Position numbers and translations under genes: made by a program
Assembly (NCBI RefSeq): GCF_003634935.1
Contig: NZ_RBXO01000001.1
Location: 7,403,501 to 7,467,500 of the forward strand
DNA length: 64,000 bases
DNA from: Saccharothrix australiensis
GTDB taxonomy: Bacteria > Actinomycetota > Actinomycetes > Mycobacteriales > Pseudonocardiaceae
Reading direction: 5' to 3'
Shown: in pieces, positions 1 through 64,000 of the stretch
Numbering within the stretch: the first letter of the stretch is position 1
Layout: every line of letters starts with the position of its first letter
The notes under the pieces: model-generated
The model's database searches: none
The model's input: only the letters and a program-made list of their open reading frames with translations
What the model was told of the DNA's origin: nothing

Positions 1-3000
1 TCGGCGACCGAGGGCTCGTCGTGGGGCGTCGGCGGCAAGGCGGTCGGCCTGCACCTGCCGGACGTGAAGGACGGCGGGTCGCCCTCGGTCGGCGGTTCCG
101 CCGGCGCGTCCCTGGGCCACGGGAAGAGCAAGACCACCACCGACACCACCGCCCAGCAGTTCGGCCACAAGCACACCGCCACCGGTCCCGCCGTGCGCTA
201 CCGCGTGCCGATCGGGTTCGAGCTGGTGGTCGAGAAGGGGACGCGGAAGGTCGCCGAGGCGACCAGCCAGGCGAAGTCGCCCATGACCGTGCGGCTGCAC
301 GCCGACAACGTGCGGGTCGAGACCGACGACACCGGCAACCACCGGCCGTACCAGGAGCCGACGCCCCGGCTCCGCCGGGCCCCGGAGGACGCGGCGACGT
401 GGCAGCAACCCGTCCCACCCACCCCGGACACCCCGACCACGCCCACCACCCCGGACACGCCCGACGCCCCGGCAGCCGCCACCACCCAGGCCACGCCCAC
501 CGACCAGACCACCCCCACCACCCAGACCACCCCCACCACCCAGACCACCCCCACCAACCCGGCGACGCCCACCACCCCCGCCCCACCCGCGAACGCCACC
601 CCGGCCCCGAACACCACCCCACCCGCCAGGCCGGTGGCCGTGCCCGCCGGCGCGTCCGTCGAGGGGATGCGCGGGACGGACGCGGTGCGCAACGCGGCCA
701 TCACGGCGCTCACCGAAGCGGGCGCGCGCAAGGGCCTCACCGGCAAGGGCACCGGGTCGCTCAACGCGCTGCTGTCCACGCTCAGCTCGGAGACGCTCCA
801 GTCCATGCTCCCCGGCATGACGACCGCGCCCCTGGAGGTGCCGGGCCTGCACGAGGCGGCGCTGGTCAACGCGCAGCACGCGAACCTCAAGGTGTACGCG
901 CGGCTGCTGGAACCCAGGCTCGACGCGCTCAGCGACGGCGTGAAGCTGGAGAACCCCACGTCGACCACGCGGACCACCGGCGCGGAGGTCAAGCAGACCG
1001 AGTCCGGCGACGTGACGGTCGGCGCGCCCGCCTTCGGCTACAACAAGAAGGCGGTGGACGGCCAGGGCGTCGAGGACCTGCCGCGCTCGGTCAACTTCTC
1101 GTCCACCGGCGTGGAGCTGAAGCACTCCGCCGAGGACGCGACCACCGATGCCGGCCAGCCCACCAGCGGCACCGCGAAGAACCTCAAGCCGTCCGGGCGC
1201 ACCGCGCTGGTCGAGTTCGACGTCGAGTACCGGTTCGTCGCCGAGGTCGACGGCAAGGAGGTCGTCTACGACCTGAGGGTGCCCCGATCGGTGGACCTGC
1301 GGATGCCGGTGAGCGACCTGGAGTCGGTGCTCGGCCACCCCCTCGACCCCGACCTGGCCACCGCGCAGAGCGGCGTGCAGGCGGCCGCGAAGACGTGGCG
1401 GGACGCGCAGGTCCTCGCCGACCGGGCCCGGCACGGCGTCCAGCGGCTGCTGATCGACCAGGTCGAGGCGAAGCAGGACGTCGCCCGCCTGCGCGACCGC
1501 GAGGCAGCGGCGCACGGTGCCGCGCAGGCCCGGCGGGCCGAAGCCGACGCCGCCCGCGGCGGGTACGAGGCCATCCGGGCCGAGTACCCGCAGCTGCACG
1601 AGTCACCCGGCCGGATCGAGGCGCTGGACGAGGCCCGCGCGCAGGTCGAGGGCTTGGTGCCGGAGATGGAGGGGGCGGCACGCGACACGGCGGCCGCCGT
1701 CGAGGCGCTGGAGACCGAGTTCGCCGACCTCACCGAGCAGGGCGACCGGCTCCGCGCGGAGCTGGAGCGGCTCACCGCCACGGCGGCCGGCACGCCTGCC
1801 CCGACCATCCGGGTCACCGCCCTGACCGACCGGCTGAACCAGGTCACGACGCGGACCACCGCCATCGCCGACGAGCTGGTCGACCGGCGGCAGGCCGCCG
1901 CCGAGGCCGCCGCGGAACTGGCCGAGGCGCGCCGGGACCTGCGGGAGTACGCGGACGAGTCGGCCCGGCTCACCGCCGAGCTGGAGGCGCTGCGAGCCGT
2001 CGCGGAGCCGCGCCTGGACCAGGCGCGCACCGAGTGGCAGCAGGCCGAGGGCCGGGCCGCGCAGGCGAACGACCTGCTGGCGGACGTACGACAGGAACTG
2101 ACCGAGGCCCGCGCGGTCGACACCGGCCTGCCCGCGCGGATCGAGGAGGCCAGAGCGGACCTGCGCGACAAGCAGGCCGCGGCCGACCAGGCGCAACGCG
2201 CGTGGTGGGAGGCGAAGAAGCAGGTCGACCGCCTGATCTCGGAACAGGGCAACCCCCACACCCCACCCGCACCCGCACCCGCACCCGCACCCGCACCCGA
2301 CATCACCCCACCGACGGACACCCCACCGGCCGACACACCACCGGCCGACTCACCACCAGCGGACACCCCACCGGCCGACACACCACCAGCGGACACGCCA
2401 CCCCCTCCGCCACCCCCGGCCGGCCCCACACCCCCGGTCATCACCGTGACCACCCCCGACGGCATCACCACGACCGCCACCCCGGACGCCGACCGGAACG
2501 ACGCCGAACGCGACCCGGCCATCCGACAGGCACGGGACCTCGCCGACGAGCGCGACCGGCCGGTGAACCGCGAACAGGCCGAACTCCAGCGCCGCGCGCA
2601 GGAACCGGTGAACGACCAGCGGGCGCGGCGGCAGCAGCTGATCGACCAGTTGTCCCGCACCCAGGAGCAGGAGCGCAGGCAGGTCGAGGCCGAGATCCGC
2701 GACCGGCTCAACCGCGCGCCGGGCTCGTTCGACCCGAACCAGGCGTGGCAACGGCTGCTCGCCGACCAAGCCGCGGCGCACCAGGCGTTCGTGCGGCAGA
2801 TCGACCTCGACCAGCAGGCCGGGCGCAGCGGCCCGCTCACGCCCCCACCGGCCGCCTACCGGGAAGTCCACGCCTACCTGACCGCCCACCCCGGCACGCA
2901 GGCCACCGTCACCGTCACCCGCACCGACGGCACCAGCCACATGGTCAACGCGTGGCACAACGGCCGATCCGTCACCTTCTACAACCCCCAGACCAACACC

Positions 3001-3099
3001 CCGGCCCTCTTGGAACCCGCCCCCGCAAACGTCACCTTCCAGGCCCCCTCAATCCCCCACCGTCCATCCCGGAACGTGACCCACAACACACCCACCTGA
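1..3099 (+). CDS. 3' part of a giant polymorphic-toxin-like protein
   Basis: The frame is open from base 1, so this is the C-terminal 1032 residues of a larger protein; the GTG at 64 is internal and is not the start. In order it has a Thr/Pro-rich linker (about residues 135-215), a beta-rich domain of unknown function (about 235-455), a long Ala/Glu/Arg coiled coil (about 475-770), Pro-Ala repeats (about 775-835) and a charged helical stretch. The C-terminal segment has the pattern GTSHMVNAW...VTFYNPQTN, which resembles the His and Asp/Asn half of papain-fold (Tox-PL, glutamine deamidase) toxin domains. No cysteine is visible anywhere in the sequenced part, so the nucleophile is absent or the domain is only a relic. 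Such giant multidomain proteins are known exported toxins of actinobacteria. No immunity gene follows. Confidence 0.7.
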   Translation, partial: SATEGSSWGVGGKAVGLHLPDVKDGGSPSVGGSAGASLGHGKSKTTTDTTAQQFGHKHTATGPAVRYRVPIGFELVVEKGTRKVAEATSQAKSPMTVRLHADNVRVETDDTGNHRPYQEPTPRLRRAPEDAATWQQPVPPTPDTPTTPTTPDTPDAPAAATTQATPTDQTTPTTQTTPTTQTTPTNPATPTTPAPPANATPAPNTTPPARPVAVPAGASVEGMRGTDAVRNAAITALTEAGARKGLTGKGTGSLNALLSTLSSETLQSMLPGMTTAPLEVPGLHEAALVNAQHANLKVYARLLEPRLDALSDGVKLENPTSTTRTTGAEVKQTESGDVTVGAPAFGYNKKAVDGQGVEDLPRSVNFSSTGVELKHSAEDATTDAGQPTSGTAKNLKPSGRTALVEFDVEYRFVAEVDGKEVVYDLRVPRSVDLRMPVSDLESVLGHPLDPDLATAQSGVQAAAKTWRDAQVLADRARHGVQRLLIDQVEAKQDVARLRDREAAAHGAAQARRAEADAARGGYEAIRAEYPQLHESPGRIEALDEARAQVEGLVPEMEGAARDTAAAVEALETEFADLTEQGDRLRAELERLTATAAGTPAPTIRVTALTDRLNQVTTRTTAIADELVDRRQAAAEAAAELAEARRDLREYADESARLTAELEALRAVAEPRLDQARTEWQQAEGRAAQANDLLADVRQELTEARAVDTGLPARIEEARADLRDKQAAADQAQRAWWEAKKQVDRLISEQGNPHTPPAPAPAPAPAPDITPPTDTPPADTPPADSPPADTPPADTPPADTPPPPPPPAGPTPPVITVTTPDGITTTATPDADRNDAERDPAIRQARDLADERDRPVNREQAELQRRAQEPVNDQRARRQQLIDQLSRTQEQERRQVEAEIRDRLNRAPGSFDPNQAWQRLLADQAAAHQAFVRQIDLDQQAGRSGPLTPPPAAYREVHAYLTAHPGTQATVTVTRTDGTSHMVNAWHNGRSVTFYNPQTNTPALLEPAPANVTFQAPSIPHRPSRNVTHNTPT

Positions 3100-3147
3100 G
3101 CAACAAAAACCCCATTCAGGTGAATTGATCCAGCCCTCCGGACCCGC

Positions 3148-3280
3148 ACCGCGAGGCCGCGTCGGCCTGTCACGCCTCATTTCCCGCCGATCACGCTTTT
3201 CCGATCGGCGGGAAATCAGGCGCGATGGGCCGACTTCCGGGCGGCCGAGCCGCCGAGGCGAAGCCGAGGCAATTCAACAC
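3148..3280. repeat. Dispersed palindromic element, copy B
   Basis: This 133-base segment is repeated in opposite orientation at 36259-36390 with roughly 85-90% identity by eye. Its core is an imperfect palindrome, TTTCCCGCCGATC...GATCGGCGGGAAA, flanked by conserved arms. It lies 48 bases after the toxin-like gene and upstream of sdhC. It could be a non-autonomous mobile element or a repeated transcriptional or RNA signal. Confidence 0.75.
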
Positions 3281-3310
3281 TGTTCTGTCGCTCACAGACG
3301 GCGGCGGCCG

Positions 3311-3341
3311 TTGGGTCGCGCGCAGCGCGCAGGTCTAGCAT
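3311..3341 (+). promoter_or_regulatory. Candidate sdhCDAB promoter
   Basis: TTGGGT at 3311 and TCTAGC/TAGCAT at 3334-3341 are spaced like -35 and -10 boxes, about 65 bases before the sdhC start. The assignment rests only on these weak motifs and on position; no operator is evident. Confidence 0.35.
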
Positions 3342-3405
3342 CCCAGAGTCAAGGTCCCCTCAGCACAGGGAACCAGTCCACCACTGACGCTGGAGGCCGT
3401 TGCGC

Positions 3406-3828
3406 ATGGCCGGCACCACCGCAACCGAGCGGTCGGGCACCTCCCGAGGAGGCGGCACGCTCTACCGTGGCGATCTGGGCATGTGGTCCTGGGTCGCCCA
3501 CCGCATCACCGGTGTGTTGACGTTCTTCTTCCTGTTCGCGCACGTCCTGGACACCGCCCTGGTGCGGGTGTCGCCGGACGCGTACGACAAGGTCATCGAG
3601 ACCTACAAGAACCCGATCGTCAACCTGTTCGAGGTCGGCCTCGTCGGCGCGGTGCTCTACCACGCGCTCAACGGCATCCGCGTGATGCTCGTCGACTTCT
3701 GGGCCAAGGGCACCAAGTACCAGCGCCAGATGCTCTGGGCGATCCTCGCGGTCTGGGTGCTCGTGATGATTCCGGGCGCCTACTTCATGCTGGTCCGCAC
3801 GGTGTCCGACATGTTCGGGGGTCACTGA
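3406..3828 (+). CDS. sdhC: Succinate dehydrogenase cytochrome b556 subunit
   Basis: This 140-residue membrane anchor of complex II helps bind haem b and quinone. It has three hydrophobic segments (about residues 30-52, 71-93 and 108-131). The first follows the family pattern SWxxHRxTG, and a later YHALNGIR segment carries the usual haem-ligand histidine. The ATG at 3406 lies 9 bases after a GGAGG; the upstream TTG at 3400 would be too close to it. It starts the operon sdhC-sdhD-sdhA-sdhB. The gene is complete and of normal length. Confidence 0.95.
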   Translation: MAGTTATERSGTSRGGGTLYRGDLGMWSWVAHRITGVLTFFFLFAHVLDTALVRVSPDAYDKVIETYKNPIVNLFEVGLVGAVLYHALNGIRVMLVDFWAKGTKYQRQMLWAILAVWVLVMIPGAYFMLVRTVSDMFGGH

Positions 3829-3830
3829 CC

Positions 3831-4241
3831 ATGAGCGAGCTGACGCTCGACAAGCCGCGTTCGCCCCGCCGCCCCGCCGCGCGCCGCAGCAACGGCGAGC
3901 TGTACAGCTGGCTGTTCATGCGCATCTCCGGCGTGGCGCTGGTGGTGCTCGTGCTGGGCCACCTGTTCATCATGAACATCCTCGACGGCGGTGTGCACCG
4001 CATCAACTTCGGGTTCGTCGCGGGCCGCTGGGCCTCGCCGTTCTGGCAGTTCTGGGACCTGGCGATGCTGTGGCTGGCGCAGATCCACGGCGGGAACGGC
4101 CTGCGCACGGTCATCAACGACTACGCCCGCAAGGACGCCACCCGGTTCTGGCTCAAGGTGCTGCTCTACGCGTCGATGGTGCTGATCGTGTCCCTCGGCA
4201 CCTACGTGATCTTCACCTTCGACCCGAACATCACCGACTGA
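3831..4241 (+). CDS. sdhD: Succinate dehydrogenase hydrophobic anchor subunit
   Basis: This is the second, 136-residue membrane anchor of succinate dehydrogenase. It has three transmembrane segments and carries the motif SGVALVVLVLGHLF followed by a QIHGGNGLR stretch, typical of SdhD-type anchors. The ATG is two bases after the sdhC stop, so the anchors are probably coupled in translation. It holds the iron-sulfur subunit SdhB and haem at the membrane. Confidence 0.93.
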   Translation: MSELTLDKPRSPRRPAARRSNGELYSWLFMRISGVALVVLVLGHLFIMNILDGGVHRINFGFVAGRWASPFWQFWDLAMLWLAQIHGGNGLRTVINDYARKDATRFWLKVLLYASMVLIVSLGTYVIFTFDPNITD

Positions 4242-4263
4242 TCGCCGCGGGGAGTACCTCGAA

Positions 4264-6014
<1,751 letters not shown>

Positions 6015-6015
<1 letters not shown>

Positions 6016-6797
6016 TGACCGCTACCGCTGAAGTTTCCACGGGCTCGCGCGGCGCGCAGCCGCCGGTGCCGGACGGCGCGATCACCGTCACCCTGAAGGT
6101 CCGCCGGTTCAACCCGGAGGTCGACGACGAGCCGCGCTGGGACTCGTTCGAGATCCCGGCCCTGCCGTCGGACCGCGTCCTGAACCTGCTGCACTACGTG
6201 AAGTGGTACCTGGACGGGACGCTGACGTTCCGCCGCTCGTGCGCGCACGGCATCTGCGGGTCGGACGCGATGCGGATCAACGGCGTGAACCGCCTGGCGT
6301 GCAAGGTGCTGTTGAAGGACCTGCTGGCGGGCGGCGGCAAGCAGACCACGATCACCATCGAGCCCATCAAGGGCCTGCCGGTGAACAAGGACCTGCTGGT
6401 CGACATGGAGCCGTTCTTCGAGGCGTTCCGGGCGGTCAAGCCGTACCTGATCACCTACGGCAACGAGCCGACCCGTGAGCGGGTGCAGTCGGTGGCGGAC
6501 CGCGAGCGGTTCGACGACACCACGAAGTGCATCCTGTGCGCCTGCTGCACCACGTCGTGCCCGGTGTACTGGACCGAGGGGTCGTACTTCGGCCCGGCGG
6601 CCATCGTCAACGCCCACCGCTTCATCTTCGACTCGCGCGACGAGGGCGCGGAGGAGCGGCTGGACATCCTCAACGACGTGGACGGCGTGTGGCGCTGCCG
6701 GACGACGTTCAACTGCACCGACGCCTGCCCGCGCGGCATCCAGGTCACCAAGGCGATCCAGGAAGTGAAGCGCGCGCTGCTGTTCAAGCGCGTCTGA
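6015..6797 (+). CDS. sdhB: Succinate dehydrogenase iron-sulfur subunit
   Basis: This 260-residue protein carries electrons from the SdhA flavin to the membrane anchors. Cys76, Cys81 and Cys96 ligate the [2Fe-2S] cluster; the usual fourth ligand position is Asp84, as in E. coli SdhB. CILCACCTTSCP and CRTTFNCTDACP supply the [4Fe-4S] and [3Fe-4S] ligands. It is the last gene of sdhCDAB and is followed at once by a strong terminator. Confidence 0.97.
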
Positions 6798-6812
6798 GCC
6801 GAGCACGACGAG

Positions 6813-6840
6813 AGGGGCGGGGCCACCGGGCCCCGCCCCT
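6813..6840 (+). terminator. Intrinsic terminator of sdhCDAB
   Basis: Perfect 12-base arms (AGGGGCGGGGCC and its complement) enclose a 4-base loop and are followed by TTTGTCGTCG. The hairpin starts 16 bases after the sdhB stop. Confidence 0.85.
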
Positions 6841-6885
6841 TTGTCGTCGTCGCCAGAAAACCACTCGCACCACCAAAAGCGGTAA

Positions 6886-6983
6886 GCGTACACCAGACGC
6901 CAATGATATGCGTACGGCATACGCCAACTAACGATAAGCGTACAACATACGCCAACTGTAGGCGTACGACGTACTCCAACGAC
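6886..6983. repeat. Four tandem iteron-like palindromic sites
   Basis: Four units begin at 6886, 6910, 6938 and 6962, so the spacing is 24, 28 and 24 bases. The shared pattern is GCGTACnnCATACGCCAAC. The second and third units contain the inverted repeat GCGTA-n5-TACGC, and the outer two are degenerate. The tract is less GC-rich than its surroundings. It lies between the sdh terminator and the convergent carboxypeptidase gene, so it is not an obvious promoter operator. Repeated protein-binding sites or a decayed element are possible. Confidence 0.7.
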
Positions 6984-7040
6984 GGACACGGCGGAAGCGA
7001 GGCCGCGCCGGGCTGTTCCGGCTGCCGCGCCGCCGGATTG

Positions 7041-7313
7041 AGCAACCTGAAACCATCCGGCCTGCCGCGCCGCCGGGCTGAGCAACCTGAAACCATCCGG
7101 CCTGCCGCGCCGCCGGGCTGAGCGACCTGGACCACACGAGCGGCCACCGCGCCCCCGCGCCGCCACCCAAGCGACCTCAACCACCCAAGCGGCCACCCCA
7201 GGCCGCCACGCCGCCACCCAAGCGACCTCAACCACCCAAGCGGCCACCCCAGGCCGCCACGCCGCCACCCAGGCGACCCCAACCACACAAGCGGCCACCC
7301 GCCCCGCCGCGCC
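7041..7313. repeat. Two families of tandem repeats, 40 and 51 bases
   Basis: Bases 7041-7080 and 7081-7120 are identical 40-base units, with partial copies on both sides. From 7161 a 51-base unit repeats at 7212 and, more diverged, at 7263. No convincing gene covers them, although they keep several frames open on the minus strand. With the sites at 6886-6983 they fill the 573-base gap between sdhB and the carboxypeptidase gene. Confidence 0.85.
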
Positions 7314-7370
7314 CACCCCGCCGCGCCCAGGCCGCCGCGCCGCCACCCAAGTGACTGAACCGCGCGGTGG

Positions 7371-8675
7371 CTATCCGGGCTGTTGCGTCGCCGACTGGGC
7401 CGCCTGCGCCGCCTGCGCCGCGCGTGCGGCCCGCGCCGCCTTCGCCCGCCGCGTCCGCAGGTACATCACCAGCGCCAGCACCACGCCGAGCCCGGCCACG
7501 GCCGTGATGGGCCCGCCCACGGTGCCGAACGCCGTGGACATGGCGGCGTTGCGGGTGTCCGTGGTCTCCGCCACCTCGCCCACGGCCGCGCTGGTAGGCG
7601 TCGGCTTGGGCTCGACGGTCTTCTTCTTCGTCTGCGGCGCGCCGTCGACCAACCGGCCGACCGGCTCGCCCGCGGGCAGCTCGAACCCGTAGTCCAGCAG
7701 GTTCGCGGCCTGCTCGGTCATCCGCAGGGGCTGCTGCTGCCCCCGCAGCAGCACCACGACCAGCCGGCGACCGTTCCGCTCGGCCGCGCCGACGTAGGTG
7801 TGCTGGGCGTCGTCGGTGAACCCGGACTTGCCGCCCAGCGCGCCCTCGTAGCTGGTGAGCAGCTTGTTGTCGTTGATCACCGGCACCGTGCCGACCCCGC
7901 TGGCGGCGGGGAAGTCGATGCGCTGGGTCACCACGGCCTTGGCGAAGTCCGGGTACTTCATGGCCGCCCGGAAGATCAGCGCCACGTCGTAGGCCGACGT
8001 GCTGGTGCCCGGCGCGTCCAGCCCGGACGGCGTCACCGCGCGGGTGTCCAGCGCGCCGAGTTCGATCGCCAGCGCGTTCATCTTGCGGATCGCGCTCGGT
8101 AGGCCGCCCAGCCGCCGCGCGAGGGCGTGGGCCACGTCGTTGCCCGACGCCATCACGAGGGCCTGGAGCAACTGCTCCACGGTGTACTCGGCGCCGTTGC
8201 GCAGGCCGACGCACGTGCACTCCTGCGCGATGTCGTCCTCGGTGGCGACGACGGTCGCGTCCGGCGCCAGCTCCTTCGCGACGACCATCGCCAGCAGCAC
8301 CTTGATCACCGACGCGGGCCGCTGGCGGCCGTGCGGGTCGTAGGCGGCCAGCACGGCACCCGAGTCCATGTCGGCGAGCAACCAGCTCCGGGCCGTGATG
8401 TCGTCGGGCAACCGCTGGGCGTTGGCGGGCAGCACCAAGCCGCACTCGCCGAGCCGGTCACCGCCCACGGGGTTCTCGGGCACCTCCAGCGGCGAGGGCG
8501 GCTTCGCGCCGGGTGGCACCTGTTCGGACGTGTCGACCGCCGGGGGTGGTGACACCCGGTTATCGCACGGGGCGGGCTGCGCCCGCGCCGCCGAGGCACC
8601 GAACACTGCGGTGGCCATCAGCGTGCAGGCAGCCAGCACCAGGGCAACGGGTCGTCGGGACGCGGGGGAAGGCAC
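7371..8675 (-). CDS. D-alanyl-D-alanine carboxypeptidase (S11 family)
   Basis: This 434-residue penicillin-binding protein trims the terminal D-alanine from peptidoglycan stem peptides outside the cell. It has an N-terminal signal peptide (about residues 10-32), the catalytic SVIK at 122-125, SGN at 177-179 and KSG (the KTG box) at 283-285. A C-terminal membrane anchor (about 393-412) and an Ala-rich cytoplasmic tail follow. The GTG at 8675 is the annotated start, with only a weak ribosome site. A divergent SCO4848-type gene adjoins it, as recalled from Streptomyces. Confidence 0.93.
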   Translation of the reverse strand: MPSPASRRPVALVLAACTLMATAVFGASAARAQPAPCDNRVSPPPAVDTSEQVPPGAKPPSPLEVPENPVGGDRLGECGLVLPANAQRLPDDITARSWLLADMDSGAVLAAYDPHGRQRPASVIKVLLAMVVAKELAPDATVVATEDDIAQECTCVGLRNGAEYTVEQLLQALVMASGNDVAHALARRLGGLPSAIRKMNALAIELGALDTRAVTPSGLDAPGTSTSAYDVALIFRAAMKYPDFAKAVVTQRIDFPAASGVGTVPVINDNKLLTSYEGALGGKSGFTDDAQHTYVGAAERNGRRLVVVLLRGQQQPLRMTEQAANLLDYGFELPAGEPVGRLVDGAPQTKKKTVEPKPTPTSAAVGEVAETTDTRNAAMSTAFGTVGGPITAVAGLGVVLALVMYLRTRRAKAARAARAAQAAQAAQSATQQPG

Positions 8676-8735
8676 CCGTCCAGGCTATCCACCCCGGTTG
8701 AGTGACGTGCACCCGCCACGTCCGATACTGCATCC

Positions 8736-8963
8736 GTGAAGCTCTCCCGTGGCATGTCCGTGTTCCTGGTGGCCTTCGGGGTGTGGTCCTGGGTGATCTG
8801 GCCGACCTTCCTGCGCAACATCTGGAAGGACCCCCGCTCGTGGGACGCCGGCCCGACCGCGTTCTTCACCGTGCACCTGGTGCTCGTCGTCGCGTCCCTC
8901 ACGTTCGGCACGGTCATCGGCGTGCTGGGCGTCCGCGGCCTGCGGGCACTCCGACGCAAGTAA
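8736..8963 (+). CDS. Small membrane protein of the SCO4848 family
   Basis: This 75-residue protein has two hydrophobic segments and a conserved N-terminal stretch, FGVWSWVIWPTFLRNIWKD, typical of the short actinobacterial SCO4848 family. Its function is unknown. It starts 60 bases from the divergent carboxypeptidase gene, and the pair is a conserved neighbourhood. The start is a GTG. Confidence 0.85.
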   Translation: MKLSRGMSVFLVAFGVWSWVIWPTFLRNIWKDPRSWDAGPTAFFTVHLVLVVASLTFGTVIGVLGVRGLRALRRK

Positions 8964-8989
8964 CCACCACACCCTTTGGAGGCTCCGCC

Positions 8990-9337
8990 GTGGAGTTCGT
9001 GCGCCTGTTGCTGGTGTTCCTGCACCTGCTCGGGATGGGAATGCTCGTCGCCATGTTCTTCGTCCAGATGCGGGTGGGCAAGGACGGCCCGCTGAACAAG
9101 GGCTGGCTGCACGGCGCCGGGCTCCAGCTGCTGACCGGCGTGGCGCTGGTCGCGCTGGCACCGCTCACCGACAAGGAGTACGACCACTTCAAGATCGGCG
9201 TGAAGCTGCTGGTGCTGGTGGTGATCGCGGTCCTGGTCGCGGCGAACGTGAACCGGCAGAAGGTCGCGTCCTGGCTGACGCCCGCGCTCGCCGGGCTGGT
9301 GGTCCTCAACGTGGGTGTCGCCGTCTTCTGGACGTAG
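8990..9337 (+). CDS. Small integral membrane protein
   Basis: This 115-residue protein has about four transmembrane helices and begins VEFVRLLLVFLHLLGMG. A TTTGGAGG ribosome site lies 7 bases before the GTG at 8990, which excludes the longer upstream frame. It follows the SCO4848-like gene by 26 bases and is probably cotranscribed. Lysines and a KEYDHFK loop lie between helices. I do not recognise a function. Confidence 0.8.
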   Translation: MEFVRLLLVFLHLLGMGMLVAMFFVQMRVGKDGPLNKGWLHGAGLQLLTGVALVALAPLTDKEYDHFKIGVKLLVLVVIAVLVAANVNRQKVASWLTPALAGLVVLNVGVAVFWT

Positions 9338-9441
9338 GCCGCCCGCGCGAGCGGCGACATCGCGACGACCCGCGCGAACCTCCGACATCGCGACCCGCGC
9401 GAACCGCCGACGTCGCGGGCGCACGGCCGGGCGCGGCCACG

Positions 9442-10803
9442 TCAACGCCCGCGGCGCGACCTCCCGGACGTGCCCCGGAACAGCGCGCCCAGCAGCACCC
9501 CCGCGCCGACCAGGCCGGCGGCGGCGCGGGGGCTCGGCGCACGCCGCACCTCCACGACGGGGCGGATCACGGCGGGCGGCGGGGGCGCGGGCAGGTCCTT
9601 GAGCACGTTCTCCCGCGCGGTGGCCGTCCACGCCGTGATGAACAGCAGGAACTGCGCCACCAGGTTCGCGAACACCAGCACGCCGATCACCGGACCGAAC
9701 GCCGCGCCGGCGGGCGAGGACGTGACCACTGACAGGTAGATCGTCCCGACCAGCTTGAGCAGCTCGAACCCGATGGACGCGGCGGCGGCGCCCTTCACCG
9801 CGCTGCGCCACCCCACGGGCCTGCGCGGCAACTTGGCCAGCACCCACAGGAACACCAGCCAGTTCGCCACCAGCGCCAGCGCGATCGTGCCGACCTTCAG
9901 CACCGCCTCGGCCCACCGCACGCCGTCCAGGCCGACGAACTCCAGCACCAGGTGCGCGAACCCGCTGCCGACGGCGGTCAGGCCGAACGACACCACCAGC
10001 GCGAGGCCCAGGCTCAGCAGCGCCAGCAGGTCCTTCAGCGCCGTCTTCAGGAACGGCAGGTCCTCCTTGGCGTGGCCCCACTGCGCGGTCAGCGCGTCAC
10101 GCAGGTTGCTCATCCACCCCAGGCCCGAGTACGCCGCGCCGAGCAGGCCGAACACGCCGACCGTGCCCTTGGACTCGACGGCCTGCTTGACGACGTCGTT
10201 GATGGTGTCGCCCAGGGTGCCCGGCACGGCGTCGGCGATGCCCTCCTTCAGCTCGTCCAGCAGCTCGGGCTGCGAGGAGAGCACGAAACCGGCGATGGCG
10301 AACCCGATCATCAGCATCGGGACCAGCGACAGGACGCTGAAGTAGGTGACGGCCGCGGCGTAGTGCGCGCCGTACTGCTCGCTGTAGCGCTGGGCGGCGC
10401 GCAGCAGGTGGTCCAGCCAGCGGCGTTCGCGGCGCAGCCGGTCGAGCTTCGACTCCTCGGCGTCCGCCCGGTCCGGCCCGGTCCGGGCCGCTTCGGCCGC
10501 ACTGGGCCCCGCCCGTCCGGCATCCGCGCGACCCGCGCCCGCCCGGTCCGGCCCGCGCCGGTCCGTTCCGCCTTGATCCGTTCCGCGCCGGTCCGAACCC
10601 GCCCGGCTCGACCCCGACCCGCCTGCGCCCGACCCGCCTGCGCCCGACCCACCTGCGTCCGACCCGCTCGCGCCCGACCGACCGGCTCGACCCGCGCGAC
10701 GCGAGCCCGCTCGGGCCGGTTCGATCCGGACCGGTGCCGGGCGCGCCGGCACCGCTCCTCGCGCGGACCCTGGCACCCGCGCCGACTTCGGCTCCTCCGC
10801 CAC
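9442..10803 (-). CDS. YihY/BrkB-family inner membrane protein
   Basis: This 453-residue protein has an Arg/Gly/Ala-rich, low-complexity N-terminus (about 1-115, including GAGGSGAGGSG repeats). It is followed by the conserved BrkB core beginning QRYSEQYGAHYAAAVTYFSVLSLVPM and about six transmembrane helices. The family was once called ribonuclease BN, but its members are membrane proteins of uncertain role, possibly transport. The N-terminal extension is encoded by 15-base tandem repeats near 10610-10680, so its length may vary between strains. trpS lies immediately upstream on the same strand, as in other actinobacteria. Confidence 0.9.
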   Translation of the reverse strand: MAEEPKSARVPGSARGAVPARPAPVRIEPARAGSRRAGRAGRSGASGSDAGGSGAGGSGAGGSGSSRAGSDRRGTDQGGTDRRGPDRAGAGRADAGRAGPSAAEAARTGPDRADAEESKLDRLRRERRWLDHLLRAAQRYSEQYGAHYAAAVTYFSVLSLVPMLMIGFAIAGFVLSSQPELLDELKEGIADAVPGTLGDTINDVVKQAVESKGTVGVFGLLGAAYSGLGWMSNLRDALTAQWGHAKEDLPFLKTALKDLLALLSLGLALVVSFGLTAVGSGFAHLVLEFVGLDGVRWAEAVLKVGTIALALVANWLVFLWVLAKLPRRPVGWRSAVKGAAAASIGFELLKLVGTIYLSVVTSSPAGAAFGPVIGVLVFANLVAQFLLFITAWTATARENVLKDLPAPPPPAVIRPVVEVRRAPSPRAAAGLVGAGVLLGALFRGTSGRSRRGR

Positions 10804-10851
10804 GGGAGAACGTTAAGCGGAAGGGTGATCAACCGCCACTCGGCGGGGTGA

Positions 10852-12087
<1,236 letters not shown>

Positions 12088-12429
12088 TCAGACGCCCGTG
12101 GGAGCGGGCCGGGTCGCGGGCTGCGCGGCGGGCAGCGCGGCGGCGGCCTCCGACAGCGCGACGGCCGCCCCGGACAGGGCACCCGCCTCCGGCTGGGCGC
12201 CCGCCACCGCGCCGTCGGCCTTGGCGCGCTCCACGGCGGCCCGGCGGCGGCGGACCAGGCCCGCGACCAGGCCGACCGCGCCGAACGCCACGGCGGCCAC
12301 GCCGACCGGCGTGTTGACCGACGACGCGCCGAGCGCGCCGGCGCTGGTGCCCGCACTCGCCACACCTGTCGCGGTCAGGGACGACACCGCACCCACGACC
12401 ACACCCAGTGCTGCACTGCGACCGCGCAC
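12088..12429 (-). CDS. Small exported or membrane protein, Ala-rich
   Basis: This 113-residue protein starts at a GTG preceded by GAGGAGG at 7 bases. It has a likely signal peptide ending near ASAG (residue 27), a second hydrophobic segment (about 40-60) followed by RRRR, and an Ala/Pro-rich tail. It lies 21 bases upstream of the trpS frame on the same strand. No family is recognised. Confidence 0.65.
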   Translation of the reverse strand: MRGRSAALGVVVGAVSSLTATGVASAGTSAGALGASSVNTPVGVAAVAFGAVGLVAGLVRRRRAAVERAKADGAVAGAQPEAGALSGAAVALSEAAAALPAAQPATRPAPTGV

Positions 12430-12552
12430 TGCCCAGCCTCCTCACCAACACCGCGTCACCGCTGCGGGTGAACACCGTTGACGGACGGCCGCGAACCTAC
12501 CGAAGCTGTTGGGCTCCGGTGCGGAGTTCGGTGGAACGCGGCCGGCGGCAGA

Positions 12553-15102
12553 CTAGCCGCGCGCGGTCGGGAGCCGGCCCCCGGGGTGCGGTCCAGAGGT
12601 GTCGATTCGCCCATATGTCGTAGTGCGCTGCCGCGCCGGCCGACCCGCCAGCGCGGCCGTGTCGTGCAGCTGCCGGACGGTCCGGGCGGAGCCGTGCTCC
12701 GAGCCGGCCATGCGGCTGATGGTCTCCTCCATGAGGGTGCCGCCGAGGTCGTTCGCGCCGCCCCTGAGCACCTCGGCGGTGCCCTCGTCGCCGAGCTTGA
12801 CCCAGGAGCACTGGACGTTGTCGACGCGCCCGTGCAGCGCCAGCCGCGCGAACGCGTGCACGGCGCGGTTGTCGCGCCGCGTCGGGCCCGGCCGGGCCAC
12901 GCCCGCGAGGTAGATCGGCGCGTTGCGGTGGACGAACGGCAGGCCGACGAACTCGGTGAGCCCGCCGGTGCGGTCCTGGAGCCGGGCGAGGGCCCGGAAG
13001 TGGCCCAGCCAGTGGCCGGGGTGGTCGACGTGGCCGTACATCATCGTGGACGAGGACCGCAGGCCGACCTCGTGCGCGGTGGCCACCACCTCCAGCCAGG
13101 TGGCGGCGGGCAGCTTGCCCTTGGTGAGCACCCACCGGACGTCGTCGTCCAGGATCTCCGCGGCCGTGCCGGGGATGGTGTCGAGGCCGGCCGCCTTCAG
13201 CTCGGTCAGCCACTCGCGCACGCTCACCCCGGCCTTCGCGGCGGCGCTGACGATCTCCATCGGGCTGAACGCGTGGACGTGCATCCCCGGCAGCGCGGCC
13301 TTGATCGCCCGCACCACGTCGGCGTAGTAGGTGACCGGCAGCTTGGGGTCGATGCCGCCCTGCATGCACACCTCGGTCGCGCCGGCGTCCCACGCCTCCC
13401 GCGCGCGGTCGACGACCTCGTCGACGCCGAGCCGGAACGCGTCGGCGTCCCGCTCCCGCTGGGCGAAGGCGCAGAAGCGGCAGCCGACGTAGCAGACGTT
13501 CGAGAAGTTGATGTTGCGGTTGACGACGTAGGTGACGTCGTCGCCGACCACGTCCGCGCGCAGCTCGTCGGCCAGGCGGGTCATGGTCTCCAGCGCCTCG
13601 CCGTCGGCGGTGAGCAGCGCCATCGCCGCGTCGGTGTCCGCGAGCAGCGCCGCCGGGTCGTCGGCGGCCAGGCGGAGCGCGCGGGCGGTGTCCTCGGGCA
13701 GCCGTTCGACGGCCTTCGGGACGCGCAGCGAGGCCCAGTCGCCGTAGACGGAGTCGAAGTCGCCGCGCCGATCCGCCGCGCGGCCCTCGGTGTCGATCGC
13801 GGTGTGCAGGTCGGCGCGGCCGTAGGTGTCCAGGCCGCCGTCCGGCTCCTGCCACTCGCGGCCGACCACCGGCGCGTCGGCGTCGGCCAGCCCGTCCGGC
13901 CCGGCCAGGGCCCGCACGTGGGCGGTCAGGCGGGTGTCGACCCACTGGCCCGCCGGCGCCCGGACGTAGCGCGGGTACACCGCCAGGCGCTCGCGCAGCT
14001 CGTACCCGGCGGACGCGGTGCGCGCGGCCAGCGTCTCGACCTGCGGCCAGGGCCGCTCCGGGTTGACGTGGTCCGGCGTGACCGGCGAGACGCCGCCCCA
14101 GTCGTCGATGCCCGCCCGCAGCATCAGGTCGAACTCGTCGCCGACCAGGTTGGGCGGCGCCTGCACGCTGGTCGAGGGCGGCAGCACCAGCCGGGCGACG
14201 GCGATCGTGGCCGCCAGCTCGCGCAGGTCGGCGTCGGGCATCCCGCGCATCGCGGTGTCCGGCTTGGCGCGGAAGTTCTGGATGATCACCTCCTGGACGT
14301 GCCCGTACTGGCGCGCGACACCGCGCAGGGCCAGCAGGCTCTCGGCGCGCTCGGTGATCGTCTCGCCGATGCCGATCAGGATGCCGGTGGTGAACGGGAC
14401 GTTCACCCGGCCCGCGTCGGTGAGCACCCGCAGCCGGACGGCGGGCTCCTTGTCCGGGCTGCCGTAGTGCGGGCCGCCGCGCTCGCTCCACAGCCGCTCG
14501 GCGGTGGTCTCCAGCATCATGCCCATGCTGGCCGCGACCGGCCGCAGCCGCTGCAACTCCTCCCAGCTCAGCACGCCGGGGTTGAGGTGCGGCAGCAGGC
14601 CGGTCTCCTCCAGCACCGCGATGGCGCAGGCGCGGACGTAGTCCAGCGTCGACGAGTGGCCGCGGGCCTCCAGCCACTCCCGCGCCTGCGGCCACCGCTC
14701 CTCCGGGCGGTCACCCAGGGTGAACAGCGCCTCCTTGCAGCCCTGCGCGGCGGCCTGCCGGGCGATGTCGAGCACCTCGTCGCGCTCCAGGAAGGGCGCG
14801 GGCAGCCGGTGCGGCACCGTCGCGAACGTGCAGTAGTGGCACCGGTCCCGGCACAGCCTGGTCAGCGGGATGAACGCGTTGCGGCTGTAGGTCACGACGC
14901 CGGGGCGGCCCTCGGCGCGCAGGTGGGCGTCGCGCACCCGGCCGGCGGCGGCCAGCAGGGCGTCCAGGTCGTCACCGCGCGCGTGCAGCAGCACCGACGC
15001 CTCGGTCACGTCCAACACCGCGCCGTCGGCGGCGCGGCGGAGCGCCCGCCTCGTCGCCGCCGGGGTCGGCGCGGGCTCCGGCGGGGTGATCGAGATGTCC
15101 AC
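12553..15102 (-). CDS. fbiC: FO synthase, CofG-CofH fusion (coenzyme F420 biosynthesis)
   Basis: This two-module radical SAM enzyme of 849 residues makes the deazaflavin FO from tyrosine and the ribityl-aminouracil flavin precursor. The first (CofG) module has the cluster motif CRDRCHYC and the second (CofH) has CYVGCRFC. Length and module order match actinobacterial FbiC. I place the start at the GTG giving MDISITPP; the GTG at 15108 is equally possible because no clear ribosome site is present. The frame stays open far upstream on this strand, but that part is antisense to nothing conserved and overlaps the next gene. F420 serves oxidoreductases in this organism. Confidence 0.95.
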
Positions 15103-15167
15103 GGCCACGTCAACGACAGTAGGCGGCCAGAATTCCACTCCCGCGCCGGGAGTGAGATGTCGCACGA

Positions 15168-16871
15168 TCAGGTGCGCAGCGGTGAGTGCCCCGGCACCAG
15201 CAGCTCGGTGTTCCGGTCGGTCGGCGCGCCGACCGCGTTCGCGTCGGCGTGGGGGTCGTTGAACGCGAACTCGCGGGCGAGCGAGGCCAGGCCGCGCGGC
15301 GTGCGGTCGTCGTAGTCGACGGAGTACGGCGCGTCGCCCTCGACCAGGGTGGTGAACAGCGACAGCGTGCCGTCGCCGTTGTCGGCCAGCTCGATGACCC
15401 TGGCGTGCTGCGGGTGGTCGACGTGGGCGGCGGTGTTGATCTCCCAGAAGCCGCGGTCGCCGGTGCCGTGCGGCACGATCCGGTTCTCGTGGGTGTGCCC
15501 GTTGACCCAGGCGACGACGTTCGGGAAGCGCTGGAGGAGGGCGACGAGGGCGTTGCCGTCCAGGCGGGGGTCGAGGGGGCGGCGGCGGTCGGGGAGGACG
15601 TTGCCCATCGTCCGGCTGGTGTGGTGGCTGAACAGGATGAACAGCTCGTCGGTGACGGATTGCGCCTGCCGCTTGCCGAACACGTCGTAGTAGCGGGAGC
15701 TGTTGCGGCGCAACACCTTCTCCAGCCAGAGGTACTGGTGCAGGCCGATGGAGCCGTCGGCGGCCCCGGCGGTGGTCGTGGTGTCCAGGCTGATCCCGGT
15801 GACGCCGGGCGCGATGCGGAAGGTGTAGAAGACGTCGACGCCGTCGGCGTTGTCCGGGGTGAACCCGTGGCCGACGGGGCCGGGGCCGGTGTTGCGCGGG
15901 TCCAGGTGGGCGCGGACGAACTCGGCGGTGGTGAACGGCCTGCGCCGCGCGTCGGGCGTGACGGTGCGGGCGAACCCGCGGCCGGCGGCCAGGACCGCCG
16001 CCGCGTCGGCCGCCTGGGCGGGGTCGGCCATGGCGCGGGCGACGCGGGCGGCGTCGGGGCCGGGGAAGCCCATCACCTTGGTGCGGCCCGTGTAGAGGGC
16101 GTCGATGAACGGGATGCCGTCGGGCAGCGTGCCGACCACGCTGTCGTCGTGGTTGCCGAACGTGCAGTACCACGGGATGCGCAGGCCGGGGCTGTCGAAC
16201 GGGCGGATGGCGGCGTCCAGCAGGCCGGGCAGCCGGGGGAAGCCCTTGGCCCGGTAGTCGTCGGTGGCGGTGCCGTCGGGGTTCCAGTAGATCGGGACGC
16301 CCGAGTTCTGCACGCCCTCGTACCGGCTGGGGTCGCCGGTGTTGGCGGTGATCCGGCCGCCGTTGAGGACGGTGAGGAACCAGTCCAGCTCGACCTGCTC
16401 GTGGTTGTCGGTGTTGTCGCCGGTGGTCATCATGAAGTCGATCGGGCGTCCGGTGAACGGCCCGCCGGGCAGCGCGTTGACCTTGCGGACGAGTGCGGCG
16501 GACGTGTGCTGGGCAAGCGTTTCGTGCGCCCGGAACGCACCGCCGCCGAGCAGCGGGTGGGTGTACTCGAAGCGGGCGGGGCTCTGCGCGTCGACCATGT
16601 GCATGTCGGTGAACTGCACGAAGCACGCCAGCGGGCGGCGGTGGTCGACGCGGCTCGCGGCGGGCGGGGCGAGGTCGCCGCGCACCACCAGCGGCCACCC
16701 CGGCCCGGCGGTGAGCCGGCGGTACCCGGTGCCGCCGAGGGGCACGGCCGCGCCGTCCAACGTGGTGCCGGTGCCTGCGGCGAAGGCGGGCGACCCGCCA
16801 CCACCCCACAGGGCCACCGCACCGGCGGCCCCGGCCGCCTGGAAGAAACGCCGCCGGCTGATCCCCACCAT
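15168..16871 (-). CDS. Tat-exported metallophosphoesterase (TIGR03767-like)
   Basis: This 567-residue protein begins with a twin-arginine signal ([20 protein letters not shown]) and is therefore probably exported folded. Metal-binding motifs of calcineurin-like phosphoesterases are visible: [26 protein letters not shown] and NGHTHEN. The layout matches the actinobacterial TIGR03767/PPA1498 family, whose substrate is unknown. A GGTGAGGAG site precedes the ATG, and a GTGAAAG-A-CTTTCAC palindrome lies 22 bases further upstream. Confidence 0.88.
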
Positions 16872-16893
16872 CGACCGCTCCTCACCTCGATTG

Positions 16894-16908
16894 GTGAAAG
16901 ACTTTCAC
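16894..16908. promoter_or_regulatory. Palindromic operator candidate
   Basis: GTGAAAGACTTTCAC is a perfect 7-base inverted repeat around one central base, 23 bases upstream of the metallophosphoesterase start. It resembles LacI/GalR-type operators (TGAAAGCGCTTTCA) except for its odd spacing. No regulator gene is adjacent. Confidence 0.5.
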
Positions 16909-17078
16909 GACCGGTGGTGCGGGTCACGAACACGACGTGAAGTGCGGCCGAACGAGCGAAGACGATCACCCAAGCGACTTGAGCGCGCGCCACGCCCCTC
17001 TTCGGACGAACACCTGCCGGCAGCCCCACTCGACCGGGCGCGGAGACCACCCCTGCTCTCCGACTCGCGACCGGGCGC

Positions 17079-17309
17079 TCAATCGCCGTAGACGACCGTC
17101 ACGGGAGCGTGGTCCGACCAGCGCTCGGCATAAGTCGCCGCGCGCTCGACCACCGCGCTCATCGCCACCGCCGCCAACCCCTCGGTCGCCACCTGGAAGT
17201 CGATCCGCCACCCGGAATCGTTGTCGAACGCCTTCCCCCGGTAGGACCACCACGTGTAAGGCCCGACCACCTCAGGGTGCAGGGAACGCACCACGTCCAC
17301 GTACCCGGA
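17079..17309 (-). pseudogene. 3' remnant of exonuclease III gene
   Basis: This is the C-terminal 76 codons of an XthA-like protein, from GYVDVVRSLHPEVVGPYTWW to WSDHAPVTVVYGD and a stop. Bases 17095-17309 match 17720-17934 of the intact gene at 213 of 215 positions. The ending VTVVYGD looks like the normal end of actinobacterial enzymes, whereas the intact gene ends differently. This piece is therefore probably the original 3' end, left behind by an insertion. The annexed start at 17336 (GTG) is not thought to be used. Confidence 0.85.
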
Positions 17310-17934
17310 GTCGTGGTCGAACCGCTCGCCGTCCACAGGTATGCGCGAGGACTACACCGCGTAGAGCGTTTCCCTGGTCGCCATGACCCGCTCCCGGCGG
17401 TACGGGTTGCGGATGCTCGAACCGCTCACGAGGTCGACCGGCCGACCGAAGATCCGCTCCAGCCCTTCCTTCAGGGCGAAGTAGCTGCCGAAGTAGTCGA
17501 AGCCCGGACCGGCGTCGAACTCCACGAGGACGTCCACGTCGCTGGACGCCACGTCGAACGAGTCACCGACAGCGGACCCGAACACGTCGAGCCGCCGGAC
17601 GCCCGATACCCGGCACAGCTCCTCGACCTCGGACCGCTTGGCCGCGATGACCTCGTGCACGGACGTCACCTCCCGGTCACGACTGTGCCCGATCACCGGC
17701 CCCCGGCCAGTCGAAGCTCACCGTCACGGGAGCGTGGTCCGACCAGCGCTCGGCATAAGTCGCCGCGCGCTCGACCACCGCGCTCGTCGCCACCGCCGCC
17801 AACCCCTCGGTCGCCACCTGGTAGTCGATCCGCCACCCGGAATCGTTGTCGAACGCCTTCCCCCGGTAGGACCACCACGTGTAAGGCCCGACCACCTCAG
17901 GGTGCAGGGAACGCACCACGTCCACGTACCCGGA
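17095..17934. repeat. 215-base direct repeats flanking a nucleotidyltransferase gene
   Basis: Copy one is 17095-17309 and copy two is 17720-17934, offset by exactly 625 bases, with two mismatches (17161/17786 and 17197/17822). The bases between copies hold the nucleotidyltransferase gene. The arrangement suggests a recent duplication or integration at the 3' end of xthA. Confidence 0.95.
17352..17660 (-). CDS. Minimal nucleotidyltransferase (MNT/MntA-like)
   Basis: This 102-residue protein has the polymerase-beta-type signature GSA...SSDVDVLVEFD and the third acidic segment GRPVDLV, so the catalytic residues look intact. The GTG at 17660 follows GGGAGGTGA closely and is preferred to the ATG at 17696, which overlaps xthA. 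MNT proteins usually form toxin-antitoxin pairs with a HEPN RNase encoded next to them and AMPylate it. No HEPN gene is visible here: 43 bases after its stop the xthA remnant begins. It is an orphan, or its partner was lost. It lies 17 bases after the xthA stop. Confidence 0.85.
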   Translation of the reverse strand: MHEVIAAKRSEVEELCRVSGVRRLDVFGSAVGDSFDVASSDVDVLVEFDAGPGFDYFGSYFALKEGLERIFGRPVDLVSGSSIRNPYRRERVMATRETLYAV

Positions 17935-18498
17935 CGAGAACACCTCCGACAGCCACGCCCGTTCCGACGGCAGGAACCCCGACGACTTCTGATTCGCCTT
18001 CCACGCCTTCAGATCGGCCTCGCGGTGGGCGATGTTCCAGTCACCGCACACCACGACCTCCCGCCCACCGGCCGCCGCCTTCTCCCGCAGCTCCACCAGG
18101 TACGGCAGGAACGCCGCCATGAAGCGCTCCTTCTCCTCCTGCCGCGGCGTGCCGACGTCACCGCTGGGCAGGTACAGGCTGGCCACCACCACGGACGGCA
18201 GCTCCACCTCCACGTACCGGCCGGAGTGCTCGAACTCGGGCACCCCGAACCCGACCCGGACCGCCTCCGGCGCCTGCCGGGTCAGCACGGCGACCCCGTT
18301 GCGCCCCTTGACCTCCGAGTGCGCGTGCGCCACGTGCCAGCCCGCCGGCGACCGCACCTCGTCCGCCAGCTGACCCGGCTCCGCGCGCACCTCCTGGAGG
18401 CACACCACGTCCGCGGCGGTCGCGGCGAGCCACTCCAGGTAGCCCTTCTTGGCGGCGGCGCGCAGGCCGTTGACGTTGACGGTGGAGACGGTGAGCAC
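17677..18498 (-). CDS. xthA: Exodeoxyribonuclease III
   Basis: This 273-residue protein is an AP endonuclease / 3'-5' exonuclease of base excision repair. Family motifs are intact: TVNVNGLRAA, CLQEVR, GDWNIAHRE, WWSYRGKAFDNDSGWRIDY and SDHAPV. The GTG start gives the expected N-terminus MLTVSTVNVNGLR. The last 12 residues (SFDWPGAGDRAQS region) are unlike the usual VVYxD ending, which is found instead on the displaced remnant at 17079. The gene therefore seems to carry an exchanged 3' end but should still be active, since all catalytic residues precede the junction. Confidence 0.93.
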   Translation of the reverse strand: MLTVSTVNVNGLRAAAKKGYLEWLAATAADVVCLQEVRAEPGQLADEVRSPAGWHVAHAHSEVKGRNGVAVLTRQAPEAVRVGFGVPEFEHSGRYVEVELPSVVVASLYLPSGDVGTPRQEEKERFMAAFLPYLVELREKAAAGGREVVVCGDWNIAHREADLKAWKANQKSSGFLPSERAWLSEVFSSGYVDVVRSLHPEVVGPYTWWSYRGKAFDNDSGWRIDYQVATEGLAAVATSAVVERAATYAERWSDHAPVTVSFDWPGAGDRAQS

Positions 18499-18509
18499 GA
18501 CCGCACAGC

Positions 18510-18740
18510 CTAGTGCCGTTCGGCGACCGCCCAGCCGTGCGGGTAGACGGCGTCGCAGCCGGTGCACCGCGCCACCAGCCCCAGCATGAGCACCATCGGG
18601 CTCGCACCCCCCGGCGACGGCACGCCGCTCACCTCGTGCCCGTCCAGCTCGGCCCGCAGCCCCGGCCACTCGGGTGCGCACGCGCACGTCGTCACCGCGC
18701 CCCGACGCCCCGGGCGCCACCTGAAGAACATGCCGACCAT
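18510..18740 (-). CDS. Small Cys-containing protein coupled to a P450
   Basis: This 76-residue protein has cysteines in TTCACAPEW and ARCTGCDAVYPHGW, a possible small metal site. Its ATG overlaps the P450 stop (TGATG), so it is translated with it. I recognise no family. Coupling suggests a helper or unrelated partner of the P450; it is too short and has too few cysteines to be a normal ferredoxin. Confidence 0.65.
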   Translation of the reverse strand: MVGMFFRWRPGRRGAVTTCACAPEWPGLRAELDGHEVSGVPSPGGASPMVLMLGLVARCTGCDAVYPHGWAVAERH

Positions 18741-20101
18741 CACACCACCGCCTGGCCGCGCCGCGCGTACCGGACCCGGCAGGGCGCGGCCGGCCACTTC
18801 GTCCGCATCCCGCGCACCGGCCGGGGATCGGGGTCGAGCAGCGTGAAGTCGTAGCGGCGCAGCAGCCGGGCGAGCACGACCTTCATCTGGAGGTACGCGA
18901 AGTGCACGCCGGTGCAGCGGTGCAGGCCGCCGCCGAACCCGATGAGCGACTGGCGCTCCCGCCTGCCCGCGCGGCCGTCGGCGAACCGGTCGGGCCGGAA
19001 CTCGTCCGGCCGCGCGTGCTCGCCCGGCAGCCGGTGCGACACCGACGGCGCGGCGATCACCACGGTGCCCTCGGGGATGACGTGCCCGTCCAGCCGGAAC
19101 GTCTCCACCGCCTGCCGGGCCAGCACGTGCGCGACGGGGTGCAGGCGTTCGGTCTCGTGCAGGCAGTTGTCCAGGTGCGCCATGCGCTTGACGTCGGTCA
19201 GGTCGAGCCCGCCTGCCAGGTCGAGCCCGCCCGCCTCCGCACGCACCCGCCCGACGTGGTCGGGGTGGCGCAGCAGGTCGACCAGCGCCCACGAGATGTG
19301 CCCGGTGGTGGTCTCGTGCCCCGCCCAGGTGAACAGCAGGATCATGTTGACCAGCACCGGGTCGGGTACCGGCGTGCCGTCGGCGTAGGTCGCTCCGACC
19401 AGGGCCTGGAGGAGGTCCGGCGGCTCCAGCGGCGCGGCGCGGCGAGCCCGGACCAGCGCGCCGAGCGCGCACCGCAGGCGGTCGCGGGCCCGGTTGCCCC
19501 GGAGCACGGACGGCAGCGGGAGCCACTGCGGCGCGAAGAGGTTCATGCCGGCGGAGAACCGGCGGAACTCGTCGAAGAAGTCCCGGTCCATCCGGGAGCC
19601 GAAGTCGGGCCCGAGGAAGCAGCGGGCCGCGATGCGCATGACCAGCGGCCCCAGCTCGTCGGTCAGCTCGAACTCGCCCGCGTCGCCGAGGTGGCGCTCG
19701 AACGCGGCGGTCTCGTCGAGCACGACCGCCAGGTAGCCGTCGAGCTCCCGGCCCCGGAAGCGCGGCACGACGATCTCGCGCTGCCGCCGGTACTCGTCGG
19801 GGTCCGCGAAGAAGTAGAACCCGGGCGAGAACATGCGCTCGAAGAACGGGTAGGCGGTGCGGATCGACAGCTTGCGGTCGGTCTCGGCGAAGAAGAACCG
19901 GTTGTGCCGCGCGCCGAGCAGCACCACCGCCCGCTTGCCCGGCAGGCGCAGGGAGAACACGTCGCCGACTTCGCGGTGCCCGCGCTCGATCAGCCCGACG
20001 GGCGCGCGGGCGACCTCGACCACGTGCCCCAGCAGGGGCAGCGCACCGGACACCCGGGGTGGGAGACCATCACCGAGCACGGTTGTGGCGCCACGGGCCA
20101 C
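18740..20101 (-). CDS. Cytochrome P450, CYP51-like
   Basis: This 453-residue haem monooxygenase has the I-helix motif WAGHETTTG (with the His typical of CYP51-type proteins), the ExxR motif ETERLHP and the haem loop FGGGLHRCTG with its Cys ligand. The N-terminal stretches PPRVSG, FFFAET and AYPFFERMF also resemble sterol 14-demethylases. The substrate is unknown, since most actinobacteria make no sterols. No ferredoxin or reductase gene is adjacent, so electrons must come from elsewhere. The start is a GTG. Confidence 0.9.
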   Translation of the reverse strand: MARGATTVLGDGLPPRVSGALPLLGHVVEVARAPVGLIERGHREVGDVFSLRLPGKRAVVLLGARHNRFFFAETDRKLSIRTAYPFFERMFSPGFYFFADPDEYRRQREIVVPRFRGRELDGYLAVVLDETAAFERHLGDAGEFELTDELGPLVMRIAARCFLGPDFGSRMDRDFFDEFRRFSAGMNLFAPQWLPLPSVLRGNRARDRLRCALGALVRARRAAPLEPPDLLQALVGATYADGTPVPDPVLVNMILLFTWAGHETTTGHISWALVDLLRHPDHVGRVRAEAGGLDLAGGLDLTDVKRMAHLDNCLHETERLHPVAHVLARQAVETFRLDGHVIPEGTVVIAAPSVSHRLPGEHARPDEFRPDRFADGRAGRRERQSLIGFGGGLHRCTGVHFAYLQMKVVLARLLRRYDFTLLDPDPRPVRGMRTKWPAAPCRVRYARRGQAVV

Positions 20102-20167
20102 GCGTCACACCGCCTCCGGGGAGACCCGATCTCCGGGGAGGCCCGGTATCCGGGACACCGGCGCGGC

Positions 20168-20482
20168 TCACCCGCAGTCGCCGTCCGACGTCGGGGTGAC
20201 GAAGTCGTCCTTCACCCAGTGGCCGTCCGAGAGCTGCCGGAACCCGTTCTGGACCGTGCGCTCGGCCTTCACCACGGCGTCCAGGCGGAGCGTCGACACG
20301 ATCGGCTCGGTGTCGGCGGGACCGGTCCGCACGTTCAGGATGTCGGCGGTCACGGTGACCTCGCACTCGGCCGACGCGCCCGACGCGCCGCCCATCGGCT
20401 TGCCGCCGTTCGCGACGTACATCACCCCCGCCGTCGCCAGCACACCCGCCACGACCAACCCTCGCGCTGGAATCCCCAACAT
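20168..20482 (-). CDS. Secreted protein with bacterial SH3-like domain
   Basis: This 104-residue protein has a hydrophobic N-terminal segment (about 8-24) and one SH3b-like domain containing ILNVRTGPADTEPIVSTL and GHWVKDDFV. Two cysteines (in ECEVTV and at the end, DGDCG) may form a disulfide. The ATG has a GGGAGG site 8 bases upstream. Such domains often bind cell-wall peptides; the role here is unknown. Confidence 0.75.
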   Translation of the reverse strand: MLGIPARGLVVAGVLATAGVMYVANGGKPMGGASGASAECEVTVTADILNVRTGPADTEPIVSTLRLDAVVKAERTVQNGFRQLSDGHWVKDDFVTPTSDGDCG

Positions 20483-20674
20483 CGCGCCACGCCTCCCGGA
20501 ACCCGCTTGGGTGGAGATATAGCCGAGGCGAAGCGCGATGGAACGCCGCGACGCCGTTTCCACTCCGCAGGTGAACCGAACGAGTGACACCACCGCACGC
20601 GACCACTCAGCGCACTGGACACTCGGGCGTGTACGGGCAGGAGCCGGGCAGCGGCCAGGCGCCCCCGCAACGGC

Positions 20675-20704
20675 GGAGGGGACCGCCCGGAAGCGGTCCC
20701 CTCC
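20675..20704 (-). terminator. Terminator of icd
   Basis: Perfect 12-base arms (GGAGGGGACCGC and complement) enclose the 6-base loop CCGGAA, 41 bases past the icd stop. There is no T-run, but actinobacterial terminators often lack one. Confidence 0.7.
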
Positions 20705-20745
20705 GACCCGGCCCGGACCCCGCCCGGCCGTGCGCCTGCCCGTGC

Positions 20746-21966
20746 TCAGCCGGCCATGCGCTTCTGCAGGTTCTCGTCCAGCGTGCCGAGGAAGTCCTCG
20801 GTGGTCAGCCACTCCTGGTCCGGCCCGACGAGCAGCGCGAGGTCCTTGGTCATCCGGCCGCTCTCGACGGTCTCGATGACGACCCGCTCCAGCGTCTCCG
20901 CGAAACCGGTCACCTCGGGGGTGCCGTCCAGCTTGCCGCGGTGCTTCAGGCCGCCGGTCCACGCGTAGATCGAGGCGATCGGGTTCGTGGAGGTCGGCTT
21001 GCCCGCCTGGTGCTGGCGGTAGTGGCGGGTCACGGTGCCGTGCGCGGCCTCGGCCTCGACGGTCCGGCCGTCCGGCGTCATCAGGACCGACGTCATCAGG
21101 CCCAGCGAGCCGAAGCCCTGCGCCACGGTGTCGGACTGCACGTCGCCGTCGTAGTTCTTGCACGCCCAGACGTAGCCGCCCTCCCACTTCAGCGCCGCCG
21201 CGACCATGTCGTCGATCAGGCGGTGCTCGTAGGTGAGGCCGGCGGCGTCGAACTTGTCCTTGAACTCGGACTCGAAGACCGCCTGGAAGATGTCCTTGAA
21301 CGCGCCGTCGTACGCCTTCAGGATCGTGTTCTTCGTCGACATGTACACGGGGTAGTTCCGCTGCAAGCCGTACGAGAACGAGGCGCGCGCGAAGTCCTCG
21401 ATCGACTTGTTGAAGTTGTACATGCCCATCGCCACGCCGCCGTCGGGGCCGTAGTTGGCCACGACGTGCTTGATCGGCTCGGAGCCGTCCTCGGGCGTGA
21501 ACGTGACGGTCAGCTCACCCGCGCCGGGCACCTTGAAGTTGGTGGCCTTGTACTGGTCGCCGTGGGCGTGGCGGCCGATGATGATCGGCTTGGTCCAGCC
21601 GGGCACCAGCCGCGGGATGTTGGAGATGATGATCGGCTCGCGGAACACCACGCCGCCGAGGATGTTGCGGATCGTGCCGTTGGGCGAGACCCACATCTTC
21701 TTGAGGCCGAACTCCTCGACCCGCGCCTCGTCGGGCGTAATGGTGGCGCACTTGACGCCCACGCCGTGCTTCTTGATGGCGTGCGCGGAGTCGATGGTGA
21801 CCTGGTCGTCGGTGGCGTCCCGGTGCTGGATGCCCAGGTCGTAGTACTCCAGGTCGACGTCCAGGTACGGGTGGATCAGCTTGTCCTTGATGAACTGCCA
21901 GATGATCCGGGTCATCTCGTCGCCGTCGAGCTCGACGACGGTCCCCTGCACCTTGATCTTACCCAT
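20746..21966 (-). CDS. icd: NADP-dependent isocitrate dehydrogenase (dimeric type)
   Basis: This 406-residue enzyme converts isocitrate to 2-oxoglutarate in the TCA cycle. The N-terminus [19 protein letters not shown], the substrate motif [17 protein letters not shown], and [13 protein letters not shown] mark the eukaryotic-like homodimeric class. The ATG at 21966 begins MGKIKV; the frame extends 13 codons further, but GAGAGGAG just upstream supports 21966. The gene stands alone, divergent from the membrane hydrolase gene. Confidence 0.96.
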
Positions 21967-22102
21967 ACTCCGGGCGCTCCTCTCGCGACAATGCAAGCAA
22001 GACAAGCGTACTGCTATGTCCGGCCGCGCGTGACCCCACCGACTCGAATGGGAACGGGGTCACAATGCCTTAGCCTCCACTCACGATCTTGGAGGGGGCA
22101 CC

Positions 22103-22909
22103 ATGTCGACCGGACCGACGCACGCCATGAGCGGCTTGCTGGCCTGGGCGGCGGTGACCGCGCTCGCCGACCACCATCCCATCGGCCAGCTCAGCCCGCA
22201 GAGCTGGGCCGTCGGGGCGGTCCTGGCGACCGGCGCGGCGCTGCTGCCCGACCTCGACCACCCGTCGTCGACCATCTCGCGCACGTTCGGCCCGATCAGC
22301 GCGGGCGCGTCGGCGGCGATCAACTCGATCAGCTCGTTCGTCTACCGCACCACGCGCACCCGCAAGGACTCGAACCGCGACGGCGGGCACCGCGGCCTGA
22401 CCCACACCCTGGTGTTCGCGCTGCTCGCGGCCCTCGGCACGACCGCCGTGGTGCAGCAGTCGCAGAAGTGGGCGCTGCCCGCCCTGATGTTCGTGTTCGC
22501 GGGCCTGGCCGTGCGCGGGATCATGAACGACTGGTGCCCGAAGAAGGACGCCCTGCTCATCACGGTCGTGTCGGCCGCGATCACCGGCATCTGCCTGGCG
22601 TGGACGGCCCGCACCCCGGCCAGCGCGGCGGCGTGCGGGCTGGCGGTGGGCATCGGCTGCGTGGCGCACTACCTGGGCGACGCGATCACCGAGCAGGGCT
22701 GCCCGATCCTGTGGCCGATCCCGCTGGGCGGCAAGACGTGGTTCCCGGTCGCGCCGCCCAAGGTCATGCGGATGCAGACCGGCGGCGCGGTGGAGATGAG
22801 GATCGTCGGCCCGCTGATCACGCTCCTGTCGATCTGGCTGTCCGCGGCGGCGCTCCAGCGGGCGGGCGCGCTGCCGTTCCTGACGGGGTTCGATCTGATC
22901 CCGACCTAG
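22103..22909 (+). CDS. Membrane-bound metal-dependent hydrolase (YdjM-like)
   Basis: This 268-residue protein has several transmembrane helices and the metal-binding pattern of the YdjM / LexA-induced hydrolase family (PF04307): GPTHAMSG, LLPDLDHPSS, GGHRGLTHT and AHYLGDAITEQG. It probably lies in the inner membrane; the substrate is unknown. GGAGGGGG precedes the ATG. Its stop codon lies within a 24-base tandem duplication. Confidence 0.85.
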   Translation: MSTGPTHAMSGLLAWAAVTALADHHPIGQLSPQSWAVGAVLATGAALLPDLDHPSSTISRTFGPISAGASAAINSISSFVYRTTRTRKDSNRDGGHRGLTHTLVFALLAALGTTAVVQQSQKWALPALMFVFAGLAVRGIMNDWCPKKDALLITVVSAAITGICLAWTARTPASAAACGLAVGIGCVAHYLGDAITEQGCPILWPIPLGGKTWFPVAPPKVMRMQTGGAVEMRIVGPLITLLSIWLSAAALQRAGALPFLTGFDLIPT

Positions 22910-22936
22910 ATGTTCGATCTGATCCCGACCCAGATT
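22889..22936. repeat. 24-base tandem duplication at a stop codon
   Basis: TTCGATCTGATCCCGACC and six more bases occur twice in a row (22889-22912 and 22913-22936) with two differences. The first copy ends the hydrolase gene. The 214 bases from here to 23124 hold no other visible feature. Confidence 0.85.
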
Positions 22937-23123
22937 TCGGACACCGGCCATCCGGCGGCTACCCGAGCCTCACCCGATCGGACTAATCTCGACGGGAGCC
23001 GCGGCCGGGTGGCCGGCCGACGCCGATGGCGGGCCCGCGCTGATGGCGGGCTCGCGCCGACCCGCGGTGGGCTCGCACCGGACCGCGGGGGAAGGGACCG
23101 GGATCGATCCTCGTGGACGTGCG

Positions 23124-23609
23124 ATGACGACGTGGCTCGGCCTGGACGCGGGGCACGCCGACCCCCGGACGGCGGACGACACGGCGGTGGCGCTGTACGA
23201 GTCGCTGCTGTTCCACGCCCACGTCGTGTGCGTGCACGCGGTGGAGGGTCACCACGCCATCTCGTTCCGCCTCACCGACGACCCGTCCGAGAACACGGTC
23301 TCGACCCTGCTCGAACGCGGCTACGGCGTCGCCGTGCACAACGGCGGGCTGCAACGGCTGGCCGGGCCGGACCACCTCACCAGGGGGGCGCTGCGGGCCG
23401 CCCTGGCGCACCGGGACCGCAGGGAGGGGCGGGCGCTGCGCTTTCCGGGACGGCGGTCGCTGCGCGGCAGGCACGGGGTGTCGGACATCCTGGCGTTCAG
23501 CGCGATCGAGGAGGTGCTGCCGCACGGCATCAAGAGCGTCGACGCCAGGGGCGACCTCCAGCCGTGCTTCCTCGACGGCCGCCTGGTGCTCGTCTGCCCC
23601 GAGCCGTAG
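23124..23609 (+). CDS. Conserved hypothetical protein
   Basis: This 161-residue soluble protein starts MTTWLGLDAGHADPRTADD. It has His/Cys-rich segments (FHAHVVCVHAVEGHHAISFR) and a basic central part (ALAHRDRREGRALRFPGRRS). I recognise no domain and see no membrane segment. The ATG at 23124 is chosen over an upstream ATG at 23043 because the extra residues look random. No operon partner; the next gene is convergent. Confidence 0.55.
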   Translation: MTTWLGLDAGHADPRTADDTAVALYESLLFHAHVVCVHAVEGHHAISFRLTDDPSENTVSTLLERGYGVAVHNGGLQRLAGPDHLTRGALRAALAHRDRREGRALRFPGRRSLRGRHGVSDILAFSAIEEVLPHGIKSVDARGDLQPCFLDGRLVLVCPEP

Positions 23610-23627
23610 CCCGCGGTTCCGACCCCG

Positions 23628-23885
23628 CTAGCCGGGGTGCGCGCCCGCGGTGTCCTTGATCTGGCCGCCCAGCCCCTCGGCGCTGCGCGCGCAGTGGGCG
23701 CAGCAGAAGAACCGCCCCTCCACCTCGACGCCGTGCCCGAGGATGCGGCAGTCGCAGTGCTCGCACCGGGGCGCCAGGCGCTGGGCGGCGCACTCGATGC
23801 TGTCGAAGGTGTACGCCCCGCCGCCGACGGTGCGCACCTCGAACGCCATCCAGTAGTCGTTCCCGCAGACGTCACATGTCGCCAT
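23628..23885 (-). CDS. Cys-rich metal-binding protein, metallothionein-like
   Basis: This 85-residue protein has two zinc-ribbon-like halves: CDVCGNDYW at the N-terminus and CEHCDCRILGHGVEVEGRFFCCAHC near the C-terminus. The second half matches the layout of prokaryotic metallothionein-like domains, and similar short proteins are common in actinobacteria. It probably binds zinc or copper. The ATG at 23885 begins MATCDVCG. It converges on the preceding hypothetical gene. Confidence 0.75.
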   Translation of the reverse strand: MATCDVCGNDYWMAFEVRTVGGGAYTFDSIECAAQRLAPRCEHCDCRILGHGVEVEGRFFCCAHCARSAEGLGGQIKDTAGAHPG

Positions 23886-24039
23886 GGGCGCAGCGTGCGG
23901 CAGCACCGCGCACCCGGCAACTCGAAACCGGGCCGGGACGTGGGCGATCCCGCGCGACTCGCGCGGTGTGGTCGGTGCCGTGCCGCCTGCGTCCGCCGTT
24001 GGTGTGCCGTCGATGCGGGCGGTGTGCCGTCGATGCCGC

Positions 24040-24114
24040 GGACCAGGCCGGATTCGAACCGGCGTACTCCCGCCCCGGAGGGCACGGGCGCGTCAACCAC
24101 TGCGCTACAGGTCC
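24040..24114 (-). tRNA. tRNA-like gene with non-canonical anticodon arm
   Basis: On the minus strand the 5' and 3' ends form a 7-base acceptor stem with one T-T mismatch. A perfect T arm (GCCGG-TTCGAAT-CCGGC) is present, along with U8 and a D arm GCGC...GCGC with GG in the loop. The anticodon arm does not fold normally: pairing leaves either a G-G mismatch or a 10-base loop around CCTCC, so the anticodon (UCC or a neighbour) is uncertain. CCA is not encoded. It may be a degenerate tRNA or an unusual functional one. It lies in the 448-base gap between genes. Confidence 0.6.
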
Positions 24115-24333
24115 ACGAGCCGTGGCCGGTACCGGGCCGTCGGGCTCGGCACCAACACTAACCACCACCCAGCGCCGGAAACAGAGCCGAAACGGGGCCA
24201 CGCCCGCGTGCCGCGACCCGACCGCACCACGCGGGAACCCGGCCGAGACCCGACCGCACCGCACCGAAGCGCGTCCGCGACCGACCGCACCGCACCGGAC
24301 CGCGCCCGCACCGGTGCCGCTAAGGTCTGCCGC

Positions 24334-25446
24334 GTGCGCGGGGTCGACTACTACGAGCTCCTCGGGGTGGGCCGCGACGCGTCCACGGCGGAGATCAAGT
24401 CCGCTTACCGATCGCTGGCCAAGGTCATGCACCCGGACGCGGGCGGCTCGTCGCCGACCTTCCGGGTGCTGCAGGAGGCGTACGACACGCTCCGCGACCC
24501 GAGCCGCCGCCGCGACTACGACCGGGGCTGGTCGACCACCCGCCCGCAGTCGCCCACGAGCCCGTCGCGTCCCCGCCGGACGGGGCGCACGGGGCGGTTG
24601 CGCGACTTCGGCGACGACCCGGACTTCGTGCCGCCGAGGCCGGTGGTCGACACCGACGAGGTGCCGTGGTGGCACCTGGTCGACCTCGGCCAGCGGGTGC
24701 GCTACGCGCCGGCGTCCGGTCCCGGCCACGCGCCCGCCCTGGCGGCGGTCTGCGGCTGGTTCTTCCTGCTGCTGCCGGTGTTCCTGCTCGACTTCTCGCC
24801 GCTCACGCTCACGTTGTGGCTGCTGGTGGTGGCCGCCGCGGCGGCGGTCGCGTTCCGGTTGGTGCGCCGCTACCTGCGAGCCGTCCGGGCGGACCGGGCG
24901 TTCGCCGTGCAGGTCGACACGGACGTCGTCCACGGCACCCCCGACGACCGCCCGTGCGAGCGCGCCACGGCGGACCTGCTGGCGCGGTACGTCACCCGCC
25001 TGCCCGGCGCGCGGGTCTTCCACGGGCTCGCGTGGCCGGGTTCGGTGTTCGCCGACGTCGACCACGCGGTGCTGTGCGGCCGTCGCCTGGTGCTGATCGA
25101 GTCGAAGTCCTGGCTGCCCGGCCACTACGCGGTGGAGGACGACGGCGTGCTGTGGCGCAACGGCCACCCGTTCCGGGGCGGTGGCACCCGCCTCCCCCGG
25201 ACCCACGCGGCGTACCGGAAACTGCTGCCGTGGCTGGACATCCGCACCGTTCTGGTGGTGTACCCGAGCAGGGCGGGCGAGATCACCACCGATGAGCCCG
25301 CGGACACCCTGGTGCCACCGATGACGCCGGCGCAGTTCGTGTCGGAGGTCGGCGAGTGGCTGTCGGAAGACCCGGCAACAGTGGACCGCGAAGCCTACCG
25401 CCTCCTGCTGGCCCAGGTAGTGCCGATCACCCGCAACACCGCGTGA
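24334..25446 (+). CDS. J-domain protein with a NERD nuclease-related domain
   Basis: This 370-residue protein starts at a GTG with a J domain (about residues 3-65) carrying the HPD motif needed to stimulate Hsp70. A basic linker and two adjacent transmembrane helices (about 130-170) follow. The C-terminal half has a NERD-like core: a DVDHAVL strand and LVLIESKSWLPGHY, which keep the D...E-x-K pattern of PD-(D/E)xK-type folds. The combination suggests a membrane-anchored chaperone partner attached to a nuclease-related module. Target and function are unknown. Confidence 0.8.
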   Translation: MRGVDYYELLGVGRDASTAEIKSAYRSLAKVMHPDAGGSSPTFRVLQEAYDTLRDPSRRRDYDRGWSTTRPQSPTSPSRPRRTGRTGRLRDFGDDPDFVPPRPVVDTDEVPWWHLVDLGQRVRYAPASGPGHAPALAAVCGWFFLLLPVFLLDFSPLTLTLWLLVVAAAAAVAFRLVRRYLRAVRADRAFAVQVDTDVVHGTPDDRPCERATADLLARYVTRLPGARVFHGLAWPGSVFADVDHAVLCGRRLVLIESKSWLPGHYAVEDDGVLWRNGHPFRGGGTRLPRTHAAYRKLLPWLDIRTVLVVYPSRAGEITTDEPADTLVPPMTPAQFVSEVGEWLSEDPATVDREAYRLLLAQVVPITRNTA

Positions 25447-25996
25447 GCCCCTCAGCCGACTCATGACCCACGAAACGGTCCTACGAGATGTAGAATCATG
25501 CCAGTGCGAAGCTCGCCGAAATACCGGACGAATTCGACATGGCCGAACCGTCCTTCGGCTGCACAGGTCAGCCAACTTACGCTTGAAGCTCCTGGCCCAG
25601 CGATACCGCCTGCACTTCATCAGGCGACAACTGGGCCCTGGCCATCTGGCGAATCTTCTTCGAAGTGAACCAGGTGACGACGGGCCTTCGATCCGCGCGC
25701 CCTGAGCCGCGGGTGCGGCCATGTCCTTTGGCCCCGCCAGGCATGCGTGGCCCGACCCGGAGGCCGGCGAACCCCCCTTGTGCACGGACTCGTCCGTCCT
25801 GCTCCGGGCATGTTGCTGGACCAGCACGCCGTCTGATGCATGTCCGAAAGGACAAGCGCCTGCCGACTGCCGGACGACTCCTACGGCTGCCGAGTGGTCC
25901 TGCCGGTCTTCGAAGGCGCTCCGGGATGCGTCAGGCGCGGTAACAACCCTGTCGGCGGCGGCGATTCCCCAGTACATCAATCGAGGGGCAATCGTC
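25447..25996. other. 550-base region without a convincing gene
   Basis: Several short frames exist; one on the minus strand (25577-25855) ends in ARAQLSPDEVQAVSLGQELQA, but I recognise no family. Bases 25806-25825 nearly match the start of the HhH-GPD gene (ATGTTGCTGGACCAGCA is shared with 27378-27394), possibly a trace of a decayed paralogue. It includes the promoter of the next gene. Confidence 0.5.
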
Positions 25997-26776
25997 ATGA
26001 CCTATCCGCAGGGTGCTCCGGAGTACGCACCCGCCGCACCGCAACCCAAGCCGAACAAGTTCGGCGCGCTCGCGTGGACCGCGCTGATCGTGGGCATCGT
26101 GGGCGTCGTCGGCTCGCCCGTCATCTTCCTGAACAACCTGACCGCCGTGGCCGCGTTCGTCGGGGCCGTGCTGGGCGTCATCGCGCTGTTCGGCACCAAG
26201 AAGGTGCTCGCGGGCATAGGCACGGCGCTGTGCGTCCTCGGGATCGTCTTCACGGTCATCGCCCAGCAGGCCGCCGTGGAGAAGCTCGACGAGATCATCA
26301 ACGGCACGACCAACCAGGGTCAGGTGAACGACGGCGACGCGGGCAACGGCCAAGCGACCCGGACCGATACGACGAACGCTCCACCGACCTGGGGCCAGCG
26401 CTACACGTGGAAGAGCGGTCTGGCCGTGGACGTCTCCGCACCCGCCGCCTGCACCCCCGGCGAGTACGCGTCACCGCGGGGCGTCGAGCGAGCCGTCAAG
26501 ATCACCGTCACGGTCACCAACGGCACGGACAAGGCGTTCGAGACGGCGGTGCTGACGATCGGCGGCGACGCCCAGTTCAACGGCAAGAAGGCGGAGCAGG
26601 TCTTCGACTCCAACGGCCAGTGCGGCGGCGGGGGCTTGGACAGCACCACGGTCCTGCCGGGCAAGACCTACACCTACGAGACGTCGTACGCGGTCGGCGC
26701 GCAGCCGGGCGAGTTGCAGGTCGTGTTCCAGCCCGATTTCGGCTCGGACAAGGCGGTTTTCGTCGGCCAGGCGTGA
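25997..26776 (+). CDS. Membrane protein with extracytoplasmic DUF4352-like domain
   Basis: This 259-residue protein has a Pro/Ala-rich cytoplasmic N-terminus and three closely spaced hydrophobic segments (about 18-85), like the DUF4190 layout. An acidic Asn/Thr linker follows, then a beta-rich domain (about 125-259) with VKITVTVTNGTDKAFETAVLTI and a Cys pair. The second domain resembles DUF4352-type immunoglobulin-like folds. A GAGGGG site precedes the ATG. The function is unknown. A large hairpin follows. Confidence 0.75.
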   Translation: MTYPQGAPEYAPAAPQPKPNKFGALAWTALIVGIVGVVGSPVIFLNNLTAVAAFVGAVLGVIALFGTKKVLAGIGTALCVLGIVFTVIAQQAAVEKLDEIINGTTNQGQVNDGDAGNGQATRTDTTNAPPTWGQRYTWKSGLAVDVSAPAACTPGEYASPRGVERAVKITVTVTNGTDKAFETAVLTIGGDAQFNGKKAEQVFDSNGQCGGGGLDSTTVLPGKTYTYETSYAVGAQPGELQVVFQPDFGSDKAVFVGQA

Positions 26777-26817
26777 GCATCGGATGCACGTAGCCGTCTT
26801 TCATGAGACCGCCACCC

Positions 26818-26873
26818 GCCTGGTCGATCAGCCGAACAGCCTCTTCGGCGGCTGTCCGGCTGATCGACCAGGC
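26818..26873. terminator. Large hairpin with 23-base arms
   Basis: GCCTGGTCGATCAGCCGAAC and its complement, with one mismatch in 23 pairs, enclose the loop CTCTTCGGCG. It starts 41 bases after the preceding stop. It probably terminates transcription, but no T-run follows and the arms are unusually long. Confidence 0.65.
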
Positions 26874-27296
26874 GGACGTGCGGCAGCGGACGCAGCGGGC
26901 GTTCGAGGTGATCCCCGGATGTGGACCCAGGAGCGCTTCTCGTACTCCAGTCCGGACTTCGAGATCATCGACACTCAAATGGGTCCCCGAGTCGCGGCGA
27001 GGGCCACACCACCGCTGTGGTAGGCGGTCGCGAATCCCGCGTCGTTCGTCCAGGCGGGCGGGCCCGGAACCAGGGTGCCGGAAACGATCCGGGAGTCGGC
27101 TCGTACGTGAACACCAAGTCGGCCTTCCGCCTCCGAGCCGCGTATACCCTGGTCAGCTCCACGATCAACCCGTTGTCCCCGCTCGATACTCGCTCCTTGC
27201 AATTCAGTCTGGCTGTCCGTCACATTGACTGGGCTGACCACCCACCGCTGGCGCTGGCGCACGGCGCCACCAAGACCACCGTGGGATGCTTCCGCC
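26874..27296. other. Region without a convincing gene
   Basis: Short frames only. A minus-strand frame at 26965-27168 encodes MIVELTRVYAARRRKADLVF and more, which looks protein-like but matches nothing I know; it may be a gene remnant. The 3' end holds the promoter of the HhH-GPD gene. Confidence 0.4.
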
Positions 27297-27875
27297 ATGA
27301 GCCCGAAGCTGTGCCTCGCCCAGGACCAGGAAGCCGACGAACTCCTGTCCGAGAGCCCTCTCGCCCTGCTCTTGGGTATGTTGCTGGACCAGCAGATCCC
27401 GATGGAGAAGGCGTTCAAGGGGCCGAAGGACATCGCCGACCGCATGGGTGGGTTCGACGTTCGTCGGATCGCCGAGGCCGGTGAGGAGGAGTTCGCCGCC
27501 GTCATGGCGCGGACCCCGGCCATCCACCGGTTCCCCGGCTCGATGGGCAAGCGGCTCCAGGCGTTGGCGCGGTACCTCGTCGAGCACTACGACGGCGACC
27601 CCGAGGCCATCTGGACGCGCGACGAACCCGACGGCAAGACCGTCCTCAAGCGGCTCAAGGAGTTGCCCGGCTACGGCGACCAGAAGGCGCGGATCTTCCT
27701 CGCCCTGCTCGGCAAGCAGCTCGGCGTGCGGCCCGAGGGCTGGCGGGAGGCCGCCGGGGCCTACGGGGAGGAGGGTTCGCGGCGCAGTGTCGCCGATGTC
27801 CGGGACAAGGTCACGCTCGCCGAGGTGCGGGAGTTCAAGAAGGCCGCCAAGGCGGCGGCGAAGGAGTCGTCCTGA
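27297..27875 (+). CDS. HhH-GPD-family base-excision-repair-like protein
   Basis: This 192-residue protein belongs to the short actinobacterial HhH-GPD group: ALLLGMLLDQQIPMEKAFKGP near the N-terminus, and a helix-hairpin-helix LKELPGYGDQKARIFLALLGKQLGV. There is no C-terminal iron-sulfur cluster. It lacks the clear lysine-plus-Asp pair of MutY/Nth enzymes, so glycosylase activity is unproven. The ATG at 27297 is chosen over the upstream GTG at 27225 because homology begins there. Its C-terminus is Lys/Ala-rich. Confidence 0.85.
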   Translation: MSPKLCLAQDQEADELLSESPLALLLGMLLDQQIPMEKAFKGPKDIADRMGGFDVRRIAEAGEEEFAAVMARTPAIHRFPGSMGKRLQALARYLVEHYDGDPEAIWTRDEPDGKTVLKRLKELPGYGDQKARIFLALLGKQLGVRPEGWREAAGAYGEEGSRRSVADVRDKVTLAEVREFKKAAKAAAKESS

Positions 27876-28016
27876 CGCGGCGTCGCGTCGGCATCGCCCT
27901 CGACCGGTCGCACCGCGCGCAGGCGGCCTCGGCGTGCGCCCGCATCACCGAGGCCGACCCGATCACCGGTTCGCCGCCGCGAGGGAAGCGGAGCGCCGGC
28001 CGCCCCTGCGGTCACG

Positions 28017-28799
28017 TCACCGGTACACGGCCAAGACCTGCAACACCACCAAAGGCCCGCGCACGACGGCGAGGTCCGCCTCCGCCTTGGCCGCCTGGCG
28101 GCGTTGCCGCCTGGTCAGCGCCGGTTGACCCGGCACCTCCAGCAGCGTGTACTCCCCCTTCCTCGGCACGATGTCGGAAACCTTGCCGAACACCGTCGAC
28201 CGCCCCTCCAACTCGTTGAACCGGCCGCCGATCAGGCCCGCCCTGATGGGCAGCACGAAGGGCGGGGCACCTGAGCCCGGATGCATCACGACGGACACCT
28301 TGTCGCCGATGGCCTCGCGCGCCTCGCCGATCAGGGTGACCATGTCGAAGAACTCCTCGCCCACGTCCACGTTCCCGGCCAGGCCGAGGTGGCTGATCTG
28401 CCGGACGACGTTCCCGATCAGCTGGTACTTGTCGGCGTTCATCATCGCGCTCACCAGGGGTGAGATCTGGATATCCCCTCGCACCTGGAAGAACGACTCC
28501 TCCTCGACGGCCTCCAGCGCGAGCGCTTCCCCGGCCCGGACGTGGTTCACCTCGCCCTCGTCCATCATGTACCGCAACAACCGGCCGAACCGGGCAGCCG
28601 AGGTCTGCCGGACCGTCTTCCTCCTGCTGTCGGACGACGACAAGCCGTTCGGCGCCACCTCGTGACCGGACGGGGTGACACCCGAGCTGTCGAGGGTGGT
28701 GTGCCGGTCCTCCTCGTCGAACAGGCCGCCCTCGATCACGGAGAGGTAACTGTCGACGGTTCGGTCATCGCAGTACAAGAAGTCCCTGAACAGGCTCAT
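28017..28799 (-). CDS. DUF6414-like protein, third gene of a TIR operon
   Basis: This 260-residue soluble protein begins MSLFRDFLYCDDRTVDSYLSVIEGGLFDEE. This matches, from memory, the DUF6414 family opening (FLYLD...V.S...Q.EGG). A middle part contains alternating hydrophobic strands and VMHPGSGAPPFVLPIR. The C-terminus is an Arg/Lys/Ala-rich stretch followed by a hydrophobic beta segment. It overlaps the TIR gene by four bases (ATGA), so the two are translated together. The function is unknown; next to a TIR effector it may sense infection or control the effector. Confidence 0.75.
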   Translation of the reverse strand: MSLFRDFLYCDDRTVDSYLSVIEGGLFDEEDRHTTLDSSGVTPSGHEVAPNGLSSSDSRRKTVRQTSAARFGRLLRYMMDEGEVNHVRAGEALALEAVEEESFFQVRGDIQISPLVSAMMNADKYQLIGNVVRQISHLGLAGNVDVGEEFFDMVTLIGEAREAIGDKVSVVMHPGSGAPPFVLPIRAGLIGGRFNELEGRSTVFGKVSDIVPRKGEYTLLEVPGQPALTRRQRRQAAKAEADLAVVRGPLVVLQVLAVYR

Positions 28800-29758
28800 C
28801 CGCCCTCTCCACCGATTTCCAGGGCATCGGACACCGCTTTGTTGGCCGCCTCGATCGCAGGCTGGAAATCACCGGCCGACAGCCAACCGCCGCCCACCGT
28901 GTCCACCTCCAGGCCCGTGCTCGCGAGCCGGTCTGCCAACGTCTTGCGCTTGGCGGCGGAGCCGTCGAACCGCACCAGCAACCGACCCGAGACATCGCTG
29001 AACGACTTGACCCGGCCGACTTCCACGAGCAGCGTGCGATTGCGGTCGATTCCGTCGGCGATGCCCGCCTCGTAGTAGACGTTCGGCCTGGCCTGCCCCC
29101 GGACCTCGGACTCGTCCGGGCCGTCCGCGTCATCGAGCAGGTCGCCCCGCAAGCGCACCAGGACGTCCGGGGTGAACAGGATGACCACCGCGTCGGACAT
29201 CTCGAACCCACGGGCGACCACCTCCCCCACGTAGGGGTTGGGCACACCGGTGCGGCGGACCGCGTGCGGCCACTCGATGACGCGCAACCCCAGCGAGCGG
29301 AGGAATTGGTGCATCGCCTCGACGATCGCCGCATCACGGCCGTGCACCAGGAAGACGCTCCGCCCGTCGACCCGGTGGCGCACGCCGGGATCACTTCGCG
29401 CGCCGTTCCCGCCGGAGCCCTCCGAGCCGCCCGGCGGTCCACCGACGTGCTCGTCGGTCACGTCCTCGGCCCGGTCGGCCGCGCGCCACTCGACCGTCGG
29501 CCCACCGGCGAAGAGCACCGGCGAACCCCGGTCTTCGCGCTCGATCTCGCGGATGAGCACGGACGACGGCACCGCGCTCGCGGACACCCGCAGCCGGGTG
29601 ATCGAGGACGCGTGGACGGTCCTCCCGTTGACCGTGATGTGGCGACCCTCGCGGTACGGCGCGAGGAACTGGGACTCCAGCTGCGCCGGAGCGAGGTCCA
29701 GTTTCACCTCGTCGTGCCGCTCACCGGCGATCGAAAGACGGGTGTGGAAATAGCTCAC
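28796..29758 (-). CDS. TIR-like (CAP12/Pycsar-type) predicted NADase
   Basis: This 320-residue protein has an N-terminal beta domain (1-75, beginning MSYFHTRLSIAGERHDEVKL) and a Gly-rich linker (about 105-130). A C-terminal TIR-like domain (PF10137 type) carries SVFLVHGRD at 134-142, VIEWPHAV, SDAVVILFTPD, GQARPNVYYEAG with the catalytic-type Glu230, and LLVEVGRVKSFSDVSGRLLVRFDG. The glutamate and phosphate-binding segments look intact. Related proteins degrade NAD+ in CBASS, Pycsar and other anti-phage systems after binding a cyclic nucleotide, but no cyclase gene is present. The GTG at 29758 overlaps the preceding gene by four bases. Confidence 0.88.
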   Translation of the reverse strand: MSYFHTRLSIAGERHDEVKLDLAPAQLESQFLAPYREGRHITVNGRTVHASSITRLRVSASAVPSSVLIREIEREDRGSPVLFAGGPTVEWRAADRAEDVTDEHVGGPPGGSEGSGGNGARSDPGVRHRVDGRSVFLVHGRDAAIVEAMHQFLRSLGLRVIEWPHAVRRTGVPNPYVGEVVARGFEMSDAVVILFTPDVLVRLRGDLLDDADGPDESEVRGQARPNVYYEAGIADGIDRNRTLLVEVGRVKSFSDVSGRLLVRFDGSAAKRKTLADRLASTGLEVDTVGGGWLSAGDFQPAIEAANKAVSDALEIGGEGG

Positions 29759-30516
29759 GGACGCTCTTCCCCGTATTCGTGCCAGGCGCTGACCACGCCG
29801 CCGGCCGCGGCGGTCCGGTGGCACAGGTACTCGGCGAGCTGGTCGGCGGCGGTGTCGAGCTGCGCCGCCACCTGGTAGCGGCTCATGCCGAGCCGCCTGG
29901 CCGCGGTGGACCGGTCGTTGTCGTCGATGAGCACGTGCGAGACGAGGTCGGCCTGTTGTGGCGTGACGACACCCGAGCGCATCGCCTCCGCGAGGACGAT
30001 GTCCGGGTGCCCACCCGCCGGGCGGTGCCGCCGAACCGTCCCGGTGGGCTCCGAGCGGCCCGCCGACCGCAGCTCCCTCCGGCACACCTCGTGCCCCCGC
30101 CGGCGGGCGGCTCCGTGGAGTTGCGCGTAGATCCGCGGTGTCCGGGCCTCCGCCAGGTCGAGTTCCTGGAGGAAGCCCGCGACCACCTCGGATTCGAGGT
30201 CGACGTGGTCGACGGGGAAACGCCCGCGGAGCGCGGTGACGATGTGCCTCAGCCCCGGCCTCATCATTCCGGCGGCCACGGTCGTCCACGGGTCGGGGAT
30301 CGCCTGCGCCCGCTCGACCAGCTCCGCCCACACCGCGTCCTTGGTTATCCAGGCCGTTCCCCGGCGGAGGAGCAGTGCCCGCAGCTCGTCCGGCCGCAGC
30401 GCTTTCGCGGGCAGCCCGCAGCCGAGCGCGGCGCAGTCGAGCAGCACCGGTTTCGAACCGGAAGACAGTGCGAGGAACTCGCGCTCGATCGCGTTAAGGT
30501 GCGATGGCGAAGACAT
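29755..30516 (-). CDS. Sigma-70-region-4-like DNA-binding protein, first gene of TIR operon
   Basis: This 253-residue protein has a helical N-terminal part with ESEVVAGFLQELDLAEARTPRIYAQLHGAARRRGHEVCRRE. A C-terminal helix-turn-helix, RSTAARRLGMSRYQVAAQLD, resembles sigma region 4. A region-2 core is not obvious, so it may be a regulator rather than a true sigma factor. GAAAGG lies 9 bases before the ATG. Overlap with the TIR gene (GTGA) makes this the leading member of a coupled operon that it probably controls. Confidence 0.75.
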   Translation of the reverse strand: MSSPSHLNAIEREFLALSSGSKPVLLDCAALGCGLPAKALRPDELRALLLRRGTAWITKDAVWAELVERAQAIPDPWTTVAAGMMRPGLRHIVTALRGRFPVDHVDLESEVVAGFLQELDLAEARTPRIYAQLHGAARRRGHEVCRRELRSAGRSEPTGTVRRHRPAGGHPDIVLAEAMRSGVVTPQQADLVSHVLIDDNDRSTAARRLGMSRYQVAAQLDTAADQLAEYLCHRTAAAGGVVSAWHEYGEERP

Positions 30517-30983
30517 CAGCTGACGCCTTTCGGGAGGAGGTGGGGACCAGTCACCCAATTAATGCCCGATCAATGCCGAAGCCGGCCCGGAAGTCACCGG
30601 AACGAGTGATATGCCCTCGGCACGGCGGGCTTTCCCGGTAGGGTTCGGAACTCGCGCTCTTCGACCGGGAGGTCAATGGACGAGGTCCACGCACCGGACC
30701 GCATTGATGTGGTCGATCATCACCGCGCCGCTACGAGACGAATTTTCGCCACCGCCTCGGCGGCCTTCTCGAACACCCCGCCCTCGGCGCGCGGGAATCC
30801 TGCTCAGGGCATCGGCGACGCGCGGCACCACCGGCCGGCAAGGCCGCGGCACACGGGCGCACGGCGCGTCGCGCAGGCCAGCGGCACGCGGGCACACGGG
30901 GCGTCGCGCACGCCGGTCGCGCACGTGGTTTCGCGCTGCGGCCGAGCGCGGGCGATGTCGGTGGCTCGGGTTGGAGTCCCCGC
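30517..30983. other. Intergenic region upstream of the TIR operon
   Basis: The part next to 30516 is AT-richer (ATTAATTGGG on the minus strand) and probably holds the operon promoter. Further on, roughly 35-base imperfect direct repeats rich in CACGGGCGCACGG lie at about 30845-30925. No gene is convincing. Confidence 0.4.
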
Positions 30984-31245
30984 GTGGGACTGCCGGGATC
31001 GGCCGATCCCACACCGCTGGGGCAGGGCGGGTTCGCCACCGTCTACCGGGCGCGGCAGGTGGGGTTGGGGCGGGACGTCGCGGTCAAGGTGGACGACCGC
31101 GTGTCGCGGACCGAGCGTGATCGGCGGCGGTTCCTGCGGGAGGCCGAGGGCGGCTCCACGGTCACCCCAGGACGCCCTCAGCCCCGGCTACGCGCCGCCC
31201 GAGGCGTTCGCGGGCCGAGGTGATGAAGGCCGACACCCGCCCCAC
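30984..31245 (+). pseudogene. Remnant of a serine/threonine protein kinase gene
   Basis: The frame at 30984 encodes a kinase N-lobe: the glycine loop LGQGGFATVYRAR and the lysine strand DVAVKV, then DRRRFLREAE. It then breaks, and a different frame a few codons on encodes SPGYAPPEAFAG, like the activation-loop end of bacterial kinases. The whole middle, including the catalytic HRD and DFG parts, is missing, so this is an internally deleted and frameshifted relic. Confidence 0.75.
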
Positions 31246-31302
31246 GCTGGACACGTCGACTTGGGAGATCGCCGCCGTCGCGTTCAGCGAGAGCGACCGG
31301 AA

Positions 31303-32514
31303 CTACTTCCACTGCTTGGCGAAGGACCCCGAGTCGGGCGAGGCGACCACCAGCGCGTTCGGCTCGGCGGGCTCCTGACGCGGCGGGCGCAGCGCGAGGA
31401 CCAGCAGCACCAGCGCGACCACGGCGAGCAGCGACGCGATGGGCGCCAGCGGCACCAGGCCGACCCAGCTGATCACCACGCCGCCGACCACGCCGGACAG
31501 GCCGACGCCCAGGTAGATCGCGGACGCGTTGAGCGACAGCAGCAGGCCGCTGTTCGCGGGCGCGAGCGCGATCAGCCACGTCTGGATCGGCGGGTTCGAC
31601 GCCCACGTCAGCGCGCCCCACACGAACAGCGCCACGGCCGCGCCCGCGACGGTGGACGTGGTCAGCGGCAGCGTCGCCAGCACGACCGTGAAGGAGCTGA
31701 ACAGCACCAGGAGCAGCTTGCGGATCCCGAACCGGTCGGTGAGGCGGCCCGACGCCCAGTTGCCGAACGCGCCGCCGACGCCGTAGGCGACGAGCAGCCC
31801 GCTGATCACCGCGCCGTCGACGTGGGCGGTGGCCGTGAGCAGCGGCGCGATGTAGTTGAACACCGTGAACACCGCCAGGCACACCAGCACGGTCAGCATC
31901 AGCACCATGACCACGCGCCGGTCGGCGGCGGGCGCGAACCGCTCGCGCAGGCGGACGCCGGGCGGCGGCTCCACGCGCGGCAGGCCCAGGCGCACGGCGA
32001 CAGCGGCGACCGCGGTGACGCCCGCGATCAGCCAGAACACGCCCTGGTAGCCGAGCGGTCCGCCCAGCAGGTTGCCCGCGGGCACGCCGAACACCAGCGA
32101 GAACGTCAGGCCGCCGAACACCAGGGCGACGGCCCGGCCACGGCGGTCCGGCGTGCTGAGCACGGTCGCCACGAGCGTCGCGGCGGGTGTGTAGACGGCC
32201 GCGCCGAGCGCGCTGACCACGCGGGCCGCCAGCAGCAGCGGGTAGTTCGGGGCGAGCGCCGCGAACAGGTTGCCCACGGCGGAGACGCCCAGCGCGGTGA
32301 CCAGCAGCGTCCGGCGCTCCCACCGGCCGGTGACGGCCGCGAGCAGCGGTGACGAGATCGCGTAGGCGATGGCGAACGCGGTGAGCAGTTGGCCTGCGGT
32401 GGCGTGCGAGACGTTCAGCTCGCGGCTCACGGCGGGCAGGACGCCGGAGACGATGTACCCGCTGGTGCCGATGGCGAACGCCCCGGCCGTGAGCAGGTAG
32501 GTGCGGGCAGACAT
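31303..32514 (-). CDS. MFS drug-efflux-type transporter
   Basis: This 403-residue protein has about 12 transmembrane helices and the DHA1-like motifs SRELNVSHATAGQLLTAFAIAYA and RRTLLVTAL after helix 2. It is probably a proton-coupled exporter of small toxic compounds such as phenicols or arabinose-like sugars. It is divergent from an ArsR-type regulator across an 86-base gap with inverted repeats, so the regulator probably controls it. Confidence 0.88.
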   Translation of the reverse strand: MSARTYLLTAGAFAIGTSGYIVSGVLPAVSRELNVSHATAGQLLTAFAIAYAISSPLLAAVTGRWERRTLLVTALGVSAVGNLFAALAPNYPLLLAARVVSALGAAVYTPAATLVATVLSTPDRRGRAVALVFGGLTFSLVFGVPAGNLLGGPLGYQGVFWLIAGVTAVAAVAVRLGLPRVEPPPGVRLRERFAPAADRRVVMVLMLTVLVCLAVFTVFNYIAPLLTATAHVDGAVISGLLVAYGVGGAFGNWASGRLTDRFGIRKLLLVLFSSFTVVLATLPLTTSTVAGAAVALFVWGALTWASNPPIQTWLIALAPANSGLLLSLNASAIYLGVGLSGVVGGVVISWVGLVPLAPIASLLAVVALVLLVLALRPPRQEPAEPNALVVASPDSGSFAKQWK

Positions 32515-32538
32515 GTGGCTTCCCCCGGTGGGCTGATT

Positions 32539-32590
32539 GGTTCGATCAGAACCGTACTACGAGATCCGTCGAACTTCGATGATTCTCGTA
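32539..32590. promoter_or_regulatory. Divergent promoter with two inverted repeats
   Basis: GGTTC-n5-GAACC lies at 32539-32553 and TACGAGA...TCTCGTA at 32558-32590, between the transporter and the ArsR-type gene. Both are plausible operators for the winged-helix protein, which probably represses both genes. Confidence 0.6.
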
Positions 32591-32600
32591 TCATGGGTCC

Positions 32601-32909
32601 ATGCAGAGCCCCCTGCCCCACCCGGCGCGCGACGAGATGCGGATCGAGGCCGTGCTGAGCGCGCTGGCCGACCCGATCCGGCTGCGGATCGTCCGCGCGC
32701 TCGCCGACAGCGCGGAAGGGATCTCGTGCGGGCTGCTCGACCTCGGGGTCAGCGCGTCGACGTTGACCCACCACGTGCGGACCCTGCGCGAGGCGGGTGT
32801 CGTGCGGGTGCGGCCGCGCGGCACGTCCCGGATCAGCAGCCTGCGCCGGGACGACCTCGACGCCCTCTACCCCGGCCTGCTCGACGGGGTGCTCGCCGCG
32901 CCCCGCTGA
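32601..32909 (+). CDS. ArsR-type winged-helix transcriptional regulator
   Basis: This 102-residue protein contains the ArsR-type core ALADPIRLRIVRAL and the recognition part VSASTLTHHVRTLREAGVVRVRPRGTS. There is no CxC metal-binding motif in the alpha-3 helix, so the ligand may be organic rather than a metal. Divergence from the MFS gene suggests it represses the exporter until substrate binds. Confidence 0.9.
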   Translation: MQSPLPHPARDEMRIEAVLSALADPIRLRIVRALADSAEGISCGLLDLGVSASTLTHHVRTLREAGVVRVRPRGTSRISSLRRDDLDALYPGLLDGVLAAPR

Positions 32910-33022
32910 CCCGCCCCGCTGGGCACCGCCTTTCCGGGCACCGCCTGGGCGACACCCGTCCGCGCGGCGCGCCACCCCGAGCCCGGAGAAATGGATTGCG
33001 GCCGTTCCTAGGGTGGTAAGAC

Positions 33023-33799
33023 GTGCGCGCCTATGCGCAACTCGCGCTCGCCGGATTCCGCCGTTACTCCACCTATCGACAAGCGATGTTCGCCGGCCTG
33101 GCCGCGAACGTCATGTTCGGCCTGCTCAGGACCTCCGTGCTGATCGCCGCCGTGGCCGCCGCGCCGGTGGCCGGGTACGACGTGCCCGCCGTCGTCGCGT
33201 ACGTCTGGCTCGGCCAGGGCCTGATGGCGTTCGTCCAGCTCTGGGGCGACACAAGGCTGACCGAACGCATCCGCACGGGCGACGTCGTGGTCGACCTGCA
33301 CCGGCCGTGGCACCTCCAGACGGCGCTGTTCGCCGAGGACCTCGGCCGCGCCGGCTTCAGCGCCTTCCTGCGGTTCGCGCCGCCGCTCGTGATCGGGTCG
33401 CTCATCTACCCGTTCCGGTGGCCCGAGGCCGCGGTGTGGCCGCTGTTCCTGCTCAGCTCGGCGCTGGCGCTGGTGGTCAGCTTCGGGCTGCGGTTCCTGC
33501 TCAACGCCACCACGTTCTGGTTGCTGGACAGCCGGGGCGTGATCACGCTCTACGTGGTTGCGGTCAGCGTGCTGTGCGGCTTGGCCGTGCCGCTGGACTT
33601 CTTCCCGGAGTGGTTCCAAGACCTGTTGTGGGCCACGCCCTTCCCGGCGCTGATCCAGGCGCCGATCGACGTCTACCTCGACCGACGTCCACAGTGGACG
33701 GTCCTCGGCTACCAGGCGTTCTGGGCGGTCGCCGTGTACGCGGCCGGGCACGTGGTGCTCGGCCGCGCCGTGCGGAAGGTGGCGGTGCAGGGTGGGTGA
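33023..33799 (+). CDS. ABC-2 transporter permease (DUF990 type)
   Basis: This 258-residue protein has about six transmembrane helices. It begins VRAYAQLALAGFRRYSTYRQAMFAGLAANVMFGLLR, a pattern typical of the PF06182 permeases that come in pairs. It is the first of three overlapping genes that encode an ABC exporter. The GTG start is 110 bases after the ArsR gene. The substrate is unknown. Confidence 0.88.
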   Translation: MRAYAQLALAGFRRYSTYRQAMFAGLAANVMFGLLRTSVLIAAVAAAPVAGYDVPAVVAYVWLGQGLMAFVQLWGDTRLTERIRTGDVVVDLHRPWHLQTALFAEDLGRAGFSAFLRFAPPLVIGSLIYPFRWPEAAVWPLFLLSSALALVVSFGLRFLLNATTFWLLDSRGVITLYVVAVSVLCGLAVPLDFFPEWFQDLLWATPFPALIQAPIDVYLDRRPQWTVLGYQAFWAVAVYAAGHVVLGRAVRKVAVQGG

Positions 33800-34589
33800 C
33801 CGCGTCTACCCGAAGCTCGTCGGCGCCCGGCTGCGCGGCCAGATGACCTACCGGGTCTCGTTCGCCCTGGAGTGCCTCGGCCAGGGTTTCGCCCAGGCTT
33901 CCGAGCTGGTCGTGATCCTCGCGCTGTTCGGCCAGGTCGACTCGCTTGGCGGGTTCTCCCGGTCCGAGGTGATCCTGATGTACGCGATCGCGAGCACGGC
34001 GTTCGGGATCGCCGACCTGGTCGCGGGCCAGCTGAACGAGCTGCCCGACTACATCCGCACCGGCAAGTTCGACGTGCTCCTGCTGCGCCCCTTGGGCACC
34101 CTGCCGCAGATCGTGGTGTCGGACGTCCGGCTGCGCCGGGTCGGCCGGGTCGCCATCGGCGTGGTCGTGATGGTGCACGCGTTGGGGCACAACGACATCG
34201 CGTGGTCACCGTGGACCGCGCTGCTGGCGGTCGTCGCGCCGCTGGCCGGCGCCGTGATCTTCTCCGCGGTGTGGGTCGTGGCCTGCGCCGTGTGCTTCTG
34301 GCTGGTGGAAGCGCAGGAACTGGCGAACACGGTCACCTACGGCAGCAACGCCTTCACCTCCAACCCCATCACCGTGTACCAGGGGTGGCTGCGGCGGTTC
34401 ATGGCGTTCGTCGTGCCCGGCGCGTTCGTCGCCTACTACCCCGCACTCGCCCTGCTGGACCGCCCCGACCCGTTGGGCGGCCCGGCGTTCCTGGGCTGGG
34501 TCTCACCGCTCGTCGCACTGGCCGCCGCGGGCGTGGCCGGGCTGGTGTGGCGGTTCGCCGTTCGCCACTACCGAGGGACCGGGTCATGA
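33792..34589 (+). CDS. ABC-2 transporter permease, second subunit
   Basis: This 265-residue membrane protein is related to the preceding permease (RLRGQMTYRVSFALECLGQG opening, RTGKFDVLLLRPL motif) and has about six helices. It starts at a GTG eight bases before the end of the first permease gene. The two probably form a heterodimer. Confidence 0.88.
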   Translation: MGDRVYPKLVGARLRGQMTYRVSFALECLGQGFAQASELVVILALFGQVDSLGGFSRSEVILMYAIASTAFGIADLVAGQLNELPDYIRTGKFDVLLLRPLGTLPQIVVSDVRLRRVGRVAIGVVVMVHALGHNDIAWSPWTALLAVVAPLAGAVIFSAVWVVACAVCFWLVEAQELANTVTYGSNAFTSNPITVYQGWLRRFMAFVVPGAFVAYYPALALLDRPDPLGGPAFLGWVSPLVALAAAGVAGLVWRFAVRHYRGTGS

Positions 34590-35542
34590 TCGAAGTGCGG
34601 GAGCTGTGCCGCGAGTTCACGGTGACGGGCAAGGCCGGGCGGTTCCGGCGCACCCGGACGACCGTCCGCGCGGTCGAGTCGGTGAGCTTCGACGTCGCCG
34701 CGGGCGAGGCCGTCGGGTACGTCGGGCCGAACGGCGCGGGCAAGTCGACCACCATCAAGATGCTGACCGGCATCCTGGTCCCGACGTCCGGGCACGTGCG
34801 GGTGTCCGGCGTCGACCCGTCCCGGTCGCGGCGCGAGCTGGCGCGGCGGATCGGGGTGGTGTTCGGGCAGCGCAGCCAGCTGTGGTGGGACCTGCCCCTG
34901 CGCGACAGCTTCGCGCTGCTGCGGTCCATCTACCGGGTGGGCGCGGCCGACCACGCGCGGCGGCTGCGGGAGTGCGTCGAGCTGCTGGAGCTGGCCCCGT
35001 TCCTCGACCGGCCGGTGCGGCAGCTCTCGCTCGGGCAGCGGATGCGCGGCGAGGTGACCGCCGCCCTCCTGCACGGCCCGGAGCTGCTGGTGCTGGACGA
35101 GCCGACCATCGGGCTGGACCTGGAGTCCAAGGAACGGCTGCGCGAGTTCCTGGCCGACCTCAACACCGCGCGCGGCACCACGCTGCTGCTGACCACGCAC
35201 GACCTGGACGACATCGAGCGGCTGTGCCGCCGGCTGGTGGTCATCGACCGCGGGACGGTGCTGGCCGACGGCCCGCTGGAGGGCCTGCGGGCGGAGGTCG
35301 CGCCGGACCGCGTGCTCGTGGTCGACCTGGAGCGGCCCGCCGAGCCGTTGGAGGGCCTGCTGGGCGTGGTGGACGTGCGGACCGAACTGGGCGGGTTGCG
35401 ACAGCGCCTCACGTTCCGCCGGTCGGAGACCACGGCCGCGGCGCTGATCACGGCCGTCGTCGCCCGCGCGGAGGTGCACGACCTGGTGATCGAGGAGGCG
35501 GATATCGACGATGTGGTGCGTCGGCTCTACGCGCGTCGGTAG
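34586..35542 (+). CDS. ABC transporter ATP-binding protein
   Basis: This 318-residue ATPase energises the two preceding permeases. Walker A GPNGAGKST, the signature LSLGQRMRGE, Walker B LLVLDEPTIGLD and the switch histidine TTHDLDD are intact. The ATG overlaps the permease stop by four bases. The C-terminal 80 residues form an extra domain often found in DrrA-like exporters. Confidence 0.93.
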   Translation: MIEVRELCREFTVTGKAGRFRRTRTTVRAVESVSFDVAAGEAVGYVGPNGAGKSTTIKMLTGILVPTSGHVRVSGVDPSRSRRELARRIGVVFGQRSQLWWDLPLRDSFALLRSIYRVGAADHARRLRECVELLELAPFLDRPVRQLSLGQRMRGEVTAALLHGPELLVLDEPTIGLDLESKERLREFLADLNTARGTTLLLTTHDLDDIERLCRRLVVIDRGTVLADGPLEGLRAEVAPDRVLVVDLERPAEPLEGLLGVVDVRTELGGLRQRLTFRRSETTAAALITAVVARAEVHDLVIEEADIDDVVRRLYARR

Positions 35543-35591
35543 AGTCGGACGAAACGGTCAGCCGAGTTCGGCCGAATCCACGGGAGTCGTC

Positions 35592-35987
35592 ATGCGCGCA
35601 GGTCGTCCGGTCGCCACCCTCGTCCTGGTGCTGGGACTCGCCGGCGCGGTCTCCGCGTGCGACGCGGTGCAGCAGGCGTCCGACACCGCCAACCAGGTCG
35701 GGGCCGCCGCCGACAAGGCGCAGCTGTGCATCGACGCGCTCGCGCTCGCGGGCTTCACCCCGAGCTCCGCCGACCCGCAGAAGGCGGTGGAGGAGACCAA
35801 GGCCAAGGCCGAGGAGCTGACCAAGCTCGCGGAGAAGACGGGCGACACCACGCTCAAGGACGCCATCACCGGCGTGTCGGACACCATGTCCAACGTGACG
35901 CTGAACGACCTCGACCCGGCGCGGCTCGCCGACTGGTCGCAGCGGAAGCTGGAGCAGGTGGAGAAGCTGACGCGCGCCTGCGGCTGA
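35592..35987 (+). CDS. Small lipoprotein
   Basis: This 131-residue protein has a signal peptide ending in the lipobox AGAVSAC, followed by a helical, Lys/Glu/Ala-rich domain with two further cysteines (QLCIDA and the end, TRACG). It is likely anchored to the outer face of the membrane. GGGAG precedes the ATG. It follows the ABC exporter by 49 bases, but a shared function is not shown. Confidence 0.75.
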   Translation: MRAGRPVATLVLVLGLAGAVSACDAVQQASDTANQVGAAADKAQLCIDALALAGFTPSSADPQKAVEETKAKAEELTKLAEKTGDTTLKDAITGVSDTMSNVTLNDLDPARLADWSQRKLEQVEKLTRACG

Positions 35988-36054
35988 GCGGAAATGCCAG
36001 GCTGTCGGTACCTTCGGAACCGTCCTACGCTGTGACGCACCGGAGGTGTTGCAG

Positions 36055-36246
36055 ATGCACGCGACAGTAGGTGACCGGCTGCACGTCCACAGCCGCGCGG
36101 TGGGTCTCGACGAGCGCATCGGCGAGATCGTGGAGGTCCGCGGTTCCGATGGCGCGCCGCCGTACCTGGTCCGCTTCTCCGACGGCCACGAAGGGCTGGT
36201 CTACCCCGGCCCGGACTGCCTGGTGGAGCCCCGCACGGGCGACTGA
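36055..36246 (+). CDS. DUF1918-domain protein
   Basis: This 63-residue protein has the SH3-like DUF1918 pattern: VGDRLHVHSRAVGLDERIGEIVEV and PPYLVRFSDGHEGLVYPGPD. GGAGG lies 8 bases before the ATG, so the upstream GTG at 36046 is not needed. The function is unknown; the family is common in actinobacteria. Confidence 0.88.
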   Translation: MHATVGDRLHVHSRAVGLDERIGEIVEVRGSDGAPPYLVRFSDGHEGLVYPGPDCLVEPRTGD

Positions 36247-36258
36247 GTTGAATTGGCT

Positions 36259-36390
36259 GTGTTGGATTGCCTCGGCTCCGCCGAGGCGGGCTCGGCCGCC
36301 TGGAGTCGGGCCATCGCGCCTGATTTCCCGCCGATCGTAAAGCGTGATCGGCGGGAAATGAGGCGCGACAACCCGACGCGGCCTCGCGGC
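36259..36390. repeat. Dispersed palindromic element, copy A
   Basis: This is the inverted partner of 3148-3280, with the core TTTCCCGCCGATCGTAAAGCGTGATCGGCGGGAAA, of which the arms are perfect over 13 bases. It begins 12 bases after the DUF1918 gene. The rest of the 266-base gap to 36512 is GC-rich and shows no gene. Confidence 0.75.
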
Positions 36391-36512
36391 GCGGGGACCG
36401 GGGGTCAGGGAGCGGGGGCAGGGCGCGGGCGTGGGGCAGGGGGCTGGGTGCCCGGTTGTTGCCGGTGCTTTTCGGGTGGCAGGTGGCCTCCGGAGCCGGG
36501 GTGGCCCTGGGG

Positions 36513-37340
36513 TCAGCCCAGTACGGTGGTGATCAGGTCGTCGGCCAGGGCCTCGGTTGCGGCTGCGACGCCTGACCAGCGGCGGGTCAGGTCCAGGTCG
36601 AAGGTGAGCGGGCGGCCGTGCAGGTCCAGCAGCGCGCCGCCGGCGGCGGGCACCGTCACCAGGGCCGCGATCAGGTCCATCAGCCGGTGGGTGTCCGAAC
36701 CGGGGTCGGCGAACGCGTCCACCGAGCCCTCCGCGACGAGCATCGTCTCCAGGCAGGTGGTGCTCAGGACGCGGATGCGGTCGACGGCGTTCGCCAGGCG
36801 CAGCCACGCGTCCTCGGTGCCGCGCTTGGGGCGCATCGCGCAGATCGACGCGCCCCGGAGTTCCGTGCGGCCGGACGTGCGGAACGGCGTCGGCTGACCC
36901 GCCTTCGCCGACCAGGCCCGACCGGTGTCGAACCAGACCGTCAGCGCCTCCACCGGTCGGGTGTCGAGCACCAGCGCGCCGGCGAAGCAGGACAGCGGCA
37001 CGCCGGCCGCCGCGTTGGCCGAGCCGTCCACGGGGTCGACGACCAGGGTGGCGGCGGAGCCGTTGTCCACGAACCCGGTCTCCTCGGACAGCAGGTTGGC
37101 GCCCGCGTTCGTCGCCGCCTCCGCGATCGCCGCCTCGACGATCGCGTCCACCCGCATGGTGGGTGTGCCGTCCGCGCCGTCCGCGACCTCCGCGCGCAGC
37201 TCGGCGCGCGTGTGGAGGTGCCGCGCCTCCTGGTACGCGCGGGACGCGGCGCGGGCGGTCGCCGCCAGGGCCGGGTGGACGTCGGGGGCGAGCAGGGGTT
37301 CGGGAACGGGCCACGGGTTCTTCGTCACGACGGAGAACAT
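36513..37340 (-). CDS. Inositol-monophosphatase-family phosphatase
   Basis: This 275-residue protein has the metal-site motifs of the FIG superfamily: LLSEETG, the central DPVDGSANAAAGVPL and, near the end, GSDTHRLMDLIAALV in place of the usual WD..AG. Such enzymes dephosphorylate inositol phosphates, histidinol phosphate or sugar phosphates; the changed C-terminal motif leaves the substrate open. The ATG at 37340 (MFSVVTKNPW) is chosen because a terminator lies just upstream of it. Confidence 0.85.
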   Translation of the reverse strand: MFSVVTKNPWPVPEPLLAPDVHPALAATARAASRAYQEARHLHTRAELRAEVADGADGTPTMRVDAIVEAAIAEAATNAGANLLSEETGFVDNGSAATLVVDPVDGSANAAAGVPLSCFAGALVLDTRPVEALTVWFDTGRAWSAKAGQPTPFRTSGRTELRGASICAMRPKRGTEDAWLRLANAVDRIRVLSTTCLETMLVAEGSVDAFADPGSDTHRLMDLIAALVTVPAAGGALLDLHGRPLTFDLDLTRRWSGVAAATEALADDLITTVLG

Positions 37341-37345
37341 GCCAC

Positions 37346-37371
37346 GGGGGAGCCCCGGACAGGGCTCCCCC
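37346..37371 (-). terminator. Terminator of mdh
   Basis: Perfect 10-base arms GGGGGAGCCC and GGGCTCCCCC enclose a 6-base loop, 37 bases past the mdh stop. It separates mdh from the phosphatase gene. Confidence 0.75.
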
Positions 37372-37407
37372 GCGACGTGTTGCCCGGATCCGGTCCGGAT
37401 CACCGGC

Positions 37408-38427
<1,020 letters not shown>

Positions 38428-38557
38428 TCAGTCCTCGGGCACGACCACTAGGCAGGCTGCACCTGTCAGCGGCGGTCTCTACTCCGGGACCGGCGCATCG
38501 GGCGGTTTGCCCGACGCGGTGAGGTTACCAACCGTTGAACGATGGCAAGGTGTGACA

Positions 38558-39151
38558 GTGGACATCATCGAAGCGGACGAGGACTACGGCGACGCCGTGC
38601 TGGCCGGGCAGCGGTGGGAGGGTCGCTCGTTCGTGCGGTGCGACTTCACCGAAGCCGACCTGCGGGGGCTGGTGACGTCGGGTTGCTCGTTCACCGAGTG
38701 CACGTTCGACCGCGCCGACCTGGGCGGTTCCGCGCACACCGCGACGGCGTTCCGGTCCTGCCGGTTCGACCGGGCCGTGCTGGCGTCCGCCTCGTTCCGG
38801 TCGTGCACGCTGCTCGGGTCGACGTTCGTGGACTGCGGGTTGCGGGGGCTCGCCCTGGAGGAGACCGACCTCACGCTGGTGGGGCTGTCGCGGGCGTTGC
38901 TGCGCAAGGCGTCGTTGCGCGGGTTGCGGCTGCGGGAGGCCAACCTGGAGGGCGCGGACTTGCGGGACGCCGACCTGCGGGACGCCGACCTGACGGGCGC
39001 GCGGCTGCGGGAGTGCCGGTTCGAGGGCGCGGACCTGCGCGGGGCCAGGGTGGGCGCGGACGGGCTGGTCGCGGCGGACCTGCGCGGGGCGCGGGTGGAC
39101 CTGGCGACGGCCGTGGCCTTCGCCGCAGCGCACGGGCTCCGCGTGGATTGA
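38558..39151 (+). CDS. Pentapeptide-repeat protein
   Basis: This 197-residue protein consists largely of A(D/N)LxX-type repeats, clearest at ANLEGADLRDADLRDADLTGARL and ADLRGARVGADGLVAADLRGAR, which should form a right-handed beta-helix. The GTG at 38558, after AAGGTGTG, is chosen; TTG at 38507 would add 17 residues. Some such proteins mimic DNA and protect gyrase, but the role here cannot be inferred. Confidence 0.85.
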   Translation: MDIIEADEDYGDAVLAGQRWEGRSFVRCDFTEADLRGLVTSGCSFTECTFDRADLGGSAHTATAFRSCRFDRAVLASASFRSCTLLGSTFVDCGLRGLALEETDLTLVGLSRALLRKASLRGLRLREANLEGADLRDADLRDADLTGARLRECRFEGADLRGARVGADGLVAADLRGARVDLATAVAFAAAHGLRVD

Positions 39152-39307
39152 CCGCCGGGTGGGCGGCACGGCGGCCGGTAAGTGGCCGCACGTGGGCCGA
39201 TGGGGTCCGGGGATGCCGGCCGGCGGTCCGCGCGTGTGCCGGGCCGCTCGGGTGCGCCTGGTGTGGACCGGTCCGGGCGGGTGCGCGCGGACCGGTCCGG
39301 GCACTGG

Positions 39308-42145
39308 TCAGTGGGTCGGCGCCTCCTGGTTCGCGACCTCCACCAGGACGCCGTCGGCCAGCATGTCCTCGATCGACTTGGGCATCAGGTAGGCCGTGCC
39401 GCCGCCGGGCTGCTCGAACCACGGCACGGCGACGCCGGTCAGCACCTCCACCGCGCGGCGCAACCGGTACACGCGGTACGGGCGGTTGATCCACGACGGG
39501 ACCAGGGAGCGCTCCTCGAACGGGGTGCCGACGGCGTAGACGAGGTTGCCGTTGCCGTCGCCGAACCGGTCGACCTCCGTGCCGGCGGGCAGCTCGACCA
39601 TCTGCTTGTGCCGGAAGAGGGTGAGCGGTGGTTCGCCGTTCATGGGCGTGATCGGCCAGGAGCGCGCCTTCGGTGCTTCGGGCTGGTTCTCCGGGCGCGG
39701 CGTCGGCGGCGGCGGGACGGGGCGGCGGTCGTCGCGGAAGCCGTTGGTCGCGGGTGGGCGTGCCGGTTCCTCGCGGAAGCCTTCCCCGTGCGGGCGCTGG
39801 GGCTCGTCGCGGAAGGCTTCGCGGTGCGGTTCCTCGCGGAAGTTCTCGCCGTGCGGGCGGTGCGGTTCCTCGCGGAAGCCCTCGGCGGGAGCGCGGTGCG
39901 GCTCGTCGCGGAAGCCCTCGCCGTGCGGGCGCTGGGGCTCCTCGCGGAAGCCCTCGGCCATCGGCGGGCGCGGTGGCTGGTTGCGCGGCGGGGGTGGTGG
40001 CAGCGGGCGCGGGGCGCGGCGGCCGGTGAGGACCAGCTTGCCGATCAGGTAGGCCGCGGCGTCCTCCACGCGGTCGAACCGGACCGGGTTGGTCGGGCCG
40101 TGGTCGAACCACGACACCTCCCACGACCGGCCCTCGGTCCGGAGCACCCACGTGCGGTCCGCCGGCTCGCCGAACCGGTAGGCGGCGGGCGGCACGTCCA
40201 GGTCGTCCAGGGCGCGCCGGACGCCGGTCAGCTCGCGCTCCTCCTCGGGCGTGACCTGCCTCGGCTCGACCGGCGCGGCCTGCTCGCCGAAGGACCCCTC
40301 CGCGAAGCCGCCCTCGCCGTCGAACTCGCGCTCGCCGAATTCCCGCTCGGCGAACGGCCGACCCTCGAACTGCTCGCCGCCGAACTGCCTTCCGTCGAAC
40401 TGCCGGTCACCGAACTGCTGGTCGTCGAACCGCTGGTCCGCGAACTGCTCGCCGCCGAACTGCCGGCCCTCGAACTGCTCGTCCTCGAACGACTTCTCGG
40501 CGAACTGCTGGTCGGCGAACTGCTCCTGCGCGCCGAACGGCGGCTGCTCGTCCGCGAACGGCTGCCGGTCGCCGAACTGCTGCTCGTCCGCGAACTGCTG
40601 CTGGTCGCCGAACTGCTGCTGGTCGCCGAACTGCGGCTGCGCGAACGCCTGCTGCTCGTGGAACAGCTCCTCCTGGTCGACCTCGAACTCGGTGGTCTGC
40701 TCGACCGCCTCCGGCGCGGCACCGGCCTGGTCGTGCCCGGCCTGTTCGTGCCCGGCCTCCGCCACCGGCACGTCGGCGAGGTCCGGCCCGTCCTCCGCCA
40801 CCTCCTCCGGCGCGGGCTCGGCGGGCGCCGCCGCCTCGGCGGTCCCCTCCCGGACCGCCGGCTCGGAGCCCTCCTCGGCGAACGGGCTCCACGCCTGGGT
40901 GTCGTTCAGCTCCCGGTCGTAGCTCGCGGGCGCGAACAGGTCCATCCCGTCGACGTAGGTCTCCCGCCGGTAGCGGTCGTCGATGACCGGGCCGCCGTCC
41001 TCCTCGAACCGCACCCGGTACGGCGGGCCGTCCTGCGTGAACTCGGCGACCTCGGGCGTGATCTCGGTCAGGTTCGCCGTCTCCTCGACGTCCGCGGGCG
41101 CGGCGGCGGGCGGCTCCGGGTCGTGCTCGCGCTCGCGCTCCGCCTCGGGCGGGTCGGCCACGGCGGAGGGCGGCGGGGGCACCTCGGGCCGCGGCGCGAC
41201 GACCGTCGCGCCCACCTCCACCGGCTCCTCCCGCTCGGCGAACGCCTCGAACGGCTCGGCGGCCTGCTCGGCGGCCTCGGCCACCGGCAACCGCGTGTCG
41301 CGCGGCGCGGCGGGCGCGCCCAGGTTCGCCGCCGCGGCGATCCGCGCCTCCTCCGGGACGTCGGGCAGCACGTAGTCGTTCGCCTTGGCCCGCTCGACCA
41401 GCTCGGGTTCCGGCGGCACGCCGTACGCCCGCAGGTAGTAGCCCACGGCGGCGGGCCAGATCCAGTGGCCGTCGGTCTGGAACGCCACCGGCACGACCGC
41501 GGGCGCGTCCGGGTTCAGCACGTCGGCGTCGAACCCGCGCCCGATGACGGCGACCGGCGCGTGGTCCAGGTAGTCCAGCAGCAGCTCGTGCTCGCCCTCC
41601 GGCACCGGCGGCCGGTTCACCGAGGGCCGCCCGCCGGGGCCCGCGCCGTCGAACACCCTGGCCGTCCGGAAGCCGCGCGGCGGGGTCGGTGGCGGCGGCG
41701 TCGGCGGCTGCTGCGCCAACCTGCGGCGCAGCCAGTCCGGCACGTTCTCGTCGGCGCGCGGGAAGAACCGCATCTCGTCCACGTACGCCTGCGGCGGCGG
41801 TGGCGTCTGCCACGCGGGCTCGGCGCGGTCGAAGTCGAGGTTGTAGCTCGACGGGTGGTCGAGCTGGTAGCGGGCGTTGGTCCAGCTGCCGCGACCCTCC
41901 CGGTACATGCCGGCGCGCAGGCGCGAGAACAGGCCCGCCACCTCCTGCGGCGGCGACCAGACGCGCATGGTGCCGTCGGCGGACCGCACTTCGGCGGCCA
42001 ACTCGAAGTACCGACCGGTCGCGCGGTACTCCGCGGACACGTGCCGCCAGTCTTCCGGGGCGGCGCGCATCAGCGTCAGGCCGATCTGCTTGACCAGCGC
42101 ATCCTGCTCGGTCGGGTTCAACGGCTTCGGCTCGGACACGTGCAT
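39308..42145 (-). CDS. Large protein with C-terminal TNT NAD-glycohydrolase-like domain
   Basis: This 945-residue protein has an N-terminal module (about 10-135, ending VPDWL) shared with both neighbours. A second domain contains VVPVAFQTDGHWIWPAAVGYYLRAY. A long acidic, Gln/Phe-rich region includes about 16 five-residue repeats of the QFxx(Q/E) type. A charged tract has 13-residue repeats around GFREEPHRPHGE. The C-terminal TNT-like domain (about 845-945) holds GTEVDRFGDGNGNLVYAVGTPFEERS and APWF-like VPWFEQPGGGTAYL. Active TNT toxins usually have Gln where this has Ala (GGGTQY), so activity is doubtful. The second ATG (42145) has the better ribosome-site spacing. Confidence 0.8.
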   Translation of the reverse strand: MHVSEPKPLNPTEQDALVKQIGLTLMRAAPEDWRHVSAEYRATGRYFELAAEVRSADGTMRVWSPPQEVAGLFSRLRAGMYREGRGSWTNARYQLDHPSSYNLDFDRAEPAWQTPPPPQAYVDEMRFFPRADENVPDWLRRRLAQQPPTPPPPTPPRGFRTARVFDGAGPGGRPSVNRPPVPEGEHELLLDYLDHAPVAVIGRGFDADVLNPDAPAVVPVAFQTDGHWIWPAAVGYYLRAYGVPPEPELVERAKANDYVLPDVPEEARIAAAANLGAPAAPRDTRLPVAEAAEQAAEPFEAFAEREEPVEVGATVVAPRPEVPPPPSAVADPPEAEREREHDPEPPAAAPADVEETANLTEITPEVAEFTQDGPPYRVRFEEDGGPVIDDRYRRETYVDGMDLFAPASYDRELNDTQAWSPFAEEGSEPAVREGTAEAAAPAEPAPEEVAEDGPDLADVPVAEAGHEQAGHDQAGAAPEAVEQTTEFEVDQEELFHEQQAFAQPQFGDQQQFGDQQQFADEQQFGDRQPFADEQPPFGAQEQFADQQFAEKSFEDEQFEGRQFGGEQFADQRFDDQQFGDRQFDGRQFGGEQFEGRPFAEREFGEREFDGEGGFAEGSFGEQAAPVEPRQVTPEEERELTGVRRALDDLDVPPAAYRFGEPADRTWVLRTEGRSWEVSWFDHGPTNPVRFDRVEDAAAYLIGKLVLTGRRAPRPLPPPPPRNQPPRPPMAEGFREEPQRPHGEGFRDEPHRAPAEGFREEPHRPHGENFREEPHREAFRDEPQRPHGEGFREEPARPPATNGFRDDRRPVPPPPTPRPENQPEAPKARSWPITPMNGEPPLTLFRHKQMVELPAGTEVDRFGDGNGNLVYAVGTPFEERSLVPSWINRPYRVYRLRRAVEVLTGVAVPWFEQPGGGTAYLMPKSIEDMLADGVLVEVANQEAPTH

Positions 42146-42216
42146 CATCTTCCCCCGCGACTCCCCGTGCCCGCACGGACCCCCGCTGCGCCGAATGGAC
42201 TAACCAAGCGGTGGAA

Positions 42217-43836
42217 TCATTCCCGGACCTCGGGTGACGGCGGCCCGATGGTCGCGCCGGGGATCTCGACGAGGCTCCCGTCGGCCAGCAAATCGCGCAC
42301 GGCCTGCGCGAGGAAGTAGCCGGTGCCGCCACCGACCTGGCCGAACCACGGCACCGCGACGCCCCGGAGCGCCGGCACCGGCTTCCGCACCCGATACACG
42401 TGGTAGTCGCGGTTCAGCCAATCCGGTGGCAGCGATCGGTTCCCGTACATCGTCCCGGCGGCGTACACGAGGTTGCCGGCGTCCGGCCCGAATCGATCCA
42501 GTTCGGTGCCCACCGGCAGCACGACGGCCTCCCGGTCGCGGAACAGCGACAACGGCGGCTCGTCCGGCAGCGGCTGGATGTCCGGCACCGGTCGCACGTC
42601 GGCCACCGGTCGCGCGGCCGCCGCCCGGTTCGCCGCCCGCGCGGCGTCCAGGTCGTCGCGCCACAGCAGCTCGGCCAGCAGCGATTTCGCCGCGTCCACC
42701 ACGTGCTCGTGGACCGGCGGACGCCCGTGCGGGCCGCGACCGGCGTCCCAGAACTGCACCTGCCACCCGGCCGGTCCGGGCGCGGGCTCCAGCACCAGCG
42801 CGTCCGGTTTCGGCTCGACGATGCCGTACTCGTGCTCGTTCACCCCGTAGTGGTCGAGGCGCGCTTTCAGGCGATCCAGGACGCGCCGCTCGTCCTCGGT
42901 GATCACGCGGGGCCGGTGCTCGGGCAGCGGCACGCCCTCCGCCCGACCGCTCGCGAGGGCCTCGGCGGCGCTGCGCGCCTCCGGGGTGACCGGCGGCAGG
43001 GCGTAGCCGTTCTCCCGGATGTGCCGCACGAGCTGCGGCACGGGCGGCACGTGGTGGTTGCGCAGGTGGAAGCCCACGCCGCCGGGCCACACCCAGGTGC
43101 CGTCGGTGTGGAACGACAGGGGCACCGACGGCGTCGCGTCCGGCTTGAACGCGTCGACGCCGTAGGACCGGGCCGCCAGCACGACCGGGGCCTGCTCCAG
43201 GTAGGCCAGGACGTCGTCCAGCTCCTGCGGGTGGACGGGCGGCCGGTCGTGGGTGGGCAGGCCCCGCGCGTCGACGCCGTCGAACACCGGTGCGGCGATC
43301 AGCCCGACGCGGGGCACCCGGCCCGCCTTCGCCGCCAGCCAGTCCGGTGCCGGGTCGCGCGGGTGGCGCTCCAGCTCCTCCTCGTACCGCTCGGGCGCGG
43401 GCGGCGACGTCCAGTCCGGCTCGCGGTCCCGGTCGAACACCGCCGAGTACGTGTCCGGGTGTTCGAGGTGCAACCGCACGGCGAACCAGGTGCCCTGGCC
43501 CGGCCGCGCCATGCCCTCGCGCAACCGCACCAGGAACGGCAGCGCCTCGTCGGGCAGCCGCCACGGGAACGACCCGCCGAAGATCGTCCGGCCCGACGCC
43601 TCGGCCTCCACGTGGGAGCCCATCGCGCGGAAGTCGACGGACAGCTGCTCCCAGTCGCCGGGCAGCCGGTGCACCAGCAGCGTGGTGAGCGAGCCGAGGA
43701 TCGCGTTCTGGTCCTCGACGTCCAGCTGCGGCGCGACCTCGACGCCCGGCGGCGGCGTGCCCTCGACGCCCGGCGGCGGCGCGTGCCCGACCTCCGACCG
43801 CGGGGTGCCCTCGGCGTCCGGCTGCGGCGCGCTCAT
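42217..43836 (-). CDS. Second TNT-domain protein of the cassette
   Basis: This 539-residue paralogue of the preceding protein has the N-terminal shared module (about 40-160, ending APDWL), the middle domain with VPLSFHTDGTWVWPGGVGFHLRNH, a short linker in place of the repeats, and a C-terminal TNT-like domain. That domain contains VGTELDRFGPDAGNLVYAAGTMYGNRSLPPDWLN and VPWFGQVGGGTGYFL. The usual Gln of the GGxxQY motif is Gly. The ATG overlaps the upstream gene by four bases (ATGA), so they are coupled. It has no signal peptide. Confidence 0.8.
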   Translation of the reverse strand: MSAPQPDAEGTPRSEVGHAPPPGVEGTPPPGVEVAPQLDVEDQNAILGSLTTLLVHRLPGDWEQLSVDFRAMGSHVEAEASGRTIFGGSFPWRLPDEALPFLVRLREGMARPGQGTWFAVRLHLEHPDTYSAVFDRDREPDWTSPPAPERYEEELERHPRDPAPDWLAAKAGRVPRVGLIAAPVFDGVDARGLPTHDRPPVHPQELDDVLAYLEQAPVVLAARSYGVDAFKPDATPSVPLSFHTDGTWVWPGGVGFHLRNHHVPPVPQLVRHIRENGYALPPVTPEARSAAEALASGRAEGVPLPEHRPRVITEDERRVLDRLKARLDHYGVNEHEYGIVEPKPDALVLEPAPGPAGWQVQFWDAGRGPHGRPPVHEHVVDAAKSLLAELLWRDDLDAARAANRAAAARPVADVRPVPDIQPLPDEPPLSLFRDREAVVLPVGTELDRFGPDAGNLVYAAGTMYGNRSLPPDWLNRDYHVYRVRKPVPALRGVAVPWFGQVGGGTGYFLAQAVRDLLADGSLVEIPGATIGPPSPEVRE

Positions 43837-44303
43837 GCGTTCTGCTCCTCGGTGGCGGCCTCCGCCAGCTCGGCCCGCAGCCAGTCCGGGATGAAGGCGT
43901 CGTCGCGGGGGAAGGCCGCCAGGTCCCGCGCGAAGTCGGTGGCGGGCACCGGGGGCGCGAACAGCGGGTCGTGGTCGAAGTTGTAGGTGATGTCGATCCG
44001 CGCCGGCGCGTTCACCACGCACCGGCAGGAGAACCACGTGCCGCGGCCCGGCTGGTACAGCACCTCGCGCATCTCGCGGAACGCCGCCGTCAGCCCCTCC
44101 GGCGGCAGCACCTCCGGCGTCGACCCGTCCGGGCGGTACACCGTCAGCGCCAGGTCCTGCACCGCGACCGTCATCCGGACCAGCAGGTCGACGCGCCGGA
44201 AGTCCTCCGGGACGGCGGCCAGCAGCAGGCCGCCGATGCGCTGGAGCAGCTCGTCGTGGCGCTGCTCAGCGGCCGGCGGGCCGGTGGGCTCCGGTGTGCT
44301 CAT
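43833..44303 (-). CDS. Stand-alone version of the shared N-terminal module (YezG-like?)
   Basis: This 156-residue protein is colinear with the N-terminal modules of the two downstream TNT proteins: ELLQRIGGLLLAAVPEDFRRVDL, LPPEGLTAAFREMREVLYQPGRGTWFSCR, FDHDPLF and IPDWLRAEL. The module resembles DUF600/YezG-type immunity proteins in layout, but I am unsure of this. It is the first gene of the three-gene operon; CAGGAG lies 8 bases before its ATG. It could bind or neutralise the TNT proteins. Confidence 0.7.
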   Translation of the reverse strand: MSTPEPTGPPAAEQRHDELLQRIGGLLLAAVPEDFRRVDLLVRMTVAVQDLALTVYRPDGSTPEVLPPEGLTAAFREMREVLYQPGRGTWFSCRCVVNAPARIDITYNFDHDPLFAPPVPATDFARDLAAFPRDDAFIPDWLRAELAEAATEEQNA

Positions 44304-44643
44304 GGGGGCGGCTCCTGACGTAGGTCCCGGTCGTGCCGTCGGCGCGCCACCCGCCACCGGGACCGGTGCCGGTGGCGGAGCGGGTCGCGCGGGGCGGCGG
44401 TGTCGATGATCTCGACCGTACCGCCGGCACCGGCGGACTTCGACCGGTCCCGCGCCATCGGCGGCGGGTCTTCCGGAGGGTTCGGGCCGACGACCGCGCG
44501 CACCCCGCACGAGTGTATTTGGTGTGGGATACATCACAGTTATCTTTGCGAGGGGCCCTCCGGACAGTGATGACGCGATCACGCGATCAGACGTCCCACG
44601 TCTGCGCAGAACGGCGGGCCGGCGTCGCGTGCAGAGTGGTTGG
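44304..44643. promoter_or_regulatory. Divergent promoter region
   Basis: This 340-base gap lies between the TNT operon and an MFS gene. Around 44512-44550 is a distinctly AT-rich stretch (GTGTATTTGGTGTGGGATAC and TTATCTTTG) that probably holds the promoters. No gene is convincing. Confidence 0.4.
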
Positions 44644-45858
44644 GTGCTCCGCCCTTACCGCGAACTGGCCGCCGTGCCGGGACTGCCCGCGTTGTTGACC
44701 TGGTCGATGCTGGGTCGGGTGCACATGCCCGGCACACCGCTCGCGACGTCGTTCCTGATCGCCGGGTGGACCGGGTCGTACACGGCGGCGGGGCTCGTGG
44801 CCGGCGCGTTCGCGCTGGGCCTCGGCGTGGCGAGCCCGTTGCGCGGGCGCACCGCCGACCGCCGCCCGGCGAACCGGTTGCTGCTGGTCACGGCGGCGGG
44901 TTACACGGCGGCGATGGCGGTGGCCGGCCTGCTGCCCGCGCTGCTCCCGCCGTCCTGGTGGCCGCTGTCGGTGCTGGTGGCCGCGCTGGCGGGGCTCTCG
45001 CTGCCACCGGTGGCGCAGGTGAGCCGGGCGAACTTCCCCCGGCTGGCCACGGGGCCGGCGCGGCAGGCCGTGTTCACCGTCGAGGCGTCGATGCAGGAGC
45101 TCCTGTACATCGTCGGGCCCGCGCTCGCGGCGACCGTCGTGGCGGTGGCGAACGCGCAGGTCGCGCTGTGGCTGTGCGGCGCGCTGGGCGTGCTGGGCGC
45201 GCTCGGGTTCCGCGCCGCGCTGCGGCGGACCGGGCTGGACGAGCCCGAACCGCGCGGCGAGCACGCCGGGCGGACCCTGCTGGCGGACCGCTCGATGGTG
45301 TGCGCGCTGGTCACCAGCCTGTGCGTGGTGGCGTCGCTGGTGACGGTCGACATGGTGGTCATCGCGTGGGCGCGCGACCTGGGCGACCCGGCGCTGGCCG
45401 GTGTGCTGGTGGCGGTGTGGGGCGTCGGGTCGACCGCGGGCGGCCTGGTCGTCGGCGGGATGAGCGGCGAGGTCCGGTTCACCCGGCGGATGGCGTTGCT
45501 GGCGCTGGGCGTGGCGGCGCTGGTGCCCGTGCTGCCGCCGGTGCTGTCGCCGTCCTCGGCGTGGCTGATCGGCCTGGTGCTGTGCGTCGGCGGGATGGCC
45601 ATCGCGCCCGCGATCGCCGCCAACAACGCCCGGATCAGCGACCTCGCGCCGGACGGCCGCAAGGCCGAGGCGTTCGGGTGGGTGAGCGCGTTCTCCACGG
45701 CGGGTTCGGCGACGGTGCTGCCCCTCGCGGGCTGGCTGCTCGACCACGTCGGGCCCGCGGCGGCGGCCGGCGCGGCGGCCGGGGCGGCCGGGCTGGCCGT
45801 GCTGCTGGCGAGCCGGGTGCGCGTGCCGCGGCGGGAGCTGGCCGGCTCCGTTGCCTGA
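44644..45858 (+). CDS. MFS transporter
   Basis: This 404-residue protein has about 12 transmembrane helices, beginning VLRPYRELAAVPGLPALLTWSMLGR, with a loop-2 motif SPLRGRTADRRPANRLLL. It resembles actinobacterial exporters of unknown substrate. The GTG at 44644 is chosen; the frame extends upstream without protein-like sequence. Its end overlaps the next transporter gene. Confidence 0.85.
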   Translation: MLRPYRELAAVPGLPALLTWSMLGRVHMPGTPLATSFLIAGWTGSYTAAGLVAGAFALGLGVASPLRGRTADRRPANRLLLVTAAGYTAAMAVAGLLPALLPPSWWPLSVLVAALAGLSLPPVAQVSRANFPRLATGPARQAVFTVEASMQELLYIVGPALAATVVAVANAQVALWLCGALGVLGALGFRAALRRTGLDEPEPRGEHAGRTLLADRSMVCALVTSLCVVASLVTVDMVVIAWARDLGDPALAGVLVAVWGVGSTAGGLVVGGMSGEVRFTRRMALLALGVAALVPVLPPVLSPSSAWLIGLVLCVGGMAIAPAIAANNARISDLAPDGRKAEAFGWVSAFSTAGSATVLPLAGWLLDHVGPAAAAGAAAGAAGLAVLLASRVRVPRRELAGSVA

Positions 45859-46819
45859 GCGGGCTCCATTGCCTGGGAGTGCTCCGTCGGCGCGGCTGCG
45901 GGCCGTCGGCGCGCTCGTCGCGTTCGCGGGCGGGGTGGTCCTCGCGGTGCAGGGCCGGCTCAACGGCGAGCTGGGGCACGTGTTCCGCGACGGGTTCCTG
46001 GCGGCGCTCGTGTCGTTCGGCGGCGGGTTGCTGCTGCTGGTGGTCGGGGTGGGCGCGTCCGCCGCCGGGCGGGCCGGGTTGACCCGGCTGCGGGCGGCGG
46101 TGCGGCGCGGCGACCTCCGGTGGTGGCAGTGCGTCGGCGGCGCGTGCGGCGCGTTCTTCGTGTCCGCGCAGGGGTTGACCATCGCGTCGCTCGGCGTGGC
46201 GGCGTTCACCGTGTCGGTGGTGGCCGCGCAGGTCGTGAGCAGCCTGCTGGTGGACCGGGCGGGCGTCGGTCCGGCGGGCGCGCAGCCGTTCACGGTCCCG
46301 CGCGTCGCGGGCGCGGCGCTCGCCGTGGTCGCGGTGGGGGTGGCCGTGTCGGACGGGTTCGGCCGGCCCGGCGCGCTGTGGCCGGCGCTGCTGCCCGCGG
46401 CGGCCGGTGTCGGGCTCGGGTGGCAGCAGGCGGTGAACGGCCTGGTCCGGGAGGCCGCCCGGAGCACGGGAGTGGCGACGCTGGTCAACTTCGCCACCGG
46501 GACGATCGTGCTGCTGGCGGTGTGCGCCGTCGACGTGGCGGTGCGCGGCCTGCCCTCGGCCGCGCCCTCGTCGCCGTGGTTCTACGCGGGCGGTGCGCTG
46601 GGCATCGTCACGATCGGGACGGCCGTGGTGGCGGTGCGGTGGAGCGGGGTGCTGCTGGTCGGACTGGGCCAGGTGGCCGGGCAGCTGGTGGGCGCGCCGG
46701 CGGTCGACCTCATCGCGCCCGCGGGCGGTGCGCGCGTGGGCGTGGTGACCGTGGTGGGCACGGTGCTGACGCTGCTGGCGGTGGTGGTGGCCGCGCTGCC
46801 GGACCGGCGACGGGGCTGA
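45851..46819 (+). CDS. DMT-superfamily membrane transporter (DUF606/YdcZ-like)
   Basis: This 322-residue protein has about ten transmembrane helices in two related halves, each opening with a pattern such as [11 protein letters not shown] and [11 protein letters not shown] that is typical of DUF606-type transporters. The start is a TTG (45851, overlapping the previous gene by eight bases, or 45869), so the N-terminus is uncertain. It is probably translated together with the MFS gene. Confidence 0.82.
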
Positions 46820-47003
46820 GCCGCCCGGCGGTGGTAGGACCGCCGGGCGGAGCCGCGCCGACTGCCGAACGGCGCCGGACGGGCTTCGGCGACCGGAACC
46901 CGGTCGGCGGGCCGGTGGCCGGGTGGTCGGGCGGCAGGGTGCTCGGGCGGCCGGGCGGTGGTCGGCGCGCTCCGCCGGTGGCGGTGGTGCGAAGATGGGG
47001 CGC

Positions 47004-47861
47004 GTGACGGCGACGATCCTCAACGGCAGGGCCACTCGGGACGCGATCTTCGACGACCTGCGCACGCGGGTCGCGGCGCTGGTCGAGCAGGGGGTGACGC
47101 CGGGGCTGGCCACCGTGCTGGTCGGCGACGACCCCGGTTCCCACTCGTACGTGAAGGGCAAGCACGCCGCGTGCGCCAAGGTCGGCATCACGTCGATCCG
47201 CCGCGACCTGCCCGCCGACACCACGCAGGAGCAGCTCGAAGCCGTCATCGACGAGCTGAACGCCGACCCGGCCTGCACCGCCTACATCGTGCAGCTGCCG
47301 CTGCCGAAGCACCTGGACGCGAACGCGGTCCTCGGTCGCATCGACCCCCGCAAGGACGGCGACGGCCTGCACCCCGTCAACCTGGGCAAGCTCGTCCTCG
47401 GCGAGGAGGCCCCGCTGCCCGCGACGCCGCGCGGCGTGATCGAGCTGCTGCGCCGGTTCGACGTGCCGATCGCGGGCGCGAACGTGACGGTGGTGGGCCG
47501 CGGCGTGACCGTCGGCCGCCCGATCGGCCTGCTGCTGACCAGGCGCAGCGAGAACGCCACCGTGACGCTGTGCCACACCGGCACCAAGGACCTGGCGGCC
47601 GAGGTGCGCCGCGCGGACATCGTGGTCGCGGGCGCGGGCAGCCCCGGCCTGATCACGGCCGACATGGTGAAGCCGGGCGCCGCCGTGGTGGACGTCGGCA
47701 TCACCCGCACCGACGCCGGCCTGGTCGGCGACGTGCACCCGGACGTGGCGTCGGTCGCCGGCCACCTGGCCCCGATCCCCGGTGGCGCGGGCCCGATGAC
47801 CATCGCGATGCTGCTGACCAACACCGTCGAGGCGGCCGAGCGCGCCGTGGCCGCGGGCTGA
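47004..47861 (+). CDS. folD: Bifunctional methylene-THF dehydrogenase/cyclohydrolase
   Basis: This 285-residue enzyme interconverts 5,10-methylene- and 10-formyl-tetrahydrofolate and supplies purine synthesis. [15 protein letters not shown] holds the catalytic Lys, and [10 protein letters not shown] and the NADP motif GRGVTVGRP are intact. The GTG at 47004 gives [12 protein letters not shown], matching known FolD N-termini; the ATG at 46995 is an alternative. A DUF3017 gene follows by 10 bases, the usual actinobacterial arrangement. Confidence 0.96.
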
Positions 47862-47871
47862 GGCGGGAGCG

Positions 47872-48174
47872 GTGGAGCTCATGCCGGAGCAGCGCTGGCG
47901 CTCGGCGGCCGGCCGGCACCTGCCGTTCGGGCTGGTGCTCGGCGTGGTCGCGCTGGGGCTCGTGCGCATCCTGCAGTACCACTGGCGGCAGGGCGCGGTG
48001 CTGATCGGGGTGGCGCTGCTGGTCGCGGCCCTGCTGCGGCTGCTGGTGACCGACGAGCAGGCCGGCCTGATCGCGATCCGGGGGCGGGGCGTCGACGCGC
48101 TGCTGTACTCGGGGCTGGGCTTCGCCGTGATCGTCGTGGCGATGACCATCATCGGCGGGCCCCTCAGCCGCTGA
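47872..48174 (+). CDS. DUF3017 membrane protein
   Basis: This 100-residue protein has three hydrophobic segments, the pattern of DUF3017 proteins that follow folD in actinobacteria. The function is unknown. Start options are the GTG at 47872 or the ATG at 47881. Confidence 0.85.
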   Translation: MELMPEQRWRSAAGRHLPFGLVLGVVALGLVRILQYHWRQGAVLIGVALLVAALLRLLVTDEQAGLIAIRGRGVDALLYSGLGFAVIVVAMTIIGGPLSR

Positions 48175-48230
48175 CGCCGGGGCATTCGGCGCGCCTCGGG
48201 CGTTCCCGCGCGCTGGACCGGCCTGGTGCC

Positions 48231-48689
48231 GTGTTCGACTCGCCCGACTTCGATCCGGCGCCTTACGCGGATGTCGACGCGTCGGCACAGGTGCGGCGCA
48301 CCTATTGCAGCTGGGGCGACGCGGGCCGGCGGTCGCTGCTCGTGCAGTGCTTCGACCACGCGGCCGAGGCCGACGACGTCCGGCTGCCCGGTGTGGCCGA
48401 CCTGCACCTCGTGCTCTACGCGACCGGTGACGCCGTCATGCGCACGCGGACCGACGGGAAACCGGTCTCCGCGCGCCGGGTGCCCGGCGACCTGGAACTC
48501 GTGGTACCCGGCCGGGCGAGCGTGCGCGACTACCGGGCGACGGCCGCGATGCGCACCATCCAGGTGCACGTCCCGTCGGCGACCGTCGAGCGGGCCGCCG
48601 CCGGCTCGGCGGCGGTCCGCCGTGGGCGGTGCGGTTGTCGGTCGCGCCGCCGGCCCACTCGGGTGCTGCGACGGTCACCGAGCCGGTGA
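48231..48689 (+). pseudogene. Truncated AraC-type regulator
   Basis: Residues 1-125 resemble the ligand-binding half of short AraC-family proteins (RRTYCSWGDAG, LHLVLYATGDAVMRTRTDG, GDLELVVPGRASV, IQVHVPSATVERAA). After about 48600 the sequence becomes Arg-rich and random, and the two helix-turn-helix motifs are absent. It is probably a 3'-truncated gene. The 146 bases to dnaE2 contain three 14-base CCCGCACCCACC-type repeats and no gene. Confidence 0.55.
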
Positions 48690-48835
48690 AGTCGCGCTAC
48701 GTGCGCACCCGGTCGTCCGCGCCGGCACGCCGCGCGCGGCACCGCCCGTGAGAACCGCCCCGCACCCACCAGCCCGCACCCACCGGCCCGCACCCACCGA
48801 CCCCGCCCAGCGACCCGCGACCCGCGACCACCGCG

Positions 48836-51800
48836 TCACCGGAAGTCCCGCGAGCGGGACGGGACGCGCAGGTCCAGGGCCTGGAGCCGGTCCGCCCGGA
48901 TGCTGATCACGCCCTCCGCCTTCTCCAGCACGCCGCGGACGAGCAGGGCGGGGCTCGTCCGCGCCACCTTGCGGTACCTGGCCCAGAGGCCGGGCGTGCA
49001 GACGACGTTGACCATGCCGGTCTCGTCCTCGATGTTCAGGAACGTCACGCCGCCCGCCGTGCCGGGGCGCTGGCGGTGGGTCACCGCGCCGCCCACCAGG
49101 ACCCGCGCGCCGTCCGGCGCGGACGCCAGGTCCACCGCGGCCAGCGCGCCCAGCGCGGTGAGGCGGTCCCGGACGAACTGGGTCGGGAAGCTGTCCGGCG
49201 ACAGGTTCAGCGCCCAGACGTCCGCCACCGCCAGCTCCACCTCGTCCATGCCGGGCAGGGTCGGCGCGGTGGTGCCCACGACCGTGTGCGGCAGGCGGTC
49301 CGGGCGCATCCCGGCCACCGCGCCCGCCGCCCACAGGGCCGACCGGCGGTCCAGGCCGAAGCAGCCGAAGGCGCCCGCCGTCGCCAGCGCTTCCACCTGC
49401 GCCGTGGTCAGGCGCGCCCGCCCGCCGAAGTCGGCCATGTCCCGGAACGGCGACGTGCCCCGGCTCGCCACGACCCCCTCCGCCACCCGCTCGCCGATGC
49501 CGCGCACCCCGGCCAGGCCGATGCGCACGGCCTGCTCGCCGTCGACCCGCTCCAGCGTGGCGTGGGGCAGGCTCGCGTTCACGTCCGGCCCGAGGACCCG
49601 CACCCCGTGCCGGCGCGCGTCGGCCACCAGGGACTGCGGCGAGTAGAAGCCCATCGGCTGCGCCCGGAGCAGGGCCGCGCAGAACGCCGCCGGGTGGTAC
49701 AGCTTGAACCACGCGCTGACGAACACCAGGTGGGCGAAGCTCAGGGCGTGGCTCTCGGGGAAGCCGAAGTTGGCGAACGCCAGCAGCTTCGCGTAGATCC
49801 GCTCGGCCGTCGCCTCGTCCACGCCGTTCGCCCTCGCGCCCCGGTGGAACCGGTCGCGCAGGCGTTCCATGCGGTGCGTCGAGCGCTTCGCGCCCATCGC
49901 CCGGCGCAGCTCGTCCGCCTCGGCGGGGCTGAAGTCGGCCACGTCCACGGCGATCTGCATCAGCTGCTCCTGGAACAGCGGCACGCCCAGGGTCTTGTCC
50001 AGCGCGCCCTTCAGCAGCGGGTGGTCGTGCTCCCACGCCTCGCCGCCGTTGCGGCGGCGGATGTAGGGGTGCACCGAGCCGCCCTGGATGGGGCCCGGCC
50101 GGATCAGGGCGACCTCCACCACCAGGTCGTAGAACTCGCGAGGCTTGAGCCTGGGCAGGGTCGCCATCTGCGCGCGGCTCTCCACCTGGAACACGCCGAC
50201 CGAGTCGGCCCGGCACAGCATGTCGTAGACGCCCTGGTCGGTGAGGTCCAGCGCGCCGATGTCGACCTCCACGCCCTCGTGCTCGCGCACCAGGTCGATC
50301 GCGTAGTGCAGCACCGACAACATGCCCAGCCCCAGCAGGTCGAACTTCACCAGTCCGATCGACGCGCAGTCGTCCTTGTCCCACTGGAGCACGGTGCGGC
50401 CGGCCATGCGTCCGCGCTCCACCGGGCACACCTCGCTCACCGGGCGGTCGCAGATGACCATCCCGCCGGAGTGGATGCCCAGGTGCCGGGGCGAGTCCTC
50501 CAGCTGCGCGGCCAGCTCCAGCACCGGTCCGGGTATGCCGCGCTCCTCCACCGCGGACCGCAGCGGGCCCCAGCGGTCGATCTGCTTGCTCCACGCGTCC
50601 TGCTGACCGGGCGAGTGGCCGAGCGCCCTCGCCACGTCGCGGATCGCCGACCGGGCGCGGTAGCCGATCACGTTCGCGACCTGCGCCGCGTGCCGCCTGC
50701 CGTACTTGGCGTAGACGTACTGGATGACCTCCTCGCGGCGGTCGGACTCGATGTCCAGGTCGATGTCCGGCGGACCGTCGCGGGCGGGCGCCAGGAAGCG
50801 CTCGAAGAGCAGGTCGAACCGGACGGCGTCGACGTTCGTGATGCCCAGCGCGTAGCAGACCGCGGAGTTCGCCGCCGAGCCGCGCCCCTGGCAGAGGATG
50901 CCGTTCTCCCGGCAGAACCGCACGATGTCGTGCACCACCAGGAAGTAGCCGGGGAAGCCCAGCTCCTCGATGATCCGCAGCTCGTGCTCGACCTGCCGGT
51001 ACGCCTCGGGGTTCTCCTCCGGGGCGCCGTAGCGCCGCGCCGCGCCCGCGTGGGCGAGCGCCCGCAGGTGGCTGTCCTCGGTCTCGCCCGCGGGCACGTC
51101 GAACGGCGGCAGCCGGGGCGCGATGAGCTTCAGGTCGAACTGGCACCGCATGCCCAGCACCGCCGCCCGGTGCACCGCGCCGGGGAACCGGGCGAACCGG
51201 CGGGCCATCTCCTCGCCCGACCGCAGGCACGCCGTGCGGCCCGGCGGCAGCCAGCCGGCCATCTCGTCCAGGCCGCGCCGCGCCCGCACCGCCGCCATCG
51301 CCGCCGCCAGCCTGCCGCGCGAGGGCACCGCGTAGTGCACGGCGTTCGTCGCCACGGTCGGCAGCCGCAGGTCCCGCGCCATGCCCCACAACAGGTCGTT
51401 GCGCGGGCCGTCCTCCGGGTAGCCGTGATCGGTCAGCTCCACGAACACCCGGTCCTCGCCGTACAGGTCGACCAGCCGGCGCAGCTGCTCGAACGCGGCC
51501 TCCGGACCGCCCGCCGCCAACGCCCGCCGCACCGCGCCCTTGCGGCACCCGGTGAGCACGACGCACTCGTCGCGGGTGTCCGCGACCACCTGCTCCAGCG
51601 AGTACACCGGGCGGCCCTTCTCGGCGTCCTCCGCGAGCTGGCCGGTGGTGATGGTGCGGCACAGCGCGTGGTAGCCGTCCGGGTTGGTGGCCAGCAGCAG
51701 CAGGTGCTCGCCTTCCGGGTCGGGTGAACCGCTCTGGGGCGCGGAGAGCCCGAGGCTCAGCTCGGTGCCGAACACGGTGCGCACGCCGAGTTCCCCGGCC

Positions 51801-52132
51801 GCCTCGGCGAACCGCACCACGCCGTACATGCCGTCGTGGTCGGTGATCGCCAGCCCGTCCAGGCCGAGCTGCTGCGCCGCCTCCACCAGTTCCTCGGGGT
51901 GGCTCGCGCCGTCGAGGAAGCTGAAGTTCGAGTGGCAGTGCAGCTCCACGTACGGCACGCGGGACCGGGTCGCGCCCAGCTCGTCGACCTTGACGGCGAA
52001 GTCCGGCGCGGCCTCGTACCGCTCGCGGTTGCGCGTCCACGCCGGGCCGTCGCCGCCGTCGGCGGGCGGTGGCGCGCCCCTCAGCGCGCGTTCCAGCTCC
52101 GACCAGCGGACGGGTGGGTTGTTCCAGCCCAC
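48836..52132 (-). CDS. dnaE2: Error-prone DNA polymerase III alpha subunit
   Basis: This 1098-residue translesion polymerase acts with ImuA' and ImuB in damage-induced mutagenesis. It has an N-terminal PHP domain (VELHCHSNFSFLDGAS), the catalytic aspartates in PPDIDLDIESDRREEVIQYV, helix-hairpin-helix motifs (GVRGIGERVAEGVV) and a C-terminal OB fold. Length matches DnaE2 rather than the replicative DnaE1. GAGGAG lies 10 bases before the GTG. It is the last gene of an SOS operon beginning at 54772. Confidence 0.96.
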   Translation of the reverse strand: MGWNNPPVRWSELERALRGAPPPADGGDGPAWTRNRERYEAAPDFAVKVDELGATRSRVPYVELHCHSNFSFLDGASHPEELVEAAQQLGLDGLAITDHDGMYGVVRFAEAAGELGVRTVFGTELSLGLSAPQSGSPDPEGEHLLLLATNPDGYHALCRTITTGQLAEDAEKGRPVYSLEQVVADTRDECVVLTGCRKGAVRRALAAGGPEAAFEQLRRLVDLYGEDRVFVELTDHGYPEDGPRNDLLWGMARDLRLPTVATNAVHYAVPSRGRLAAAMAAVRARRGLDEMAGWLPPGRTACLRSGEEMARRFARFPGAVHRAAVLGMRCQFDLKLIAPRLPPFDVPAGETEDSHLRALAHAGAARRYGAPEENPEAYRQVEHELRIIEELGFPGYFLVVHDIVRFCRENGILCQGRGSAANSAVCYALGITNVDAVRFDLLFERFLAPARDGPPDIDLDIESDRREEVIQYVYAKYGRRHAAQVANVIGYRARSAIRDVARALGHSPGQQDAWSKQIDRWGPLRSAVEERGIPGPVLELAAQLEDSPRHLGIHSGGMVICDRPVSEVCPVERGRMAGRTVLQWDKDDCASIGLVKFDLLGLGMLSVLHYAIDLVREHEGVEVDIGALDLTDQGVYDMLCRADSVGVFQVESRAQMATLPRLKPREFYDLVVEVALIRPGPIQGGSVHPYIRRRNGGEAWEHDHPLLKGALDKTLGVPLFQEQLMQIAVDVADFSPAEADELRRAMGAKRSTHRMERLRDRFHRGARANGVDEATAERIYAKLLAFANFGFPESHALSFAHLVFVSAWFKLYHPAAFCAALLRAQPMGFYSPQSLVADARRHGVRVLGPDVNASLPHATLERVDGEQAVRIGLAGVRGIGERVAEGVVASRGTSPFRDMADFGGRARLTTAQVEALATAGAFGCFGLDRRSALWAAGAVAGMRPDRLPHTVVGTTAPTLPGMDEVELAVADVWALNLSPDSFPTQFVRDRLTALGALAAVDLASAPDGARVLVGGAVTHRQRPGTAGGVTFLNIEDETGMVNVVCTPGLWARYRKVARTSPALLVRGVLEKAEGVISIRADRLQALDLRVPSRSRDFR

Positions 52133-52133
52133 G

Positions 52134-52340
52134 TCAGAACAGCTCCTCGGGTGCGCGGCGGGGTGACGGGATCAGGTCCCGGTCGGTCAGGTCCCGGTCG
52201 CCGGGGCACCGGCCGGTCAGGTCCCAGTCGCCGGGGCACCGGCCGGTCACGTCCCGGTCGGTGGGGCGGTGGTTGGTCGGGCACCGGTCGGTGGGGACCC
52301 GGTCGGCCGGGCCCCGGTCATCGGACAGGTCACCGGGCAT
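52134..52340 (-). CDS. Small ORF bridging imuB and dnaE2
   Basis: This 68-codon frame begins at an ATG overlapping the imuB stop (TGATG) and ends one base before the dnaE2 GTG. Its product is Asp/Arg/Pro-rich, with ten-residue repeats DVTGRCPGDW / DLTGRCPGDR / DLTDRD encoded by a 30-base DNA repeat. It could be a real small protein, or a bridging frame that keeps ribosomes moving from imuB to dnaE2. No homologue is known to me. Confidence 0.45.
   Translation of the reverse strand: MPGDLSDDRGPADRVPTDRCPTNHRPTDRDVTGRCPGDWDLTGRCPGDRDLTDRDLIPSPRRAPEELF
52186..52275. repeat. 30-base tandem repeat, three units
   Basis: Units start at 52186, 52216 and 52246 around GTCAGGTCCCGGTCGCCGG; the first two differ at one base and the third is partly diverged. 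It lies within the small ORF between imuB and dnaE2. Confidence 0.85.
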
Positions 52341-53905
52341 CAGTCGTACACCCCTTCCACCGCCCACTTCCCGCCCGCGCGGATCAGCAGGAACGCCAGC
52401 TCTTCCCCGTTCGGGGCGGTGCCGAGGACCTGGAGCCGGGCGGCCCGCACGGCGTGCCCGTCGTCCCACCACCGCTCGTCCACGGGCCACGGACCCGCCC
52501 ACGCCACGACCCGCCGCGACTGCCCGCCGTGCACGATCCGGTGCGGCCGGGCGACCAGCTCGGCGTACCCGGTGACCACGACGTCCCCGCCCGCCTCGTC
52601 CACCAGCGCCGCGGGTTCCGGCGACGCGAACACCGTCGCGGGCGACGGCGCGGGCAGCCGACCCGGCCACGGCTGCGCCGGGTCGGTGGCGGGTGTGCGC
52701 TCGTCGCCCCACGGCACCAGCCGGACGCGCTCCACCGGGCCCCGGCCGCCCTGCGGCACGGGCGTCACCACGGCGTCCGGGCCCAGCAGGCCCTGCACGT
52801 GGACCAGGGCGCGGGCGGCGCGTTCGGCGGCTTCGCCCCGGTCCTCGCCCGCGCCCGGCCACAGGGCCGGCTGCCGGGCACCCGCGACCACCACCTCCTC
52901 CGGGTCGAGCCGGAGGAGGCGGATGCCCGAGGTGAGGCGTTCCCGCGTGAGCCAGCCGTCGAGCTGCCACCGCACCCGGTCGGCGATGCCCTGCGGCGTC
53001 AAGGGGTCGGCGCACTGCCACACCCGCCGCAACCGCTCACCGTGCTCGGTGGTGGCCTCGATGCCCAGCCGGGTGCAGGCCAGGCCGTGGCGGACGAGGA
53101 CCCGGTGCAGGCGTTCGGCCAGGGCCTTCGCGGCGAACGCGGCGGCGTCGACCCGGTCCACCGGCGGGTCCAGGTCCCCGGTCACGGACAGCTCCACCGG
53201 CGGCCTGCGGCGCACGCGGGGCCGTTCCACCACGCCCGAGGCCAGCCGGTGGGCCAGCACCGCCTGCCTGCCGAACCGGCTGGCCACGTCGCGCTCCGGG
53301 ATGCCCGCGAACGCGCCGAGCGTGCGCAGGCCGAGCCGCCGCAGCAGGTCGACCAGCTCGGCGCGGTCCTCGCGGTGCTCGGCGGGCGGGTCGAGCTCGT
53401 GGATGCCGAGCGGCGCGAGGAAGTCGCCGGTGCAGCCGGGCGGGACGAGCCGGCCGCGCTGGGCGGCGAGGGTCGCGGCGAACAGGCCGTCGGCGAGGCC
53501 CACCTGCGCTTCCACGCCGGCCCGGACGGCGATGTGGTCGACGAGCCGTTCCGCCGCTCGTTCAGGTGATTTGTAGTACCCGATCGGGCCTTGGGCGGCG
53601 ACCGTGACCAGGCCGGGGCGCACCACCTCGATGCCGGGCGCGAGTTCTTCGACGGCGGCGGCGACCGGCTCGAACAGGCGGGCGTCGCGGACCTCGTCGT
53701 GCTCGAAGACCGCCAGGTCGGGGCACTGGCCCTGGGCGGTGCGCTTGCGCTGGCCGCGCCGGACGCCCTCCGCGCGGGCCACGGCGGAGCAGGCGACGAC
53801 CTCGTTGCCCCGGACCACGGCGGCGGGGACGTGCGGCGGCAGGGCGGCCTCCGCCGACGCGGCCACCACCGGCCAGTCGGGGCACCACACGGCGAGGGTG
53901 TACAT
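52340..53905 (-). CDS. imuB: Y-family-polymerase-like protein ImuB
   Basis: This 521-residue protein of the mutasome recruits ImuA' and DnaE2 to the beta clamp. It begins MYTLAVWCPDWPVVAA and has the Y-family fold (AAVVRGNEVVACSAVARAEGVRRGQ; helix-hairpin-helix LLRRLGLRTLGAFAGIPERDVASRFG). The catalytic acidic residues of true Y-family polymerases are missing, as in known ImuB. GAGGTGA lies 5 bases before the ATG. It is part of imuA-imuB-dnaE2. Confidence 0.93.
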   Translation of the reverse strand: MYTLAVWCPDWPVVAASAEAALPPHVPAAVVRGNEVVACSAVARAEGVRRGQRKRTAQGQCPDLAVFEHDEVRDARLFEPVAAAVEELAPGIEVVRPGLVTVAAQGPIGYYKSPERAAERLVDHIAVRAGVEAQVGLADGLFAATLAAQRGRLVPPGCTGDFLAPLGIHELDPPAEHREDRAELVDLLRRLGLRTLGAFAGIPERDVASRFGRQAVLAHRLASGVVERPRVRRRPPVELSVTGDLDPPVDRVDAAAFAAKALAERLHRVLVRHGLACTRLGIEATTEHGERLRRVWQCADPLTPQGIADRVRWQLDGWLTRERLTSGIRLLRLDPEEVVVAGARQPALWPGAGEDRGEAAERAARALVHVQGLLGPDAVVTPVPQGGRGPVERVRLVPWGDERTPATDPAQPWPGRLPAPSPATVFASPEPAALVDEAGGDVVVTGYAELVARPHRIVHGGQSRRVVAWAGPWPVDERWWDDGHAVRAARLQVLGTAPNGEELAFLLIRAGGKWAVEGVYD

Positions 53906-53937
53906 CGCGGTCACCTCGTTCCTCGGGTCGGGTCGGG

Positions 53938-54030
53938 TCGAGCGCTGCACGGATCGAGCGCTGCACGGGCCGGGCGCTGCACGAATCGGGTGTCGCTCGG
54001 GCCGGCGGGCTGCACGGGCCAGGGGCACTC
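53938..54030. repeat. 16-base degenerate repeats between imuA and imuB
   Basis: Units such as TCGAGCGCTGCACGGA recur every 16 bases from 53938, decaying after three copies. They fill much of the 201-base spacer between imuA and imuB, which is long for an operon. Confidence 0.7.
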
Positions 54031-54106
54031 GGATCGGGCGCTGCCCGGTCGGGTGCCCTGCGGTGGGGGCCGACAGGTGCCGGGCACCGCGACGCGCGCA
54101 CGCCGA

Positions 54107-54772
54107 TCACCCCGCCACCGGGCGCAGGGCCGGGCGGGGCGGTTCGGGGCTCGTCGGACCGGGCAGCGGCAGGGTCGTGGTCCTCTCCCGCGCGGCGGCG
54201 CCCCGCCCACCGACGTGGACGGTCGCCGTGCGGGTGGTCAGCAGGCCGTGCCCCTCGCCCAGGCCGTGCCACGGGCCGAAGGAAGCGCGCAGTTCCACGT
54301 CCGCGCCCGGCCAGGACGACCCGAACGGCAGCAGGACGGACTTGCGGTGACGTGCGCGGGCGGAGAGCTTGCGCGCGGTCGCGGGTGTCACGGGGGTCGC
54401 CAGGGACACCAGGTCGAACCCGTCCAGCAGGGCCGCCACGGTGCGCTCGACCTCGCCCTGGTCCCTCCCCGGACGAGGGACCAGGGCGAGTCGCTGGACG
54501 GCCACCCCCAGCTCGGCCGCCGCGAGCGCCCCACACCCCGGCAGGCCGGCCACGACCGCCCAGCACCCTTCGGCCGTCGCCTGGGCCAACAGCGTGAGCA
54601 GCAACGATGTCGACCCGCGCACCGACACCGTGCTGCCCCGCCGCAGGCCGCCCCACGGGAGGACCTCCGCCAGTTCCCCGCGAACCGGCAGGACCCGAGC
54701 CGGTGCCTCGGTCGACTCGCCGGCCGCGCCTACCCCGAGCGCGACCAACGTCGCCGTTGCCGACCTGGACAC
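54107..54772 (-). CDS. imuA': ImuA'-type RecA-like mutasome protein
   Basis: This 221-residue protein has a degenerate RecA-like core: LPVRGELAEVLPWGGLRRGSTVSVRGSTSLLLTLLAQATAEG, then VVAGLPGCGALAAAELGV. It lacks a full Walker A lysine. Such proteins interact with ImuB and RecA. The GTG at 54772 follows GGGAGGAGG. An SOS box lies 71 bases upstream, so LexA should control the whole operon. Confidence 0.85.
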   Translation of the reverse strand: MSRSATATLVALGVGAAGESTEAPARVLPVRGELAEVLPWGGLRRGSTVSVRGSTSLLLTLLAQATAEGCWAVVAGLPGCGALAAAELGVAVQRLALVPRPGRDQGEVERTVAALLDGFDLVSLATPVTPATARKLSARARHRKSVLLPFGSSWPGADVELRASFGPWHGLGEGHGLLTTRTATVHVGGRGAAARERTTTLPLPGPTSPEPPRPALRPVAG

Positions 54773-54842
54773 CAACCCTCCTCCCACGAATCCGCACGCA
54801 CCCCTGTGTGCGGACCGCCGTGGGAAGCCGGCGACCTGGACG

Positions 54843-54858
54843 TCGAACACCTGTTCGA
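54843..54858. promoter_or_regulatory. LexA-binding SOS box
   Basis: TCGAACACCTGTTCGA is a perfect match to the actinobacterial SOS box TCGAAC-N4-GTTCGA. It sits upstream of imuA', where LexA repression of the mutasome operon is expected. Confidence 0.93.
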
Positions 54859-54974
54859 ACGACGGCACGATCCTATCGCCTTCCGGCCACCCGATGTCAA
54901 TGGCCGCGTCCGGGGCCGCGATCGGGTGACTGGCACACTGCTCGGCGCAGCTTCCGCGACGCACGGGGGGAACC

Positions 54975-55802
54975 GTGAACGCTCCTCAGCACCAGCCTCC
55001 ACAGCCCGGACAACCGGGCCCGCTCCCACCACCGGGTTACGGCGCACCAGGCGGACCGGGTGGACCCGGCGGACCCGGTTACGGCGCGCCGGGCGGCCAA
55101 GGCGGGTTCGGCCACGGCGCGCCGGGTTACGGCGGGCCGGGTTACGGCGGGCCGGGTGGACCGGCCGGGTACGGGCCGCAGCCGCCACGGAAGAAGCGGA
55201 CCGGGTTGGTCGTCGGCTTGGCGGTGGGTGCCGTCGTGCTGATCGTCGGCGGCGTGTTCGGCAAGCTGTACCTGGACTACAGCGACGAACCCGGCGGCGG
55301 CCCCGGCGAGCAGCCCGTCGCCCAGTGCGAGCTGAGCGCCGAGCTGCGTGCCCAGGCCCGCGTCAGCAGCTTCCGGCTCATCCAGGCGCCGCACGAGAGC
55401 GCCAAGGGGCTCAAGCAGAGCCACTGCGCCTGGGAGCAGACCAAGGGCAAGGACGGCCGCGACCCGCGCACCCTGAGCTTCCTCGTCTACGACTTCAGCA
55501 AGTTCTCCGACAAGCAGGACCGCAACCTGGAGCAGGCCAAGAGCAACTACTCCGGCTTCACCGGCTACGCCGCCGGGCAGCAGGCCAAGCCCGTCCAGGG
55601 GGTGGGTGACGAGGCGATCATCGTCATCCCGTCGTCACCCGCCGACCTGACCGAGGTGAACCTGTTGGCCCGCAAGGGCGCGGTGGTGTGGAACATCCGC
55701 TACTCGGGGCGGGACAAGGGTTTCTTCAGCGATTCGGAGTTCCCGATCGAGGACGCCGAGGCCGTGGTGCGCAAGACCGCCGAGGAGCTGACCAAGCGCT
55801 GA
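54975..55802 (+). CDS. Membrane-anchored extracellular protein (DUF3558-like)
   Basis: This 275-residue protein has a Gly/Pro/Tyr-rich cytoplasmic N-terminus (GYGGPG repeats, 1-70) and one transmembrane helix (about 77-97). An extracellular domain with two cysteines (AQCELS and SHCAWEQ) follows, laid out like DUF3558-type proteins. GGGGGG precedes the GTG. It is divergent from imuA' and converges with purH. The function is unknown. Confidence 0.75.
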   Translation: MNAPQHQPPQPGQPGPLPPPGYGAPGGPGGPGGPGYGAPGGQGGFGHGAPGYGGPGYGGPGGPAGYGPQPPRKKRTGLVVGLAVGAVVLIVGGVFGKLYLDYSDEPGGGPGEQPVAQCELSAELRAQARVSSFRLIQAPHESAKGLKQSHCAWEQTKGKDGRDPRTLSFLVYDFSKFSDKQDRNLEQAKSNYSGFTGYAAGQQAKPVQGVGDEAIIVIPSSPADLTEVNLLARKGAVVWNIRYSGRDKGFFSDSEFPIEDAEAVVRKTAEELTKR

Positions 55803-55868
55803 CGACCGGTCCGAGCGGGGCGCCCCTCGCCCGGTCCGGGAGCAGGGGAATCCCCCGGCGGGGTCGGT

Positions 55869-55900
55869 GGTGCTCGGGAATCGGTGGACCCCCGAGCACC
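55869..55900. terminator. Terminator between convergent genes
   Basis: Perfect 10-base arms GGTGCTCGGG and CCCGAGCACC enclose a 12-base loop, between the stop of the membrane protein gene and that of purH. It can serve both directions. Confidence 0.7.
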
Positions 55901-55924
55901 CGCACGGGTGTCGGCGGTCTGCCG

Positions 55925-57508
55925 CTAGTGGGCGAAGTGCCGCGTGCCGGTCAGGTAGACGGTCGCGCCCGCCGCCTCGGCCGCCGCGATCACCTCCGCG
56001 TCCCGCACCGAACCGCCCGGCTGCACGACGGCCCGCACGCCCGCCTCCAGCAGCACCTGGAGCCCGTCCGGGAACGGGAAGAACGCGTCCGACGCCGCCA
56101 CCGAGCCGCGCGCCCGGTCACCGGCCCGCGTCACCGCCAGCCGCGCCGCGTCGACCCGGTTGACCTGGCCCATGCCCGCGCCGACGGTCGCCCCGCCGGA
56201 CGCCAGCAGGATCGCGTTCGACTTCACCGCGCGGCACGCGCGCCACGCGAACGCCAGGTCCGCCAGGCCCTCCTCGTCCAGCGCGGCGCCGCAGGCGAGC
56301 GTCCACTTGGTCGGGTCGTCGCCCTCGGCCTCGATGGTGTCCACGGTCTGCACCAGCAGCCCACCGGACACCGCCCGCGTCTCCGTGCCGCCGCGCACCG
56401 GCTCGTCGGCGACCAGGATGCGCACGTTCTTCTTGCGCGCCAGCACGTCCACCGCGCCATCGGCGTACGAGGGGGCGACGACCACCTCGGTGAAGACCTC
56501 CGCGACCTGCTCGGCCAGCTCCACGGTCACCTCGCGGTTGGCCGCGATCACCCCGCCGAACGCCGACACCGGGTCGCACGCGTGCGCCTTGCGGTGCGCG
56601 TCCGCGATCGCACCGGGACCCTCCACTGAGGACACCGCAATGCCGCACGGGTTGGCGTGCTTGATGATCGCGACGCACGGCAGCGAGTGGTCCCACGCCG
56701 CGCGCCACGCCGCGTCCGCGTCCACGAAGTTGTTGTAGGACATCTCCTTGCCGTGCAGCTGCCGCGCGGTCGCCAGGCCGGTCCGCCCGTCGCCCCGCGT
56801 GTACAGCGCGGCCTTCTGGTGCGGGTTCTCGCCGTACCGCAGCACCTGCTCGCGGTGCCACGTCGCGCCGAGCCAGCCGGGGAAGCCGGAGCCCTCGTCG
56901 TCGGGGCTGAGCACGCCGCCCATCCAGGACGCCACGGCCACGTCGTAGGACGCGGTGTGCCGGAACGCCGCCGCCGCCAGGGACTGCCGGTCCGCCGTCG
57001 TGAACCCGCCGTCGGCGACCTGCTCCAGCACCCACCCGTACCGCTCCGGGTCGACCACGACCGCGACGCTCGCGTGGTTCTTGGCCGCCGCGCGCACCAT
57101 CGCCGGCCCGCCGATGTCGATCTGCTCGACGCACTCCTCCGGCGACGCGCCCGACGCCACGGTCCGGGCGAACGGGTACAGGTTCACCACCAGCAGGTCG
57201 AACGGGGCGATCTCCAGCTCGCGCAGCTTCGCCACGTGCTCCGGCCGCCGCGTGTCGGCGAGCAGGCCCGCGTGCACGCGCGGGTGCAGCGTCTTGACGC
57301 GCCCGTCGAGCACCTCCGGGAACCCGGTCACGGCCTCCACCGGCGTCACCGGCACGCCGGCGTCGGCGAGCGTCTTCGCCGTGCCGCCGGTGGACACGAT
57401 CTCGACTCCGGCCGCGTGCAGGCCGGTGGCCAGTTCCAGCAGCCCCGACTTGTCGGACACCCCGATCAGGGCCCGACGAACCGGTCGCCTCTCGGCAGGA
57501 GTGGTCAC
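55925..57508 (-). CDS. purH: AICAR transformylase / IMP cyclohydrolase
   Basis: This 527-residue bifunctional enzyme performs the last two steps of IMP synthesis. The N-terminal cyclohydrolase domain starts [20 protein letters not shown] and includes [17 protein letters not shown]. The C-terminal transformylase has the catalytic IKHANPCG. The GTG overlaps the purN stop by four bases, so purN-purH is coupled. Confidence 0.97.
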
Positions 57509-58167
57509 GGGATGCTCACCTTTCGTCCGTTCACGGTGCAGCCCTCACGGGCCAGGCGGGCGACGACGTCGACGAGCAGCCGCCGCTCCACCACCTTGAT
57601 GCGCTCGTGCAGGCTGTCGACGTCGTCACCGGCACCGACGACGACGGCTTCCTGGGCCAGGATCGGCCCGGTGTCCACGCCGCCGTCCACCAGGTGCACG
57701 GTGGCGCCGGTGACCTTGACGCCGTAGTCGACGGCGTCGCGGACGCCGTGCGCGCCGGGGAAGGCGGGCAGCAGCGCGGGGTGGGTGTTGACCATCCGGC
57801 CGCCGAAGCGGGCCAGGAAGGCGGAGCCGAGGATCTTCATGAACCCGGCGGAGACCACCAGGTCGGGCTCGTGCGCGGCGACGGCGTCGGCCAGCGCGGT
57901 GTCCCAGTCGTCCCGAGTGGCGTGGTCGCGCAGCTTCACGGTGAAGGTGCGCACGCCGGCGCGCTCGGCGCGGGCGAGACCTTCGATGCCGTCCCGGTCC
58001 GCTCCGACCGCCACCACCCGGACGGGGTAGCCGGGGTCGGTCGCGGCGTCCAGCAGGGCCTGCATCAGGGTTCCGGAACCGGAGACGAGGACGACGACCC
58101 GCGCGGGGTTCGGAAGCCGGAGTGTGGTCGCGGCGCTCAGCGTGCTCTCCTTGCTGGGGACTGTCAC
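57505..58167 (-). CDS. purN: Phosphoribosylglycinamide formyltransferase
   Basis: This 220-residue enzyme formylates GAR with 10-formyl-THF in purine synthesis. It has the substrate-binding [18 protein letters not shown] and the catalytic region [34 protein letters not shown] and DTGPI. A DUF6350 gene lies just downstream in coordinate order, on the same strand, and is read into purN in the usual actinobacterial arrangement. Confidence 0.96.
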
Positions 58168-58212
58168 AGCAGCTCAGGAGCAGCCTAGGCGTTGCCTGGT
58201 CGGGCCCGTCGG

Positions 58213-59850
58213 TCAGGTCTGGTCACGGGCGGGGCGGGCGCCCCCGCCGGTGCCGCGATCGGGGTCGCGGTCGGAATCGGCGTCCGCGTCGAGGTCCGCG
58301 TCCGCGTCGGGATCGAGGTCCGCGTCGGGATCGAGGTCCGGGTCGAGGTCGGTGTCCGGGTCGACAGCGGCGTCCGCGTCCGGCTCGGGGTCGGCCGGGT
58401 CGTCGTCGGAGGATTCCTCTTCGAGTTCTTCGAGTTCCTCCTCGTACTCAAGGTCGTCCTCGTCTTCCTCGTAGTCCTCGTCCTCGTAGTCCTCCTCCTC
58501 GTCGTCGTAGTCGTCGTCGTCGTCGGAGTCGGGGTCGGGGTCGGCCTCGTCGTCCGGCAGGTCGTCGCCCTCCTGCTCCCCCGGTCCGTCCACGTCGGAA
58601 CCGCCGGCACCGCCGGCGTCCGGGTCGTCGGCAGCGGGCTCGTCGGCGACGCCCTCGGCGGGCACGACCGGAGCCGGGCGGGGGCCCGCGAACCAGGCGA
58701 CGATCGAGCCCGGCACGGCGATCCAGCCCACCGTCAGCACCGCCAGCAGGCCGGCGGGCACGGTCACCGGGTTGAACGCGCCGCTGCCCAGCGCCCCGCC
58801 CGCGACCGCCGCCAGCACGAGCCCGCCCACGCCCGCGGTCACCGCCGCCACCAGCACGGCCCGCACCCGCGCACGCGGCGTCTCGGCCGCGTCCCGCAGG
58901 GACACGCCCACCAGCACCCCGGTCGCGCCGGCCAGGATCAGCACCAGCGGCAGCACCGGGGTCTGCGCCTCGGGCAACGCGGCCAGCAGCGGCACGGCGG
59001 GCACCGGACCGCCGGTGAACTCCGTCGGGCTCACGGTCACCGCGCCGATCGAGAAGCCGGAGCCCACGACGTAGGACATCGCGCCGACCACGGCGTTGGG
59101 CAGGTACGCCAGGCAGAACAGCCAGATGCCCAGCCCCGTGCCGAGGGTCCCGCCCGCCTGGCGGAACAGGCCGCTGGTCACCGGCCACGACACCGCCAGG
59201 CCGAACGCCAGCAGCAGCGCGCCGACCGCCGCCAGCACGGCCAACGCCACCGCGCCCGCCCGCAGCCCGCGCCGGGCCACCGGGTCGACCCGCTCGAACA
59301 CCACCTCGACCAGGCCGCACCGCTGCGCCACCCCGGCCACCGCCGCGACCCCGGACACCGCCGCGCAGCCGAAGAACGCCACCGCCGGCGTCGCCCGCAC
59401 CACACCGCCGTCACCCAGCAGGAACGCCACCACCCCGCCGAACGCCGCGTGCGCGCCGGCGATGCTGAGCACCACGCCCCGCGCCTGCAACGGCTCGAAC
59501 AGGCCGAGCCGGTCCGCCGCGCCCGCCGCCGCCCGCGACACCAGCAGCATCAGCAGGACGGTCGGCAGCAGCGGCAGGACGCCGAGCTGACCGCCGTCGA
59601 ACCGCAGCGGCACGTGGTGCGCGACCAGCCACCCCGGCGCGGACGCCGTGAGGACGCCGGTGGTGGAGAACCGGGCGTGCGCGGCCGTGGACGAGACGAG
59701 CGCCAGCAGCGCCGCGACGGCCGCGTAGCTGACCACCACGGAACCGGCGGCCGTCATGGCGAGCACCCTGGCGCGTTCCGCGCGGGAGAACTCGGGCGGG
59801 CGCACGGAGTCCGTCACGGCGCCGTGCGAGGACGTTTGCAGCACCGGCAT
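58213..59850 (-). CDS. DUF6350 membrane protein with long acidic tail
   Basis: This 545-residue protein has about ten transmembrane helices (about 30-410) matching DUF6350, a family conserved beside purN in actinobacteria and of unknown role. The C-terminal 130 residues are almost entirely Asp/Glu with Tyr, Pro and Ala, ending in Asp-Pro/Asp-Ala repeats. The DNA for the tail is a strongly strand-biased purine tract. It lies 45 bases upstream of purN and is probably cotranscribed. Confidence 0.85.
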   Translation of the reverse strand: MPVLQTSSHGAVTDSVRPPEFSRAERARVLAMTAAGSVVVSYAAVAALLALVSSTAAHARFSTTGVLTASAPGWLVAHHVPLRFDGGQLGVLPLLPTVLLMLLVSRAAAGAADRLGLFEPLQARGVVLSIAGAHAAFGGVVAFLLGDGGVVRATPAVAFFGCAAVSGVAAVAGVAQRCGLVEVVFERVDPVARRGLRAGAVALAVLAAVGALLLAFGLAVSWPVTSGLFRQAGGTLGTGLGIWLFCLAYLPNAVVGAMSYVVGSGFSIGAVTVSPTEFTGGPVPAVPLLAALPEAQTPVLPLVLILAGATGVLVGVSLRDAAETPRARVRAVLVAAVTAGVGGLVLAAVAGGALGSGAFNPVTVPAGLLAVLTVGWIAVPGSIVAWFAGPRPAPVVPAEGVADEPAADDPDAGGAGGSDVDGPGEQEGDDLPDDEADPDPDSDDDDDYDDEEEDYEDEDYEEDEDDLEYEEELEELEEESSDDDPADPEPDADAAVDPDTDLDPDLDPDADLDPDADADLDADADSDRDPDRGTGGGARPARDQT

Positions 59851-59907
59851 CTTTCCACTGTCTCAGGAGGGATCGGCCGTTCGGGTGAGGCACGCCGCGC
59901 ACGCGAA

Positions 59908-59941
59908 GAGGGGTGGCACCGACGCTGCGGTACCACCCCTC
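59908..59941 (-). terminator. Terminator after the DUF5336 gene
   Basis: GAGGGGTGG and CCACCCCTC form a 9-base stem, extended inside by GGTA/ACC-type pairing, 11 bases past the DUF5336 stop. Confidence 0.65.
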
Positions 59942-59952
59942 CCACGACCGGG

Positions 59953-60624
59953 TCAGCTCTGCTGCTGGCCGCCGAACCCGCCGGGCGGCGTGCCCTGGCC
60001 GGGCTGGTTGAACTGGCCGGGCTGCGGCATGTACGAGGTGGGCTGCGGCGCGCCACCGGGCTGCTGGGGCTGCTGGGGCTGCTGCTGCTGGACCGGCGCG
60101 CCGAACTGGCCGGACGGCGGGCCGAACTGGCCGGGCTGCTGCTGGTGCTGACCGGTCTGCGGGAATCCACCGGACTGCGGGTTCCAGCCACCCGGCTGCC
60201 CGCCGTACGGGTTGGCCGGCTTGGGCTCGAACTTCACGACGCCGGAGTCGAGCAGCAGCGCGAGCACGATCGCGGCCGTCTCCAGCAGCGCGATGATCAG
60301 CACGACGATCTGCATGCCCTTGACGTCGGCTTCGCTCTTGATGATCGCCTGGAGGAACAGCAGCGTCGGCACCGCCGAGAGCACCACCGCGGCGGGCAGG
60401 AGCTTGAGCGCCTTCGGCAGCGCCGTCAGGCCGGCCAGGGCGGCGGCGGCGAGCAGGTACTCGATGGTGCCGAACGACGACACGTCGTCGGCGAAGGCCA
60501 GCAGGTAGGCGATGAGCCCCAGGCCGGCCGCGACGAGCGGGAGGATGAGGCTCAGGTTGACGCCCACCGCCGGCTGCTGCGCCGGACCCGGCTGCTGCTG
60601 AGGGGCGCCGTACGGCACGGACAT
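59953..60624 (-). CDS. DUF5336 membrane protein
   Basis: This 223-residue protein has four transmembrane helices (about 22-130) and a C-terminal cytoplasmic tail rich in Gln, Pro and Gly (QQQQPQQPQQPGG). The layout is that of the mycobacterial 34-kDa antigen / DUF5336 family. It lies between sucD and the DUF6350 gene, a conserved neighbourhood. The function is unknown. Confidence 0.85.
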   Translation of the reverse strand: MSVPYGAPQQQPGPAQQPAVGVNLSLILPLVAAGLGLIAYLLAFADDVSSFGTIEYLLAAAALAGLTALPKALKLLPAAVVLSAVPTLLFLQAIIKSEADVKGMQIVVLIIALLETAAIVLALLLDSGVVKFEPKPANPYGGQPGGWNPQSGGFPQTGQHQQQPGQFGPPSGQFGAPVQQQQPQQPQQPGGAPQPTSYMPQPGQFNQPGQGTPPGGFGGQQQS

Positions 60625-60750
60625 GGCGAGGTCTCCTCCTCCACCGACGGACTACTAGCGACAACCGAACGCTAGCCGATGCGCACTCTCCGACGGCGAC
60701 CGGACCTCCGTGGTTCCCCCGGATGTGCGCATTGACGGACGCACAACTGC

Positions 60751-60786
60751 GGGGAAGGCCACCTCCGGGTGGAGATGACCTTCCCC
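60751..60786 (-). terminator. Terminator of sucCD
   Basis: Outer arms GGGGAAGG and CCTTCCCC enclose an inner CCACC-TCCG-GGTGG hairpin, 14 bases past the sucD stop. Confidence 0.7.
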
Positions 60787-60800
60787 GATCAGGTGGCTGA

Positions 60801-61718
60801 TCAGCCGATCGAGCCCATGATCTCCCGCATGAGCGCGGCGGTCTCGGACGGCGTCCTGCCGACCTTCACGCCCGCCGCCTCCAGGGCTTCCTTCTTGGCC
60901 TGGGCGGTGCCCGCCGAGCCGGACACGATCGCGCCCGCGTGGCCCATCGTCTTGCCCTCGGGCGCGGTGAAGCCCGCCACGTAGCCCACGACGGGCTTGG
61001 TGACGTGGTCCTTGATGTAGGCCGCGGCCCGCTCCTCGGCGTCGCCGCCGATCTCGCCGATCATCACGATCGCCGAGGTCTCCGGGTCGGCCTCGAACGC
61101 CTCCAGGGCGTCGATGTGCGTGGTGCCGATGATCGGGTCGCCGCCGATGCCGATGGCGGTCGAGAAGCCGAAGTCGCGCAGCTCGTACATCATCTGGTAG
61201 GTCAGCGTGCCCGACTTGGACACCAGGCCGATCTTGCCCGCGCCGGAGATGTTGGCCGGGATGATGCCCGCGTTGGACTGCCCGGGGCTGATCAGGCCGG
61301 GGCAGTTCGGGCCGATGATCCGGGTCTTGTTGCCGGTGGCCACGGCGTGCGCCCAGAACGCGGCGGTGTCGTGCACCGGGATGCCCTCGGTGATCACGAC
61401 GGCCAGGCCGATGCCGGAGTCGATCGCCTCGATCACGGCCGCCTTGGCGTGGGCGGGCGGGACGAAGATCACGGTCACGTTCGCGCCGGTCGCCTCGATG
61501 GCCTCGGCCACGGTGCCGAACACCGGCAGCACGACCTCCTGCGGGGCGCCCGCACCCGAGCCGGCGTCGAGGGTCACCTTCTCCCCCGCCTTGCGCGGGT
61601 TCACGCCGCCGACGATGTTCGTGCCGGACGCCAGCATCCGCTTGGTGTGCTTGGTGCCCTCGGCGCCGGTCATGCCCTGGACGATGACCTTGCTGTCCTT
61701 GTTGATGAAGATAGCCAT
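60801..61718 (-). CDS. sucD: Succinyl-CoA synthetase alpha subunit
   Basis: This 305-residue subunit binds CoA and carries the phosphohistidine in GHAGAIVSG. The N-terminal Rossmann domain ([18 protein letters not shown]) is intact. It forms the TCA-cycle enzyme with SucC, whose gene ends two bases upstream. A terminator follows. Confidence 0.97.
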
Positions 61719-61720
61719 CG

Positions 61721-62890
61721 TCAGACCCCCGCAGCCGCGAGCTCGGCGGCCTTGTCGGCCGCGTTGTCCATCGTGTCAACCACGGTCACCAGCGGGTGGT
61801 TCGCCTCCGCGAGGATGCGGCGACCCTCCTCCACGTTGTTGCCGTCGAGGCGGACGACCAGTGGCTTGGTCGCCTCGTCGCCCAGGATGCCCAGCGCCGC
61901 GACGATGCCGTTGGCGACCGCGTCGCAGGCGGTGATGCCGCCGAACACGTTCACGAAGACGCTGCGCACGTCCGGGTCGTGCAGGATGATGTCCAGCCCG
62001 TTGGCCATCACCTCGGCGGACGCGCCGCCGCCGATGTCCAGGAAGTTCGCGGGCTTGACGCCCTGGTGCCGCTCGCCCGCGTAGGCGACGACGTCCAGCG
62101 TGGACATGACGAGCCCGGCGCCGTTGCCGATGATGCCGACCTGGCCGTCGAGCTTGACGTAGTTGAGGCCCTTGGCCTTGGCCTTCGCCTCCAGCGGGTC
62201 CTCGGCCTGCTTGTCGACGAGCGCCTCGTGGCCGGGGTGGCGGAAGGAGGCGTTCTCGTCCAGCGTGACCTTGCCGTCGAGGGCGACGATCCGGCCCTCG
62301 GGGTCGCGGACCAGCGGGTTGACCTCGACCAGGGTCGCGTCCTCGGCGACGAAGGTCTCCCACAGCTTCACGATCACGTCGGCGACCTGGTCTGCCACCT
62401 CGGCGGGGAACTTGGCGGCGGCCACGATCTCGTCGGCCTTGGCCCGGTCGACACCCCTGATCGCGTCCACGGGCACCTTGGCCAGCGCCTCGGGCTTGGT
62501 CGCGGCGACCTCTTCGATGTCCATGCCGCCCTCGACGGACGCCATCGCGAGGAAGGTGCGGTTGGCGCGGTCGAGGAGGAACGAGAAGTAGTACTCCTCG
62601 GCGATGTCGGACGCGGGCGTCACCAGCACGCGGTGGACGACGTGGCCCTTGATGTCCAGGCCGAGGATCGCCTCCGCCTTGACCTTGGTCTCGTCCGGGT
62701 CCTCGGCGAGCTTGACGCCACCCGCCTTGCCGCGGCCACCGGTCTTGACCTGGGCCTTGACGACGACGGTCCGGCCGAACCGCTCGGCGATGGCCTTGGC
62801 CTCGTCGGGGGTGCTCGCCACGTCGCCCGGCAGCACCGGGACATCGTGTGCGGCGAAGAGGTCCTTCGCCTGGTACTCGTACAGGTCCAC
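61721..62890 (-). CDS. sucC: Succinyl-CoA synthetase beta subunit
   Basis: This 389-residue ATP-grasp subunit begins [25 protein letters not shown]. It has [14 protein letters not shown] and the C-terminal [19 protein letters not shown] and [12 protein letters not shown] motifs. CAGGAG lies 6 bases before the GTG at 62890, so the longer frame to 63010 is not used. It converts succinyl-CoA to succinate with nucleotide triphosphate formation, together with SucD. Confidence 0.97.
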
Positions 62891-63103
62891 TCGGGTCTCC
62901 TGCGACGTCGGTGTCGGACACCGCGTCCTTGTGCGGTCCTCGAAAGGTCCGGCGCTCCAGGCTGGGGCCTGGTGCCCACACGTACCAGGCATCACCTGGA
63001 ACGCCGGCATAGCCGTGGGGGGACCGGCTCGACGCGGCTGCGCAGAACACTATCGACCTGCGCGGACCACTCCGCACCCCACACCCGTGAGGTCGGTCAT
63101 AAA
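62891..63103. promoter_or_regulatory. sucCD upstream region
   Basis: This 213-base gap contains an inverted repeat (CACCTGGAACGCCGG and nearby GGCGCTCCAG) but no clear promoter boxes and no gene. It should hold the sucCD promoter. Confidence 0.35.
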
Positions 63104-63125
63104 GGTGGTGAGGTCGATCACCACC
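63104..63125 (-). terminator. Intrinsic terminator of the membrane protein gene
   Basis: Read on the minus strand, GGTGGTGA and TCACCACC form a perfect 8-base stem with a 6-base loop, followed by TTTAT, 17 bases past the stop at 63142. Confidence 0.8.
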
Positions 63126-63141
63126 CCGCGCGGCGCGGGCG

Positions 63142-64000
63142 TCACCCCGGTCGGGGAGCGGATCGGCGGTCGGCCCGGATCGCGGCCGCGACCAGCAGGA
63201 GCGCGGTCGTCGCGAGCGCGAGCCACAGGGCCGGCCCTGGTTCCGTCCCGGCCGCGCGGGACGCGGAGAACGGGTACTCCAGCGCGCGGGTCGCGGTGAC
63301 GCAGGCCGCCCCGAGCAGCAGGGCCGCGCCCCTGCCCGGACGGGACACGAGGGAGAGCCCGACGGCGACCAGCACGGCCACGAGGGCGATCAGCAGGCCC
63401 CACGAGCCGACCCGCAGGCCGAACGCCGTGATCGGCACGTAGCCGGGCGCCGCCAGCACCGGCAGCGCGAACGCGCCGACCGCGACCAGCCCGGCCGTCA
63501 GCGCGGCGGCGAGCAGCGGCAGCGGCGGCGACGTCCGGTCCGCGCCCTCCTCGTCCCGCTCGACCGCGCCGGCCAGCGCGGCGGTGCTCGCCGCCGCGCC
63601 GGCGAGGAGCACGGCCAGCGCGGTGAACCACACGCCCGGACCCGGTCCGACCGACGGCACCTTGGCGGCGTTGAGCGCGGCGTCCAGCGCCTGCCCGGCG
63701 GCGAGCGGGACGGCCGCGAGCGCGACGGCGAACGCCGGGCGGGCCTTGGGCAGCAGCGCCGTCAGCGCCACGGCGACCGCCGCCGGCCAGAGCAGGCGGG
63801 CGGCGTAGTCGGTCGGCGGCGTCACGCCCGCCGGCACGTCGAGGTGTCGGGTGAGCGCGCCGAGCGCGGCGCACGCCCCGGTCGCGACGCCCAGGACCGC
63901 GGCGATCAGGTGCAGCCGGCGGCGGCCGGGCAGCGCGAGGTCGTGCCCGGCCCGGCCGGTGGCGGGCCACGCCAGGGCCACCGCCGCGCCCAGCACCAGG
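63142..64000 (-). CDS. Polytopic membrane protein, 5' end beyond the window
   Basis: The frame runs off the window, so the start is not seen. The visible 286 residues form about eight hydrophobic helices with short Arg/Asp-rich loops and a C-terminus RADRRSAPRPG. I recognise no family. It lies upstream of sucC on the same strand but has its own terminator, so it is a separate transcription unit. Confidence 0.75.
   Translation of the reverse strand, partial: LVLGAAVALAWPATGRAGHDLALPGRRRLHLIAAVLGVATGACAALGALTRHLDVPAGVTPPTDYAARLLWPAAVAVALTALLPKARPAFAVALAAVPLAAGQALDAALNAAKVPSVGPGPGVWFTALAVLLAGAAASTAALAGAVERDEEGADRTSPPLPLLAAALTAGLVAVGAFALPVLAAPGYVPITAFGLRVGSWGLLIALVAVLVAVGLSLVSRPGRGAALLLGAACVTATRALEYPFSASRAAGTEPGPALWLALATTALLLVAAAIRADRRSAPRPG

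What the first reader, a model, noticed from the sequence alone, without database searches (positions are those of the whole stretch)
28017..30516. Candidate undescribed defence operon: sigma-4-like regulator, TIR-like NADase, DUF6414-like protein
Three genes overlap by four bases each, so they are produced together. The middle protein has an intact TIR-like domain (Glu230 in NVYYEAG) of the type used by CBASS/Pycsar effectors, but no nucleotide cyclase is encoded. An unusual N-terminal beta domain replaces the usual ligand domain. The DUF6414-like partner and the HTH protein have no known role in such systems. A decayed kinase and an intergenic repeat adjoin it, as in defence islands.
Basis: partly seen in the sequence, partly recalled or inferred. 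Interest (0 to 1): 0.78.

Follow-up and report, generated by a model that had tools for sequence, protein, structure and literature searches.

The report
Mobile TIR–DUF6414 defence gene pair
Two neighbouring bacterial genes, one for a likely NAD-destroying suicide enzyme and one for a protein of unknown function, appear to travel together as a probable anti-virus module on mobile DNA that inserts into one DNA-repair gene.

Summary
The three overlapping genes are real, but the conserved unit is two genes, B (TIR) and C (DUF6414). B's R224, N226, E230 and D255 align with SfSTING pocket residues R78, N80, E84 and D110, and are invariant in 11 of 11 aligned homologs. Besides the window I found two full-length B proteins; both are followed directly by C. 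A distant DUF6414–TIR pair has the reverse order. Gene A belongs to a large actinobacterial family and was not seen with B or C in any other locus examined. The 'decayed kinase' is the ancestral neighbour, not island content. All three B–C pairs lie at an HhH-GPD repair gene (TIGR03252). That gene is the integration site of AICE-like elements (serine recombinase, RepSA; no conjugation gene found) that carry a complete replacement copy of it with cargo behind it: DUF4917, PNP, NACHT, TIR–DUF6414 and others. The window keeps an attL-like fragment, a recombinase scrap and an inverted HhH tail. Best reading: a mobile two-gene abortive-infection cassette, with a TIR NADase controlled by DUF6414. 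No structure or function could be tested. Verdict: new variant of a known kind, in an unusual mobile setting.

The parts
29755..30516 (-). Gene A, 253 aa, HTH-type protein of a large actinobacterial paralogous family; local addition to the operon
28796..29758 (-). Gene B, 320 aa (GTG start), N-terminal domain plus CAP12/Pycsar-type TIR domain (residues 135-265); predicted pocket R224, N226, E230, D255
28017..28799 (-). Gene C, 260 aa, DUF6414 (PF19952)
27297..27875 (+). Complete HhH-GPD base-excision-repair-type gene (TIGR03252), convergent with the operon; target gene or element-borne copy of the integrative element family
27387..27407 (+). Intact attB-type site inside the HhH-GPD gene (GACCAGCAG core plus ATCCCGATGGAG)
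25754..25842 (+). attL-like remnant: decayed HhH 5' fragment ending at the GACCAGCAC core (25819-25827) followed by a CTGATGCATG arm
25861..25956 (+). Scrap of the element's large serine recombinase (query residues 87-118, 47% identity, E 6e-4)
30726..30819 (-). Decayed, inverted tail of an HhH-GPD gene (95 aligned positions, 76% identity), upstream of gene A
30841..30915 (.). 35-base repeat, 2.2 copies, no role shown
30953..31379 (+). Remnant of the Ser/Thr kinase gene that is the ancestral neighbour of the HhH-GPD gene; internal deletions relative to siblings

Best explanation
B and C form a two-gene anti-phage (abortive-infection-type) cassette. B is a TIR enzyme that, once triggered, attacks NAD+ and stops or kills the infected cell. 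C (DUF6414) is its partner, most likely the part that senses infection and releases or assembles B. The cassette travels as cargo of an AICE-like integrative element whose large serine recombinase splits an HhH-GPD repair gene at codons of about 28-35. The element carries a complete replacement copy of that gene, with the cargo behind it. In this genome the element is decayed and gene A has been added in front of B, probably as a local regulator. Shown: the genes, the conserved pair, the conserved TIR pocket residues, the integration site, the element architecture in relatives and the empty site. Inferred: NAD+ hydrolysis, phage protection, the sensor role of C (I give that step about 0.4), the recombinase acting on this site, and the regulatory role of A.
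For: TIR family and pocket: PF10137; profile alignment to CAP12/TIR-STING 7un8 and PycTIR 8jsj, with SfSTING R78, N80, E84 and D110 named in PMC9402430 (passage read); R224, N226, E230 and D255 invariant in 11 of 11. Pairing: both other full-length B proteins found (57% and 55-56% identical) are followed directly by a C homolog; a distant pair has DUF6414 first and TIR second (G290). Cassette boundary: in Labedaea the HhH 3' fragment begins about 80 bases from B's start, which leaves no room for gene A. Mobile setting: HhH-GPD gene in 222 of 249 family genomes; fragments broken at codons 26-35 in 12 of the 18 genomes with two or more matches; attL/attR-type half-sites; recombinase, RepSA, complete HhH copy and both fragments in five genomes; defence-type cargo; empty site in G247.
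Against: No structure or activity was tested. DUF6414 is usually without TIR: TIR lies beside it in 3 of 37 genomes from the two DUF6414 searches, or 4 of 38 with G030, which was found through its TIR gene. So C is not simply a TIR subunit. Proteins matching B over both its N-terminal part and TIR occur without annotated DUF6414 on Acinetobacter plasmids, so B may work alone. No homolog of C was found in phage or plasmid records or in a pattern-limited viral-contig scan. Full B-C pairs are few (three). The cargo examples were chosen by me, without a background control, and no conjugation gene was found in the element genes tested.
Confidence: 0.6

Rival explanations
1. Thoeris-like signalling: B is a TIR signal synthase that makes an ADP-ribose-type messenger, and C is the receptor that turns the messenger into growth arrest.
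For: A TIR relative of B (38% identical, L017) is followed by a gene matching ThsA_Macro, the Thoeris effector (E 1.4e-51), so this TIR clade can serve Thoeris. In Thoeris ThsB makes the signal and ThsA is the effector (start of the abstract of PMC11204291 seen in the listing).
Against: C shows no Macro, SLOG, SIR2 or other effector match and is usually encoded without a TIR of the kinds sought. The L017 TIR lacks B's N-terminal domain.
Confidence: 0.2
2. Toxin-antitoxin pair: B is a toxic NADase and C is simply its antitoxin.
For: Overlapping two-gene layout and a minimal two-gene cassette in Labedaea.
Against: C homologs stand without TIR in most genomes examined, which an obligate antitoxin would not. 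B-type proteins also occur without annotated C.
Confidence: 0.12
3. A true three-gene system in which gene A is an essential component.
For: The four-base overlap A-B suggests one transcript and coupled translation in this genome.
Against: A's family is large (matches in 110 of 249 genomes) and was not found with B or C elsewhere (0 of 14 and 0 of 50 loci). In Labedaea there is no room for A before B. In Actinokineospora only 280 bases before B are held, so A cannot be excluded there.
Confidence: 0.06

Closest known systems
PADLOC candidate PDC-S35 (TIR-type defence candidates)
   Same: B matches five PDC-S35 profiles, best E 7.3e-16, including its N-terminal part; the reversed-order pair's TIR matches at 3e-64.
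   Different: PDC-S35 is listed as a single-gene candidate (meaning of the S label recalled); here it is coupled to DUF6414. Match strength is moderate and the library records no function.
CBASS TIR-STING (Cap12) and PycTIR effectors
   Same: Same TIR subfamily PF10137, with the pocket residues conserved.
   Different: No STING or other sensor-domain match in B and no cyclase match in the operon; PycTIR profile match weak (E 6.7e-4).
Thoeris with ThsA Macro
   Same: A TIR relative of B (L017) neighbours ThsA_Macro.
   Different: The window has DUF6414 in place of ThsA.
IetA/TRIP13-like AAA+ ATPase plus long DUF6414 gene pairs
   Same: Same partner family DUF6414 in a two-gene layout, seen in four genomes (IetA/TRIP13 likeness tested in three of the four).
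   Different: AAA+ ATPase instead of TIR; the DUF6414 proteins are longer (444-487 aa).
AICEs with serine recombinase and RepSA (Ghinet et al. 2011, PMC3218068; passages read)
   Same: RepSA initiator, serine recombinase, insertion into a protein-coding gene. The paper reports Faln2929 disrupting a putative endonuclease gene and being excised.
   Different: Here the element carries a complete replacement copy of the split gene with defence-type cargo behind it, and no conjugation gene was found; my paper searches showed no description of that.

Membership tests
CAP12/Pycsar TIR NADase | PF10137 domain above gathering score | tested here: met
   71.7 bits against a 24.7 cut-off
CAP12/Pycsar TIR NADase | Catalytic Glu and pocket Arg/Asn/Asp | tested here: met
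   E230, R224, N226 and D255 align with SfSTING E84, R78, N80 and D110 (by sequence profile, numbering offset inferred); invariant in 11 of 11
CAP12/Pycsar TIR NADase | NAD+ hydrolysis | not testable with these tools
   needs enzyme assay
CBASS or Pycsar system | Nucleotide cyclase in the operon | tested here: not met
   A, B and C matched no cyclase model in Pfam, PADLOC or NCBIfam up to E 1; genes outside the operon were not scanned for one
PDC-S35 | Match to PADLOC PDC-S35 profiles | tested here: met
   five profiles, best E 7.3e-16
PDC-S35 | Acts as a single gene | tested here: inconclusive
   all 3 full-length copies found are coupled to DUF6414, but two plasmid relatives looked at are not
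DUF6414 | PF19952 over gathering score | tested here: met
   106.2 bits against 25
Thoeris | ThsA (SIR2-SLOG or Macro) partner | tested here: not met
   no such match in A or C
Serine-recombinase AICE | Recombinase, Rep and att sites present | tested here: inconclusive
   met in relatives; in the window only an attL-like fragment, a recombinase scrap and an HhH tail remain
Serine-recombinase AICE | Conjugation (Tra) gene in the element | tested here: inconclusive
   none of nine further element genes from five genomes matched a Tra family; not all element genes were scanned, so the elements may be mobilizable rather than conjugative

The most novel reading that the evidence does not exclude
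A family of actinobacterial integrative elements breaks a housekeeping DNA-repair gene, carries a complete replacement copy of it, and reserves the place behind that copy for exchangeable anti-phage modules. The replacement copy is itself a fresh target, so elements stack into defence arrays. DUF6414 is a general infection-sensing switch that has been plugged into different enzymes (TIR NADases here, TRIP13/IetA-like AAA+ ATPases elsewhere).
Probability: 0.3. Interest if true: 0.75.

Novelty: new variant of a known kind. Interest (0 to 1): 0.58.

Why it matters
DUF6414 is a domain of unknown function in Pfam, and no paper in the held library names it. Its pairing with a TIR enzyme that has conserved pocket residues gives it a testable role. 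The integration site gives an independent way to look for further defence genes: whatever lies between a complete HhH-GPD copy and the split 3' fragment is cargo. Relatives show DUF4917, PNP and NACHT genes there, and unclassified ones (DUF4231, a zinc-ribbon protein) that become candidates.

Tried and rejected
Rejected: (a) a three-gene system; (b) kinase decay as island evidence; (c) an early idea of mine that the element restores the gene by carrying only its 3' part: the half-sites and complete copies fit an element that carries the whole gene; (d) a phage or plasmid home for C: no match in 50,697 phage records or 72,556 plasmid records, and none confirmed among 14 pattern matches in viral contigs; likewise none for B among 107; (e) a cognate recombinase elsewhere in this genome: none at E 1e-5 (the tool warns that an empty answer without a control shows little).

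Led nowhere: the first genome-contig scan with C alone found no relative. PDB sequence searches with B or C alone found nothing up to E 1. Paper searches: DUF6414 0 papers, PDC-S35 0, HhH-GPD with attB 0, HhH-GPD with actinomycete and genomic island 0; a wider one listed 20 of 2,732 papers, none of the 20 with the word HhH-GPD. PMC13142454 was opened as outline and abstract only and not used. Structure prediction: both jobs were interrupted, then the tool was off.

Against or unexplained: the HhH tail at 30726-30819 is inverted relative to the HhH gene, while intact relatives have their 3' fragment in the same orientation; a local inversion is a guess. A DUF4190-like gene (name by eye) lies between the attL-like remnant and the HhH gene here, but before the 5' fragment in L088 and L089. 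By similarity alone the attL-like fragment (42.0 bits) hardly exceeds the next control segment (38.9); its identification rests on the core, the arm and the recombinase scrap beside it. Six of the 18 genomes re-searched show other kinds of extra match (frame-split copy, contig-edge pieces, partial or distant copies).
Full report
Observation. The finding's three genes are present on the minus strand: A 29755-30516, B 28796-29758 (GTG start) and C 28017-28799. The junctions are GTGA and ATGA, each a four-base overlap, and all three have the codon-position GC of real genes. B carries a CAP12/Pycsar TIR domain (PF10137, E 6.6e-20) and C is DUF6414 over the full profile (E 3.4e-30); A has only sub-threshold HTH matches.

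The TIR pocket. A profile of 11 TIR homologs found CAP12 (TIR-STING, 7un8, E 1.6e-4) and, more weakly, PycTIR (8jsj, E 0.013); 3 of the 5 listed matches were CAP12 or PycTIR chains, the other 2 unrelated proteins. In that alignment B's R224, N226, E230 and D255 fall on the SfSTING residues that PMC9402430 names as R78, N80, catalytic E84 and D110 (passage read; the eight-residue offset between chain and paper numbering is my inference). All four are invariant in 11 of 11 aligned homologs. That B is an active NADase follows from this family, not from a test.

The N-terminal domain. The best PADLOC match is PDC-S35 (7.3e-16), with its best stretch over residues 19-161. Acinetobacter plasmid proteins match B over residues 3-286 at 24-25% identity (3 of 13 plasmid records cover at least 80% of the query). 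Two of these three were looked at, and their annotation shows no DUF6414 neighbour (the plasmid gene tables are incomplete, but C also has no match in any plasmid record). The domain is therefore not unique to this operon. Its fold is untested.

Which genes belong together. A search of 249 family genomes with B found matches in 10, the window's own included; two others are full length, and both are followed directly by a C homolog. In one (L012) the genes overlap by four bases; in the other (L011) about 16 bases separate them (read). The other seven matches cover the TIR part only, and no C homolog was found within the 1.5 kb flanks. A search of 298 order genomes with the alignment of B found matches in 7, of which only the window and G078 are full length; five TIR-only loci from it show no DUF6414. 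In the genus, C was found in 1 of 25 genomes, the window's own. A pattern-limited genome-contig scan with C's alignment confirmed 2 of 81 stretches and named the two relatives: Actinokineospora sp. NBRC 105648 and Labedaea rhizosphaerae DSM 45361 (contig lengths equal those of G078 and G030). A distant pair in G290 has DUF6414 first and a TIR protein second.

Gene A. A's homologs occur in 110 of 249 family genomes, its own included. Of 14 loci fetched with them (L103-L116), at least four place a WhiB-like gene beside it (L105, L106, L107, L109; L106 and L109 tested and matched to PF02467; the other two by eye). None of the 14 has a TIR or DUF6414 match, and none of 50 TIR or DUF6414 loci has an A match. 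Caveats: in L012 only 280 bases before B are held, 24 of the 50 loci (and the 14) have flanks of about 1.5 kb or less, and some of the 50 hold only a TIR relative.

DUF6414 at large. It is present in 19 of 249 order genomes and 22 of 396 phylum genomes; four genomes are in both lists, so 37 in all. TIR lies next to DUF6414 in 3 of the 37 (G000, G078, G290), or 4 of 38 with G030, which was found through its TIR gene. Only TIRs recognisable by two models built here were sought, and the 18 phylum-only genomes had 1.5 kb flanks. Four others (G444, G330, G250, G780) have an AAA+ ATPase directly before DUF6414, with IetA/TRIP13-like PADLOC matches in the three of them that were tested. Many of the rest look like lone genes in my crude gene calls.

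The site. In G247 (same genus) the HhH-GPD gene and a Ser/Thr kinase gene are neighbours: the aligned blocks are 20 bases apart and the called genes 39 bases apart. In the window 3.09 kb (27864-30952) with the whole operon lies between them, and the kinase has internal deletions. The HhH-GPD gene (TIGR03252, E 2.6e-92) is present in 222 of 249 family genomes. Eighteen genomes with two or more matches were searched again. In 12 of the 18, extra matches are 3' fragments that begin at codons 26-32 (9 genomes) or 5' fragments that end at codons 33-35 (5 genomes, two of them also with 3' fragments). In the other 6 they are of other kinds (frame-split copy, contig-edge pieces, partial or distant copies).

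The element. I looked at 25 stretches around breakpoints and complete genes for the core GACCAGCAG with at most one change; it was printed at the right place in 15 (5 of the 5'-fragment, 5 of the 3'-fragment and 5 of the complete type), once at a wrong place, and not in the others. The 15 show attB-type, attL-type and attR-type versions sharing GACCAGCA, with CATACAT-like and ATGTATG-like arms on opposite sides. In five genomes (G110, G206, G030, G078, G220) a 5' HhH fragment, a serine recombinase, a RepSA gene, a complete HhH gene and a 3' fragment follow in order (the 5' fragments of G030 and G078 are weak, E 6e-4 to 1e-6). Recombinase was tested by Pfam in three of the five and RepSA in two; the others rest on tblastn. 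This is an AICE-like element that splits the gene and carries its own complete copy. Nine further element genes gave HNH, NUDIX and weak HTH or TPR matches or none, and no conjugation gene, so the elements may be mobilizable rather than conjugative. In L012 a complete copy and two 3' fragments alternate with cargo, as expected if later elements enter earlier elements' copies. Serine-recombinase AICEs in protein-coding genes are known, and one Frankia element disrupts a putative endonuclease gene (PMC3218068, passages read); I cannot say whether that is the same gene.

Cargo. Between the complete copy and a 3' fragment lie: TIR-DUF6414 (L011), a PNP-type gene (L012), DUF4917 (L090), DUF4231 (L088) and a NACHT gene (L152). 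In L012 a zinc-ribbon gene follows the first 3' fragment and TIR-DUF6414 follows the second. In L099 AAA15 and GmrSD genes lie between a complete copy and a second, divergent copy whose core was not verified. Of eight cargo proteins that I chose, six match PADLOC models and two, both from L088, do not; three of the eight lie outside a copy-to-fragment interval. There was no background control, so this is suggestive only.

The window's remnants. A 76%-identical, inverted HhH tail at 30726-30819 scores 68.3 bits, the best of 256 overlapping control segments of the window. The next place, at 42.0 bits, is an HhH 5' fragment at 25754-25826; the one after that has 38.9, so similarity alone would not single it out. 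It ends in the attL-type core and arm, and just behind it is a short recombinase match (25861-25956, E 6e-4). No RepSA, NUDIX or HTH gene of the element was found in the window, and no recombinase match in the genome at E 1e-5. The element here is decayed, and the order of its remains is not fully explained.

Mechanism. Most likely B is the effector and C the control or sensing partner of a two-gene abortive-infection cassette. A Thoeris-like signal route is the main rival, because a TIR relative of B neighbours ThsA_Macro in L017. The case for defence rests on the effector's family and the company it keeps at the site; nothing here shows phage protection.

Noticed in passing
L017:4757-6561: A TIR relative of gene B (38% identity) is followed after 47 bases by a gene matching ThsA_Macro (PF20016), so this TIR clade may also serve Thoeris.
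   Followed up: partly
L040:4910-7514, L041:5157-7885, L049:6235-8747, L120:2-2817: Recurrent pair: AAA+ ATPase with an N-terminal extension (IetA/TRIP13-like in the three tested) directly before a long DUF6414 gene.
   Followed up: partly
L012:2070-5027: Complete HhH-GPD gene and two 3' fragments alternating with cargo genes: a stacked array of integrated elements.
   Followed up: yes
L155:6197-8277: A different serine recombinase (41% identity) lies beside an HhH 3' fragment 66 kb from the complete gene of G163: larger elements may use the same site.
   Followed up: no
window 25957-27290: A DUF4190-like membrane-protein gene (name by eye) lies between the attL-like remnant and the HhH gene, unlike the order in L088 and L089.
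   Followed up: no
L134:1-2349: A DUF6414 gene beside a RepSA-like gene in another family, perhaps another element carrying DUF6414 (seen by eye).
   Followed up: no
L126:1492-2743: DUF6414 gene preceded after 13 bases by a Fic-family gene (PF02661).
   Followed up: no
window 24038-24114: tRNA-Gly (ccc), minus strand, about 3 kb from the HhH-GPD gene.
   Followed up: no
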